Assembly (NCBI RefSeq): GCF_026210795.1
Contig: NC_089456.1
Span: forward strand, 3,040,501-3,104,500
DNA: 64,000 nucleotides
Origin: Rhizophagus irregularis
Taxonomy: Eukaryota > Glomeromycota > Glomeromycetes > Glomerales > Glomeraceae
Reading direction: 5' to 3'
This document shows positions 1 through 64,000 of the stretch, piece by piece (positions within the stretch are counted from its first letter, which is position 1; each line of letters starts with the position of its first letter). The translations under genes were made by a program, and so were the position numbers. The notes under the pieces are model-generated. The model saw nothing but the letters and a program-made list of their open reading frames with translations, was not told the DNA's origin and searched no databases.

Positions 1-215
1 GGGTCTTTGAATCTTTTACTATCAGCTATATGCGGGTTTTTCGCGATAGAACGCATTATTAACACCCGATCTGTAAAATACGCGAATAAATTTAAGACCT
101 TTAGTTAGATAAATTTATATTTCTATTTCTAAAAAAATTAATTTTTTTCTCTTGAGGCAAAAACAAGATTTATTTATATGATCCGCTAAATATAGGTCAA
201 AAAGTCGTCTCTGAC
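1..215. other. AT-rich spacer at window edge
   Basis: No coding frame or recognised family is visible. The window begins inside intergenic or repeat DNA. Confidence 0.4.
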
Positions 216-329
216 GCAAAAATTATCTTTTTGGCCCTCCTCGTGTTATTTTTTTGACCTGCATATACTGTATTACATATAGGAGGGTCAAAAAAGGATG
301 TCGTACAGGGTCAAAAAGATAATTTTTGC
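216..329. mobile_element. Short inverted-repeat element (MITE) with 9-bp target duplication
   Basis: The 114-bp element begins GCAAAAATTATCTTTTTG and ends with its reverse complement; the arms stay similar almost to the centre, so the whole unit can fold into a hairpin. The 9-bp direct repeat GTCTCTGAC lies at 207-215 and 330-338, directly against both ends. A 9-bp duplication with long terminal inverted repeats is typical of Mutator-like (MULE) derivatives; the superfamily is inferred from duplication length only. The ends are nearly intact, which suggests fairly recent insertion. Confidence 0.8.
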
Positions 330-720
330 GTCTCTGACATACCGATCATCAAATTAAATCGCGACATTGTTAACAGTTAGTGATAAGATGATAATTTAAT
401 TACTAATTATTGTATCTTGTAAGTTGTAAATATACGTACTTTACTAATAAAATAAAATAAAATAAAAAACATTTTGAAATTTCTAAATAATACTTTAACT
501 AATCAAATATTACTATATGAAGAAATTGCTTATGTTATTTTAATTCTTATTCTAATTTAATAAACTGATTTAATAATAATACAAATGTTTCAATATTTAC
601 TCGTATTACAAAACTTCAAGTTTTAATGGCGGATGGTTAGCCAAATAGTAACAAAATATATATAAACACGATTTAGAGAATGATGAATAACAAGATGTTA
701 CACGTTTTTTGATTAAATAA
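330..720. other. Spacer, no feature recognised
   Basis: AT-rich DNA with stop codons in every frame and no recognisable repeat unit. Confidence 0.4.
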
Positions 721-1063
721 AAAAATATGAACGGAAGCGATTATAAAGTTAGAAATCGTTGACAAACATTAAAAATAATCAGGAAGATTACATCCTGATA
801 ATTTCTAACAGCTCTCTGAATATGCCCGAATGTTCCTGAAAAAATTTTGTGCTAAAATGGACGAACTCAAATATAAATTATGTACTGTACGCAATGAACG
901 CTTCCTAACAATTAATCTTATAATGAAAAAGTGCCGTCGCTGTTATAATGAAAAAAATGATCCAAAAAAAAGTACTCTGCGGAAAAAACATGGATCCAGG
1001 TGTACATAAATAGAGGAAATGTTAATTGCACAAGTAAGTTTCAGTATATTGCCTACGTTGAAG
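721..1063 (+). pseudogene. Helitron ORF N-terminal fragment, copy A
   Basis: The plus frame from about 843 reads as a Cys-containing segment with KMDELKYKLCTVRNERF followed by KKCRRCYNEKNDPKK, and a detached downstream piece IEEMLIAQ near 1010-1035. These resemble the N-terminal zinc-binding region of Helitron replicase/helicase proteins of this fungal group; the family call is from memory of the motif, not from a search. The ORF is broken and has no helicase domain attached. The same segment recurs, more decayed, at 16233-16587. Confidence 0.55.
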
Positions 1064-1159
1064 AAAATACAGACTTCATCACCTAAAATATATTTGTTAT
1101 TAAAATAAGTTGATTTTGTCATCTGTAGAATATGTTATTAGGGGCGATCATTAAATTTG

Positions 1160-1319
1160 TTATAAAACTCTAGTACTGTCATGCGTAGAACCAGCACATA
1201 TATTCTTGTTATGACCAATTACTGCTTGCAAATCGAATCCTTTCCTATTAAAATAATCCACAGGGAATAAATGTGGTGCCTTAATTGGTATATGGCTACC
1301 ATCGATAGCACCAATGATA
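1160..1319 (-). pseudogene. PIF/Harbinger transposase (DDE_Tnp_4) fragment
   Basis: The minus strand encodes IIGAIDGSHIPIKAP followed by DYFNRKGFDLQAVI and then GSTHDSTRVL before a stop. IDGSH-PI-AP containing the first catalytic Asp, the YFNRKG-LQAV block and the GS-HD-RVL block are hallmark motifs of HARBI1-type transposases in the correct order. The spacing between the last two blocks is shorter than usual, so an internal deletion is likely. No start codon or C-terminal catalytic residue is present: this is a relic. A candidate Harbinger-type non-autonomous element lies at 44846-45129. Confidence 0.8.
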
Positions 1320-1869
1320 TTTCAACCCATTTATAATTCCATTAATTTCTAATTATGTACTAGGAAAAGCTAAAAATTCACAATTAATACATTAATAAAA
1401 TCTCTTAATGTATAGCTAAAAGAAATGGATTAAGATATTTGTGAACTTGAAAGAGACTGATAAAAATATTAAACATGTCAAAAACATTGTATTAAGCAAA
1501 TAAAAAAAGAAAAAACATACTGGGCGTCGCTAAAGACTGATGATGATGTCAACCAATCAAAATTCTGAATTTTCACATGATCGGGATCAGTAAAAAAACT
1601 GATACTGTGTATAAAACAAATCTCTTAATTATTACTTAATTTTTTTTTTATTACTTAACTGTTAATTTATTTAGTTCATCATAGAGCTTTAAAAATTTGC
1701 TGTTAATGTGACTGCGTAAATTATATACCGCAGTTCGAATGTTATTGCAGAAAAAAATATACTTGAAATCTTAAAAAATTTCATTATAATTAAGTCCAAA
1801 TTTTCATTGTATGAATTGTATAATTTTTAAATTGGTAACGCCGATATACTATGTGTATACAAAAGCAAA
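1320..1869. other. Spacer downstream of Harbinger relic
   Basis: It may include more of the decayed transposon, but no further conserved block can be read. Confidence 0.35.
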
Positions 1870-2112
1870 ATGATTTAATAAACTAGATCAGAAAAGATAA
1901 ATATTTAATGATGAAATATTAAGTAATTTCTAGATTCTTGTCTTTTCTTAATCTTTCTCCTAATAAAATTAACATTTTCTTAACCATTCCAACAAAATTA
2001 AATGTTTCTTAAATAAGTTATATCTCTTATTGATAATTTGAAATACTTCATATTCTTATTTCTCAGAGGTGCGGAGGGAAAAACTAGCAGTTATCTTTTC
2101 TTCATAAGCTAA
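1870..2112 (+). repeat. Left arm of 2.3-kb inverted repeat
   Basis: The reverse complement of this stretch matches 3976-4205, with shared blocks such as TTTCAAATTATCAATAAGAG and GGTTAAGAAAAT in the same order and small indels. The pair could be degenerate terminal inverted repeats of one non-autonomous element of about 2.3 kb, or two copies of a dispersed repeat in opposite orientation. Between the arms, 2190-2272 holds a short open stretch with coding-like codon use (LPERFGYQTNEQGTY), which may be a trapped exon fragment. Confidence 0.6.
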
Positions 2113-2823
2113 AAAATTCTAAAAATATCGTAAGTATGGTTGGTACCGGTGGAAGAAAATAATCAACCACCACCATACTACATAAAAAAAAGCTTCCAGA
2201 AAGGTTTGGATACCAAACAAATGAGCAAGGTACATATGCTAACCCTCATCCAGGAAATCCAGTTTCTCCTCCCCTTCAGCTTTTTTTGTCTATAAGCCTG
2301 TTTTTACACACACACAAAAACACACACACAAAAACTGAAAGGCTAAGCAGGGATCTTAGCTTACTTAATAAATAATAAATAAATGGAATTTTTCATACAT
2401 AAATATATAGTGCTCCTCAAAACCTTCTTTACCTTGGGCTCTCTCTTAAAGAGTCAGTCGGCAATGGTACAGGAGCTTCTCTCTCCAACGACGCGTAAAA
2501 TCACTTACAACGCGTCATATACAAAGTCTCTTCAGCTGCTATATAACTATATTAGACCCATTGATAACACTTTATTGTAAATAAATGTGTGAAAATAAAT
2601 AGAAGTATTTTTAAATATTATTTTTTTTTTAATGTAAAACAGTAAAAAGATGTCAATAATTTGATTTAAACAGTATTATTACATAATATATATAATAAAC
2701 TACAGACGCGCTTATTACATAAACTACTAATAAAGTTAATAACGTCATAATAATATAACTTATTATAAGAAAGTACTGTATAGTTATTATCCAACTATTA
2801 AGTTGACTTACGAGCGGTAATAC

Positions 2824-3165
2824 GATAATGAGTATGATATGACCCCCATTGTATGTATGGTATGGTTTTTATTGCCTATACTGTATAGTTATTAATTTTA
2901 TACAGTATACTGTTACTTTAATGTTAGGATTAGGGTTAGGATTAGGGTAAGGATTAGGGTAAGGATTAGGGTAAGGATTAGGGTTAGGATTAGGGTTAGG
3001 ATTAGGAGAATTAGGGTTATGGTTAGGGTTAAGGTTAGGGTTAGGGATTTGGCTATTTAAAATATAAAGATTAGAGTAGTTATACAGTACGGATAAAAAA
3101 ACTATACTGTATAAAATGAAAAACTATACCATACATACAACGAAGGTTATATCATACTCATTATC
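2824..3165. mobile_element. Fold-back element carrying telomere-like repeats
   Basis: The left end at 2824 reads GATAATGAGTATGATAT, and the right end at 3165 is its near-exact reverse complement. The arms continue for about 65-70 bp through a shared TTGTATGTATGGTAT block and a TATACAGTATA block. The telomere-like array lies between them. No convincing target duplication could be fixed. It sits inside the larger inverted-repeat structure. Confidence 0.7.
2924..3047 (+). repeat. Interstitial degenerate TTAGGG array
   Basis: About 120 bp of tandem TTAGGG, TTAGGA and TAAGGA hexamers, often in a 12-bp TTAGGATTAGGG register. TTAGGG is the usual fungal telomere unit. Coding-free AT-rich DNA flanks both sides and the array lies inside an inverted repeat, so it is an internal tract and not a chromosome end. 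Confidence 0.9.
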
Positions 3166-3975
3166 TATATACTCACTTCCAAGTTATCTAATAATCCAAA
3201 ACAAACTATATTGAGGAAATTGAAAAAGAAATTGTAGATATTTAAATGATGATAATATTCTTAATGATGATAATTAATTTGGTAATAGGTACATAACAAA
3301 TTAGGCTTTTTTAAAATGTTCTTTTTTTATCATCAACCATACAGTATACTGTATATGATAAAATGGCCCTGAGACGGCGTCAAGTACGAACGACCAAACA
3401 ACTGATATATCAACTTAATCTTTGCGTTTACTATAGATAGTAATGTTATTAGAAATGACAGTTGCATGAATGATAACCGGGATTTTGTCTAATAAGCATT
3501 TGGTCAAAATGGACTTTAGTTGCTAATTAGGCTGAAACGGCTGAAAAGGTTAATTTTAAGAGATAAAACTCAATGAAATATTTCATGATTATTTAGCCAC
3601 AATGAAATTTAGGAAGAATTGATTACGTGAGTTATTAGTAATTTATAAAACCTATTTTTTATCAAGAATATCACTCATTTAGATTAAGTCTGTTATTTAT
3701 ATTTTTAAAATCAGGTAAATCAGGTGGCGTAGTATTAGATAATAAATGAAAATAAATCATATTACGATCCTTTATATTGATCATAAATATCAAACGTCAA
3801 ATGGCTTTATATTTTCATTATTTTCATTAAAAATGGAGGAATTCTCATATTAAGTAGAGTCACTTCTAAAAAAAAAGAAAAAAGAAGCAATCAAACAAAG
3901 GACCATGTTTCAGTTTACAAGATTTGTGGATCCAGAGAAATCCAAGATATGGCAGTTATTATGGTATGAGCAAAC

Positions 3976-4205
3976 AAACATCTTACGAAAAGAAAGTTAT
4001 TAATAAAACAAAATTTTAGGATAGAAGAATATGAAATATTTCAAATTATCAATAAGAGAGATTCTCTCTTTAATCTTATTAAAAGAATATTTAATTTTTA
4101 TTGAAAGAATGGTTAAGAAAATATTTAATTTTTGAGGAGAAAGGACCATTAAAGTCGTATTTAAACGTTAAATATTAACCTTTTCTGGCTTAGTTTTATT
4201 AAAAA
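3976..4205 (-). repeat. Right arm of 2.3-kb inverted repeat
   Basis: Inverted partner of 1870-2112. The best-conserved portion is 4024-4145. Confidence 0.6.
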
Positions 4206-5076
4206 GTTTTAAAATCAATTGTGTGATTTTTTAAACATATAAAAAATATTCAGATTTAATAAAAGAATTTTTTGAAAATTTAAGGTATATTTGGATTTGG
4301 TCGTTAAAAATTTAATACACTAGTAAAGTAATAATATAAATGCGTAATTGGAGCTCGTTATATTTTGCGTAATGGTTGAATCTTGATGAACTAGAAAATT
4401 TAATTCATTTTCTGAATTAATTTGAAGACAAAATATTAATGAAAAAATTAATAGACATTAAATTTTTTAAAATTTCAATTCAGTTTATAATGTACATAAA
4501 CCATCATGGCGGATTTATGAAATACCCAAAATTTGTTCGCCATGTCAAATTAAATAAATATTTGCCAGTATTTTAGTCCCCAAATTTTATTTAAGTCCCC
4601 AAATTTATTAGTGAACAGTCAAACATGAGCCCCAAAAAATTTTATTGTACCCAAATCTTGCGTCTAAATATTTCCATTGACATTTTTTAGTTAATTGATA
4701 TCACGTGTTTCTGTACGCAGCAGGGTTTTTACCAAATTTCATCAAAACGTGAATTTTTGTGATCATCAATCTATCCGCCTAAATGCACTGTCTGACCACA
4801 AATATTTTTATTGCAGGACTTATCCGTCTCATAAGGTAAAATACATACACAAAATTCAAAATATAATAAGTAAAGAAAACAATCATTACTTCTTAGGAAT
4901 CATACATAATCCTCGTATAATAAGTAACACAGAAATGAATAATCATAATGAACATGCAGTTTTGCTTGCGTAACAAATAGATCGTCATATGATATTGTGT
5001 GCAACGTTACTAACGTTACTCGCATAAAAGCAAAAATTTCAAAAAAAAAACATCTTTACATCTTTATCATTAAAAA
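4206..5076. other. Spacer and upstream region of the MACPF-like gene
   Basis: No gene recognised. An A-run at 5040-5050 lies about 30 bp upstream of the start codon at 5077. Confidence 0.35.
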
Positions 5077-6951
5077 ATGACTTCCAATAAGACTATAGTA
5101 TTTGTTGAAATTGTTGGTGACTCAACACCAACAATGAAAAAATTGAATCTTGAAAATAATTTATCCAATATTCGTAAAGAACTCAAGAAAAATATTAATG
5201 ATATGAATATATTATTATTCGCAATAAAAGTAGGTCAAATATTTGCAAAAACCGAACCTGATGATGAAAATGATACGATTTTAAATGATATTATATTTGA
5301 AAATTCAGGAAGTAAATTTTTATATTTAATGAAAAATTCGAATCCAAGTTGGAAATATTTGAATGAAAAATGTAAATTAGATTTTGGACGTATTACGAGT
5401 TTTGACGGAATTAAAGAAGCTAGTAGTAAAGCGTTTAAAATGAGGGATTGTGAATTTAAACCAATTGATTCTAAAGGATATAAAAAGGGTCGACTTGAAT
5501 TTAAATCAGAAGAGGATTGGATGAAGAAAACAAACTTATTTTTTGGTATAGACATCAACGTACAAAATTTTATAGGATTAGGATTATCAATTGGAAAATC
5601 AAAAGATGAAAATTTTAAAGATGAAGTCAATTCAACTTATGTATATACAGAAATTGGTAAAGCGTCATTAAAATTTAATAAGGAAAATTTAGAATTAACT
5701 TCTCACTTTAGTAATGATGTCAAGAATGCTATAAAATCCAAAGAACATAATAAATTTAGGGAAATTATTGATAAATATGGACAATTTGTTCCAACTGAAG
5801 TCATTTTGGGAGGAAGAGTTTATTTTAAAGGCGTCAAAACATTATCAGAAAATTCTACAAATAAAACTAAAGAAAGTTCTGTGAACATGAATTTTGGACC
5901 TCCAATCGCAAGAATAGGAGGTAATTCTAGCGACTCGGAAAGAAAATCTGATTTTTACAGTTTTGATCACATGAAAATACTTGGAGGAAGCCCACCTGTT
6001 GATGAAAATTTCGATGAAAAAGTTTGGAATAAATCTTTAGAAGACTATCGAACTTGGGATTGTATAGAGCTTAAGAATCCTATTAATATTTTTAAATTAC
6101 TACCTGATGATATTTACAAAGAAGCATTTAAATCTATTGGTAAAAGAATTCTGCGTACAATTGTTAAGGATTATGAATATCGTTTAGATAATCCTGAAAG
6201 GTACCAAATTATTGAATTAACGGATGAAGAATCAAAAATTATTTTAAATAAAGATGCAGATTGTGATATCTTTGCAACAGTTGTTGATGATGATGAAAAT
6301 TCAAAAAAAGTATTTTTTAACTGTCAAATTTTGAAAAACCAAAATGCAAAACCCAGTATTATAATTCATGTTATACAAAAAGAACCTCAAAAACGTATAT
6401 GTAAATTGAAAATTGGAATAATGATCATTGGTTATGATGTAGATTTTAATTTTATTAATTCAAATGTTAGTGTTGAATTATTAGTAAATAATAATTATAA
6501 TTTTAATGATGGATTAATGGCAAATAACCTTTTTTTGGGAATTCCCGTATTAGAATATTTCAATCATTTGAATGATTCAATTACAATCGGTCATAATTTT
6601 CGCGAGTTAAATAATGAGCTTATCATAGAACCATTTTCTTATTGTTCAAAAAAACATTGTTATCATTTTTCTAATTTACCACAATTCTCTTTTTACACAA
6701 TTGTTATCAAAAATTATTCCAATATTTATGAATCTCGTATATTAGAATATCCAAAAAAAGATGAAATTAAATTTAGTGATAAATGTCCAAAATATATTAG
6801 TATGTATTTTTCAGAAGCTGATAGTTATTTACCAGTTTTTATGAACCAAAAAAGTGAAAAGGTTTATTTAAAACATTTTTGCAATAAGTGTGAGAAATGC
6901 AAACAAGAGCCGGAATATAATATCAAATTAAAAACGTACAGTATTCTTTAA
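5077..6951 (+). CDS. MACPF-like domain protein, 624 residues
   Basis: Single-exon gene from a clear ATG after an A-rich leader. Residues about 8-85 look like a small ubiquitin/RA-like alpha-beta module, which is inference from pattern. Residues 234-247 (YGQFVPTEVILGGR) match the spacing of the MACPF signature YG-H-F...GG, and residues 300-330 hold the ILGG...W..SLEDYRTW block followed by NPI-IF-LLP, as in the end of MACPF domains of plants and fungi. A C-terminal region (about 385-560) reads like a beta-rich module and ends with a Cys-rich tail CNKCEKCKQ. MACPF proteins insert pores in membranes; no signal peptide is visible here, so it is probably cytosolic. A frameshifted relative lies at 13600-14233, and the gene at 8814-12510 shares the YG-x-F...GG motif. 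Function is unproven. Confidence 0.75.
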   Translation: MTSNKTIVFVEIVGDSTPTMKKLNLENNLSNIRKELKKNINDMNILLFAIKVGQIFAKTEPDDENDTILNDIIFENSGSKFLYLMKNSNPSWKYLNEKCKLDFGRITSFDGIKEASSKAFKMRDCEFKPIDSKGYKKGRLEFKSEEDWMKKTNLFFGIDINVQNFIGLGLSIGKSKDENFKDEVNSTYVYTEIGKASLKFNKENLELTSHFSNDVKNAIKSKEHNKFREIIDKYGQFVPTEVILGGRVYFKGVKTLSENSTNKTKESSVNMNFGPPIARIGGNSSDSERKSDFYSFDHMKILGGSPPVDENFDEKVWNKSLEDYRTWDCIELKNPINIFKLLPDDIYKEAFKSIGKRILRTIVKDYEYRLDNPERYQIIELTDEESKIILNKDADCDIFATVVDDDENSKKVFFNCQILKNQNAKPSIIIHVIQKEPQKRICKLKIGIMIIGYDVDFNFINSNVSVELLVNNNYNFNDGLMANNLFLGIPVLEYFNHLNDSITIGHNFRELNNELIIEPFSYCSKKHCYHFSNLPQFSFYTIVIKNYSNIYESRILEYPKKDEIKFSDKCPKYISMYFSEADSYLPVFMNQKSEKVYLKHFCNKCEKCKQEPEYNIKLKTYSIL

Positions 6952-7765
6952 TCTATTAATATGAAACGTTATTATATATGAATATTTTTTATCAATAAAA
7001 AATTTATAATTTACCAAGTTATTTGCTAAACTTGTCATTTATTAAATTTGTAACTAATCAATTCGTTCATATTATGTGCCACAAGGTGGAGATTTACGGA
7101 ATGAACAGGCCTACTGTCTGTGCTCCCTCTATGTTAAGTCCACGAAGCACAAGTATCTAGGCTGTCAATTCGTTTATAGTATTACTTTGGTTAATTTTTT
7201 TTTATTTATATGTTTTATAAACTAGCTCAATTACGGCTAACGCGTCTCTTCATAATAAAATAAATAACTTTTTTTAAATAAACAACTGGCAGCTGCAACA
7301 TTTTGAATAAAAAAGATGTGTAAATAATAATTATATTTCAAAAACTCTTACTTCAAATAAATGAAATTTTGATCTCGAGAATAAATGCATATGTGTATTT
7401 GGACCACATTTTTTTCTTTTGTAGTTACCATTTCGTTAGCATCGTTATGTCAGTAGCATGACAGAACAATTATTGACTTCTTCATTATGGTCTTTAAATT
7501 TCTCAAATGACGGTAATGTTATAATTGAATAATATAATAATCCGACTGTTAATGTCTTCTTGAACGTGAATTGAATTATATCGAATTATTAGAAATAAAA
7601 GAAATTTTAACTTAAAATTCCATTAAATCCATCTTTTTGTAGTCACGATCTCAAATTCCAGTAAGCCTGTCAACATTTGGTTATGGTAAGCATAACGATA
7701 AATATATTTTAATTGGCGACTTCGTCTAAGATCTGCAGAAATGCGAAATTTGACAATAAAACTCA
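6952..7765. other. Spacer, no gene recognised
   Basis: Contains a slightly more GC-rich patch at 7075-7170 that shows no open frame or RNA gene that I can identify. Confidence 0.35.
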
Positions 7766-8265
7766 TTTTTCGCGATAATAAATATATTATTTCTTTAGCT
7801 TATTATTTTTTCTTGAGTTTTTTCACATACAGTATATGATATGATTTTATAGCGTATATTCAAATTTTCAAATTTAGTGTTTTTTAATCATGCAAAAATT
7901 GGGAAATAAAGCCAAATCTGTTACTGCCTCAATGTAAACTTTTTTTAATTGCCACTTGTTTGTTTTACACAAACGTTTCGTCATATTTTTACAATAATAA
8001 ATATACGATTTTTTTTAGTTTTTTATTTTTCTTTGATATTTTTTATTAAATGATTTTCTCAACATGTCAATAAGTTTTCATAATTTTAGTGTTTACCACG
8101 GCAGTCATGCAAAAAAACATAAGGTAAAAATCTGATATATGTAATGTTAAACTTTTTTTTACAATAATAAATGTACAATTTTTTTAGTTATTCTTTTTCT
8201 TTAAGATTTTTGTATATATGACTTTAAATAAGATTTTGCGATTATACCGTAGTGTTTGCATATTT
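7766..8265 (+). repeat. Three-copy degenerate tandem repeat, period about 170-220 bp
   Basis: Three units start near 7766, 7987 and 8157. Each has an ACAATAATAAATATACGATT-like block, then a T-rich stretch with TTTTTCTTTGAGATTTTT, then TTTAGTGTTT and CATGCAAAAA. Spacing is uneven because of indels. No coding potential. Confidence 0.6.
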
Positions 8266-8813
8266 ATTGCCAATTAGATGCGAAATCTTCACCAACTTTT
8301 TATACGAAAATTCTGTTATCCTCAATTGACTTTGAACACAAATGATTTTAGTCTTTCCTCACTCCCAATAACTTAATTTACAATCGAGCGTGCTTGATTA
8401 AGGATTCTTATTTTAGTTGCTTCATCAACTACACTGGACTATGTATTTAGTATATGGTTCCAACTTTTCACCTTTTGCTTATCAAATTAGTTACCACGAT
8501 ACGCGTGTCTATCAGATAAATTAACGATAGTTGTTTTTGGTTTCACGAATTCACGGGAATTTAATTTTATACATAATCATACTGTATATAATTGAAATAG
8601 TTCTTTAATACAATATGCCATGGAAAAAAGTACTGCATGTTTGAAATATTATTAATAACTTAATGTAGCTTTTATTGATAAAAATACATGGTAATAAATA
8701 CATAAAAATTACAAAAAAAAAAATCCGAATACCATTCATTGCTATAAAAAATAAAAACATAATAATTTCAAATTACCTTATTTGAATTTTGTCTCGGGAT
8801 ATCTTTAACTGGT

Positions 8814-11800
8814 TTACCCAATACTTCTATCAAAATTATCCCTAGTTAAAATATATCCGATTAAAAGACATTCACTTTCTTTATTATTATCAATCCTTAA
8901 ACTTTTATAACTTGTAAGCGGAATACAAACATGTAAATCTACATCAATAATATCTTTCTCGGTGTCTGTTGAGGTATCATTTAAATTATCTTGAGATATT
9001 TGAAAATTAATAGAATTATGTGACCATTTAACTAACTTAATAATACTTTTAGGTTCATTTGTTGATGAATGATGTGCGTGTGCAAAAACAGTATACCCTT
9101 CATATAAAGTAAAACAAGTATCAATAGTATTATAATTAAATTCATTAGGTTGTAATTTAATGGATTTTTTAATATAATCAACTTGTAATTCTCGATTATT
9201 TGGACTAAAAACCAATAATTGTGAGGGTATTCCAATGATTATCCACGAAATATAACATTTTGTTATATCAATATTTGTCACTTTCAACTTTTTTATTATC
9301 GCATAAAATCCATTAACGTCGTATTGTCCAAAATTAACGTGAATTTCTTCTAATTTTGCGTTATTTTCTGAAATGATTGATCCACATACTTTATAATTTT
9401 CATTTTTCAACGATGATTCTAAATTAATACGTTTGTAATGGAAAACGTTAACTAAATCACCTTTAAATTCGTCTTTCAAATATTCCAAATCTTTCAAATC
9501 AGTAATTCCTGTCATTATAATTCGGGAATTTTGGAAATCATTAAATTTATCTAAAATATTACCTATTTTTTTTTGTTGTTCTTCTTTAAGAATTTTATAA
9601 AGAGGAATATTATTATCAAATTCAATAACCTCCAAATTATCATCCATATCTTCTATCCAATAAGATAAATTATCTATTTCAACGTTTTCTCCATTTTGTG
9701 TTAAAAGATACGAAACATTTAAATCATTTAGCGATTTAAGTATTTCATCAACATCATTAACATTTTCAAACGTATTATCTGAAGAATTTGGTAAAATAAT
9801 TTTTAAAGATCTTCCTAAAATAATCCTTCGTGAAAATAAGTGACCATATTCATTAAATATATGTTGTAAATCTTTTAATGGTTTCATACTGTTAAGTGCT
9901 TCTTCTATGACTTGTTCAAATTCTTTTGTTGGTTTTATATTATCTATATCTAAAAGAATTTCGTAACGTTCAGATTTAACTAGAATGTAATCAAAACCTT
10001 CATAACTCTCACCGTCAATTTTAATAAATGGAAAGGAACCTAAATTTTCAATTGGAAAAATATTACTGGAAATCAAGCCAACTTCCAATTTTGTTGATGG
10101 TCTGATCATTTTCAAATAAAATTTATCACTTAAATTGACTTTAGGAATTTTGATAAAATTCATGGCAATCTTCTTGCTAATTTCCATTTCATAATTTTGA
10201 TTAGTCATTAATCCATGGAATAAATTAAAATCTTTAGTCCAACAAATTAGATTATCATACGCCGCATTTCCGACCCAATCTTCTAAGATTAATTTTTCTT
10301 TGTCGACAATTCCAGGTTGTCTTTCATCACAAGTCTCAGAATCATCTGGTTTACTGTTTCTTAATTGAGAAATGGGAATTAGATTGTTATAAGAAATTAT
10401 ATAGACTAATTTTTCTTGATGCTTTTGATACAAATTATTTATCCATTCATAAAATTCTTCATGAGTATTTAATTCTTCCCCATCAATTGTTACTATTTTT
10501 GGTAGAAGGTTCAGAGTAAATAAATTATTAAATTCAACTTTTATAGAACATTTAACCAAATTATATACATAAAATAAATAATATTTTAACATATTCATTT
10601 GTGTTGAAGTAACTAAATTTAGACTTTTTAAAAATAATTTACCACCAATTAAAGTTTTTCTTGTAAAGAAATGACCATATAGATCATATAAATTTTCATC
10701 ATTATTATCATATTTTGAAAAAGATTTCAACAAACCACCTTTATAAGCAACTTCAGCAATCGGAAAATTAATACACAGTTCGGTTGATTTATTTATCTCA
10801 GTATATACTATCGGTTGTCCATTATATAAACTTATACTTAATTCACCATTTTTCACAAAAATAGCTTGTTTACTAGGCTGACCATCCAATAGTAAGCCAT
10901 GATTCAATTTTAAATGTTCAATCACTTGTTGATCAGATTCTATAAATTTTAACCCTTTTATTGCTATTTTTGTAATATGATAAGGTTGTAGCTCTCGATG
11001 ATTAATAGTTATAGGTTGTGGTAACGATGGTAATGACGTAAAATGATCAGGACGAGTATTCTCATCATCTGTACTATAATCAACATAAGTATTATCGTCA
11101 TCCGTTATCTCTGTATCACTATTTGGAGGTTGAATCGCTCCAGTAGCATCTAATTAATTTAGTAAATTATTGTATTAGTAAAAAGTTTTAAACGTATAAT
11201 AAAATATAATTAATTTACTAACTTGTTGAAGCATCATATTCCATATGTAGTACTTCTTCTTGACATACTTTCTCCAAATGATCTAACAGTATAGTTCTTG
11301 ACTTCTTTCTCGTTCCTTTGTTAATCCTAATAATAACCTCTTTATCATCATTATCATCATCATCATCATATTCAAGAATATTTATCGGAGGATTGTCTAC
11401 ATAAATGATACCTTTACATGATTTAATTATTTTGGCATTTATTTCGCTTTCCTCACACAGTTTCTCTTTATCCTTTTCGCATATGTCTTGATTTTTAAAG
11501 TTACTAAATTTAGTTCTCACAATAGTAGTACATTTAAAAATATCGCTTTCAAATAGTCTCAACGTGTTTATTTCATCTGTGAAATTTTTACCAACCACAA
11601 GTAAAACTTGGTTTATCCCTTCTGATAATGGTACCGAAAAGATTCCTTCTGCTATTCTATTTGAAACTTTCTTTGTAGATAGCCCAGTGCTTCCAACTCC
11701 AGTGGTATCAATCACTCGATATTTTGTTCCTTTCCATTCGAAAACTCCTTTTTTAAAATGTTTAGTCTTGCTAACTCCGTATTCACTTTCTTTGAAACCT

Positions 11801-12510
11801 TCAGTTTCAGTTAGTACACTAGCTAATGTGGATTTACCACTACCAGTACAACCAATTATTAATATATTCTTAATTTTCACTATTTTTTCTTCTTTTTCAA
11901 TAACTTTCAAGTCAGTTGGTTTAATAAGTTCAATATCTTTAGGGCAGCTGCTTATATCAAGACTAGTTAATTTACTATTATTAGAACAATCAAGATATCC
12001 TAATTTAAGACAATTACTTATATCTAAATTATCTAGTTTGTTATTATTAGAACAAATGAGTTTGATAATATTCGGACAAAGATTAAGGCTTAATCTTTTA
12101 ATTGAGGTGTTTGAACAATTGAGCTCAATAAGATTACTAACGTCTAAATCAGTCAATTCAATTAATTGACTATGAGAGATATCAAGCTTAGTTAATCTTG
12201 AACAATTACTTACAAATAAACTTTTAAGTTTACTAAGCTCAGATAAGTCAATCTTAGTAAGTTGAGGACAATTAATTATTTCCAAATCGGTTAACTTAAG
12301 CTTTTCTAAATAAATACTTTTTAATTTCGTAAAATTTTCTATTTTTAAAGGGCCATGAAGGTTTGATTTCACATTTAATTTATTACGAATATTCTCCTTT
12401 CTTAAATCTATTTTACTTATTTTTTCTTTTTCATTTAAATAATCTTGAGGATTTTTTCTCAATATATTTTTCCATTTTAAAGTACGAGAAGTTTTTTTAT
12501 TGGAGGACAT
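8814..12510 (-). CDS. LRR - AIG1-type GTPase - tandem MACPF-like protein (two exons, 1207 residues)
   Basis: Exon 1 is 12510-11223 and exon 2 is 11149-8814. The 73-bp intron (11222-11150) starts GTTAGT, carries a TACTAAT branch-point sequence and ends ATTAG, and both sides are in phase, giving 3624 coding bases. Exon 2 has no in-frame ATG near its beginning, whereas it stays open back to the splice site, which supports one gene instead of two. Residues 58-190 are leucine-rich repeats with recurring LDIS/LDCSNN. Residues 212-390 are a GTPase of the AIG1/GIMAP type: P-loop GCTGSGKST at 220-228, DTTGVG from 268, TKF near 333 in place of TKxD. An Asp-rich linker follows. Two MACPF-signature-like segments lie at about 587-601 (YGHFFTRKTLIGG) and 864-878 (YGHLFSRRIILG). 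No signal peptide or membrane segment is seen. The layout of sensor repeats, GTP switch and pore-like module resembles immune receptors; this is inference. Confidence 0.72.
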
Positions 12511-13599
12511 GTATTTGTTTAAAAATTTATGTATATTATCACGGAGTAAAATAAGGTTAATTTTCCAATTTATTAGTTCTAAGTGTAACTAAAGGTCTAT
12601 ATATAAAAGGTGATACGGATGTCCGGGATGTCTCGTCCGGCACGTGATGATGTACAACACTTCTGACGTACTCGTTTTGAGAATGATTAGCCATATCGTA
12701 AATTTTTTTATCGGAATTATGGGAATTATGCATGCAAGTTCGGCGTAAAAATGTAACGATATTTCATTGTAAATGATTTATTAAGTTTAGTCTTTTTTTC
12801 ATACATTAAAACATTTAAAAAAAAATGGAGTTTTTTAAAAAATAATTATAAATAATAAAAGGTTATAAATAGAATTAATTCTGAGATTTTATAAGCTTTG
12901 AATCACAAAAAAGTACGAAAAGACCAAAAAATCTTATAATTTTTTTTACAAAATGAGTTGTTCATAATTATTATTTCAACTCATTTAAAAGTTTCTGATA
13001 GAAACAATTTTTTTTTTAAAAAAAAAAAGTGGAACTGAATCATTGTCTATTTTATCAAACTAATTTTATTTCAAATTATAATGGACTCTAAGCTTCAAAC
13101 TATTTTATTAACGCATCTTTCAATTCTTTCATGTAACGCTGCTAACTCGGGATCTGCATGCGCGTAATTTTAATCTGAAAATGATTAACATTGCATCATT
13201 GCATTATTGCATTAACGCCTTTGTCTCACGATTCATATACGCAATCTACGGTGTACCGTTTGAACGAAAAGTGCCAAAATTTCAAAAAATTGATTTTTCG
13301 ATTTTTAAATTTTCAAAATCTCCTTATAAGGAGATTTTCCTTATACCGTAGCAATCTCTCTATCGTCATCATCGTCAATTCGGCAGGAGAAATATTTATT
13401 ATTAAGTTATACAAAAAAAAATTCAGGTTAGTTCAATATTTTGCCAGTTACACAAATGGTCATATAAATGTTTTAAGTCAGTTTGAGAGCTTTTTAAACT
13501 TCATGGTTTAAAAAAAAAATAATAATAATACGATATATATTTAGTGAAAATTTTTTGATGAAGATTTAATGAAAAAATGTGGATTTAATCTTTAGAACA
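12511..13599. other. Spacer with T/A homopolymer junction
   Basis: Holds a T10A11 junction at 13008-13028 and a 17-bp CACGTG-containing sequence at 12639-12655 repeated in inverse at 16106-16122. No gene is supported. Confidence 0.35.
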
Positions 13600-14233
13600 T
13601 TGTCAAAATTGAGATCGTATAGAATTACAAGATTCAGTTAGTATTTTCAACTCTTACCTAATGATTTACGTAAAAAAACTTTGAATCTCTTGAAAAAAAT
13701 ATCCTTTATTCAGAAGCCATAGATGAATATATCTCAAATGAAAGTGGTAAACCGGAATTGCAGAATTAACGAGTATAAGCGTACTAAAAATATTTTAGAT
13801 ATTCTTTTTTAAATAAAGAAGCGGAATGTAATATTTTTCCGACAGTTGTTGATACAGATGAATCCAAGAATGATTTCTTTTACATGCCAAATCCTTCTTC
13901 CAAGCCAAGTCTCATAATTCAAAGAAATATCAAAAAATGCAAATATAAATTAAAGATCGGAGTAATGATTGTTGGTTATGATACAAATTTTGATTTCACT
14001 TGTTCAGATTTAATGTCCAATTGAAAGTTCTAAAGCATAAGGTTAATACATCAAGTAATCAAATAATTAATATGGATTTATTAGATTTTGAATATAGAAA
14101 TGAACTATCTTATATTGAGATTCCTGTGTTAAATCAAATTCTTCAAATAACTCTCTTATTATTGGATATTTTTTTCGAAAATAAATTAGAGCATGCATAT
14201 TCCCTTATTATTGAAAACAAAGTGTTATATTAG
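13600..14233 (+). pseudogene. Broken relative of the MACPF-like gene at 5077-6951
   Basis: Pieces in order match the intact gene: DRIELQDSVSIF (compare CIELKNPINIF), LLPNDLRKK (LLPDDIYKE), EAECNIFPTVVDTDES (DADCDIFATVVDDDEN), and YKLKIGVMIVGYD (CKLKIGIMIIGYD). They lie in different frames: a one-base loss near 13651 breaks the first block, stop codons follow near 13770, and another frame change occurs near 14005. The N-terminal half, including the MACPF signature region, is absent. It lies downstream of and in the same orientation as the intact gene, so it is probably an old duplicate. Only the relationship is reported; no repaired reading is given. Confidence 0.85.
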
Positions 14234-14934
14234 TTTACTTTTTATGTACTAGTACTCTTTAATGTTGGTGATAATTTATTACTTTTCGAGTTTAATATAT
14301 TTAAAACAGTACCAATTTTTCGATTTCAGAAAGAAATTTGTTTCACATCAAAATTTCAGATATATTTCTAAGTTAAGATTGGAAATTAGAAATAATCTGT
14401 TGGTTTTAAAGATGTTATTTTATTTTTTATTATGTATCAATATTATTATATTATTACAAATATAAATAAAACATTAGTTTAAATTCAGATATTATTAATT
14501 ATAACTTCATATAAACTTGCCATTATAAAATTAAGGGATTAAAAATGATAATTTAATTACCAATTGTTGTAGTATTTATCTCAATTTTATGCATTGATAT
14601 TTCCTACTTTAATAAATTTACAATATCTTTACCATATAATTGTAAAACATATAGAAAATCGTTGTTAAATTTAAATGTTGAAATTTCTTCAACATGCTAG
14701 TTCCTGAGAATGTTATTATGGGAAACTTTGCACAATGATTCAAAATCAGATAGTCTTAAAAATTAGATATATCAAATTATTTATTTAATTATGTTTATAT
14801 GAAATAAATTTAATAAATTAATAAAGTGAACAAATCAATTTATGACTTATGTAATTACTATTTGTTGCTGACTTAGCCAAGTCTCTTAAAAAACTTGTTG
14901 TCACCTGATCACCACGTTGAGGTGCAGCAACATT
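14234..14934. other. Spacer, no gene recognised
   Basis: AT-rich, with small open frames of random length and no family match. Confidence 0.35.
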
Positions 14935-15479
14935 GATCAGGGGGGAAAGGGGAATACGAAAGGGAAGGGAAAGGGTACGAAAGGGAAAGGGGAATACGAG
15001 AGGGAAAGGGGAATACGAAAGGGAAAGGGAAAGGGGAAAACGAAAGGGAAAGGGGAATACGAAAGGGAAAGGGAAAGGGTACGAAAGGGAAAGGGGAATA
15101 CGAAAGGGAAAGGGTACGAAAGGGAAAGGGGAATACGAGAGGGAAAGGGGAAAACGAGAGGGAAAGGGGAATACGAAAGGGAAAGGGAAAGGGTACGAAA
15201 GGGAAAGGGGAATACGAGAGGGAAAGGGGAATACGAGAGGGAAAGGGGAAAACGAAAGGGAAAGGGGAATACGAAAGGGAAAGGGTACGAAAGGGAAAGG
15301 GGAATACGAGAGGGAAAGGGAAAACGAAAGGGAAAGGAGAAAACGAAAGGGAAAGGGGAATACGAAAAGGAAAGGGAAAACGAGAGGGAAAGGGGAAAAC
15401 GAAAGGAAAAGGGAAAACAAGAGGGAAAGGGGAATACGAAGGAGAAAGGGAAAAGCGAAAGGGGAAGGGAAAGGAGCAA
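14935..15479 (+). repeat. Purine-rich minisatellite (GAAAGGGAAAGGGGAATAC type)
   Basis: About 545 bp of imperfect units built from GAAAGGGAAAGGGGAATAC and AAAGGGTACGAAAGGG. The plus strand is nearly all purine, broken only by TACGA or ACGA. Because the units lack stop codons, several frames on both strands stay open for about 200 residues and give low-complexity Lys/Arg/Gly/Glu or Phe/Pro/Ser peptides. These are best read as an artefact of the repeat. Many closely spaced GGG runs could form G-quadruplexes, and the polypurine strand could form triplexes. Confidence 0.9.
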
Positions 15480-16232
15480 GGAAATACGCAAACATACACA
15501 CCACCCAACACACAAACTCACACACAAACTACACATAACATACCTAAAGGAAGACGTAAAGAAAAGGAACCTAAGAATAAAGAGAAGACCTAGACAGAGT
15601 AAGAGGCAACCTAAAAAAAAGATAACGATAAGGAAAAAAAAGAAAAAGTAGGGTCTTTTATATATATTATTTGTTATACAAACTTTTATATAAAATCTAA
15701 TCTATATACCAAAAAATTTAAATCAGAATGACTCATGACTTATTTGCAATGACTCATGTACAGTACTTTCATTTCCCGCCGTAATACATGTGAAAAATTT
15801 TTTTCGCGTAAGTAACTTTTTTTTTTAAAAAAAAAAATTAGTAACGCGTTTATTAATTATGTCAAGCTCATAAAATGAATACATAATTACATAAACACCT
15901 AGAAAGCAATATAAATAAATTATATTACCCTCTATAACTAACCGATCTATTCTAAAAAAATTACTACGATAAATCTAAAAAAAAAACCAAAAATTGTCGG
16001 TTTTTAAAAATCTATCTATTGTGTAACGTAAGTAACTTTTATTCATATGGCTGATATATTACCTAATTATATTTACTTATATATCACACCAGGAAACGGG
16101 AAACCGTACATCATCACGTGCCAGTCCTTCGTTACAAAAAAAAGAAGGTATAATCAAAAAAGGAAAATGCAGGGGTGAAAATTACATGGGTTAACTATCA
16201 AAATCGTCTAGTGCATAACAAGCTCCGGACAA
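15480..16232. other. Spacer beside the minisatellite
   Basis: First about 170 bp is A-rich (ACACAAACT repeats), then AT-rich DNA with a T10A11 junction at 15817-15837. No gene is supported. Confidence 0.35.
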
Positions 16233-16587
16233 TAAAAAAATGAACGGAGGTGACTGTAAAATAAGAAATCGTTGATAAACATTAAAACTATCAGGAAGAA
16301 AGAATTAACATCCTGATAATTTCAACAGCTTTCTAAATGTGCCCGAATGTTTCAACAAAATTTTGTGATGTAATGGACAAACTCAAAACATAAGTTATGT
16401 TTTGTATGCAATAAACGCTTCCCAACAATTGATCTTATCACGAAAAAATTGTCGTTGCTGTTATAATGAAAAAGTTCTCTACGGAAAAAGGGTATACTTG
16501 AAGAAATAGAATGCCTTACATAAATAGAGGAAATGTTAATTGCACAAGTAAGTTTTTCTTTTGTTCAGTATATTGCTTACGTGAAAG
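16233..16587 (+). pseudogene. Helitron ORF N-terminal fragment, copy B
   Basis: Closely similar over about 340 bp to 721-1063, from ATGAACGGAGGTGACTGTAAA to AGGAAATGTTAATTGCACAA, with many small indels. Stops interrupt every frame. It is older or more damaged than copy A. Confidence 0.6.
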
Positions 16588-17399
16588 ACAATATAATGTA
16601 TAGTCTACGGAAGAATCATTATTATTGGAGATTTTAATGTTTGCCAAGATTGAACAAAGTAAAATTAATTTTATATAAATTATGTAATCATAAAATAATT
16701 TGTAAAAGATCAAAGTAGGATTTATATATGTATATATATCAAAGCTTAGTATTTGAAACCTGTAATTATATTTACGTGTATGTAATGCAATTCTATTTGA
16801 CCGGGGTTACCGACCAAAGTGACCGTTAAAACATAAATTACTCATATTACTTATAACCTCGCTACCCCGATCGTGATTTTTTATTTTACCTGTCATAATT
16901 TCCTATATTATTTTCAGATATATTTCCTGATTTCATATATTAACTCATTTTAAGTAAAAAATTACAGCTCATTTTTTATTGTTTAGTAAACAAAATTGCA
17001 AAAAAATGGATGTTATCATAAATAATGAAATCCTTTTATAAATTTAAATTAAGTTTGACGTTTGACAAATAATAAATAATTTTATTAAACAAAAATCAAA
17101 AATAAATTTTTATTAGCATTATTAATATATTTTGGTTGAGCATACTAGGTCAGTTTTTTTCGCGAATAAAAATGTTTCAAAAAACTCGCTTTCTCATTAA
17201 TTTTATGATTTCTTCATTTCTTCAAAAAAATGCAGAAAGCTGGAATTTCAAACTCAGTGATTATTTATAGTGTGAAAAAATTGATCGGATACATCTATTG
17301 ACACTATGTAACTGAGCTAAATAAATTGATATAGACAATCAAAAATCGATTATTAGTAACTTAAAAGGATTGCGCCATAATAATAATTTTCGATAAATT
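16588..17399. other. Spacer, no gene recognised
   Basis: AT-rich DNA. No feature supported. Confidence 0.35.
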
Positions 17400-17639
17400 C
17401 TACCTCAATTTATGAGAACCCGGAGAAGAGATCCTTAAGATGGATTTTATCCAATTAGCGATAGTATCAACTGAAGCTGGCGTGTGTGGTTCTTTTGGAA
17501 TAAGAAAAAGTGCACGCTTCTGTTCATCGGTCAATTTCCAAGGGCTGGTCGCAATAAAAGTGTCGTTACAAGCAGCATAAGGACAAAGAAGTTGTTCATC
17601 AGGATAAACGGCAACATATACTTTCTTTGTTAGGCATTC
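17400..17639 (-). pseudogene. Tyrosine recombinase (Crypton/DIRS-type) fragment
   Basis: The minus strand reads about 79 residues: VYVAVYPDEQLLCPYAAC, then LTDEQKRALFLIPKEPHTP, ASVDTIANWIKSILR and a final HKLR before a stop. The order, with a 'Y-DE-LCP..A' block, a short 'LF...PH.P.S..TI..WIK' helix and an H-x-x-R box, is that of phage-integrase-fold recombinases carried by Crypton and DIRS-like elements. The stop falls right after the HxxR box, so the catalytic Tyr is missing, and no start is visible. Which element type it came from cannot be settled. Confidence 0.7.
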
Positions 17640-18488
17640 ATGAACGTAAATTTACTAATACTCGCTCATAGTTCATCGCAAGTTCGCAACTATTGCTAAG
17701 ACGCAGAATAATAAACATCTTATAGCTCCGTTTCAACAAAAGACCAGTTAAACCCTTATTCTTAGCATCTGCTTATACACTATTTGTAAATTAAATTCAT
17801 TATTATCCATTAGCCCAGTATAAAAAATTTACTTACACAATTATCATAGTTGCTTTTATCGCTTGATCACGTGATCGATGATAAAATTTGAAAATTTCCT
17901 ATTTATGCAAATCCAGTTAGCCCCTCGGGAGACGATAGTCCAATACTCGTAAAAAGATAAGTTTCGAGTATACTAACTATTAGTAAATTACCTCCATATA
18001 AAATAACTTAATCATTGGATCGTATCTTTCATGAAAAGAAGTATCGAACGAACTTTATTATTTTATTATTATTTCGAACATACAATATTTTAATAAGTAC
18101 AACAAAATATCGACAGATATATTTATAATACTACAATGACCCTTATTAAATATTCCCTCATAACACCTCGCCATTTCTTTCCCAAAATTTTAAAGCTCCC
18201 TAAAATATGTTTAAATTAATTTAATGAGTTCACCTAATCGCCTAATCCTACCAATTATTTGCATTCTAATTGGTTAAATATGACACTCATAATAATTTTT
18301 TATTTTAGAAACACCATCTGCGTTGCGATATATCTATTCAGTGCTTCATTAACTTTGCTGTCTGCAAAATAAGCGTCGTAATATGTTTTAAAACCCTTTA
18401 GAATGCATAATACCAAGTCTTGATTCATTGTAATATTGTTGATTAAAATTCGTAAATATTGCTGCGCCATATCGTCGTGTCCCCCCCC
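17640..18488. other. Spacer between recombinase relic and F-box gene
   Basis: Contains AT-rich DNA and the 3' flank of the F-box gene, with a C-run at 18480-18488. No gene is supported. Confidence 0.35.
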
Positions 18489-19979
18489 TTAATTTATCTC
18501 AAAATCTTCAACTGTTTCCAAAATTTTAAAATTTTTTAATACACCTTTTTTCAAGAAATTATCTTTAACGTTATCTAAATCTTCAGACATTTCATAAACA
18601 CTTTCAGATATACTTAAAGATAAAGGATCTCTTGATCTCCAATTTTCTAAAAACCATTCAAAATAATGAGATCGTAATTCACAATTCCCAACAATTTTAA
18701 TATCACATAAAGTATTTGAAGCAAATCTTTTAATCATATTAAATAAATCAAAACCTTCAGATTCCATTCTTATTCCATAAAATATAATACCTTTTAATTT
18801 ATTACAAGATTTAATTAATTCTTCTAATCCAAAAGAATTTTTTCTATTATTAGAAATTTCACTATCTTCATAAATAAAAGTTGAAACATAATTAATATTT
18901 GGACAATGTTTTGAAATAGCTTTATGATAAGATTCAATATCTTGATAAGTTTCATCAGGTACAAAAGAACCAAGATATATATGACAAAGATTTCCAATAG
19001 TATTCGATATTAATCTAGTTATAATACTCAACCTAGGAAGTTCAATGTCAGTTGATAGATATTCCAATTTTAATAATTTTGTTCTTTCTAAATAACAAAT
19101 TTCACTTGAATTTAAACTATCACCATAAATATCAATTTTTAATTTTTTCAAATTAATAAATGAAGAAATAAATTTAATAGAAATACAAATATTTTCGATT
19201 AATTCCAATTCAATAAGAGATTTAGATTGATATTCTGATAAAGCCTTTCCAATTTCATGACAACCTCCAGGTTTATCACAAGCCTCACAATATAAATATT
19301 TTAAAGAACGTTGAACTTTTATCAAAGAAATCAAACCTGAATTATCAGATCTACAATAAGGAATTTTTAATCTTTGAATATTTTTACAACATCTTGCAAG
19401 TTCATAATAAAATAAAGAATTAATATCACTATCACATTGTAATTCAACTAATTGAGATAATGATTTTTCAGCTCCAAGAAAATTTGATATTGGATAAATT
19501 TGATGTTGATCATCATCTTGAATAATGATTCTTTTAATTGAACTACTTTTTGATATTAACATTTTTAAGAATACTTGTTTTACTAAAGTTACAAAATCTT
19601 CATTTCCATTACTAAATTGTTGTTTTGTATGTGATATAATTTCATTTAAATTATTGAGGTTAAGATATCTGCAATATATTGGATATTTAAATAATGGTTT
19701 ATTAAAAATTATTCTTTTTTGCGTTAAATCTGTTGAATTTATATTACATAAAGATAAAAATTGTTTTGTTTCTTCATCCAAACATGAAAATAAAGTACAA
19801 AATATTCCAATATAATATTTTTCTTTAAATATGTTTTGTTTAAATGGGTCCCTCCATAAAAGTGGTACACTTGTTTCGCACCATATTCTATTAACTAATA
19901 GACATGAATGTAAAGTTTTCGTATTATCTTCTAAATATTGAAATATTTCGTATAGACAATCTGATGTAAGTTTAGACAT
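18489..19979 (-). CDS. F-box protein with leucine-rich C-terminal region, 496 residues
   Basis: Single exon. The N-terminus MSKLTSDCLYEIFQYLEDNT and the following CLLVNRIWCETSVPLLWRDPF form a typical F-box (residues about 2-47) with the conserved C..VN..WC...VP.LWR block. The rest (about 80-490) has irregular leucine-rich segments such as LVELQCDSDI, LKYLYCEAC and IELELIENICIS. Such proteins usually act as substrate receptors of SCF ubiquitin ligases, binding SKP1 through the F-box. F-box proteins with this layout are greatly expanded in Rhizophagus; the substrate cannot be guessed. The start codon is followed upstream by a T-run and a T8A10 junction. Confidence 0.92.
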   Translation of the reverse strand: MSKLTSDCLYEIFQYLEDNTKTLHSCLLVNRIWCETSVPLLWRDPFKQNIFKEKYYIGIFCTLFSCLDEETKQFLSLCNINSTDLTQKRIIFNKPLFKYPIYCRYLNLNNLNEIISHTKQQFSNGNEDFVTLVKQVFLKMLISKSSSIKRIIIQDDDQHQIYPISNFLGAEKSLSQLVELQCDSDINSLFYYELARCCKNIQRLKIPYCRSDNSGLISLIKVQRSLKYLYCEACDKPGGCHEIGKALSEYQSKSLIELELIENICISIKFISSFINLKKLKIDIYGDSLNSSEICYLERTKLLKLEYLSTDIELPRLSIITRLISNTIGNLCHIYLGSFVPDETYQDIESYHKAISKHCPNINYVSTFIYEDSEISNNRKNSFGLEELIKSCNKLKGIIFYGIRMESEGFDLFNMIKRFASNTLCDIKIVGNCELRSHYFEWFLENWRSRDPLSLSISESVYEMSEDLDNVKDNFLKKGVLKNFKILETVEDFEIN

Positions 19980-20000
19980 TAAAAATAAATTTTTTTTTCT

Positions 20001-20018
20001 TTTTTTTTAAAAAAAAAA
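20001..20018. promoter_or_regulatory. T8A10 junction upstream of F-box gene
   Basis: A self-complementary homopolymer junction 22-39 bp upstream of the ATG at 19979. Similar junctions precede the genes at 39266 and 52009. Such tracts keep DNA free of nucleosomes; a promoter role is inferred. Confidence 0.45.
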
Positions 20019-21569
20019 TAGTAGTACAGGAACTGGTTAAATAAAAAAAAAAGAAAATTTAAGGAAAGTTCGGAAAGTATACGCCGATATTTATTATTTA
20101 TTTATACTTTTTATTTATTTTGACTAATTTGTCACTGTAAGGTAACATAAATGCCGCTACACGACTGACCAACATTTCATAGTGATACAATATTTGGAAA
20201 CACTGCATATCACAATAAAATGTTACACGTGAGATTATGCGTTGTGTTACGCCATATAGCCATACACCTTTAATAGAAAATGTTACAATGATCATTTATG
20301 TTATTTTAAGTTAAATTAATCATCCAATAAATCTAATTTTGTCAATAAAACAAAATTACTTGGACATTACCGCGCATATCATTTTTAATTACTAATATGA
20401 TAAAAATCATCATTTTCAGTTATTACGTACAATAAAAAAAAAATGTGTGTGTTTGTTTGGAATTATTGTCTCACATGACCAACGTCCTATAAAAAAAGTA
20501 GATACGTTTTTCATATTTGAAAGATACTTTTGTATACTACTGAGAAATACGAGTCTTTATTAAATCTATTATAAACCCATAGTAACAAATTTTGAATTAT
20601 TTCACATTAAAGAATAATGTCAACTCCAAAATCTTCAACTAATGAGTCATTAAAGTTTTACCTTTACATACAGAGAGTTTCAAAAAACATTTTTTTATCA
20701 CAATTTTTGTGGTTTTGGAGGAGAACCATACATTGTTGACGCCTATACTCTAAAGTAAAGTATACTAACATTTTTTCAGAGCCGAAATTCCAGAGAGCAT
20801 CTAAAAAAGTAGATAAATTTCTACTGACTGACATTATCTAAGAAAGGATAGATCCACACAATTATTTCCGTACCTCGTATAGCTCGGGTATGCGTGCCGT
20901 ATATTTGCTGATTGACTATATTCATTAGTAAGTTTCAGTTTTCTATAGTCAGGAACCTTCAAGATTCCTTTTATTATAATTTATAAGAAATCTTACCGCT
21001 TCCAAGGACTTATAACAATAAATTCCTTAATAAATTTAAGTATTCTTAAGGGATCTTTTCCATCTACAGAGAAATCTGTCACTAAAATCTTACTGATATT
21101 TAGGCTCCATTAACTGCTTAAAAGTTTCAATTTACGTAATAAAATATCAAAATAATAAGATTTCAATTAATTTTTCATGTCCATTTTTTCTAATTTTGGC
21201 TCTCCGCGTACTTTCAGGAAAATGTATCATTCAAGTTTTCATCGTAATAACTTCGATCTTATTATTACTTATCCATAAAAATTTTTGATAGATTTTAAGC
21301 TTTCAGACAGTAAGTACTAATTTAAAAATATTAATTTTGTGTTATTATTCATTTCTTACAGAAATTTCATCTATATGATTATATTATTAATGTTCGTACA
21401 AATATCTTCTGTATATTCCTCAACTGAAGGACGACTAAATCTCATCGTTTTCGATTATTTCTTAATTAATATAACAGATAATAAACCGTTATAAACTTGT
21501 TTGCACATCATGCATGCTTCAAATATACTTTTTGATGGTTGCAAATTGTAATTACGTTACGTGATCCGT
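20019..21569. other. Spacer, no gene recognised
   Basis: AT-rich. A short open stretch after an ATG at 20617 (MSTPKSSTNESLKFY) has coding-like codon use but stops after about 40 residues with no visible partner exon. Confidence 0.35.
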
Positions 21570-22370
21570 CTAAAATCCCGAAATGTTATAATCCCGAAAC
21601 TTATAATACCGACAGAGTCATTACAGTAATCCCTGAATTTCATAATCCCGAAAATCATCCCGAAAATCATAATCCCAAAATGTCAAAACTCTGACACTTC
21701 ATAATCCTAAATTACAAAATCCTGAAATAAAATCGAAGATTTAAAGATTTAAGAAAAAATTTTTTTTTTTTATTATTAGATTTCACTTTGCTTAGTTATA
21801 TTATTGTTAATTTGTTTTTAATTTTTTTTATGAAAAAAAAAATAATAATAATAATAACCGACAAAGATTAATAAAAAAGTAATTTATATTCATTTTTTTT
21901 TAAAAAAAAATAGTGGCAGAATTTTTAACAATGAAAAAAATCTATTATATTTTATTGTGTATGTAATGGCGAGAATTTAATGTTAAATATCAAATATTAT
22001 CTATTAAAAAAGGTTCGTCAACGTAAAAAAATTTTTTAAACAATTTTAAATAATGTATCTTCGATTAAAAGTAATTAAAAGTTAAATAATAAAATTATAT
22101 TTTTATTAGAGAATTATTTATTATAAATTTATATAAAATTAATTAATAAATGAAAATAAAAAAATTATAATTTATTATAAAAAAAGGTAAAAAGAAAAAG
22201 AAAATAATAAAAACAATATTTTTAATATGTTTGTTCAAGCAGTTGCTCCAGGTGTCGAATTTTTGAGATTTTGAGAATCGAGATTTTGATTATATTTTTT
22301 TTTTCATTTTGGAACTTACTTTGTCGGTTTTATAAGTTTTGAGATTATTATATTTTGAGATTGAAGTATA
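21570..22370. repeat. Fold-back element with AATCCCGAAA repeats
   Basis: The left arm at about 21572-21625 carries AAACTTATAATACCGACAGA. The right arm at about 22315-22370 is its reverse-complement match with AAACTTATAAAACCGACAAA. Inside the left half, a 12-13-bp unit, ATAATCCCGAAA, repeats several times. A related TCGGGATTAT-rich patch appears at 63170-63290. No target duplication could be fixed. It is probably a non-autonomous transposon. Confidence 0.5.
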
Positions 22371-23606
22371 ATAGTATATTATTTTCTTTTTTTTTCAATT
22401 TAAATTATATTTATTTACGGTTATGCTTTAAGGTGTTTATTTATATTAATATATTATTGTATTCATACCGTCAGGATTATGATTTATGAGCTTCAGATAC
22501 CGAATCTGGACATAAATTCTTTTTTGTAGATCGGCAGAATCTCGTTCCAAATCCGTAATCACTTGTTTAACTACAATAATGGATTTTTGTCTACATATCT
22601 TTAGGCGTATTAAGTTTAAATACTTCTTTATTAGTAAAATTTCAGAGTCTTCAAAGATACATATGATTGCGATTGATTCTTATTTTATTTCTGTAATTTT
22701 TTCATATTACATGTAGGTTCTTCAATGATCATTATATGTATTTTGTATCATTAGAGATAATTGCTTTGAATGACCCTAGTTTTTCCTCGTCTATATGTCT
22801 GATTTAATATAATCAAAAGTGATACTTGCTGAAAGATATGTGAAAAAGCAAGATAATGAAGCAGGTATCTTTAGTCAGTTTAGTGCAGTTACAAATATTT
22901 ATTTATTGAAAGCATATGGATTTGGTATCTAAATTTCTGATGGAAAATATAATAAACAGTTCCATTGATCTTGTATCATATTATGTTAAAAAAAGCTTTA
23001 TTTATTCATGCATCTGAAGGGGTTTCTGAAGTATAGAAAAAAATTCCCTTCGCGTAGTAGGAGGTCACGTGGGGAAATTTCACATTTGACCCGACATACC
23101 TACAATACTTAATTTCTTAATGCCGGCCGAATACCATAATTCCGGTCAGGGAGTGTCGTGGATTTGTTGGTAAAGTGAGAATACGATTTTATGAGTACTG
23201 AACTTTCACTATAATGAATACCAGAATTTTTTGCAAATTCATTGTTTGTAACAACTTGATCTAATACTTATAGAGAAATTAGTACGGTAGCAACTCATGC
23301 GGATATTTTTTATGAAAGGAGTTTTTTCTTAATATACGTCATTTTGAAATAGTGGAAAAAAAAATATTTATCTTTAATAAGAGAGAGAATAGTGATAATA
23401 ATTATGCAAATAAACAAATTGAGACTAAAGAGAAGTGAAAGCATAATTATTTTTATCTCATCGGTATTATGTATACATCGATGGATTTTACTCCACCGGT
23501 ATAAAAAAAGTATAAAAAAGTATAAAATCCATAGGTGTATACGTCATACACAATGAAGATAACCATGGTTACCTAATAAATACTCCATATACACCGATGC
23601 CTTGGT
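22371..23606. other. Spacer with an unidentified coding remnant
   Basis: At 22820-22934 (plus) an open frame reads AERYVKKQDNEAGIFSQFS and then TNIYLLKAYGFGI before a stop. Codon use is coding-like but I do not recognise the family. A mirrored TATACACCGATG/CATCGATGGAT-type patch lies at 23470-23600. Nothing else is supported. Confidence 0.3.
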
Positions 23607-23626
23607 CCCCTCCCCGAAGGGAGGGG
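23607..23626. repeat. GC hairpin
   Basis: CCCCTCCC, loop CGAA, GGGAGGGG: a perfect 8-bp stem in otherwise AT-rich DNA, about 200 bp beyond the stop codon of the protease gene. Function is unknown. Confidence 0.5.
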
Positions 23627-23822
23627 AGCGATTCTTTATGGTTTGAACAAAATTTTTTTTTAATGCAATTGATTTATTTAAGTTATTGAAAATGCATACC
23701 GCTCATTTCGCTCATTTTGAACGTATATTATACATTGATATGTAAAATTTCTATGTCTAATTACATAAAGAATAATATAATGTACACTATAAATAATAAT
23801 TTGATTTTAAGACTTTTACAGA

Positions 23823-25112
23823 CTATTTATTATGCGCGAATCCAACACTTGGATTTTCCACTCTAAATACGGAATATACATTCTTTAAAAATGGTGTACC
23901 AACAAGCCAAGTAACATTTTTTCCATCAAAATTAAATCCAGGAACAATGGACGAGACACAATTACTTCCATCTATCGGTGCAGTAATTAGGTCTTTGGGA
24001 TTAATTTCAAAATTAACACCTCCAAATTTAAAGGCAACTGCGGAGGTGGTATTACATGGGATAATGAACATACCGCTCTTAGTATCTAAAGTTGCTCCTG
24101 GAATCTGGCTATGAATTTCCGCTGCGTCATTATCGGGCAATATAATTGTTGAAGTACCAGTATCGATGATAGCGTTTCTTCCTTTAAAAGCTAATGATTT
24201 TTTATTTACACTTGCATCATCTACATTGATTAACCAAAAAGCTAACGTATTAACAGTAGGACTTATGGGAGTATTAATAACGCGGTTAAAAGTAATTTTC
24301 CCTTTGAATTTGCTATTATCAACACCACCTATGGTAAGTGTTCCTTGATCATTGAAATTTGAAACACGAGAAAGATGAAAACTAAAGAGTGGATTAATCT
24401 TTTTCTGTTTAATCAGGGTTGATATTAAAGTCGGAGCGTGATTGTCCATAGTGTTCAGACTATCAAAGGCCAAACCACAAATTCCATCAGATTCAAGATT
24501 AACGAACTCATCAGACAAATTATCCGCTAATCCAAAAATTTGTTTTTCGGCAGTAAAATCACCGATTTTAACATTATCTATTCCGGTGACACCAGAAGCG
24601 GCACCAGTGCCAAAAGTGATATTCCATGGATTACCCTCTTCCTTAAAAGTTTTTGATTTTTTTGTATCAAATGAATTATGATTTTGGCAAGCTGCAGTAG
24701 TACAATTAGTATTTGGAACAAAGATATTTGAAGACCCGGTATCCATAAGCATATTGAAATTTTGGTTTCCGATCTGGATTGCTGCGAAATAAGCATCATC
24801 AAATTGTATGTCTTTTATATCTATTGTACTTTGTTTCTTCTTCGAGTATGCTTTATTATTGCTTTGTTTAAAGGTAGCATGATTGTTAAAATTTTTTGAA
24901 CTACTTTTTTCCATTATTTCCTTGGAATTTTTATATTTATTTAGGGCAGCATCTCTCAAGTGTTTCGCATAACCCATTGAATCCATAGATCCGGAAGTAC
25001 GATCTCTTCTAGTTAACCTGATGGTATGCAAAGGTCTAGCATTTATATCATGAATAACAAGTGCAGAAAAGATGACGAAGAGAAAAGCCAGCTTCATGAA
25101 GGTCAACTTCAT
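23823..25112 (-). CDS. Secreted pepsin-like aspartic protease (family A1), 429 residues
   Basis: A signal peptide (residues 1-25, hydrophobic core LAFLFVIFSALVI) is followed by a propeptide to about residue 98 and the mature enzyme. Two catalytic motifs are intact: DTGSSN with Asp124 and DTGTST with Asp317. GQIF-type loop residues and FWLINVDD are recognisable. The enzyme should cleave proteins between hydrophobic residues outside the cell or in the vacuole. Odd point: the flap reads WNITFGTGAASG, with Phe at 167 where pepsins have the conserved flap Tyr. Length fits the family. Single exon; the start is the first Met of the signal peptide. Secreted A1 proteases of fungi serve nutrition or host interaction; which applies here is unknown. 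Confidence 0.93.
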   Translation of the reverse strand: MKLTFMKLAFLFVIFSALVIHDINARPLHTIRLTRRDRTSGSMDSMGYAKHLRDAALNKYKNSKEIMEKSSSKNFNNHATFKQSNNKAYSKKKQSTIDIKDIQFDDAYFAAIQIGNQNFNMLMDTGSSNIFVPNTNCTTAACQNHNSFDTKKSKTFKEEGNPWNITFGTGAASGVTGIDNVKIGDFTAEKQIFGLADNLSDEFVNLESDGICGLAFDSLNTMDNHAPTLISTLIKQKKINPLFSFHLSRVSNFNDQGTLTIGGVDNSKFKGKITFNRVINTPISPTVNTLAFWLINVDDASVNKKSLAFKGRNAIIDTGTSTIILPDNDAAEIHSQIPGATLDTKSGMFIIPCNTTSAVAFKFGGVNFEINPKDLITAPIDGSNCVSSIVPGFNFDGKNVTWLVGTPFLKNVYSVFRVENPSVGFAHNK

Positions 25113-25853
25113 GGTTTCAAATTATGAAAAAATATTAATATTAAAATTATTAAGTTAAATCGGAATAAATTTCTAAAAAAAAAAATGCGTATTTGAGAAA
25201 TTAAGGATATTTTATAATCAAAAAACTTCGAAAAATCGTCATTGTGCGTAAAATTACAATTCTATTAATAATATTTCTTGGCTAGTTTCACATTAAGATA
25301 AACAGACTACATAAGTTTTGAATTACGCCGATCATTCTTTTTTTGGATAGTGCCAGCCGGTGTTATGCGAATAGCAAATCTCATTTACATTATTGACTTT
25401 AACTTTTATAGAAATTATTTTGCTTGGCATTCCATAAAAAGATTTAATTGGCAAATTTCGTAACGTACGGAGGTCTAGTAATGGAGTTTCATTTTAAAAT
25501 TGACAAAGGAAAACAGGTTTATTTAGTATTATCTATGGAAAACAACGTTCTCCTTATTTACCTTAATCATTTGTTTTATTTGACTTAAAAAAAAATGTAG
25601 CATAAAGCAATTGTTATTTTTTTTTATTTTTTTTTTGTTTTGTTCCATAATGACAAAATATTTTTTTTTCAATGAAGAAGGGGGAAGGGGAAATAATTTA
25701 ATCGGTCTAATAATAAAATTTTTTTTAAAAATATTTTAAAAGTTTCTAAAAAAAAATAAACATTTTTAGAAAAACTTTCAGTTTCTTTGATTTTCTAATT
25801 AATTAAGAGTTTTGGTCCTAACTTCAAATATAAAAATCGGATTATTGATTTTA
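25113..25853. other. Spacer and promoter region of the protease gene
   Basis: AT-rich, with T- and A-runs at 25617-25640. No gene recognised. Confidence 0.35.
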
Positions 25854-26003
25854 GCGTCCCCCCGGAAAAAATGGTAGCCGGATGGATTTGCAGGGTTACA
25901 CGTTACTTCGGACACAGACAGTATATTAAAAGCTTCACAACATAACAACCGGAAATAAATATCCGAAGTCACGTGTGAACCTGTAAATAAATCCGGACGA
26001 CGC
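25854..26003. mobile_element. 150-bp inverted-repeat element (MITE) flanked by TA
   Basis: It begins GCGTC and ends GACGC. Arms of about 50 bp share CCGGATGGATTT / CCGGATTTATTT and TACACGTTACTTCGGA / CACACGTGACTTCGGA. A TA dinucleotide stands on each side, as for Tc1/mariner-type insertions, but TA is common in this DNA, so the superfamily call is weak. Confidence 0.6.
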
Positions 26004-27599
26004 TAACTAATTCCTTTTTAGCCATATATATGCTTAGCCGCCATCTATAGTACTATATAAGGTCAATGTCTTTATGCCTTAAAATGCTCTGTTTATGTAT
26101 AAAGTCTCCCACGATGTTTCAAAAAAAAAAAACGTTATATTTAACAAAGAATACAATATTCTCCATTTGTTACTTTATTATTATTATTGTATTGTTTGAT
26201 TATCAACATATATTATTTGTTGTCACACTATAAATTATATAATTGTTCTCAATAACAAAGAAATTGGATCAGCTTAATAATTTATTTTTTTTTAAAAAAA
26301 AAATGCATTCACTAATATTTGAAGTTAGACTAGACCGAATCTTGAATAATTTGAAAACATAAATACATAAATGCGAATTAAAACCTAAAATCGTCATTAA
26401 GAGCTGCCAAAAGAATGTGAAATTGTGTACAGTAAACATTAAACAAATTAAGCCAAGTTCCATGGAGTAAGTATATAGAAAGTGAGTAAAAGTTTTATTT
26501 ATTTTTCACGGAGGTTTATATGACAAATAACATGTGACAAATAGGATTTACATTGAAATGAAAGGGTGTGACTACACTTGCCATCCATCCATACTGAATC
26601 CCAGATCCCATCCCAACTCCCATCCCAATTCCCATATAACAAAGATTAAATTTTCATCTTATTAATGTAAATAAAAATGCATAAATCTAGTTTAATTAAT
26701 CACTATATCATATCAGATATACTGATATAGTTTAAAAAAATACTAATAATTGATATAAATTAAATTGTTGAAATAATTTTTTTTTTAAAAAAAAAAATTA
26801 ATTTTTTACTTCATCATTCATTTAATAGATGGATAGATGAATTTAATAGGTCCCGACTCCCGACGTCGACTATCGAGTTTTCTCGTGTAATCACTTTTCA
26901 CGTGACTTCATAATACCGCCCGAAATCAAATGATCTACAAAAATTATAGGATAGCATTATAGATTTTATGTCAAAATAGTGTTTCAAACTGGATTTATTT
27001 TTTTATTCTTCCTATAATATATCCAGTTTCCTTCGTTTTCTTTGGATTACTCATGAAACGAAGGAACCGAACCTTCAGTTTTCAGATTTATTTATATCCG
27101 GTCCCTTCGGTTTATTCAAATTTTAATTAGAATCGAAGGAAAACGGATTTAAATCCCAAACCCTGTCGTAATATACTAGGAAACGGGAACCGTTGGAAGT
27201 CCGGAGCGAAAAACTAAAACTTGCGTTTCATTGGGTGACGATCACGTGGCGATCAGAGAAATTCACGTGATTGATTTTTTTTCATAGTGCGTAGACATAT
27301 ATTGTCATTCGCTTCGCTCTGGACAATAATGATTAAAATTGCTACTGTAATTAGAGTTGGTTTCACCTCAATGAAATAAATGGGTAATCATCAGCATATC
27401 ACTTGATGATTATAAATGATGATACATTTTTGTTGATTGATATTCAGTTTTTTCCCTTTTCGCATGCAGGAAAGGATCCAATTAAATAATATTTATCTCT
27501 ATTTTCAGTTTCAAGAAGTGAAATAAAGAACAAAAGAATATTCTATAAAATAAAATAATTTTTTAATTCAGTATAATGTCAAAATGTCACCACTGGTGA
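26004..27599. other. Spacer with short repeats
   Basis: Contains T9A10 (26285-26303) and T10A11 (26777-26797) junctions and an ATCCCAACTCCC-like tandem at 26590-26635. At 27290-27330 there is an ACATATATTGTC...CTCTGGACAAT segment that recurs at 30287-30322. No gene is supported. Confidence 0.4.
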
Positions 27600-28750
27600 T
27601 TTTCACCAGTCCGATTTTTTGAAATTATTCTTAAATTAAATAATCAACTACACATATTAAAATTATTTTATATGTAGAAGAGATTTGTTAAGTTGTTTTC
27701 AGATAATTTTTTGAGAAAATGCAAATTTTGATTTTTTGATTTTTTCACTTTACTAAAGATTTTTTTTTTTTTTTGACAAAAATTTCAAAATTTTGTTAAC
27801 ACATTTGTTATTAAGTTAAATTTTGCGATCAGCATTTTATAACTCTGGCCAAATTGTAATTTTTGGCCGGAATTAAGGATTTAGTAATACCCTATTTAAT
27901 TTGTAATTTACTATTTTTAAAATATTTGAAAATTAAAATATAATAAATTTTATTTTACTGATAAATTACTATATGTTAAACATTAGACAACACAAATTCA
28001 ATTTTTCAGTTCATATTACCCAGCTGGATTACTTTTTTAAATTTTAATAAAAAAGTTTGTATATAAAAGATTGGATATTGCTAAATCTTATCAGTAGTAA
28101 TATCACCACTGGTAATTTTGTTGCTACTTAATTTTGGCCAAAAATTATAATTTGGCCAAAGTTTAAAATGTTAGTCTATAATTTTAGCAAAATTAAAAAA
28201 TACTGATTACAAAAATTTTAATTTAAATTATAAATATATTAATAAATATTGATTTAATATTAATATTAATTGATGATGCTGAGTAAAATTAAAATATTTA
28301 GATTTATTTGACAAATAATTTAAATATTTAAATTAAAAGATAAAATGCTAAAATTCAATATTCCATGGATTTCCATGGATTTTTAAAAAGAATTTATAAA
28401 TTATTGTATATCATATAAAATATAATATAATTTTAAGTAGATATTACTAATATTAACTATAACAAAATTTTGAAATTTTTGGCAAAAAAAAACTTTAAAA
28501 TTTTAACTTTTTAATTTTTTTACTTTATTAAAAGTATAAGACTAATTTTAACCTAAGTGAATAATTTGACTTACTAGTAAATTTTATAATTTGTTCAAAT
28601 TTAAATGTAAGAGATATTATGCAAAAATATCTAAATAAATAAAAGTGAAATGAATAATAATACAAATAATTTTTTTAAAATTTTTTTTAAAAAAAATAAT
28701 TGGCATAAAATATAAATTTTTAGGAAAGTGATTTAATTCAGATTATTTAA
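27600..28750. repeat. AT-rich dispersed repeat, copy 1
   Basis: Its ends match a second AT-rich block at 45560-46880. The segment 28560-28745 is matched in inverse by about 46660-46860 (shared CAAATTTAAATGTAA and AAAAAAATAATTGGC). The segment 27630-27720 is matched directly by about 46530-46640 (shared TTCAGATAATTTTTT). Matching in both orientations suggests that each copy is bounded by inverted repeats. TGGCCAAA motifs recur within it. No coding frames. Confidence 0.55.
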
Positions 28751-28762
28751 TTCAAAAACATG

Positions 28763-30009
28763 TACTCACGTTAACAGGAGTTGCAGCCTTTAATATTGAT
28801 GGGACAATGATACATTTAGGGCTAGCAATACCAATAATTAATAATTCCAAGCATCTTGAAATTAAAGAAGAACAGCTGAAACAACTACAGGATAAATTAA
28901 GAGATGTGAATTATATAATAATTGATAAGAAAAGTATGGTTGGTCGCTGAATGCTTACTTTAATCGACATGCGACTCTGGCAAGCTTTTCCAGAGTATAA
29001 TAATGAACCATTTGGTGGCAGATCAGTTATTATGTTTAGTGATTTCAGCTAACTCCTACCAGTTCTTGATCTTTTTATGTATATTAATAAGACTCCACTT
29101 ATTTATAATAAATGTCACCGTAGAAAATTGGCCCTTTACTAATGGTTTTTACCTTACTTTTCTTAAATTTATTGGTTAATTACGTAGAAAATTGGCCCTT
29201 TACTAATGGTTTTTACCTTACTTTTTTCTTAAATTCTATTGGTTAATTAGCTAAAAAGGAAAAAAATCATAACAATGTAATATAAAATTTCCTTTTATAG
29301 TAGGATCTGCAAAGAATTTTATATATGATTTTTACCTTAGGCCTGGGGGTGATCTATCTTATAAGTAAGCAGAGTCTTGTCTGAAGTCAATGCAGTGAAT
29401 ATGGATCAGCTTTAATCTTTAGATATTTCTGTTGCTAAAATTCAGGCTATACATTCAGAAAGTAACGAAGTAAAAAAAGCCAATTCAGATACAATACATA
29501 ATCTCAAAGTGAATATATTACTTGCAAGAGATGTACGAGTCATGTTAACAGCAAACTTGCAAACAGAAAGTAGACTAGTCAATAATTCAATAGGAACAGT
29601 CTGAAATATAATATTTGGAGAAGACTAAAGACCACCTTATTTTTCTATAGCAGTCTTGATTTCTTTTAACAATTACAAAGAACCCACTATTGTTAGCTTA
29701 GAGGGTAAAAGAGTTGTACCAATTGTATCAATTAAACGCATCTGAACTGGTAAATCTGAAGCTTTATGTTCACACATGCAAATTCCTGTTTGTCTTGCAT
29801 AGCCAATCACAGTGCATAAAAGTCAAGGTCTCACATTAAATAAGGCCATAATAGATCTTAAAGAGTTTACTGCAGGATTTTCTTTTGTAATAATGTCTAA
29901 GTACATGTATTAGAAGATCTTTTTTTTAAACCATTTAGCTTTGAGAAACTTCAGTGCATTAAAGATGGCAAAAGGCTACTTGAGAGAGTTGACAAAGAAA
30001 AACATTTAG
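28763..30009 (+). pseudogene. Helitron PIF1-like helicase, decayed
   Basis: The frame opens LTGVAAFNIDGTMIHLGLA, then YIIIDKKSMVGR, RLWQAFPEYNNEPFGG and VIMFSDFS. This is the PIF1 order from motif Ia through the Walker B box (IIDE in active enzymes, IIDK here) and the GDF-QLPPV box (SDFS-stop here). After a gap, MLTANLQTESRLVNNSIG, YKEPTIVSLEGKRVVPIV and ITVHKSQGLTLNKAIIDL follow, the last being helicase motif VI. Walker A is absent, and at least six in-frame stops or shifts occur. Between the two halves lies a 64-bp tandem duplication. Helitrons replicate by rolling circle using a Rep-helicase; this copy is dead. Confidence 0.85.
29119..29249 (+). repeat. Two-copy tandem duplication, 64-67 bp unit
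   Basis: Unit 1 at 29119-29182 and unit 2 at 29183-29249 both start CGTAGAAAATTGGCCCTTTA and end GGTTAATTA. They differ by only a few inserted bases, so the duplication is young compared with the surrounding helicase relic. Confidence 0.9.
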
Positions 30010-30719
30010 TTTTTATGATACCAGGAAACTGAGCGCTTTACTGTAGATAACAAATATATATCTAATAATATTACAATATAAAATCTAACAACAAATAAAA
30101 TTTAAATTTTGTTCTATTTTTTTTTTTACACTTGTTTTTGTTTTTCAGGATTATTATCAATTATAATCAATTCTAATTTTAGATTGTTTTTTTTTATTAT
30201 TATCAATATAGCACAAAATTAAAAAAGACGTGACGTGTGTGGATAACCAGATATCATCACATGATACTATTTGTCATAGTCTTTCGAAAACATATATAGT
30301 CCTTTGCTTTGCTCCAGACAATTAGTTTCTCAAGACTTGTTTAACAAATAATTTAATATTACATTACAAGATCAGATTAGATTTCCATTTTCATAAAGTT
30401 TCAAGTGCTAGCAAAATGTTTGATATGTAATAGCTATCATATATGCTAATATATAGTATAAAACTAACTACTACTGTATGGAAAGTAATAATATTACAAT
30501 AGAAGCTGATCAGGCATAGGGAAACCAAGTCAATTACCAACACTAACCTGATGTAGGTGGATCAACTTTAAACTTCATACATATTATAAACGCTAAATTA
30601 ACACTGCTTTATTATTGACCATTCAGAAATTAGAGAAAGTGACTAACCAACTCAAACAAAAAGTAGGAAAGCAATTTAACGGTTATAAAATTCACATGTT
30701 CCATATTTTGAGAAAAATA
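30010..30719. other. Spacer after Helitron relic
   Basis: Contains the ACATATATAGTC...CTCCAGACAAT sequence at 30287-30322, related to 27293-27328; the two bracket the helicase relic in direct orientation. No gene. Confidence 0.35.
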
Positions 30720-32540
30720 TTAAGCAGATACACTGCCTTTCCTTTTAGCCTTCTTTCCCTTCTGTGAAGTCGTTTCAACTTCAGATTTATATACATTTTC
30801 ATTTATAGTAGACTTGTTTACTGACTTGACCATTTTTAGAACATCTTTCTGTAAAAACAAAACCAAGCATTATCAGTAACCTACTAGGACTTTATGAATA
30901 TTCATCAATTTTTTATCTGGAAATCCATGAGGATTTTTATGTCCAAAGAGAATTGTTCCATATCATTAAATGTATTAGAAAGCTTCAAGTTTACAAATTC
31001 ATTGTAAAGGTAAACCGATAGAAGAGGCCAAGCCATATATTATATGAATTTGTCCATCTTAGAAAAAAATTATGTAAGCTGAAAAAAATATGTAAAGCCA
31101 AAAATTTTCTACCGTACCATGATACTTACTTACGCACTGAATTGTATATACACGAGCTCTTTCACAAAAAATTGTTTCAAGTAGTTTGTTTAAAATTCGC
31201 ATAGTATTACATATAGCTAAGCTTTACCTTATTATCAACATCTTTAAAATCAAGGGCTTTTTTACCTTGTCTTAAGAACTATCAAAGTACCATTGATTTT
31301 ATGATTTTTTGTATCTGCAGTAAGCATTTCCATTCTAAATCAAATAAAAGGAAATAGAGTTTTTGCATATACAGAAAGGTAAATCCTGGTAAGATATAAC
31401 TCAAACTTATTGAAAATTTAAAATTGACACTTACCAATTCTGATCTAACACATCTTGGTACATCCTGAAAAAGCCTATTCAAAATGTATATAGTTGTATC
31501 TATTGCGAATGTCCTTTCAAGGTTTGGTGATTTTGATTCAAAATTGGTTGGGGCTTCCAGACATATAGAACTGTTCACCATTAATATTAGTAACACTTTA
31601 AAACATAGGTTTACAACAAAGAAAATATATATAATTATATACAAATGCATTGCGCTATGTTATGCCTTTCATGAAGGAAAGGATCAAAGCATCCTACAAT
31701 AAAAGATTTTTGTATAAGAGTGGAAGTGTGTACACGATTACACGTATCTTCTGTAAACTGACTACAATAATCCTTAAACTCAGGTGTTATGTTTCAAGTT
31801 TGTTTTTCTAGCACCTTATTTAACCATGTTTGCTGTTTTTTATTTAACTTTGATTGTATACTTTCCTTCACTCTAGAATCAGTTATATCAATTATTCCAT
31901 TAAAAAATTCAAATCCATTATTGATTTTCCTGATTCAAGATCCTTGAATTGGCATTGATGTAGAACTTCAAGAAAGATATTCTGAATTAGTGCATCATTC
32001 ATGTCCAAATGCTTCACTTTCTGGAAGATCAGTTAGCAATTAGAATATATTTTACTATGTGCAAACAAAATAAAGGCTAAGCAACCTCAGATAGTTCGCA
32101 ATAGTCTTCATCATATAAATTTGAGAATACTTCATCATCATTATATTGTTGTGACTTGTCTTCAACATTATTATGAATCAGAGAAGTATTCTCATTCTCA
32201 GGCGAAGAGATAGATTGCGATTTAGACTTAGCCTAAAAAAGGATTGTACTAATTATTTGTTGATATGTTATTGATGACTATTTAACTCCTAGGATATTTA
32301 TTCAATGATTATCATACCTTCTCTTTGTCAAAATTATTCTCTCATTCAAAAAACGGATTGTTTTCAGCATCCGCAATTAACCAAATGAATGATAATATAT
32401 TAATAACAGATATCAAAGTAAATGATGAACATGATTAAGCTTACATGCATTGCCTCTTCTGTATGAGTTCTGCTGATATCTTCTTTCATAATCATCAGAA
32501 TCAGATTCGTGTCCTTTATTTTTTAGGAAAGTTAAACCCT
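30720..32540 (-). pseudogene. Decayed multi-exon gene of unknown function
   Basis: Minus-strand exon-like blocks with splice borders appear in order. About 32540-32450 has KGHESDSDDYERRYQQN; about 32385-32325 has DAENNPFFE, then a stop. 32232-32086 has SQSISSPENENTSLIHNN, framed by TTTTAG and GAG/GTTGCT. 32020 to about 31710 has MNDALIQNIFLEVLHQCQF, a frame change, then GIIDITDSRVKESIQSKLNK and a stop. About 31575-31438 has FAIDTTIYILNRLFQDVP, with GTAAGT donor. A short exon follows near 31340-31270. The last exon, 30847-30720, has KDVLKMVKSVNKSTINEN and a Lys-rich end after TTTTTACAG. The blocks resemble an uncharacterised Rhizophagus protein family as I remember it. Two internal stops and a frame change argue for a pseudogene. 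Confidence 0.55.
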
Positions 32541-33276
32541 AAATGAAAAGGAAAAAATATTAATTTACTGTGATGCAGGAAAATATAACCAAATACTTAT
32601 GCAATTTTGTTTTTATCCGATTATTGATTCTGAATCCTCATCATTCATCTCACCAAACAAGTAGTACTATTTAATGACTGTTTGTTGAAATTTAAGATTT
32701 TGGGAAAACGTCTCTCTTGTTGTGTTCAATATATGTTGTGTCTAAAAATGAACCTTTTAGTATACTAAGAATGGATGTGATTAAGTGTAAAGTTAACTAA
32801 TCTGTTCAATATTGATTTGATCCTTCAGATTGTTTAGCTTGGCCTTCTCAGATTACATCCAAAATTTCAAATTATTGTTAGATGCTATCAAATAAAAAGG
32901 TCATTAAGATTTTTGAATATACCAGACAACTTACTTGTCGTAGATATGCTTTTTCCTCACTATATATATATGTTCTCAGTTTGAAAAATTTGGTGTAATT
33001 CCCAGAAGTGGTTTATTGCTTTGGAATTTTTGTTATTCTAAAAATATTGAGAAAAATTAATAAAAAAATATAACCAGCTTGCCTAGAAGACTGACTGTCT
33101 GATTATAAACAGAAATGCAGTTCTTTAATTTTTTACTGCCAAACAGCATTTGACAGGGTAGTTTGTAAAGATATGCTTTTATCACCTTGCCGATCATTTG
33201 TCAATCATATATATATATCATATTACTTCTACTTTGAAGTATCAGGTAAAGCCATAAATGCTTAGGCAAATTATAC
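32541..33276. other. Spacer with duplicated fragment
   Basis: The segment 33105-33200 (CTGCCAAACAGCATTTGACA) is a decayed copy of 34790-34850 (CTGCCAAACAGCATTTAACA). No complete gene. Confidence 0.4.
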
Positions 33277-33573
33277 AGGACCCCGGATATCTCCAAAACA
33301 GGTCATAAGTCACACTTTCGGCAGATTGGCCCATTTTTCAGGGGCTCAAAAAATCGTTTTTTGTAAATATCTCGGCATCCAGTGGTCCAATTTTGATGAA
33401 CATTTTTTTAAATTGTAGAGCTAAATGAGGGCTACAAAATAAAAAAAAGTTCATTAAAATTGAATTACTGGATGCTGAGATATTTACAAAAAACGATTTT
33501 TTGAGTTTCAGCAAAAAGGGGTGTTTTTGGCCAAAAGTCCATTATGACCTTTATATTAGATATCCGGGGTCCT
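33277..33573. mobile_element. 297-bp palindromic MITE with 8-bp target duplication
   Basis: The ends are a perfect 16-bp inverted repeat, AGGACCCCGGATATCT. The arms stay similar to the centre, for example CAAAAAATCGTTTTTTGTAA on both arms. AATTATAC lies at 33269-33276 and again at 33574-33581. An 8-bp duplication points to a hAT-like element; internal coding capacity is nil. Confidence 0.9.
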
Positions 33574-33948
33574 AATTATACTAATTGTTTTTTTTGTCAG
33601 TTTAATTTATGAAAAATATACTATAAAAGTATTATGGCAAAAAAAAATGTATTGCCAAGATTAACCTTAAACTAAAATTTCCAATAATTTGATAATTGCC
33701 AATCATTTGCCAATCATTAACTAACCTGATTTTGAAGCTTCAGGTGAAGTCACAGAGTTACAGGCGAAACTTGAAATTTTTAAAATATATTATTTAGGTA
33801 TTCAAGAATCAATAGCTAAAATAAACCAGCAGAATTTTAGATAAACCATCTCTGTCACATGAATTTTATCAACAACCGCAAAAGTTATTATTAAAAGAAT
33901 GTTTATAAATATTATTAAAAGGATTTTATAAAAAATTGCCATAGCGAT

Positions 33949-34297
33949 GTGTCATAAGTGTCACGTGACTTTACATATGTGAATAACTTATCACCCCGCG
34001 TCACATCCTCTAGTTTTCCATTTTTATTATTTATTCTGGGAACGAATTTTTTCAGTGCAAAAAATACTATTTGTCACTCCCTATATATCACATGCTTAAT
34101 TTCAGCCAAATTTTATAACGCTGGCCAAAATATCCTTTTTGGAAGCTTTAGGTAACATTGCACAATCAAAAAAAGCAATTCTATTTTTCAGCAAAATTCA
34201 AATTTTTGTTACACAAAAATTCCAAAAAGGGAAATTTCTTTGACGATCTTTTAATTCCGGCCAGAATTATAAAATCACGTGACACTGGCGATGCATC
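33949..34297. mobile_element. Inverted-repeat element flanked by an 11-bp direct repeat
   Basis: GCCATAGCGAT stands at 33938-33948 and 34298-34308. The ends share GTGTCACGTGA-TTTA in inverse orientation over about 25-30 bp. A 9-11-bp duplication is compatible with Mutator-like elements. The inner sequence holds the TGGCC-GAATTATAAA motif seen in several places in this window. Confidence 0.6.
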
Positions 34298-34895
34298 GCC
34301 ATAGCGATAAAAAACAAAATCCTTATTAAAATATATATTAAGAAAAAATTTTGGCAAAATTTTATGAACTGTTTAAAGAATTTTTTTTTGTTTCATTTAT
34401 TTAAACAACAAATTTGATCATTAAAAATTATATTGTTCATTTTTTTATAAATAGCCTTTAAAATTTTGTGAAGAAATACTCATAAAAACGCATTTTATAA
34501 GAATTTAAAAAGTATTACTAGTAAAAATTGCCCAATAATGATGCAATCTTGATAAAATTTAATATGCAGTAAATCTAAATGAATATTAAGCTGTCTGTAA
34601 AATTTGAGTATATATTATTATGTAGAATTTTCAACCAAAGCCAATCAATTTAATTATAGTAAAGAGATAAAATTAAATAAATGATCGACAAATGATCATC
34701 AAAATTGTGATAAAATAGGAATATCCACTATGCTGTTTGTGAGTATGTTAACAGTGGCTACTAACATACTAATACTATGCTCACCAATAGAAACGTGGTT
34801 CTTTTCCACTGCCAAACAGCATTTAACAGGGTAGTTGGTAAAAGAGCCAGACAACATAAACAATACAGTAAAATAAATAAAATCAAATTTACTAC
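34298..34895. other. Spacer
   Basis: AT-rich; includes 34790-34850, the better-preserved copy of the 33105-33200 fragment. No gene is supported. Confidence 0.35.
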
Positions 34896-35050
34896 CTTAA
34901 ATGATCTATTCCATTTCTCCACGATTTCAGATGAACTAGATGAGTATTCTATGATAGTATTTAGTTCTTCCTTGTAATGACAGTGCTCTGTTTTTTGATC
35001 ACACAAATTGCCTTCGCAATTCCACAATTCTGATTGGCTGATGTTTTTAA
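34896..35050 (-). pseudogene. Isolated exon-like fragment
   Basis: The minus strand reads about 50 residues with WNCEGNLCDQKTEHCHYKEE and YSSSSSEIVEKWNRSFK, ending at a GTAGTAAA donor. Codon use is coding-like and the reading frame is open, but no partner exon or start is found. The family is not recognised. The downstream half of this open frame runs through the donor and is probably intron. Confidence 0.35.
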
Positions 35051-35449
35051 ATAATAAATTATTTTTTAATCTTAATTTTGGCCAGAATTATAAAAATCTT
35101 AATTCTGGCTGAAGTTATGCATTACTTATATCTTCAATTAAAAGTATTTTATATTCATTTTCATGAACTCTATGACTTGAAACTAAGATGAAAAAATTAA
35201 ATTATAGTGTATATTAGTTTTATTAGCATGAAAATTCAGTATAATAAATTTTCAGTATATCAAAATTTTTTCACTTTATTGAATATCCCAATAAACTGGA
35301 TATTTTTAGTGGAACTGATAGATCGAATTTCACTGTGTAATTTATTATAAAAATTATTATATATTTTTATATAAATCAAATTTATGTTATATTAATTATT
35401 TTTATTTATATTATCTGTTATTATTATTATTTGAATATTTATGTTTCAA
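35051..35449. other. Spacer
   Basis: AT-rich with one TTTTGGCCAGAATTATAAA motif at about 35075-35095. No gene. Confidence 0.35.
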
Positions 35450-35600
35450 AACATTATAAGAGTTTTGATTAATATGTACCCATTTAGACTATAATGTACT
35501 ATTGTTTTTGTTGTTCTATAGGCTTTTTAATGTTGAGATGATATTATGGGATATTATACTTTAGTTGGATTACTTGGATACATATTTAATCAAAAGACTA
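35450..35600 (+). repeat. Dispersed repeat, copy 1
   Basis: Matched in inverse by about 45400-45530. Shared blocks are TTGATTAATATGTACCCATT, GACTATAATGTACTATTGTT and TATTATGGGATATTATACTT. Indels separate the copies. Confidence 0.7.
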
Positions 35601-35735
35601 TAATGTCCTGAAACATATTAATCAATAAACTATGATGTTTTAGTATATATTAATTAAGTTGGCTGACCTTCTGTACCTGTTTGGACGCTTGGTTCTATAA
35701 TGAAGATGCTGGCCTTCTCGCCTATTTGGAAAAAA

Positions 35736-35917
35736 TGCGTCAGGTGGCGCAGTAAATTTGCGGTTAATTTTGGCCGGCACTATACTATAATTCTGGCTGA
35801 TCTTTTGGGCACATGATTTGAAGAATGCCATGGAAATATTATGTCCAAAGTTCTGACCTAAATTATGGAATAGTTCTGGCCGGAATTAAACGAAAATTTA
35901 CTGCGCCTAACTGCATC
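35736..35917. mobile_element. 182-bp palindromic element
   Basis: The left arm TGCGTCAGGTGGCGCAGTAA and right arm (in inverse) TGATGCAGTTAGGCGCAGTA continue into shared GTAAATTT-CG-TTAATT-GGCC. No secure target duplication. Inner GGCCGG motifs link it to the repeat family of 33949-34297. Confidence 0.65.
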
Positions 35918-36541
35918 AATCACGTGATAAAGTTCCTCGGGATGTTTGAGAGATGTTCGAGGGATATTCAAAAGACATTTGGGTGTGAAAACTAGGACGC
36001 TAGCTAGGACGGATTTTTTTATAATGATATGGCGCATCAGATTTTTATAACCTTAAATTATATAGCTAGATTTCGCCAAAGTAGGTAAAGAATATCGTCT
36101 AAGGGTGAAGCCTTCTTCCATAATTTTATATAATATTACCAAAGTTAGTTTCATACCATACCCGATCGAGTACTTCTGCCAATTTTTTATATAATGATTT
36201 CGCAGAAGCCTACACTTTCAGATACATACATGGTTGGCTTTTGGCTTTCTTTTACGATTTGCTACCCGAGTACATACCATTAGTGCTCTCAGTTTGCCTG
36301 ATCCCTAAGCTGGCAATTTATAGAACACTACATACCATTCGATAGGATAGGCAAGTGCCGAGACTTGATATAATGATTCATAAATGTATATTTTTAATAC
36401 TATCGTGTCACGACTGTCACGTGGGCAAAAAATTATATATATACGACTGATATGATGACTATGATGACACTGATTAATTCACTTTTTGATAAAATGGACA
36501 AACTAGAAAAAACCGATAAAATGATGTTTGATAAAGTAGTA
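35918..36541. other. Spacer
   Basis: Includes a run of ATATAATGATT and TTTATATAATATTACC motifs repeated between 36010 and 36380. No gene is supported. Confidence 0.35.
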
Positions 36542-37198
36542 TTCGAGTTGGAGCATTTCTGACGGGTGTCCCTTCGAAGAAGAAGAAGACGTTTTAGGTA
36601 ATCATAATTATTTCAGTTTAGTTAGAAGCTTTACATTGCCTCAATAAATGGGAAGTATTATTTATTATTTGGTACTGTAATTTTTATCTACACTTAGACT
36701 TTATTAAATCCAAGGCTCGTGAACGTGAAGCTCGTGAAAATGGCGCTGGCGTTACTCACTCAGGATCAACAGGTATTTTTAGTAATGTTTTATTTGATCA
36801 ATAAAACCAAACTCACAGTTTTTGTTAAGGAACCTGCGGAAATAACTCTGTCACTTGTAGAGGACACGATGATGGAAGCAAAATTTACACGTCGGATAGG
36901 ACCACTCTTATGCCCAGGAAGACAAGCTCGCTTGTTACTTCCACAAACGGAACCCAGACCATCGAATTTCGTGAATACAATAAACATCGTCGTGAAGCTT
37001 TTGGATCAGACAATGTTTCCGGTCCAGGCAAGGTATCTGAACGAAATGATAAGAGATTTGGGACAACTAAATCTGTTTAATCAAATCATCGGGCGAAACA
37101 GGAATATCATCATTAGAGAATTTAATGGTCAGGAGTTGCGTTTTGATCCTCCATCTAATGTTGGAGATTTAGTTCACAAGGATATTTGTATTCTATAA
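36542..37198 (+). pseudogene. Possible decayed gene of unknown function
   Basis: A segment ending DGCPFEEEEDVL at 36597 is followed by GTAATC, and an in-phase acceptor CACTTAG at 36697 leads to DFIKSKAREREARENGAG. From there two readings compete. One frame continues open to 37198 as a 159-residue ORF, reachable through a 46-bp GT-AG interval at 36773-36818. The other frame has more typical codon use (TIEFREYNKHRREAFGSDN) but is cut by three stops. The region is less AT-rich than its flanks. I favour a broken gene; the function is not recognised. Confidence 0.3.
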
Positions 37199-37321
37199 AA
37201 TTATCAAATTCTAATCGTAAGATGGTTCAGGGCAGTGGCTTATTTTAGCGTTTGGCAGTACCATGAAACATTTTTATATAATATATTACCGAAGAAATCT
37301 TAACTGCCCTAAGTATCCAAT

Positions 37322-37593
37322 GGTTTTGGTACGGAATCTCGAAAATCTTTTGAACGACTGACACAAGACCGACAACAAAATCTCGACAATCCAAAATTTT
37401 GACAAGTCAAAATCCTGACCCCGACAAATCAAATTATACATTTAAACTAAATATTACATATTGCAACAAAATTATTTTATTAGAACACACGTCATTAGAT
37501 TTACAAAATTGTCGATATAATGACTTGTCGAGATTTTGTTGTTGATCTTGTGTTAGTCCGTGCAAGTGACTGTCGAGATTTTGATCGGATACC
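37322..37593. mobile_element. 272-bp fold-back element with 9-bp target duplication
   Basis: The arms share CAACAAAATCTCGACAA in inverse orientation (37370 region and 37520-37540), and the outer ends share GGTA-CGG-AAATCTCGA. GTATCCAAT stands at 37313-37321 and 37594-37602, directly against the ends. A 9-bp duplication fits a Mutator-like non-autonomous element. Confidence 0.8.
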
Positions 37594-37602
37594 GTATCCA
37601 AT

Positions 37603-38321
37603 ATATTCCACATATACCTGGTACATACTAGTGATTGTGTATTCTTATATTTTTACGCACTTGCCTACCCTAAGTATTCACATTTACCCGTTGAGATGGA
37701 GATAACTTCCAATATTCGTATAATGATTCTGAAGTTAGCCCCATCTCAAAATATGTGTCATGAAATTTGACGAACGATTAATGTTACACAAAATTTATTT
37801 AATATAAAAATGATTAAAAATGATCTTCCGGTGACTAATAAGACTTTAAAAAAAATTTCGGTCGCTGTTTTTTTTAAGTAAGATTTTATTTTTAGAAATA
37901 AATAATTTAAAAGCAATTAGTTTACAGACTTACGAATTACTAAAAAAGGAGAGGGGTTTAGTTTAATTTGCCTGAACCACGGGGGTCTTAACCGTCAAGG
38001 GTCATACTAAATATTAAATTTATTTTTTTTTCGCAAATCCCATTATTAAAAGTTTCTTCGTTAGATTTAATTATGCAATTAATAATTAATCAATTAATTG
38101 ATTTATTATGTTGATCAAAATGAATATGTTCAAGAAGTCAAGAATGAATAAGTTTAAGAAGCCAGAATGAATATGTTTAAGAAGTCAGAATGAATAAGTT
38201 TAAGAAGATGTATAGAATTAATGATTATTAAAAATATTAAAAAGTATTAAAATAGTTATAGCTTTTAAAAATGCACCTATAAATCACGTGCTTATAAATC
38301 ACGTGCCAGTGCATGTAAATA
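37603..38321. other. Spacer before the hydrolase gene
   Basis: Contains an imperfect tandem of GAATAAGTTTAAGAAG at 38125-38210 and two AAATCACGTG sequences at 38280-38303. No gene. Confidence 0.4.
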
Positions 38322-39266
38322 TTAAACTTTTTTAGCAAACCCACTAATATCATTGTTAAAAGTTTGACTGATTTCCCATTGTGGTGAATGCCCAACGCCA
38401 GTGTAAATTATTTTTTGCCCATTTTTCGCAAGACTTACAAACTTTTGACTATAGTTAGCTGGAACTATGGCATCTTTATCACCGATAAGAAATAATGTTG
38501 GAACATTTAAATTACTAAAAATACTGCCAAAATCAGGAACTACAATATAAAAAAACAAAAAAAAATATAAGTTTATGTTTTTATTAAGATATTAAGGTAT
38601 ACAACATGTTTACTTACTTGGACTTTTATTATGACGGAATTCAGGACTCGTTTGAGAAATTTGACCAAACAAAAATGAACTGAATTGATCGGACAAAGGT
38701 TTAGCAGTGAGAAAGGCAAAAGCTCCCCTAAGTGTATCAATAGCTGTTTGATAGTCATCCGATGGTTCAGTAGCATTAGTAAAAAATGGGATGTCTCCAT
38801 TGAAAATTCCAGATACTGATATAAATCCAGCAACTTTCTCAGTTTTCATAGATCCAATGGAAACTAACGATCCAATAGACGCACCAACTAAAATTATTTT
38901 CTTAGATTTTACACTATCTATTACGGCGTTAAGGTCTAAAACATGTAAGTCGGTACTATACGCATTAACGTCTTTTGGTTTATCACTTCTACCGGTTCCT
39001 CGATAATCATATCTAATAAGATGAAAATTTCCATTAAGCGATGGATCATTAAATTGCACCTCCCAGCTAATACGTGATGACATTATTGGAGCGCAGAACA
39101 CCATTGTGACTTTCGTTGGATCTCCTTTTTCTTCTACAAAAATCTTTACACCATTTCCACCAGTAACCATATAATTTTTGGTATCATCTGGTAAAACGGG
39201 GATAGTAACTTGAGCGATTACTGTGACAATGAAATAACTGAGGATTAAAAATTTAATCAAATTCAT
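38322..39266 (-). CDS. Secreted alpha/beta-fold hydrolase (two exons, 288 residues)
   Basis: Exon 1 is 39266-38618 and exon 2 is 38539-38322. The 78-bp intron starts GTAAGT and ends TTGTAG, and the join is in phase. The chosen Met is the one just before the signal peptide (MNLIKFLILSYFIVTVIAQ); the frame is open further upstream but without support. The nucleophile elbow GASIGS puts the catalytic Ser at 130. GDKDAIVP carries the acid at about 239 and GVGHSPQW the His at 267. RYDYRGTGRSD (85-95) is typical of the family. The triad is therefore complete. The substrate is unknown: small esters or lactones are usual for such enzymes. It is expected outside the cell or in the secretory path. It stands alone among repeats. 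Confidence 0.88.
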
Positions 39267-39281
39267 TTTTGTAATAATAAA

Positions 39282-39297
39282 TTTTTTAAAAAAAAAA
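39282..39297. promoter_or_regulatory. T6A10 junction upstream of hydrolase gene
   Basis: A homopolymer junction 16-31 bp before the ATG at 39266, followed by more T-runs at 39304-39321. Similar in place to those before the genes at 19979 and 52009. Role inferred. Confidence 0.4.
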
Positions 39298-39941
39298 TAT
39301 ATATTTTTTTTATTTTTTTTTTCAGAAAGAGTTAGCAATAATTTGCAGATATTTATAATAAAAAAAAACCATTCGAATTATGAATTACTGTATGTCATTT
39401 GCGCATCGTGCTGTCGTAATTAATTGATTTTCGTGAAATTCAATTTTGAAATTCAAATCAGATACTACCCCGTGAGTGAACTTCCAGTTAATTCATACTT
39501 AATTGATAGAAATTACCTTTAGACAATAAATTGTTTTTAAGTTCAATAATAGATCACAAATTAAAGTTTTCCGATTTCCTCCGGAACATTAGTTTTCTTT
39601 TTGATCAAATCCTTGTAAATCGCATATAGCTGATTTGATGATTTTCCTCACGGTAGTACATGTTCAATGTATCTAGAGATTTGTTTTTTCCATTTTTTGC
39701 GTATTTAAATGATAATATGTAATATTGGGATATTTAAACCACTAAAAAAAGTCGTTTATGTAAACTAAAAAGGAAAATCTAATTAATATTATATAAGATT
39801 ATATAAGTATACACATGTTTATTTACGCTATTATTATTATTATTAAATGCTTTACGATCTTCAGGAGCTTTCATAACAAATTCGATTTGGTATTCGAAAA
39901 AAAGAAGAAATTTATAATTATGGTATGTTTTTAATTACAAA
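39298..39941. other. Spacer
   Basis: No gene recognised. Confidence 0.3.
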
Positions 39942-40153
39942 CGATTTTTAAAGAAACGAAAGTTAATTGGGATAATAGAAACAATCTTTTGGTTAAAAAT
40001 AAGATAAAATTAGGTATTACGAAAAAAATGGAGAAAGTTAATAGTTATAATAAAAATTATATTGAGAATAAGAATAATAATCTTTCTAAAGGTGCGCAAG
40101 GATTATTAAAGAACATATATTTTGGGAAAGATGTTTTGGATTTTATAATATAA
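39942..40153 (+). pseudogene. Possible orphan C-terminal exon
   Basis: An open frame without ATG reads NWDNRNNLLVKNKIKLGI, then ENKNNNLSKGAQGLLKNIYF and DVLDFII before TAA. Codon use is coding-like and Asn/Lys-rich. No partner exon was found; the family is unknown. Confidence 0.25.
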
Positions 40154-42219
40154 TCTGGTTTATTTAGGTTTTAGTTTAAATTTTAAATTTGATTTTTAAT
40201 TATTGTATTTTACTATTCTTTTTTAGTTTACCCAGAAAAAAAAAAAGGAGCTGCCGGAACAACCGATTGGCTAAGCAATAAAGAAACCGAAAGATTTGAA
40301 GTTAATAGCTACTTCCTAAAATGGTTAAGAGAGTATTTTGAAAACATGTATTGTATGGTGACCAAACGTATTGATGTACGGTAGTTATTCCGGTAAGACG
40401 AATACCAGTGGTGTAGGGTCGACCACATGTGTGGTGTATGGTGATATTTAGCAGTGTGTAACAGTGTAAAAGTGTGTAAAAATACATAGTTATTTGTTTA
40501 TAGAAAAAAAAAACGAACAAAAAATTTTTTTTAAAAAAAAATAAATTTCTATAAACGAAAGATTTTTTTAAAAGGTTTTTTTTATTAGACAAAAGGTTTT
40601 TCATTTAACAAAAAATGTACATTAAAAGGACGAAAAAAATTTTTATTTTTATAAACGAAAGTGTTTTATTTAAATGATTTTTAATTTACAGTAATAGATA
40701 TAGAATATGGGAACATTTGACTAATGTTCCTTTTTTTTTCTTTTTAGACATCCTGACTTTGGACTTCGGCTATTGGAATTTGGAAAAAGATGCGTGTATT
40801 GAAACTTGAAATTAGTGAATGGAAAGTTAGTGAACATTAGTTAAGCATTAAATAGATACTTTCCTGAGACACCTGAATGTAAAATTTTGGCCTTTGACTT
40901 CAGAATGCAAACTTGGAAATTAGGAGTTAGGAATGTTAGTAAGACTTTTACTTTAACATTTCTTTTATTTGATACTTATCTGACATCAGGAAATTTTTTC
41001 CGTGCAAAATCCACAGGGAAATCCACATCAAATATCATGGAAATTTGCGGAAATCTGAATAGTTCCAATATTTTCCAAACACCCTGTAACGAAACATATA
41101 GTATTGGCCTACATTATTCCTTAATAAAATATGTGAATATATGGAATTCGTATGTGATGGAATGCCATACATGATTTTTATAATGTATAATTAACGAAAA
41201 TGTATGTATGTATAGACAATATCACCATACATTACCAATCACCATATATTAGGGCACTGTCAGATATTACCTAATATCACTTTAATATACCTAGGTAAGA
41301 TATAATTCCTTATATAGTATTGTATGTAACCTAAGATCTTTAGTTACCCCTCTAAAATATTAGGTAATACCCTTACCATACATTATTTTTAAATTTTAGA
41401 CATGACGGGTATTACCATACATTAGAATACATTATCATACATAATCATACATTAGAATATGGTAGTTGGTAAACATGTGCTTAAAATTGTTGATTCACGT
41501 AAATCTTGAATTTTTGCAGTCAATTTATAATAGAATTGATAATAACATTAATAAAAATAAAGTCAGAAAAAAAAAATTTCTTTAAATGAAATTTTTATAA
41601 AACCATTCACCATCATGTTAATAATATACCTGCAACACAAAAATAAAATAAAATTTCGAATTTCTACTCGAGAATTTTTAAGATTTCACGCATATCTATG
41701 CAAACAAATAAAAAAAACTGTCAAATCAACAATACGTGCATCGCGACACATGTCAATATTTGTACCGTGTCACATGAGAAAAAATTTGTTATCACTATCA
41801 CTAGCATCAACAGACCCCATGGTTGTACTGCTAATACTGCTAATTACCATACATCACTATACATTAAACTATTTTTTTTCTTTTTTCTTTTCTGAATTTG
41901 TCCTCACTATTACGGAGGCAAGATAATTCACGACTGAAATTCTTTAGTGACTCCTTGAGCCCATCTAACGACTTTACCAAGATATGATGTCGGGTTGCAT
42001 CATAACACGAAACTCACTTTCTCAATGTACTGGTAAAATAATACTTTATTTATGAAATAAATCGTTGCCGGAAGCCGGCTTACAATATATAAAAATTGCA
42101 AATATATCGCTATATGATACGAAATAAAAAATACTAATTATCTTTGCTTAGTACCTCTGGCACTGTTTCAGTAGGAGGTACACGATAACATTGTTTCCCT
42201 TTTCACCGCCATAGATACG
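40154..42219. other. Repeat-rich spacer
   Basis: Contains a T8A9 junction (40525-40541). ACCATACATTA-type octamer repeats at 41200-41460 and again near 41840 are spread irregularly. At 42125-42200 the minus strand has a short open piece (CYRVPPTETVPEVL) that may be the detached end of the Crinkler-like gene. Confidence 0.35.
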
Positions 42220-42555
42220 TTAGGGCCGTGTGGGAAAACGACTAAAAATTGTTCCATTCTTATTGCACCATCTACTTCGAAGTAATTCATTGTTACTTAA
42301 GTAGTGGATTACAACGCTATCAGACATGAACCCGACCTTATATAAAACCAGCCTGATTGAATCTATATCCTGAAAACGATCTAGACATTGGTTTCTGATT
42401 GCATTCACGAGAGAGGAAACTTGATTGTTATTGGCATTAGATATCGTTACATCGAAAATATCCCCCACTTTTTCACCAGGAATGAAACAATTAAGAATAA
42501 TATCCCCACCAGCAAGAAACTTTTCAAGCTTGTCAGAAGTCTTGGACTTAGTCAT
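42220..42555 (-). CDS. Crinkler-type N-terminal domain protein, 111 residues
   Basis: Residues about 18-75 (IILNCFIPGEKVGDIFDVTI, SLVNAIRN, FQDIDSIRLVLYKV) match the ubiquitin-like header of Crinkler (CRN) proteins: a short hydrophobic strand, a G-E-P loop, a helix containing LV-AI and the D-I-L-LYKV strand. CRN proteins of oomycetes and some fungi, including Rhizophagus, join this header to varied C-terminal enzymatic domains and can act as intracellular effectors. Here the frame ends 36 residues after the header, without the usual C-terminal domain. A further open piece in another frame follows at 42125-42200, so the gene may be truncated, frameshifted or spliced. Described as found; no repaired form is given. 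Confidence 0.55.
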   Translation of the reverse strand: MTKSKTSDKLEKFLAGGDIILNCFIPGEKVGDIFDVTISNANNNQVSSLVNAIRNQCLDRFQDIDSIRLVLYKVGFMSDSVVIHYLSNNELLRSRWCNKNGTIFSRFPTRP

Positions 42556-43179
42556 CTCACTTTCCTAAATACAAGAGCCCATAGTGAGTATTTTGCTTCG
42601 CTCGTTGTAAATATACACCTTAATACTTTTGCGGGAAAGTTTTTGTGGGAATGTTGGCTGAACTTCTACATACCTCTACATGCTTTATATCTTGCTGAGA
42701 AAAGTTAAGGAGATATGAGGTGATGTCGTCTGATGCCAAGAGTTCTATGAAAGCACGTGCAAATGGAATTTCCATACCCTTTCACATGGAGATCTGCCTT
42801 GCAAGACGCAAAGATAGCAAGCTCTTGTAGATCTCGAAATTGCGAAGTCCTCAGCCCTTCACAACATATGCTTTCGTCGTCAATATCTACTTATAGAATA
42901 AGTCCTGTGTTGCAACAAAGCATTTTCACATTTTTTTCTCGTGTTTGTTTGGGAAAAAAAATAGAGGTAGTTAGCATATATATTTTCCTTTCGATGTCGC
43001 ACAGACTGACTGTGATCGGTCTTCACATCATTGCGCAGAAATCTGTGCCACTCTGGGTCGACGCAATGGTTGATCACCAACTTCGGACAGATTATGGTAC
43101 AATCCTAAAAGTTCTGTAACATCAAAATCCAAATCTATATTTAGCTTACCTAACTGATTGGTATGGTTTCTATTAATAT
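42556..43179. other. Upstream region of the Crinkler-like gene
   Basis: The minus strand has a coding-like stretch (LRTSQFRDLQELAIFASCKA, then LHVKGYGNSICTCFHRTLG) at about 42740-42860, bounded by stops. Its family is not recognised. The plus-strand frames here look like shadows. Confidence 0.3.
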
Positions 43180-44098
43180 TATAATCTTCGAAGGAGGGGC
43201 TTGTGAACCTGATATATGACCTGTTTGTTTAGCCAATCTTCGACCTCTGCAAGAGTATAGATCTTCTTATAAACATCCCGCATTTTTTCGGCAGTTCGAT
43301 AATAACCTTCAGGCTGGTAATACAGCTCATAGAATATAAGATTCCGATATTTAAGATTTCCATTCTAAGTCTTCTAAACAGTTCGAGACTTACTTCTTTT
43401 TTCCATGTATCATTTATGTTATGACAATTATAAAGATCCTGTATTGAAAGATTTTTGATATTAATTCCTGCGTAAGCTGATCAAGTAAATTAGCTGTATG
43501 CATTTTATATATACTTCGAAGAATTTTATCGGAAAAAGTAAGATTAGTTAATAAATGAATTGTGATTGACATTGCTTCAGACTGATGAAAACTTGTTCTA
43601 ATGTTTCAACCTTTCTATCAACTCATCCAAAGGAAGATTCACCTCCCATAATTGACTTCTTGATTTGTAGGTGAAATTCCGCAAAATAATTTTTTTCTAA
43701 GATCCCGTCCGGAAAGCTTCTAAGCCTTTCTAATTTTTCATAAAATTCCCTTACCGATTCACTACCTAGTTTCAGCTCCCCCATTTTATATTTTTGATCT
43801 CTAACTAAATATTTGACTATCTCTTTTAAAGGTTTTTTAATCCCAAACTCTTCTGCACGCTTTTTATTATCGGGTGATAATCCACGGATGAATTTATTTT
43901 AACGTCTACATCATCCAAATCCTTACTAACGAAAATAACATATAATTTTATTAACTCAACATATTTACTAATAGAAATATTGCCTTGTTTGGGAGCTAAT
44001 ATTTTTTATCCTTTCAGGTTCTAAGACCGGAGAGCTTGGTTGAGATGCAAAATCTCTATAATCTGTTCGATCTACGCGATTAAATGCATCTCTCATTA
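43180..44098 (-). pseudogene. Retroelement remains: gag-like and integrase-like pieces
   Basis: The minus strand reads MRDAFNRVDRTDYRDF at about 44098-44015. FIRGLSPDNKKRAEEFGI, KKPLKEIVKYLV and SVREFYEKLERLRSF follow at 43900-43700, the typical 'F-RGLSPDN...PL-E...' capsid-like repeat of retroelement gag proteins. About 43345-43185 reads LYYQPEGYYRTAEKMRD, TLAEVEDWLNKQ and VIYQVHKP, resembling the zinc-binding-like region just before an integrase core. Frame changes and stops separate the blocks, and no core integrase or reverse transcriptase is left. LTRs were not found. The family call for the second block is tentative. Confidence 0.5.
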
Positions 44099-44845
44099 TT
44101 GTCTATATAATGCGATATATCTTTAATGACGTACAGTATATACATTGTGGCCCAGCAAAAAAATCTGATCACTCCGGAGCCCGGACTATGGGTTGGACTG
44201 GGAAAAATAAGTTACAGCTCGGATTTGACTATCAGATAATGTCGAAATATAATTTTCTTCGAATGGGATCGCAAAATTATCGTCTATTGTTAGCAATAAA
44301 TTACACAGGGGGTAAATAAGATAAGAAATTTTGAAAATACCTCTAAAATATGTAATTCTAGCTGAAATTAATATATAAACTTCACATAAACTCTAATGTA
44401 AGTTATATAAGAGATATTTGGAGTCCTATTCAAACAGTTACAGAGTTCCAATCTGAGGATCGATGGATGAGAATATTTTGGCAATTTGCATGTAGATTTA
44501 ATCAATAAAGGTAAGGATTTTTTTCCAGATACATTAAGACCATATCTCAATACACAATATAGTAAATTTAAGAGTATCGTTAATAATAAAAAAAAAGAGA
44601 AATTCGATTCAGATTGAATTTTTCATTCGATCGGATAGATTTTCGATCTGAGTTGAATTTCTTCTCCATTTTATAATTGAAACAGATTTTAATTTATCAT
44701 ATTGCGCATTGAAGTAGAATCCAAAGATATCTCAAAAAAAATCTTGACTTTAATTAATTAAATCTATGTATAAATGTATAATCGTCAAAATGTCATGTCC
44801 ATCCGTCGATCCTTAAATTAGAACTCTACTATAGTTTATTAATTA
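44099..44845. other. Spacer
   Basis: A GC-richer patch at 44150-44210 (CCCGGACTATGGGTTGGACT) resembles repeat DNA; no gene is supported. Confidence 0.35.
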
Positions 44846-45129
44846 GGCCGTTCCAAATTAATAATTAGTTTAACGTCCTTTCCGGCCAAAAATTTTGAGG
44901 GGGGGGGGGGGGAGGGGATAATTTAAACAAACATGAAAATTAAACATATTAAAAATTTCGGAAATTTTCGGTAAAATCGGAAATTCTCGGTACTATTAAA
45001 TTTTAGTAAAGGAGGGGGTGTTTTAAGCATATTTAAACATATCAAACATATATGTTTAAATCACTCTTGAATTTTTCAAAAATAGAGGGGGGGGGAGGAC
45101 GTTAAACTAAAGATTAAATTGGAACGGCC
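44846..45129. mobile_element. 284-bp Tourist-type MITE (PIF/Harbinger-like)
   Basis: It begins GGCCGTTCCAAATTAATAAT and ends with the inverse of GGCCGTTCCAATTTAATC. Both arms go on to TAGTTTAACGTCCT. TTA stands on both sides (44843-44845 and 45130-45132), which is the target preference of PIF/Harbinger elements, and the ends start with GGCC. Inside are G-runs of 8-14 bases at about 44897-44916 and 45088-45096. A Harbinger transposase relic lies at 1160-1319. Confidence 0.85.
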
Positions 45130-45162
45130 TTAATATGTATTAAAACTCTATAATCTATTGAT

Positions 45163-45226
45163 TAATATATTCCAGAACATTATAATCTTTTGAGTAATAT
45201 ATTCCAGAACATTATAATCTTTTGTT
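45163..45226 (+). repeat. Two-copy 32-bp tandem repeat
   Basis: TAATATATTCCAGAACATTA occurs twice, 32 bp apart, next to the Tourist-type element. Confidence 0.8.
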
Positions 45227-45399
45227 GTTATGCAGCCAAATAGGATCATGTTGTTTTTAACATACTGATATTTTTTAGCGTAAATATCTTTGATATTTTT
45301 GACGCATTACGTCATATAGATTATTATCACACATTTACTATGCTTTTCATATGGAACATGATCTTGGACGTTCTTTCTGCATAATAACTATTATATATA

Positions 45400-45560
45400 C
45401 ATTCCAAACTTTTGATTAATATATATCTTACTAAAGTATAATATCCCATAATAAAAACAATAGTACATTATAGTCTAATGGGTACATATTAATCAAAAAG
45501 TCTTAAAACATTATAATTTTAAGTGGAATAAATTAATATATTAATATGTTTCACTAATTT
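45400..45560 (-). repeat. Dispersed repeat, copy 2
   Basis: Inverse partner of 35450-35600; AATAGTACATTATAGTCTAA and AATATCCCATAATAA are shared. Confidence 0.7.
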
Positions 45561-46880
45561 ATTTTAAAATACAATAAAAAAATAATTAATAAATTTTATA
45601 TCTATTGTATATTATATCTGTATTTGTTTTATATATTTTATTTCTTTTAATTATATTATATTTTTTAATATTTTATAATTTATAATTTAATAAAAAAATT
45701 TTATATATAAAATTATAGCATTTAATTAGTTAACTTTAAAGGATACCTATTATATATGTATAAATAAATTACAATTAAAAATAAGTTTTTTTTAGAAAAT
45801 TTTTTATAAAATTAATTTAAAATAAAAAATAAATTTATTTTTTAAAAAATTATACAATATATGTATTTTCTATTTTATAAGTTTATTATAATTATTAAAT
45901 TTAGTTTTTTTTTATTAAAAAATTAAATTACATTTAAATAATTTTAATTAAAATTAAATAATTGGCATAAAATATTTTTTTTTAAAATAAAAATGAAATT
46001 TAAGTATTACTTATAAATAGAAGTTGGATTTAAATTTACCTTTAATTTTATATTTATATTTATTATTTAATTAAATAATAAAAAACAGATTTTAAAGTAA
46101 AATTTAAACTATTAAAATTTTAATAACATATTGTATATTAGATAAAAATAAAAAGAAAAAAAAAGAAATTTGTAAATTAAATAAATAAAAAATATTAATA
46201 TTAATTAGCTATAAAAAAATTGTATAGGTTCTATGATTATTTAACAAAGAAAATAAAATCAGCCAATTAAGATAACTTATTATAAATAAAGTCTACCTAT
46301 AAAGTCAAATAATCACTTAATAGTGTACATGTAAAATATTTATATATAATAATAATTTAAGTGGTTATAGAAATTAATAAAATTGTAAATAGTATTTATT
46401 TTACTGTAATTATAAAAAGTTTTAATTTAAACAATAAAATTATATTTTGTAATTACTGTATATGATAAATTTTATTTTTAGAAAATATCAAGTTATCGGT
46501 CTGATTTTAAATTTTATAAGATTAATATTAAATTAAATAATTAATTATATACATATTAACAATTATTTTATATGTATATGTAAATTTATAAGAAGAAAAG
46601 GTTATTTTTCAGATAATTTTTTAAAAAAGAGTTTTGCTAACTCTTCCTAAGTTAAATAACTTGGATTAAATTACTTCCCTGAAAATATATATTTATATGA
46701 ATTTTTTTGCCAATTATTTTTTTTAAAAAAATTTAAAAAATTATTTGCATTATTTATTCATTTCATTTTATTTATTTGGACATTTTTTGTACAATGTCTT
46801 TTACATTTAAATTTGGGCAAAATTATATAATTATATAAAATTTACTAGTAGGTTCTTAATTAATTAGTAAATTTTAAAAT
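45561..46880. repeat. AT-rich dispersed repeat, copy 2
   Basis: Among the most AT-rich parts of the window. Its right part matches 28560-28745 in inverse, and 46530-46640 matches 27630-27720 directly. No coding frames. Confidence 0.55.
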
Positions 46881-47886
46881 ATCATTCTAAAACTATAAAA
46901 ATTAAGTTTAAGATGGCATTAATAAAGTATTTTTATATTTTAAATAAATAAATAAATAACTTTATTCTTATTACGTTAATCTTATATTAATTGCAAAAAT
47001 ATCTTTTGAAAAACTTAATATTATTTCTGTTCCATTCTAATAAGATTCTTCAGTTTATTATTTGCCAGTATTAGAAACTTGGGCAGAAATCATGATATTT
47101 AAAAGAAAAAGAGCCAACTATATTACAAGGAATTAATAATGCAAGGTGTCCGATAAAATACTAAGCTTCTTAGTTATTTTTATTAATGACGGTATGCATG
47201 CAGTATTAATAAAAAAGGAAATACTTAATATCTTGTGATTGTGTAACATTTAAAATATAAAAATAGGTTTGTTATAATCTTAAGATATCTATTTTTAATT
47301 ACTACGAATTAAAATTATACACGTGATATTAAGAAGTCGAGATCTTTTTTGATTAAACATGATTTATATATTATCTATTATACAAAAAAAAAAAGAATGA
47401 AATTAAGCAAATGAAAAAATTTTTTACCTATTACTTCATCAGTCAATATACTGAAATTCTGGGATTATATTTCCGTTAATAAATTAGTCACCGATTAAAT
47501 ATTCCTTTGTTTGACGCAGAACCAACGAAATGAAATGGAAATATAACTTCTTCCTCAAAATTAGTAAACTATAGCTAAGTATGTTGCATACTAGCTTTGA
47601 ATATAAACTTATTAACCATGGGATTATAAAAATGTTTGACAAAATCTTGCAATCTAAAGAATTACTTTTGATTTGAATTAATAACTCACTAGGATAAACG
47701 AATCAAAAATCACGATGATTTTTTCGTAGTTTCGGAAAATGAGTTCGAAGATTATTCAACTGCCTTCTTGAATAAACGTGGAAAGCTGCCATTTAGCGTA
47801 CACCTGAATAGTAAGTGTTCGCACGAAACGAGATTGGGATGATTGCCTTCCAGGAAGAAAAATTTCGATCCTATTCATCATGTTCA
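46881..47886. other. Spacer with coding-like remnant
   Basis: At 47710-47845 (plus) an open frame reads DDFFVVSENEFEDYSTAFLN and GKLPFSVHLNSKCSHETRLG before a stop. No start, no recognised family. The rest is AT-rich spacer. Confidence 0.3.
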
Positions 47887-49045
47887 TCATGTTGGATGTA
47901 CCTTGTTATTTCTTTGTCCTCTTGACATTGTGCTATGTAAATATTCCCGCACTAATGTCGCTTGCTTCACAATTCTTTCAAGTGCCGACTCGCTCGCATG
48001 ACAATCAAAGGCTAAATGAGGGAAAAAATGATATTAATTGCCGAAAATATCATCAGTTCATTAAATTAATTAACAATGAACATAATTCATTAGGCAAACT
48101 TACAGAGAATGGCACTGTTAATTTCATCTGCCAACCTATCTCGATGTTCTTGAGCCAATAGAGACCCTACTGGTGAGTTTTCTGGATCTTCATATGCCAT
48201 TAAAGCGCTCATAATTTTAAGTTCTGCATTAAACTTTTCTTCATTAGCCCCTTTCTTTTTAGGGAAACTTGTTAATACTGTTTGGGCAAATAACAATGCT
48301 TCAATTGGATTGCCAGCACGAACAGTTTCAATGAATTGTTGACAATGAAGTTTGAAACACATATCAATTGAACGTGCAGTAGTTCGATTGTCTTGTTCAT
48401 CCGAAGACACAACGTGAGGAAACTTATCTCGACATAATGATAAGGCTTCAGTGATGCTGCCAGCTATTATGTAATGGCGGATTTCTCCGTACAAAAAAAT
48501 GAAAAAAAAAAGTCAAATAACCTAGGTTGCCAGCTCTTAGATCACAATATGTAAAATGATATGCGCGAAGCTTAAATTATACTCTTACTTTTTCTTGTTT
48601 CTAAACTTTTAAGTGCAAATTCGGCATTAAAGCGCTCTCCATATCCGTTACTACGTTTACCCTTCTTCAGTACTTCGAGAAGCATTTGAGAATTAGCTTC
48701 TTTACATATTAATTCACTGGTGGAATCAATATGCATACATTCCTCTTGAATTGAATCAGCCATTTCGCAATCCCCGTCTTCGTCTACTTCAATAATATCC
48801 ATGGGTACAGGTGAACTGTTACCATTCTGCACGACACCATTGGTAGTACCATTGGTTGAACCGTTTTGAGTAGAACCATTTAAACCATGTTCCATGCTAG
48901 GTTCACCTACATTCAAAGCATCTTTAAAAAATACTTTGGCAGTTTCACCATAACAATTATGTATAAGGTAATCTAATACCAACTGACGAACAACCGTGTC
49001 GTCAGGTTCTTCATTGTTTTGGTAAACTTCTGGACAAGGTTCCAT
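47887..49045 (-). CDS. LisH-CTLH-CRA protein, GID/CTLH complex subunit-like (three exons, 320 residues)
   Basis: Exons are 49045-48589, 48484-48104 and 48011-47887. Introns of 104 and 92 bp begin GTAAGA and GTAAGT and end GAG and TTTAG; the phases join without a shift (963 coding bases). Residues 16-48 (VVRQLVLDYLIHNCYGETAK) are a LisH dimerisation motif. An Asn/Gly/Thr-rich and acidic insert spans 50-110. CTLH follows from about 145 (ETRKKIRHYIIAGSITEAL). CRA runs to the end (GNPIEALLFAQTVL, ESALERIVKQATL). This order is that of GID8 and of the C-terminal half of RanBPM/Vid30, subunits of the GID/CTLH E3 ubiquitin ligase. No SPRY domain precedes it. Divergent from XPA, 265 bp away. Confidence 0.88.
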
Positions 49046-49310
49046 TATAATTGACCTATTAAAACTTTTAATTTGAAAAACTAAATCTTAAAGAAAATAC
49101 AATTGGTGTGAACTTTAATGCGGATTAACTGATTTCGCTCGATTCGCATTATTATATTTTGTGATAGGAAAAGACCACGTGTGATTATGAAATGTGTGAA
49201 AATACAAGAAAAATATGAAAAGGAGCATGTAATACCAAAAAATATATTGCATAATCACGTGTTTATAGATTTTTAAGCAACTTCTCCAATTTTTTTTTTA
49301 CTTCTTGAAG
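49046..49310. promoter_or_regulatory. Bidirectional promoter with two CACGTG boxes
   Basis: The 265 bp between two divergent start codons holds CACGTG at 49176-49181 and 49256-49261. CACGTG is the palindromic E-box bound by bHLH factors such as Cbf1. No clear TATA box. Co-regulation is inferred. Confidence 0.5.
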
Positions 49311-50539
49311 ATGTCTGCTCAAGATCAGATTTCAACAAACACGAAGCCCGAAAAACAAACTGGTGCAATTTATACTATTAGTTTAACCCCTGAACAGGTT
49401 AAGCGTATAGAAGAGAATCGACTTAAAGCTCAAGCGAAATTAAGGGAAAAACAGAAACGAGATCAGCAAAATAATTTAACTAGCACTGAACAAAAAGGAA
49501 TTATTTCAAATAATGGAAATATTAATGAAACAAAAGGGTTACGTCCTATGAAAAAGTTCCAAAATTATGTGGAATATGATTTCTCAAAAATGAAAGATAC
49601 TCGTGGAGGTTTTCTATCAGAACAACAAGATGAAACCCCTAAAAAGAGAAAATGGGAACCTCCTGAACCCGAATTTGAAGCTTTAGAACCATGTAAAATA
49701 ATTTATTTAGGACGATATATAATTTTTAATAATATTAATTAACAATATATATTTCTTTTATAGCCATGAGTATTGATCCAGCTGAAAATCAAAAATGCAA
49801 AGAATGTAATTCAGTAGAATTAGATAACCTGTTTCGTAAGACTTTCAAAGTCAATGTATGTAAGAATTGTAAGGAAAAATATCCTGAAAAATATAGTTTA
49901 ATAACCAAGTCCGAGGCGAAGGAGGTAACTCTTTCCGTAAAGATTACACTCTTTAACAAAATATCATGAATCGACTTACTAATTTTACCAAGAATTTAGG
50001 ATTATTTATTAACAGATCGTATGGTTTATTTGAATTGATTTTTAGAACTATATATATATTTTTTTTCTAAATGAAAATATTTAATTTATTTTGTTTCTAA
50101 TTTTAGCTGAATTGAGAGATGTAGAGATTTTACCACATTTGTCTAAACCAAATCCACATAAAGCAACCTGGAATAATATGATGTTGTACCTTAGAGAACA
50201 GGTTGAAGAATTCGCATTCAAAAAATGGGGAGGCGAAGAAGGGTTAGACGAAGAATATGAAAGGAGGGTAAGTCTCAAAAAGAAGAAAAAGGACAAGAAA
50301 TTCAAATCAAAACTTGCAGGTATATAAAATTTAATATGTAACATTTTGATTCAGTAATAAATAAATTAATAATAAATTTATTTTCTTTAGACCTTCGAAA
50401 ACGTACTAGGACTGACGTTTTAACTGTACAAAAGAATCACAAACATGAATTTGGAGAGACTGAAGAAGATCCAGAAACTGGAGTAACAACTCAAAGCTGC
50501 GAAATTTGTGGAATGCAAATTGAAGTTGATATTCTTTAA
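49311..50539 (+). CDS. RAD14: DNA repair protein XPA/Rad14 (five exons, 307 residues)
   Basis: Exons are 49311-49692, 49764-49924, 50000-50018, 50107-50319 and 50391-50539; they join in phase (924 coding bases). The protein recognises helix distortion and organises nucleotide excision repair with RPA and TFIIH in the nucleus. A nuclear-localisation-like PKKRKW sits at 110-115. The zinc finger is C139-x2-C142...C160-x2-C163, then LITKSEAKE. DYLLTDPELRD, the family's most conserved block, is split by a 19-nt micro-exon (residues 182-188). LPHLSKPNPHKATWNNMMLY is the DNA-binding core. The C-terminus CEICGMQIE matches the TFIIH-binding end. Length is normal. The start at 49311 follows a T-run; a TTG six bases upstream is not needed. 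Confidence 0.95.
50000..50018 (+). other. RAD14: 19-nt micro-exon of XPA gene
   Basis: Lies between TTTAG and GTATGG and encodes DYLLTD plus one base. Without it the conserved SEAKE-DYLLTDPELRD block would be broken, so its use is strongly implied by family conservation. Confidence 0.88.
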
Positions 50540-50677
50540 AGACAAATGAAATAGTTGTGCAAGTTAATTTTCACCTTATTTTAAATCAAACTCGTAGTAA
50601 TGTAATATATATAATAATCATTTGGCTTAAAAAGGAACCAATTAACGGTAACAGAAACTCGTGGAATAAATAGAATA

Positions 50678-51662
50678 TTAATCTTCATCTGAAATTTCAT
50701 CATCATCACTTAAGGCAGCAATTGCAGGATTTTTAATTATTTTTTGTGTAGAAGAATCTTTGTCCACAGTCTTTTTATTAGATCCCTCAATAGCACCAAC
50801 AGAAATTAGATAATTTTCAAGAACTTTAATATCAAAATAATGTTAACTTAATTAATATCAACAAGAAATTTAGATTGAAAGGAAATAAAAAATACCTTGA
50901 AGTGTCATATTCATTCCGCCTAATTGAGATAGGCCTACAAGCTGTTGTTGAAGATCACTATTACCATAAATTAACAGAGTGGGTAAATTTTTATCTGGGT
51001 AGTTTGGTATACAGTGATCTCCAACTATTTTTACAAATTTTGTTGCTTTATATTTTTCTGCGAGTGTTGATAAATGTGCGTTCATTAATTTACATTCTGG
51101 GATCCTATAAAAATATATACATTTGTTACACTACTATTAATACATAAATTACATTTAACACATGTTTATACACACGGATCTTTGAATAAATGCACAATCA
51201 CCCAGACTTCTTGACTTGCTTCTGTTACTTCTTTTATAAAATCAGGCTTTGATATTTGAATTAATTGTCCATATTTTTCTCGTGACGCTTCGGCTTTTAT
51301 CTCAGCCATTCTTTTCTGTCTACAAATAGTAAATAAATTAATAACACTTATTTTTAAAGAAGAAAAAAAAATAGTTTCTTACCGGTACTCTTCTAATATT
51401 CGATCATCTTCTTCATCCTCTAACTCATCTAGTTCATCTAATGTTTTATCTTCTAAATGCTTTTCTTGTTTTTCACGAATATTTTTATCCATTTCTTCAA
51501 ATATTTCTTCTTCTGTGGGACCTTCTTTTGGAGGAAGGATACCACGAGCTCGAAGAATATCGTTCCTAAGATAACAAATGTCATATGTTTTATTCATTGC
51601 CGCATATAACAAATCCTACAAAAAAAGTTTTACCATTCTGTATCTGCGTTTGGATCTTCCAT
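50678..51662 (-). CDS. Phosducin-like protein (PDCL3/PLP2 type; five exons, 236 residues)
   Basis: Exons are 51662-51634, 51565-51383, 51319-51176, 51104-50896 and 50823-50678; introns of 63-72 bp have GT and AG ends and all phases agree (711 coding bases). The start MEDPNADTEW is the typical short first exon, followed by NDILRARGILPPKE. Residues about 30-85 form an acidic helical region (DELDELEDEEDDRILEEYR) and about 90-205 a thioredoxin-like fold (VWVIVHLFKD, PECKLMN, KNLPTLLIYGNSD), without the redox CxxC. An acidic tail, LSDDDEISDED, ends the protein. PLP2/PDCL3 assists the CCT chaperonin in folding tubulin and actin and is cytosolic. It converges on XPA; stops are 138 bp apart. Confidence 0.95.
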
Positions 51663-51987
51663 GGTTTATAGAAGCAAAGAAAATTTACTTGTTAAATTTG
51701 TTAAATTTTGATTAAATTTTGATTAAATTTATATCAATTTTGACGCGGTGATCATTATCCGTTTCCAGTATGATGAAATTTTATTATGTAATATTCCAAG
51801 GATTTTTTTGCCGATCAATTTGGCCAGCCAATGGTCTTGGCCACAGCTTGTCCTCTAGACGGTCATATAATGAAAAAGTGACGCCTATTGTGAAACGTTC
51901 CCTTTTGTTATAAAAAGGAACAAAAAGAACGAATAGGGTTTAGTACATAAAAATATTTCTAACTAGATACTTCCAAGAATTCTTGAA

Positions 51988-52008
51988 TTTTTTTTTTTAA
52001 AAAAAAAA
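51988..52008. promoter_or_regulatory. T11A10 junction touching the start of the C2-kinase gene
   Basis: An 11-base T-run passes directly into an A-run that ends in the ATG at 52009. It may act as a nucleosome-free core or as an A-rich leader. Compare 20001-20018 and 39282-39297. Confidence 0.45.
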
Positions 52009-55000
52009 ATGAATAAAAATAATATTGATACACAAATTGAAGGAGGTTTAATACTGATTAAAAATCTCCAATGGTATTTATTTATTTTATTTCCGTTTTC
52101 TTTTTGGTTTCATTGTTAATAATATTACACAATTCATAAAAACAATTTAGTATTATCATAAGCGAAAAAGTGGAAAGGTCATTAGCGAATAGGTTAATGT
52201 CAAGATTTTTATTGAAAGATTCTGAAAAGATACTTTTAGAAATTGAATTTAATGGCATGAATAAACAAACGATTCCATCTTTAGCGTAAGTTAATCAAAT
52301 TGCAATACCTCTTAAATTGATTAACTTAAAAAAAAAAAAATTAATATAAAAAAATTATTTTGTTATGTAGGACATCATCATCAGATAATACAACAAAGAA
52401 AGTTGCATGGGATGAACATATTCACTTTAAGATCGATGCGCCCTTAAATCCGTCTAGAAGTAACGAATTAACCATTAGATGTTGGAATACATCTATTAAA
52501 GGTTATGACGGATGTTTAGGACAAATAAGTGAGGCTTTAATAAATTTTGATAAATCTGGTGAACCAAGAAGTAAGTATTGTAATACGATAATATGAATTC
52601 TTTAGTCAAACAAAAATTAATAATTAAAATATATTCCATTTTAAGTTACCTTGACACTTCGAGAGGGAAATCCCAATATAAAAATATCGTTTTCTTTATA
52701 TTTCTTATCAAACGTAAGTTAACACATCAATTATTACAAATTATAATTAATTAATTAATTAATTATATTTTTATATTTTCTTGATAAGGTTCCACCACCA
52801 GAGATGAAACTTTTCGACGATGACTCAATTCGCGACAAAAAAATCGGGATGATATTAATTAATAATATAAAATAGTAATATATTATGATTTAATTTTTAT
52901 TGTATTTTTTTTTTTTTAAAAAAAATAACATTATTTTAATATTTATAATATTAATAGTAAAAATATACTTGGTCACAGCGGAACATTAGAGTTCATATTA
53001 CAAAAAGCATTAAATACTTCAGGACACTGGCATACAATTCCAATAGTTCATAATTCTTCACATCAGAAACAATTAGAATGGAAATATCCTATTGCAATGT
53101 TCTTGAAAGCAGGACCTGATAAATTGATCATTCGTTTTAAACACGGAATTAGAGGACATGCTGAAGTCAAAATTGGTATTGGACCTACCGGTGAATTGAT
53201 GTCAATTTGGTCAGATTTATCTGAAGGTGGACATGGAAATGGTAAAAAAGGTATGATGGTTTTTTTTTATATTAAGTTTATTTTTTGTCAAAACAAGAAA
53301 ATAATATTTAATAAAATTTTTTAGTTGGAGATTATACTTTGATGGAGAAGGAGAGGGGATGTGAAGAAATAGAGATTACTTTTGATTTATCATGTCATTC
53401 CATAGTTACATCAAGAGATATCTTTAAAGAAAAGAGAAAATCAAGTAAACCACCACCACCGCCGCCACCTCCAAGGCGTGTTCTATCTTATAGAAGTATT
53501 AATCGCCCACAAGAACCTATAGCTTCATCATCATTAAATGATCATCGACCACAAGAATATCAAAATTTCGAGCAAAATGAACGCCAAAGAAAGCCTTCTT
53601 TGCAAGAGAATATAATTGTTCCTGAAAATCATAGATTATCTAATCTATTACTGACTAAAAGTTTTGATCCAAATGATCGTAGATCTGAATCTTTAAAATC
53701 TCAATCAGATTCATTGAATTCCAGTAAAATGTCTGAATCTTCAAAGCAAAAAACCGGTCAACAAATAATAAACAATAATTTAAATTTCGGAGAACCATAT
53801 TATAATGGTAATAATGGAAATGGAGCGTCTTACGTTATCACCGAAGAACCTCGTACATATTTTGAAGAAGAAAATTCACAAGTAGAGCGAGATCCATCAA
53901 TAACTTCACGAACCTCTTCTTCAAGATCACAACAAAATCAATCCTTTCATAAAAAATCTAAGCCATTAGACATTATTAATAAGGGTAAAAACAAGTTTAC
54001 ATCAAGAAATACAGATCAACACGTCAAAATTGGTTATTCTCCACCTTCATTACAAGATTATCAAATCGGATCTTTTATTTACGAGGATAGTGATGGAAAG
54101 TTACAAAGCAACTTATATCAAAGTACTAAACAAAACATTCTCCCAAATACACCACAAGATAATGAACCATCACCAATACCCCAAACTGATACAATTTATC
54201 CTAACACACGCACGATTAACAACGACAATTCAAATTCATTACCAAAATATATATATAATAAATATCAATTAATTTCTCAAATACCAAAGTCAAAGCAGAA
54301 TAAAGTATATCTGGGTCAACATATACTTACCTCAGATAAGGTGGTAGTTAAATTTTATAAATCTCGTTCAAGATGGGAAAATGAAACCCATTTTTTGAAA
54401 GCTCTTACGTCGAAATCAACCGTAAAGTTGGAGGAAATAACTGTGAATCCGGCCGAAGAACAAAATTATTTCATAATCACGAGGTATTTCGGAAAATCTT
54501 TAGATGAAATCGTAGAGAATATTCGTGATAATAAAACACATATAAAAAGTGTACTTTTGGGTACTTGTAAAGCTGTAGAGTGGTGTCATAGTAAAGGTGT
54601 AGTGGTAAGTTAAATTCAAATTTAAATTATTTAATTATTCTCATTATTCTCAATTTTTCTAATTTAATTATTTTTAAAATATAGCACATGGATTTAAATC
54701 CTTCTAATATTATATGCAAGGATCAAAAGATTCACAAAATAGTGTTATGTGACTTTGAGCATTCAAAAAATGCTGGTGATAATATTTGCTCGGACAAATA
54801 TAATCAGCCATTACAATTAGGGTTTACATCACCAGAACTACTCTTTCTTCATCAAGTCGTATCATCATCAGCGTCACAATCATCATACTCACCTTCTTCA
54901 TACTCCTCTACTACTTCTTCCACGTATTATACTAGTAAATCTCACCCAGAAACTTTATTAGTAAAACAAAGTATAGATATCTTTAGTCTGGGTTGTATAT

Positions 55001-55191
55001 TTTATTTTTTGAATAAAACCCATTTATTGTATAATTCCCAAAAAGAATTAGAACAATTAAACCTAACTAAAGTTTGCGAAGATATTGAAGATGAGCAGGT
55101 CTCTATTTTAGTTAAGTGTATGGTAGCTGAAAACGGTAGTAAAAGACCCAATATTACACAAATATTAGAAAATCCATACCTTAAGAATTAA
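52009..55191 (+). CDS. Tandem C2-domain protein with atypical protein kinase domain (eight exons, 877 residues)
   Basis: Exons are 52009-52073, 52151-52285, 52371-52570, 52646-52713, 52789-52874, 52958-53250, 53325-54604 and 54685-55191; all joins are in phase (2634 coding bases). Residues 8-155 form a C2 domain (GGLILIKNLQ; KVAWDEHIHFKI; GCLGQISEALI). A second C2-like domain spans about 175-310. Poly-Pro (325-332) and a Ser/Asn-rich linker follow. The kinase domain is about 595-877: VVVKFYK with Lys625, Glu near 636, HMDLNPSN with Asp712 and Asn717, SPELL and IDIFSLGCIFYF. Odd points: no glycine-rich loop (QIPKSKQNKVYLG), DFE at 732-734 in place of DFG, and a Ser-rich insert before the SIDIF block. 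Catalysis is possible but uncertain. C2 domains suggest membrane or lipid recruitment; Ca2+-binding Asp residues are few. Exons 5-6 (TA/GTAATA donor) are the least certain join. Confidence 0.82.
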
Positions 55192-55785
55192 TGTATTTTT
55201 TGTACTGTACATTTATTTATTTATTTATTTTTTATAAATAGAGTTAACAATTTTTATAAATATAAATAATTCATAGAATAATTATCAGTTATTCAAAAGT
55301 AATTATCTAATTCAGAAAAATTTAACGTGTTAAGTTGTTGATTGGAGTTTAATTTGAATTTTGATATCGTAAAAAATCAGATAATAATCACAAGTGTGAT
55401 ATATAGGGGGGTGACAAATGAGAGATCGTCTATTTTCAAGTGGATACGACGCAACTTACTAAATTTTTCGTCGCAAACAGAGTCTTTATATAATTCAAGG
55501 CCAATTCGTTCAGAAAATAAATAAGAGATACTAAAATGCTTCAATTCACGAATTAAAGAATCTATTTGTCGGTATAATATCACCGGATTTAATATTATTA
55601 ACATGTCTTTTAATATTTCGCGCGTAATTTCTATTTCTAGGATAATATTTGATATATGATATCATAAAATTGTAACAATACAATAATGTTCTTAATATAT
55701 AATGATCTGTACAATATGTTATTTAATAAATATAATGTTCTAATCAACAATGTTCTGTACAATATGCTAATATGCTAATGATATA
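55192..55785. other. Spacer between two genes
   Basis: ATAATGTTCT and ATCTGTACAATATG repeats at 55665-55775 are loosely tandem. No gene is supported. Confidence 0.4.
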
Positions 55786-57135
55786 CTAATTAATTCTTAA
55801 ATGTCTAAATGTTATAATTCTTTTCTTTTTCCTTCCTTTAACTTCAAGAAATGAACCATCTCTTCTAGAAAATAAATAAATAGCAACGCTAAAATATTCC
55901 TTTTTTTTAATCTTATTAAATATATTTTGAACATAATCCATATCATCTTTTATATTTCTCATTTTAGATTTTATCTCATTTAATTTATTTAATTGTTCTT
56001 TATTATTCTCAAATTTTATTTTAAAAATTTCTTTTTCTATAACTTGTAATATATTCTTTTTAATATCTTTCACTTTAATTTCTATATCATTTAATTCTAC
56101 TTCAACATTATTTTCATTTATTTTATCATCAACATCATCAATTATTATATCATCTATTGTTGTACCAAAATTTTCATTTATCTCTTCTTTTAAATCACTT
56201 ATTCTAATTATCATTCCATTTATTACATTTCTCACAAAATTTGTCTTTTCAATTATATTTTCTTTTGTACCTATAGAATTCCAGTTAGATTTCCATCTTT
56301 TTAAAATTTCAAATATTCCAACATTCTTCCCTTCAGAAGTTTCATCTCCAGCCAAATCATCATCTTCAGGTTCAAAATTCATTGCTAAACGAGCCAAACT
56401 ATATGTTACGCAAAATAGAATAAGTTTTGTAATATAAGGTCCAATAGTATTTATGAAAGCGTAAAATAAACAAATATAAAATAAGTTGAAAAGGTAAAGA
56501 CTTAATAATACCCATCTAAATGATTTAAGAAATTTTTCATAATATAAAAGATTTAACGACATAATTATTCCAAAAATTGTTAATATGAAATAAAGGGCGT
56601 TAATTAAATACCAATAATCTAAACATTTATATTTGAATAAACAAAATATCTTTGCGGTTACTTGCCAATAATATATTATAATCGCACCAATTAAAATGAA
56701 AGTATATTCTAATTTGACATTTTTAAATGATGCTTGCTTAATTATTATAGCTCGATATGAAAAACAAATACCATAATATATAATAGCAGCTATTAGAGAG
56801 CTGTTAATATCATCTTTCATGATACATTTATTATGTTTAGGATTTATCTTTAATGAGATGGAAGGAATTACGAAATTTGTGAATAATGCTAATAAATCAT
56901 CCGTTATTCCAATTATAATTTGAAATTGTCTATAATCTTTAAATTTATAATAAAGTAATAATGCTGCAGCTGGAATAGAGGTGGCAAATAAAAAATCAAA
57001 TATATCTTCTGTTGGTGAATAATTATCCTCTTTTACATCATTTATTGGAAACGCATTGATATTGTGTGAAAATGTGAAAAATGTAATGAAGATAATTGAT
57101 ATAATAACAAGATTGAATTTTTGTTGAAGTGACAT
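55786..57135 (-). CDS. Multi-pass membrane protein with C-terminal coiled coil, 449 residues
   Basis: The Met at 57135 is chosen because it opens a signal peptide (MSLQQKFNLVIISIIFITFF to about residue 28) and lies just downstream of a TATA box; the frame is open 62 codons further upstream but that stretch crosses the TATA box. Six or seven hydrophobic segments follow between residues 45 and 255 (ATSIPAAALLLYY; YTFILIGAIIIYYW; ALYFILTIFGIIM; ITKLILFCVTY). Then an acidic linker EPEDDDLAGDE, and a charged helical or coiled-coil region to about 420 rich in Asp, Glu, Asn and Ile. It ends with Lys/Arg. I do not recognise the family; similar architecture is common among lineage-specific Rhizophagus proteins. 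Single exon. Confidence 0.72.
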   Translation of the reverse strand: MSLQQKFNLVIISIIFITFFTFSHNINAFPINDVKEDNYSPTEDIFDFLFATSIPAAALLLYYKFKDYRQFQIIIGITDDLLALFTNFVIPSISLKINPKHNKCIMKDDINSSLIAAIIYYGICFSYRAIIIKQASFKNVKLEYTFILIGAIIIYYWQVTAKIFCLFKYKCLDYWYLINALYFILTIFGIIMSLNLLYYEKFLKSFRWVLLSLYLFNLFYICLFYAFINTIGPYITKLILFCVTYSLARLAMNFEPEDDDLAGDETSEGKNVGIFEILKRWKSNWNSIGTKENIIEKTNFVRNVINGMIIRISDLKEEINENFGTTIDDIIIDDVDDKINENNVEVELNDIEIKVKDIKKNILQVIEKEIFKIKFENNKEQLNKLNEIKSKMRNIKDDMDYVQNIFNKIKKKEYFSVAIYLFSRRDGSFLEVKGRKKKRIITFRHLRIN

Positions 57136-57197
57136 AATTATGTATTGTATGAGTTTGAAAATTGGATTCCTACTTATTCTACTTGTCCGATGGTCCT

Positions 57198-57210
57198 TTA
57201 TATATATAAA
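57198..57210 (-). promoter_or_regulatory. TATA box of the membrane-protein gene
   Basis: TTTATATATATAAAGG on the minus strand, about 65-75 bp upstream of the ATG at 57135. Confidence 0.55.
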
Positions 57211-58598
57211 AACGGAGCGTAGTTTTTGTACAATAAAAAGGTAATTGATGAATTTTTTCAAATGGATTCTAAATTCGGGAAGATTTATTTTCTTAAAAAC
57301 TAAATTTTTTTTGTAATACATTTGAAAGTTTCTAGATAAATCTTTTTCCTTTCAATATGATCAAAATAGTAATGATTTATCCGTTTTTACCCGTTTTATT
57401 CACAAATGCCGGAGTTTGAAGAGCAGAACACTAATTAAAAATTTTTGCTGCAGAGTTAATTTCTGGATAGAATAGAATTCTTTATTATCCGCAGTAACCT
57501 ATGGATATTATTTTTTAAAGTTTAAATGAATTAGTCATAGGAAGTCTTTCATAGAAGTTTTTTGTGATCCAAAAGAAGATAAATCAGCCACAAATTTTAC
57601 GATTTCTTGTGTGATGACGCCATGTTAATTCTTTTTTTTTTAAAGTTCTTTAAGGTGATGATATCATTGGTTTATGAATAAGAAGACTTTGAAACATAAT
57701 AGCGTTAAATTTATTTAGTAATATAACCAAAAATTTAGTGTGGTACAAACGTTAATTTTGGCTGGAATTAAGAAATCTTTGATCAATACTAACTAAAGTT
57801 ATTTTACTGCGGATGCATTAACAGTTAAGCTGTGTATTAAAATATGAAATATATACTCGTATATATGTTTATATATATATTTTTTTTTTATACTACATAC
57901 CAAATTAAATGAATTGACTTAACGAGGCCAATTTAATTAATTTATTAACTAAACGTTCTTGATATTTAAAATTCAAGTTGTTGAATTTTTTGTTTATTTA
58001 ATCTGCAAATTGACATATTTAATACAGAATGGTTTTTAAGAAGCAATTTTAGATGTATGATTTAAAGTTATGGAATTTTTTTAAATAAAACTTGACATTA
58101 GATTACAATATATTCTATTCATTCCATTAATTAGTTTATACAGTATATATATTTTTTTGGATACTAATATTCTTATTTTTGATTAAACTAAAATATTACA
58201 TTGATGAAATTATAATAATTATTATTGGTGAAATATCACATTGCTGATAGTATGAAACAGTATCTACTGATTTTATGAGATGATTAGCTTCGAAATATGA
58301 TGATTTCTTATGTACGTCATGATTTTAAAAAAAGGTATTTTTTATTGCATGTATGTAAATCCCTGATTCTTGGCAATAGATTTTCATACTCTATGGTTAA
58401 AAATATATGACGAAAATGTACCTTTATTGATGATCTTTGAATATAAATACTGTACGTTATCTTATCTTAAATTTTTATTCATATATCCACATTAATAGAT
58501 AACATTTATTTAAGAAAATTTTAACGAATTCGCGAATTTATGAATTTGACGAATTTAACAAATTGATAAATTTAAAAAATTTAACGAATTTAATAATC
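57211..58598. other. Spacer
   Basis: AT-rich, with one TTTTGGCTGGAATTAAG motif at 57758-57775. A run of AATTTAACGAATT units lies at 58525-58595, just before the secreted-protein gene. No gene is supported. Confidence 0.4.
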
Positions 58599-58928
58599 AT
58601 GTCATTAATGAAATTTTTATCTGGTTTATCTGGTACTTCATTCATTGCTATTGTCGCGACAAACGCTTTAAGCGCCGCTTATCATCCACGATATGAACAA
58701 ACTCAACATTCATCTAAAACGTAAGTTTACTTTTTTTTTTATAAAAAAAATTTATTTCTCAGTACGTAAAGAACTTATTAAATTATAAATCATTCTTTTC
58801 GTTTTTGTAGAGATAAGCGAAGTTCTCATCATTCTCATAATAATAACCCTCATTTTCAATTTCATCATCAACATGAACCAAAATATTTTTCGAAAAATGA
58901 TTACAGTCATAAAAATCACAAAATTTAA
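58599..58928 (+). CDS. Histidine-rich small secreted protein (two exons, 79 residues)
   Basis: Exon 1 is 58599-58720 and exon 2 is 58811-58928. The 90-bp intron starts GTAAGT and ends TTGTAG; the phase is kept (240 coding bases). Residues 1-26 form a signal peptide (LSGLSGTSFIAIVATNALSA); cleavage is likely before AYHP. The mature part of about 53 residues has 11 His (SSHHSHNNNPHF, FHHQHEPKYF) and no Cys. His-rich secreted peptides may bind metals such as Zn, Cu or Ni, or be candidate effectors; neither is shown. It is too short for standard ORF cut-offs. A decayed copy lies at 60310-60792. Confidence 0.75.
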
Positions 58929-59040
58929 TGAAAATGTTCAAGCATATATTCTAGCATATATTTTAGCATATATTTTAGCATCTTATATTTATAATAATGT
59001 CAGCATTTTATAATAAATATAATTGAATAATAATATTAAC

Positions 59041-59116
59041 CTTCAATGAACGAAATAAGAGCTATTAGGCTAATTATGATTGAAATGATTAAGACGAAAA
59101 GGGGATTGAACTTCAT
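59041..59116 (-). pseudogene. Orphan first exon of the 61373-61790 gene
   Basis: Reads MKFNPLFVLIISIIISLIAL to SFIEG, 76 nt long like exon 1 of the intact gene (MKPNPVYVLTISIIISLIAF), with a GTTAAT donor. The second exon is missing: the His-rich gene's stop lies only 113 bp away on the other side. A deletion of about 600 bp relative to the second copy explains this. Confidence 0.8.
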
Positions 59117-59860
59117 GATAATTATATAAAATGATACAGTATATTTGATGAGTCCGATAAGTAAATGTTATATTTCTAATTATTTTTGGATTTCAATCAA
59201 GATTTATTCTTGAGGATGTTTATTAAAATTCGAGGCTCATCCTCAAACGATTAAGAAAATCCTTCAAACTTTATTAGGCCATTCTTTTTTATTACCTCGT
59301 GAAATCTAATTAAGAACACACTTATTACTCATGCCGAAAAATCAATTTTAAAGAAATCTTTCATTTAAGTCTAGTGAAACGATCCGGATCATCCACGAAT
59401 ACAAACGGATATCTGTCAACCGAAGAAAACGATAGATCGAATAAATAATTCGTGGATATATTTTGCGAAATGACATGAAATTCGCATATTATCCGCATAT
59501 CCGCGGACTAAAAAAAATTTTTTATGATTGTTTTTTTAATTTAACAAATCAAAAAAAAAAACCTCGAAATTTGATAGAAAGTAAAGAAAAAAAGAATTGT
59601 GCAATTTTTTTTTGTGAATATTTATTTCGAAGTTGTAAATTTCGGTTTTAGTTTTTAGATTTCTTAAACATTTTAAAGTACTATGGTAAAATAAATCCTA
59701 AAAAAAATGCAAATCTATCACAATAAATTATATATCCATATCACTACTATTTATGAAAAAGAAGGAAACCGCCGTTAATTTATTTAATTTCGATTTATTA
59801 CAACGAATATTCATGAATGCAAATTATCCGTGCGGATTGTTTTACGGATTGCATAAATTA
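59117..59860. repeat. Segmental duplication, copy A flank
   Basis: Matched by 61791-62440 in the same orientation, with blocks such as AATCAAGATTTATTCTTGAG, ATCCGGATCATCC and GATAGATCGAATAAATAATT. The duplication covers the secreted-protein genes and this flank. Confidence 0.85.
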
Positions 59861-60309
59861 TTACTTTACTATTTATTTACAAATTAGAAAATACAATTTT
59901 ACGATTTGTTTATAAATTTGATACGATTTCGATAGTACATTTTTACGATTTGTTGCAATTTTGGTAACTAATTTTGCACGACTCGATCAAGTCAGGTGGC
60001 GATCGCCTTAATATTCAGTAACTTTTTATACTAGGCGACTAAATCGTGATTGTATGAAACTAAATCGTGAACAAATCTTTATTTATGATAAATTTTCATC
60101 ATGGTCACTATTTGGTTTCGATTTTAAAAGTTCTGCACCACATTCGATCCATAATTCCAGTCATTTTATTTTTTAATTGGTACTGTACGACTGTACGCTG
60201 ATCACCGCTGCGCCACTAACCTGACACTAAAAGAATATTGTTTTCTCCCAATATTATATTCGTCAATACCTATTATTAAAATATATGAATGTAGACTTTA
60301 ATATTGTTG
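59861..60309. other. Spacer between the duplicated segments
   Basis: ACGATTTG and CTAAATCGTGA repeats at 59900-60070; no gene. Confidence 0.35.
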
Positions 60310-60792
60310 TCTGTTGATCTTGCTGCTACTTCATTTATTACTATTATCGTGACAAGCGCTTCATTTATCGTCCACGATAAGAACAATCTTGTTTTTCTCT
60401 AGAACGTGAAAAAATAAATAAATTTATTTTGCAGTACGTACGAACTTAAATTATAAATCATCCTTTTGTTTGTGAGGAGATACGTTGTTCTCATATAAGT
60501 AGTGCTTCGGTCCGTGTACGGATTGATCTGGATTAAACTGAAAAACCAGATGAAAATTCTGCAGTTTGAAATCAGAATTTATCCAGATTCGGATAATTCA
60601 TTCCAAACAAATGATCAGATTTTAATAATTAATGTCTTGTTTAAGATAAGTATTTGAAGTTGCATATATAAAGGTAGGAAATAATTTTTTTTTTATCCAG
60701 ATTTCACCCAGATCGAACTAAGTTCATACATTATCAACATGAACCAAAATATTTTTAAATATGGTCATAATCATAAGAAAAATCATGTCTAA
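60310..60792 (+). pseudogene. Decayed copy of the His-rich secreted-protein gene
   Basis: 60317-60405 matches exon 1 (TACTTCATTTATTACTATTA; GTGACAAGCGCT), but the start codon is lost. The intron is shortened and its donor changed. 60730-60792 matches exon 2 (CAACATGAACCAAAATATTT; CATAATCATAAGAAAAATCA). Between them about 230 bp have been inserted at 60505-60730, including CGGATTGATCTGGATTAAAC and ATCCAGATTTCACCCAGATC, probably a mobile element. Confidence 0.78.
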
Positions 60793-61372
60793 TAGTGAAA
60801 ATGAATTAGGGATTTTTCCTAAATCCAAAAATTTTCAATAATTCTAAGCATATAATGTAACATACTATTATATGCTGTAATTTTATTTATAATGTGAAGA
60901 TAGTTGTTACAAAAATTAATTTCGAGACATTATTGCTACAGGTTCTTTTCAAATATTGCTAAATATAGTTTGCGTTATTAAAATTACGTAAAGAAAAAGT
61001 GAATTTTATTTTTGTCCCAAATAAACGTTCCTATAAACTTTCACATGAAATAATCCTTGAAAATTAGTTTCAGGACTAGGTCAGGACTGTTAACCCATCT
61101 TTAAGATTTTTTTTTTTGTCAGTCGACAATTTAACATTTTATTATATTATATACTATTCAAAAAATAAAAAAAGTAAATATTGAAAAATGAATATAATAA
61201 ATACAAAAAATTTTTTTATATTTCATAATTCATGATAAAAATATTATTAATTAATTATAGTATGAATTTCATATTATTAGTAATAAAAACCTAATTATAA
61301 TATGATTTAAGATGACATTTATAACTGATAACAACTTTTTAACGGTATACACGAAAATTTCAAATTATTATT
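60793..61372. other. Spacer within copy B
   Basis: AT-rich. It corresponds to the region partly lost from copy A. Confidence 0.35.
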
Positions 61373-61790
61373 TTATTGACTACCACAAGGATATACTTTC
61401 CAACTATTAAGGTGACCATGATAGTGCCAACAGATATCCTGAGTATTATCAAATGGTCCGCGCCATTTATCTACTTTAAGGGAGTGTGCAACACCAAAAA
61501 CAAGGTTAAAAGTTTTTACATCATCAGGTATAGTCAATTCACCCCATTCATAATTACCATCACTCATATAATCGAGGGCAGCAACCATTGCCCTTGTACC
61601 TTTGTCCAATTTGTTTTCAATCTTGACTATTTTGCCTATATATACATACATACAATAAATTAGTACATCTAATCAAGACATAAAGAATTATTTTATGATT
61701 ATTCAAAAATTTACCTTCAGTGAGCGAAATAAAAGCTATTAGACTAATTATGATTGAAATGGTTAAGACGTAAACGGGGTTGGGCTTCAT
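61373..61790 (-). CDS. Small secreted protein of unknown function (two exons, 112 residues)
   Basis: Exon 1 is 61790-61715 and exon 2 is 61635-61373. The 79-bp intron starts GTAAAT and ends TATAG, and the join is in phase (339 coding bases). Residues 1-26 are a signal peptide (VLTISIIISLIAFISLTEG). The mature part of about 86 residues reads as a compact beta-rich domain (DYMSDGNYEWGELTIPDD; FNLVFGVAHSLKVDKW; DICWHYHGHLNSWKVYPCG) with two Cys that could pair. I do not recognise the family. Small secreted proteins with one intron after the signal peptide are typical of effector candidates in symbiotic fungi. Its first exon has a duplicate at 59041-59116. Confidence 0.75.
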
Positions 61791-62440
61791 GATAATTATA
61801 TAAAAATGATACAGTATATTTTGATGAGTCTGATAAAAGTCTTTACTTCTTCCTAGTAAATGGTTATATTTCTAATTATTTTGGAATTTCACTCAAGATT
61901 TATTCTTGAGGGGTATTTATTAAAAATTTGCGGCTTATCCTCAAACGTATCTACCGTATCTTAATGAAAGCTTTACTAATAGATTAAACAAAAAATATCC
62001 TTTAAACTTTATTAGGCAGCCATTCTTTTTTATTACCCTCGTGAAATTTTATTAAGAACACACTTATTACTCCATGCTAAAAAATCAATAAAAGAAATCT
62101 TTTCATTTAATTAGTGAAATGATCCGGATCATCCGCGAATACAAACGGATATCTGTCAGCTGAAGAAAATGATAGATCGAATAAATAATTCGTGGATATT
62201 TGGATATTTGTTGCGAATGATCTGCAAATCACGAGTAGCATGAAATTCGCGGACTAAAAAAATTTTTTATATGATTGTTTTTTTAATTTAACAATTCAAA
62301 AAAAAAAACTCTGTAATTATTAAATTTTGATAGAAGTTAAAGAAAAAAAGATTTTTCAATGTCTTTTGTGTAAATGTTTATTTCAAAGATGTTAAATTAT
62401 TCATGAATATCTGATACGGATTATCCGCATAAATCCGTGA
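61791..62440. repeat. Segmental duplication, copy B flank
   Basis: Partner of 59117-59860; see there. Contains several copies of a GGATCATCCGCGAAT / CCGCGGAT type motif. Confidence 0.85.
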
Positions 62441-62465
62441 TGCTTAAAATACAGTATCTACAGTA

Positions 62466-62516
62466 ACACCCCCATAAGTGCACGCACTTCGGGATCGGTG
62501 CACTTAGGGAGGGTGT
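62466..62516. repeat. Strong hairpin
   Basis: Arms ACACCCCCATAAGTGCAC (62466-62483) and its near-exact inverse (62498-62516) enclose a 14-base loop. More GC-rich than its surroundings. Function is unknown. Confidence 0.65.
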
Positions 62517-63448
62517 GCATTTAAAGAACAGCCAATAGAAAAATAGACAATTAAAAATCTTACAGAACTTTTACTTTTAATTTAAAGTTTTCTTTTTATT
62601 TATTTATTAGTTTCAAAGTACTTTTAATACATTTAAATCAATAGAAACCAACATATTTTATGAACTATCTAATGCCTAACATAAATTTATCTATTTTTAA
62701 AAAAATTAATAGTGACTAAACAGCCGTCACTAATTGGTCAATAGTCACGTGAATGCATTTATGGACTCCAATATACCCGGGATCATTCAGAATCACTTGC
62801 ACATGCGGTCCTCATCAGTCCACAGTTCAAGACCGGACTGTGGACCAGACTGATCGGTCTCCTATAACGATCCTGTACCTATAAAATTTTATCACGTGAC
62901 TCCAAATAAAAGATTTCACAAAAGCACTAAAACTTTGGCCTGAATTATTCTATCTAAGGATCATCAGTTCTATACTTATATTGGAAATCAGTCCTTAAGC
63001 GGTCATGGCGGTCTGGACCGGACCGTTAACATCCCTGATGACTTTATAGTTGCGTACAAAACTTTTATGAATAATGTGCGTATAAAAATAATCTGAATTC
63101 CTGACACTAACACTGGTAATGAACGAATAGTATAATCGGATTCTTGTATTTGTCTTTCAGGCTTACTTATGAAATGACAGGATTATAAAATTTCCGTATG
63201 ATGACCTTTTCGGATTATGGGATTCAAAGATTATGAACTTTCGGGATTGTACCATTTCGGAATTACAATTAAGGATTTGGATTTGGGTTGTCAGGATAAC
63301 TTCGCAGAAACCTGGTTTATTACTAATTAATCACGTGATCGTATCTGATTAGCCTAAAATTCACATCAACTACTACGTGAGATCTTCAATGAATTGTTAC
63401 AAATCGCAAAAATTTCGGTAAACAGCATAGGAAATTAGTAAAAAATCC
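62517..63448. other. Spacer with inverted motifs
   Basis: A TCAGTCCACAG / CTGTGGACCAGACTGA inverted pair lies at 62816-62852, and GGTCTGGACCGGACC at 63010-63026. A TTCGGGATT-rich patch at 63170-63290 is related to the AATCCCGAAA repeats of 21570-22370. No gene is supported. Confidence 0.45.
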
Positions 63449-63672
63449 TTAAAACATTTTTTTTATTTTTTTTAGGTTATTCTTTCGGCTCTTGGTTGTG
63501 AAATTTTGGTGAGTTGATTTCTTATTTAACAAACGATTAACAGTTCGTTTTCTTTCTTTTTTTTTAGGTGGTTTTGGGTCATGAGATTTTGATAAAGTAA
63601 TTTTAGTTTTTTTTTCTTTAACGATGTTAATAAATTCTACTAACAATTCATCTTTTTGGTTTTTCTTTAGAT
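63449..63672 (-). CDS. Possible exon of a Lys-rich protein
   Basis: An open minus frame reads KDELLVEFINIVKEKKTKI, then SKSHDPKPPKKKERKRTVN and a Lys/Asn-rich end before a stop. Codon use is coding-like, and a CTAAAG sequence upstream could be an acceptor. No start, partner exon or family was found, and low complexity makes chance possible. Confidence 0.25.
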
Positions 63673-64000
63673 TTCACCGATTTTCTCCAGAAATGAAACT
63701 CGTCCGAAGGCCGAAGCTGCAGAAACTAGTAGTCTGAAATATCTAACGGCATGTCAGATCTTCAGTTTATTTTTTTCAAATTTTTTTTTAATTTTTTATT
63801 ATAACTTGCCGAAATACATTTTGAAAATTATACTTACTATCTGTAAATATGCCCTAAACTACTTTATCAATTCCTATTTCTATATCTATATATATATGAT
63901 TTATTTTTCTAACCTAGCACGCTTGTTTTACGCATTTTTGTCTTTCTTTTCCTTCTTTTATGGTAGTCTTGTCAAACAGCTTGCATTTACCAGATTTTAT
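63673..64000. other. Window edge, no feature recognised
   Basis: AT-rich DNA with T-rich runs. Confidence 0.3.

What the first reader, a model, noticed from the sequence alone, without database searches (positions are those of the whole stretch)
8814..12510. One gene joins LRRs, an AIG1-type GTPase and two MACPF-like segments
Two neighbouring frames look like separate genes, but the first ends at GT (11222) and the second stays open to an AG (11150). The 73-bp gap has GTTAGT, TACTAAT and ATTAG, and the phase fits. The result is a 1207-residue sensor-switch-pore-like layout that recalls immune or allorecognition receptors. The domain order is read directly; the role is inference.
Basis: partly seen in the sequence, partly recalled or inferred. 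Interest (0 to 1): 0.82.

Follow-up and report, generated by a model that had tools for sequence, protein, structure and literature searches.

The report
Fungal receptor-like gene with two MACPFs
A root-symbiotic fungus has a gene that joins a recognition-type repeat domain, a switch-type GTPase and two perforin-like domains in one protein, close to a second perforin-like gene that often accompanies this family; it may be part of an as yet unexplored set of self/non-self or defence receptors.

Summary

This module is an expanded, recombining family (87 matching stretches here; merged by hand to 55 places), joined elsewhere to kinases, Sel1 repeats, triple AIG1 GTPases, GBP or Argonaute. A MACPF-DUF7431 gene lies within 6.5 kb of 32 of 55 modules, against 9.7 expected; the window's is 5077-6951. 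One uninterrupted ORF fuses both kinds.

Best reading: a GTPase-controlled intracellular receptor that seeds or gates the partner MACPF at a membrane. Transcript, ligand, pore and role are untested, and the module's membrane-hairpin regions look short.

The parts
11223..12510 (-). Exon 1, ATG at 12510: basic N-terminus, LRRs, AIG1-type GTPase
11938..12348 (-). Leucine-rich repeats (spliced residues about 55-191), internalin-J-like in sequence
   Evidence: LRR_4 E 2.2e-7 on the exon-1 frame, below cut-off on whole P0001; PDB 3bz5 E 3.3e-19; repeat region of different length in P0012 and P0013
11485..11871 (-). AIG1/GIMAP-type GTPase (spliced residues 214-342); P-loop GCTGSGKST at 11827-11853, DTTG present
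   Evidence: PF04548 40-40.5 bits over a cut-off of 27, profile positions 1-133 of 212
11150..11222 (-). Intron, 73 bp, GT-AG, TACTAAT branch-like motif, phase 1
   Evidence: same-length protein P0001
8814..11149 (-). Exon 2 with stop at 8814-8816: low-confidence linker (pLDDT under 50 over residues 1-57), then the tandem-MACPF module
10299..10982 (-). MACPF/CDC domain 1 (exon-2 residues about 58-285); motif YGHFFTRKTLIGG at 10641-10679
9537..10268 (-). MACPF domain 2 (exon-2 residues 296-539); motif YGHLFSRRIILGR at 9810-9848
8913..9440 (-). C-terminal beta-rich region (exon-2 residues about 572-747), weak phage-fibre/tailspike-like matches
5077..6951 (+). Partner gene, one open frame, 624 aa, MACPF-DUF7431, convergent with the receptor gene
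   Evidence: DUF7431 E 5.5e-71, MACPF E 2.2e-8, MACPF_1 E 8.5e-10, each above its cut-off; P0121 98% identical
13704..14021 (+). Degraded DUF7431 remnant with three in-frame TAA, on the 5' side of the receptor gene
   Evidence: 82.3 bits

Best explanation
This is a single gene for an intracellular, receptor-like protein of an arbuscular mycorrhizal fungus. The LRRs are the variable recognition part, the AIG1-type GTPase is the switch and oligomerisation part, and the tandem MACPF module is the membrane-directed effector part. It most likely works together with the neighbouring MACPF-DUF7431 protein: on recognition the GTPase assembles receptor molecules, their MACPF domains present beta-sheet edges, and the partner MACPF joins and inserts, as different MACPF subunits do in the complement membrane attack complex. 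Shown here by computation: the joined gene, the domains, two MACPF folds, family expansion with swapped partners, and the recurrent gene pair and its fusions. Inferred: cytosolic location, recognition by LRRs, GTP control, assembly with the partner, membrane damage, and a role in self/non-self control after hyphal fusion or in defence.
For: Gene and domains. MACPF folds. Whole LRR-AIG1-module order in four of the listed proteins: P0001 and P0013 (R. irregularis), P0003 and P0012 (R. clarus). Pairing: 32 of 55 merged modules have a DUF7431 match within 6.5 kb, shuffle mean 9.7, maximum 29, reached by 0 of 5000 shuffles; outside the two big clusters 8 of 12. In R. clarus 9 of 15 tagged, unfused module genes have a DUF7431 gene within two tag numbers (tags read by hand, each a list of the best 120). 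Fusion: a 1520-aa uninterrupted ORF holds kinase tail + module + MACPF-DUF7431, the last part 48.7% identical over 636 aa to the window's partner; P0004 has the reverse order. Joins with a GBP GTPase (P0082) and with three AIG1 GTPases suggest that GTPases were joined to this module more than once. No signal peptide is seen at MSSNKKTSRTLKWKN (direct reading, no program).
Against: No expression, biochemical or phenotypic data. The presumed hairpin regions are short (23 and 41 aa in domain 1; 38 and 25 aa in domain 2, borders set by me), and only the second of domain 1 has a significant amphipathic strand (p 0.002); the second of domain 2 looks like an amphipathic helix (p 0.002); the partner's two regions (32 and 45 aa) gave nothing significant. 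Distances of module and partner correlate unevenly: all 17 pairs r 0.12, p 0.14; R. clarus 9 pairs r 0.54, p 0.004; R. irregularis 8 pairs r 0.30, p 0.047; 11 separate-gene pairs r 0.34, p 0.013; the nearest relative of the window's module (P0004) is not that of its partner (P0122). 23 of 55 modules have no DUF7431 match within 6.5 kb, on C15 14 of 20, and R. clarus P0012 and P0003, the closest in architecture, have no listed partner within two tags. The GTPase has no clear G4 aspartate (VRTKFSNF, direct reading; motif recalled), so GTP specificity is open. Pfam MACPF_1 is below cut-off. Foldseek TM-scores are low (0.23/0.36 at best E, rmsd 12.6) because single domains of a long model are matched.
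Confidence: 0.42

Rival explanations
1. Autonomous pore former: the receptor's own tandem MACPF domains oligomerise and insert, and the neighbouring gene is only a duplicated cousin.
For: Domain 2 is a close fold match to the pore former pleurotolysin B; domain 1 has one amphipathic strand segment, p 0.002; 23 of 55 modules lack a near partner.
Against: Short hairpin regions; pairing beyond chance and fusion.
Confidence: 0.18
2. Non-lytic scaffold: the MACPF domains are degenerate and serve protein-protein or membrane scaffolding in signalling, as the joins to kinases, Sel1 repeats and Argonaute suggest.
For: Weak hairpin signals in module and partner; varied partners; astrotactin-2, a MACPF protein of neuronal development, is among the fold matches.
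Against: MACPF core kept and closest to a pore former.
Confidence: 0.27
3. Secreted toxin or effector against plant, bacteria or nematodes.
For: Pleurotolysin B, the closest fold, is a secreted fungal pore former (recalled).
Against: No signal peptide in this protein by direct reading; joins to GTPases, kinases and Argonaute point to the cytosol.
Confidence: 0.05
4. By-product of gene shuffling in a repeat-rich region, without selected function.
For: A degraded remnant lies nearby; the family sits in dense clusters on C28 and C15.
Against: Intact 1207-aa frame in a second R. irregularis protein with 15 substitutions and the same architecture in R. clarus at 49% identity over 99%.
Confidence: 0.06

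Closest known systems
Pleurotolysin B (fungal MACPF pore former)
   Different: Here two MACPF domains in tandem, shorter hairpin regions, no visible signal peptide, LRR and GTPase in front
Fungal NLR/STAND receptors with adjacent or fused cell-death effectors (NWD2/HET-S and HeLo domains, PMC9815663; HET-Q2/HET-Q1 gasdermin, PMC12881547; passages read)
   Same: Receptor-like layout, large variable repertoire, gene pairs with a membrane-acting partner
   Different: No NACHT or NB-ARC family found; AIG1-type GTPase and LRRs instead; MACPF instead of HeLo or gasdermin. The passages read name ANK, TPR or WD repeats in place of LRRs in fungal NLRs
GIMAP/AIG1 GTPases, including the AIG1-Hint proteins of Glomeromycotina (PMC8778642, passages read)
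   Same: AIG1 profile over Pfam cut-off; 91 matching stretches in this genome (the profile also rang in 13 of 14 control genomes, over cut-off in 8, so the count includes other GTPases)
   Different: Joined to LRRs and MACPF, not Hint
Complement membrane attack complex (C6-C9)
   Different: Extracellular and without GTPase; the analogy of mechanism is inference
Expanded kinase, Sel1 and PIWI families of R. irregularis (PMC8647823, passages read)
   Same: Many tandem-MACPF module proteins carry these very domains
   Different: The main text has 0 occurrences of MACPF

Membership tests
MACPF/CDC superfamily | MACPF fold | tested here: met
MACPF/CDC superfamily | Signature Y-G-(T/S)-H-(Y/F)-x6-G-G (recalled) | tested here: inconclusive
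   YGHFFTRKTLIGG and YGHLFSRRIILGR: related, the first with GG, the second with GR, both lacking the residue between G and H
MACPF/CDC superfamily | Pfam MACPF or MACPF_1 score above cut-off | tested here: not met
   MACPF_1 25.2 of 27.5 bits, 24.0 in P0001; the partner gene passes for both profiles
MACPF pore formers | Two amphipathic membrane hairpins per domain | tested here: inconclusive
   1 of 4 regions with a significant strand pattern
MACPF pore formers | Oligomeric membrane pore | not testable with these tools
   needs protein
AIG1/GIMAP GTPases | AIG1 profile above cut-off, G1 and G3 motifs | tested here: met
   40 bits over 27, profile positions 1-133 of 212; GCTGSGKST, DTTG
AIG1/GIMAP GTPases | G4 motif with aspartate (recalled) | tested here: inconclusive
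   VRTKFSNF by reading; no clear aspartate
NLR/STAND receptors | NACHT or NB-ARC ATPase | tested here: not met
   No such Pfam family among the matches of P0001 at E 0.01; only weak P-loop matches incl. nSTAND3 E 0.22 on the exon-1 frame. Works like, not member of
NLR/STAND receptors | Superstructure-forming repeats | tested here: met
   LRRs,
Allorecognition (het) genes | Alleles whose mixing triggers incompatibility | not testable with these tools
   needs genetics

The most novel reading that the evidence does not exclude
Arbuscular mycorrhizal fungi (so far Rhizophagus, Glomus and Funneliformis by the names listed) own a large intracellular recognition system, not met in my literature searches, built on a tandem MACPF module that is recombined with LRR-AIG1, triple AIG1, kinase, Sel1, GBP or Argonaute parts and paired with a MACPF-DUF7431 executor. 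It does for these fungi what NLR and gasdermin pairs do for ascomycetes, and it decides fusion incompatibility or defence.
Probability: 0.33. Interest if true: 0.92.

Novelty: new variant of a known kind. Interest (0 to 1): 0.74.

Why it matters
Pre- and post-fusion incompatibility between isolates is described for R. irregularis and its kin (PMC12712441, passages read); the passages that I read name no gene for it in these fungi. A clustered, paired, receptor-like MACPF family gives concrete candidates. If confirmed, it would add MACPF as effector and a GIMAP-type GTPase as switch to the known fungal receptor systems, and a natural tandem-MACPF protein. The most testable part, whether the two neighbouring MACPF genes form one unit, needs only heterologous expression.

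Tried and rejected
Two separate genes: rejected, because exon 2 has no Met before residue 186 and P0001 spans both. Sequence search of the PDB with exon 2: no meaningful match, best E 0.42; structure was needed. Rfam on the window: 0 matches. Amphipathic-hairpin test: mostly negative. Distance-correlation test: mixed, not significant for all pairs; one pair (fusP0061) was dropped before counting because its partner part was too short, the second use of P0123 (label Rc_dup) was left out of the tests, one pair (P0013/P0122) rests only on equal contig length, and one (16150002/05) is three tags apart. Upstream look at module loci: 29 of 30 loci printed, L026 (in-frame stop) left out.

Literature: (MACPF with Rhizophagus, with AIG1 and fungi, with Glomeromycota) listed 3, 1 and 1 papers, none of them by title or abstract start about this family and none opened; (two or tandem MACPF domains) listed 2 papers, on complement C8 and CD59, not opened; (fungal NLR, MACPF, allorecognition, two of three terms) listed 15 of 16, of which I read passages in three; (perforin and mycorrhizal terms, two of three) listed 15 of 454, none of the 15 with perforin, so it is weak evidence. 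Searches gave the context papers cited. The library holds only openly licensed PMC papers. The Aig1 gene GBC10892.1 that rises when two isolates share a root (PMC7490403, passages read) was not shown to be this gene. NACHT, NB-ARC and gasdermin folds are not among the listed fold matches, which excludes nothing by itself.

Full report
The window lies in a 146.7-Mb genome in 32 contigs, at C28:3040501-3104500.

Gene model. The reported intron is real in sequence terms: GT-AG, 73 bp, low GC, branch-like TACTAAT, right phase. The 1207-aa product matches a database protein of R. irregularis of the same length with 15 differences. R. clarus P0012 keeps the whole order at 49% identity over 99%. P0013 has the same STN residues where the window's splice falls. 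No transcript data were available.

Family. In this genome exon 2 gave 87 matching stretches, a lower bound, mostly on C28 (1.78-3.05 Mb) and C15 (0.2-1.2 Mb). The best copies of the LRR-AIG1 part after the gene itself are mostly on C10. Of the 120 homologues listed out of 190, 116 carry at least 360 of the module's profile columns. By the precomputed Pfam labels these also hold: none of the labels counted 37, kinase 34, kinase+Sel1 11, Sel1 8, DUF7431 7, kinase+GTPase 6, GTPase 5, kinase+Argonaute 3, kinase+DUF7431 3, GBP 1, kinase+GBP 1. Some of these may be annotation fusions, but open frames in this genome show kinase tail - module - Argonaute-like (L019) and kinase tail - module - MACPF-DUF7431 (L031). 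The named hits with the module are Rhizophagus, Glomus and Funneliformis; others are unnamed metagenome proteins. Of the 120 proteins listed out of 506 for the LRR-AIG1 part, 20 carry the module: 4 with LRR-AIG1 (P0001, P0003, P0012, P0013) and 16 others; the 7 of those 16 that I aligned (P0002, P0006-P0011) each show three AIG1-type GTPase stretches.

Gene pair. The ORF 5077-6951 (+) is MACPF-DUF7431, convergent with the receptor gene. DUF7431 gave 99 matching stretches in the genome; in the 14 control genomes it rang in one, below cut-off. After merging, 32 of 55 modules have their nearest DUF7431 match within 6.5 kb (18 divergent, 6 convergent, 8 tandem). Rotating the modules inside the clusters, or moving single ones by up to 250 kb, gave a mean of 9.7 and a maximum of 29 in 5000 trials, none reaching 32; at 5 kb it was 30 observed, mean 8.2, maximum 25. 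On C28 the count is 18 of 23, on C15 6 of 20, elsewhere 8 of 12. R. clarus shows alternating tags on one contig: module genes 09420001 and 03, a fused one 05, DUF7431 genes 02, 04 and 06. Its 09420002 is the best R. clarus match to the window's partner (69%), and its neighbour 09420003 the best-scoring R. clarus match to the spliced query. I took tag numbers as gene order, a convention that was not tested. Database entries P0001 and P0121, and P0013 and P0122, list the same longest contig length (4811335 and 5793690), which suggests that these pairs also lie on one contig. The distance-correlation test is mixed, so partners are probably exchanged often.

Mechanism. The layout, the lack of a signal peptide by reading, and the pairing point to an intracellular, GTPase-controlled MACPF receptor with a MACPF partner. 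The weak point is membrane insertion: the hairpin regions of the module are short and mostly not amphipathic. I therefore prefer a model in which the module seeds or gates and the partner executes; the partner's own hairpin test was not significant either.

Context in print. Passages read in PMC8647823 describe expanded kinase, Sel1 and PIWI families of this fungus; its main text does not contain MACPF. PMC8778642 reports AIG1-Hint proteins expanded in Glomeromycotina, and PMC7490403 an Aig1 gene that rises when two isolates coexist in a root. PMC6872716 places two R. irregularis AIG1-like sequences with nematode ones. PMC12712441 describes post-fusion incompatibility in these fungi. Reviews and surveys of fungal cell death and NLRs (PMC12881547, PMC9815663, PMC10197012; passages read) treat NLR, HeLo and gasdermin systems; 'perforin' has 0 occurrences in the first two and 'MACPF' 0 in all three.

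Noticed in passing
L019 (G000:C28:1780769-1782772 and flanks): One open frame joins a kinase tail, the tandem-MACPF module and an Argonaute-like part (22% identity over 375 aa to P0051); P0051, P0074 and P0107 are listed with kinase and Argonaute domains.
   Followed up: partly
L031:149-4708: Uninterrupted 1520-aa ORF: kinase tail, tandem-MACPF module, MACPF-DUF7431.
   Followed up: yes
database protein P0300: A kinase + AIG1 protein is filed under the fungal endobacterium Candidatus Moeniiplasma glomeromycotorum: gene transfer with the host or a misplaced contig.
   Followed up: no
database protein P0082: Guanylate-binding-protein GTPase (E 9.6e-40) after a tandem-MACPF module: a second kind of GTPase joined to the same module.
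   Followed up: partly
window 14943-15469: Long purine-rich tandem array (19-bp unit, 27.5 copies) with open frames on both strands, beside the DUF7431 remnant.
   Followed up: no
window 23823-25121: Aspartyl protease gene (PF00026 E 4.4e-73) in a single ORF with a hydrophobic N-terminus by reading.
   Followed up: no
window 53315-55191: Protein kinase-like gene (27.9 bits, below the cut-off of 31.7) split over two frames, probably by an intron near 54613-54685.
   Followed up: no
G000:C28:3037813-3040092 (L028): Another tandem-MACPF module ends about 400 bp left of the window.
   Followed up: partly
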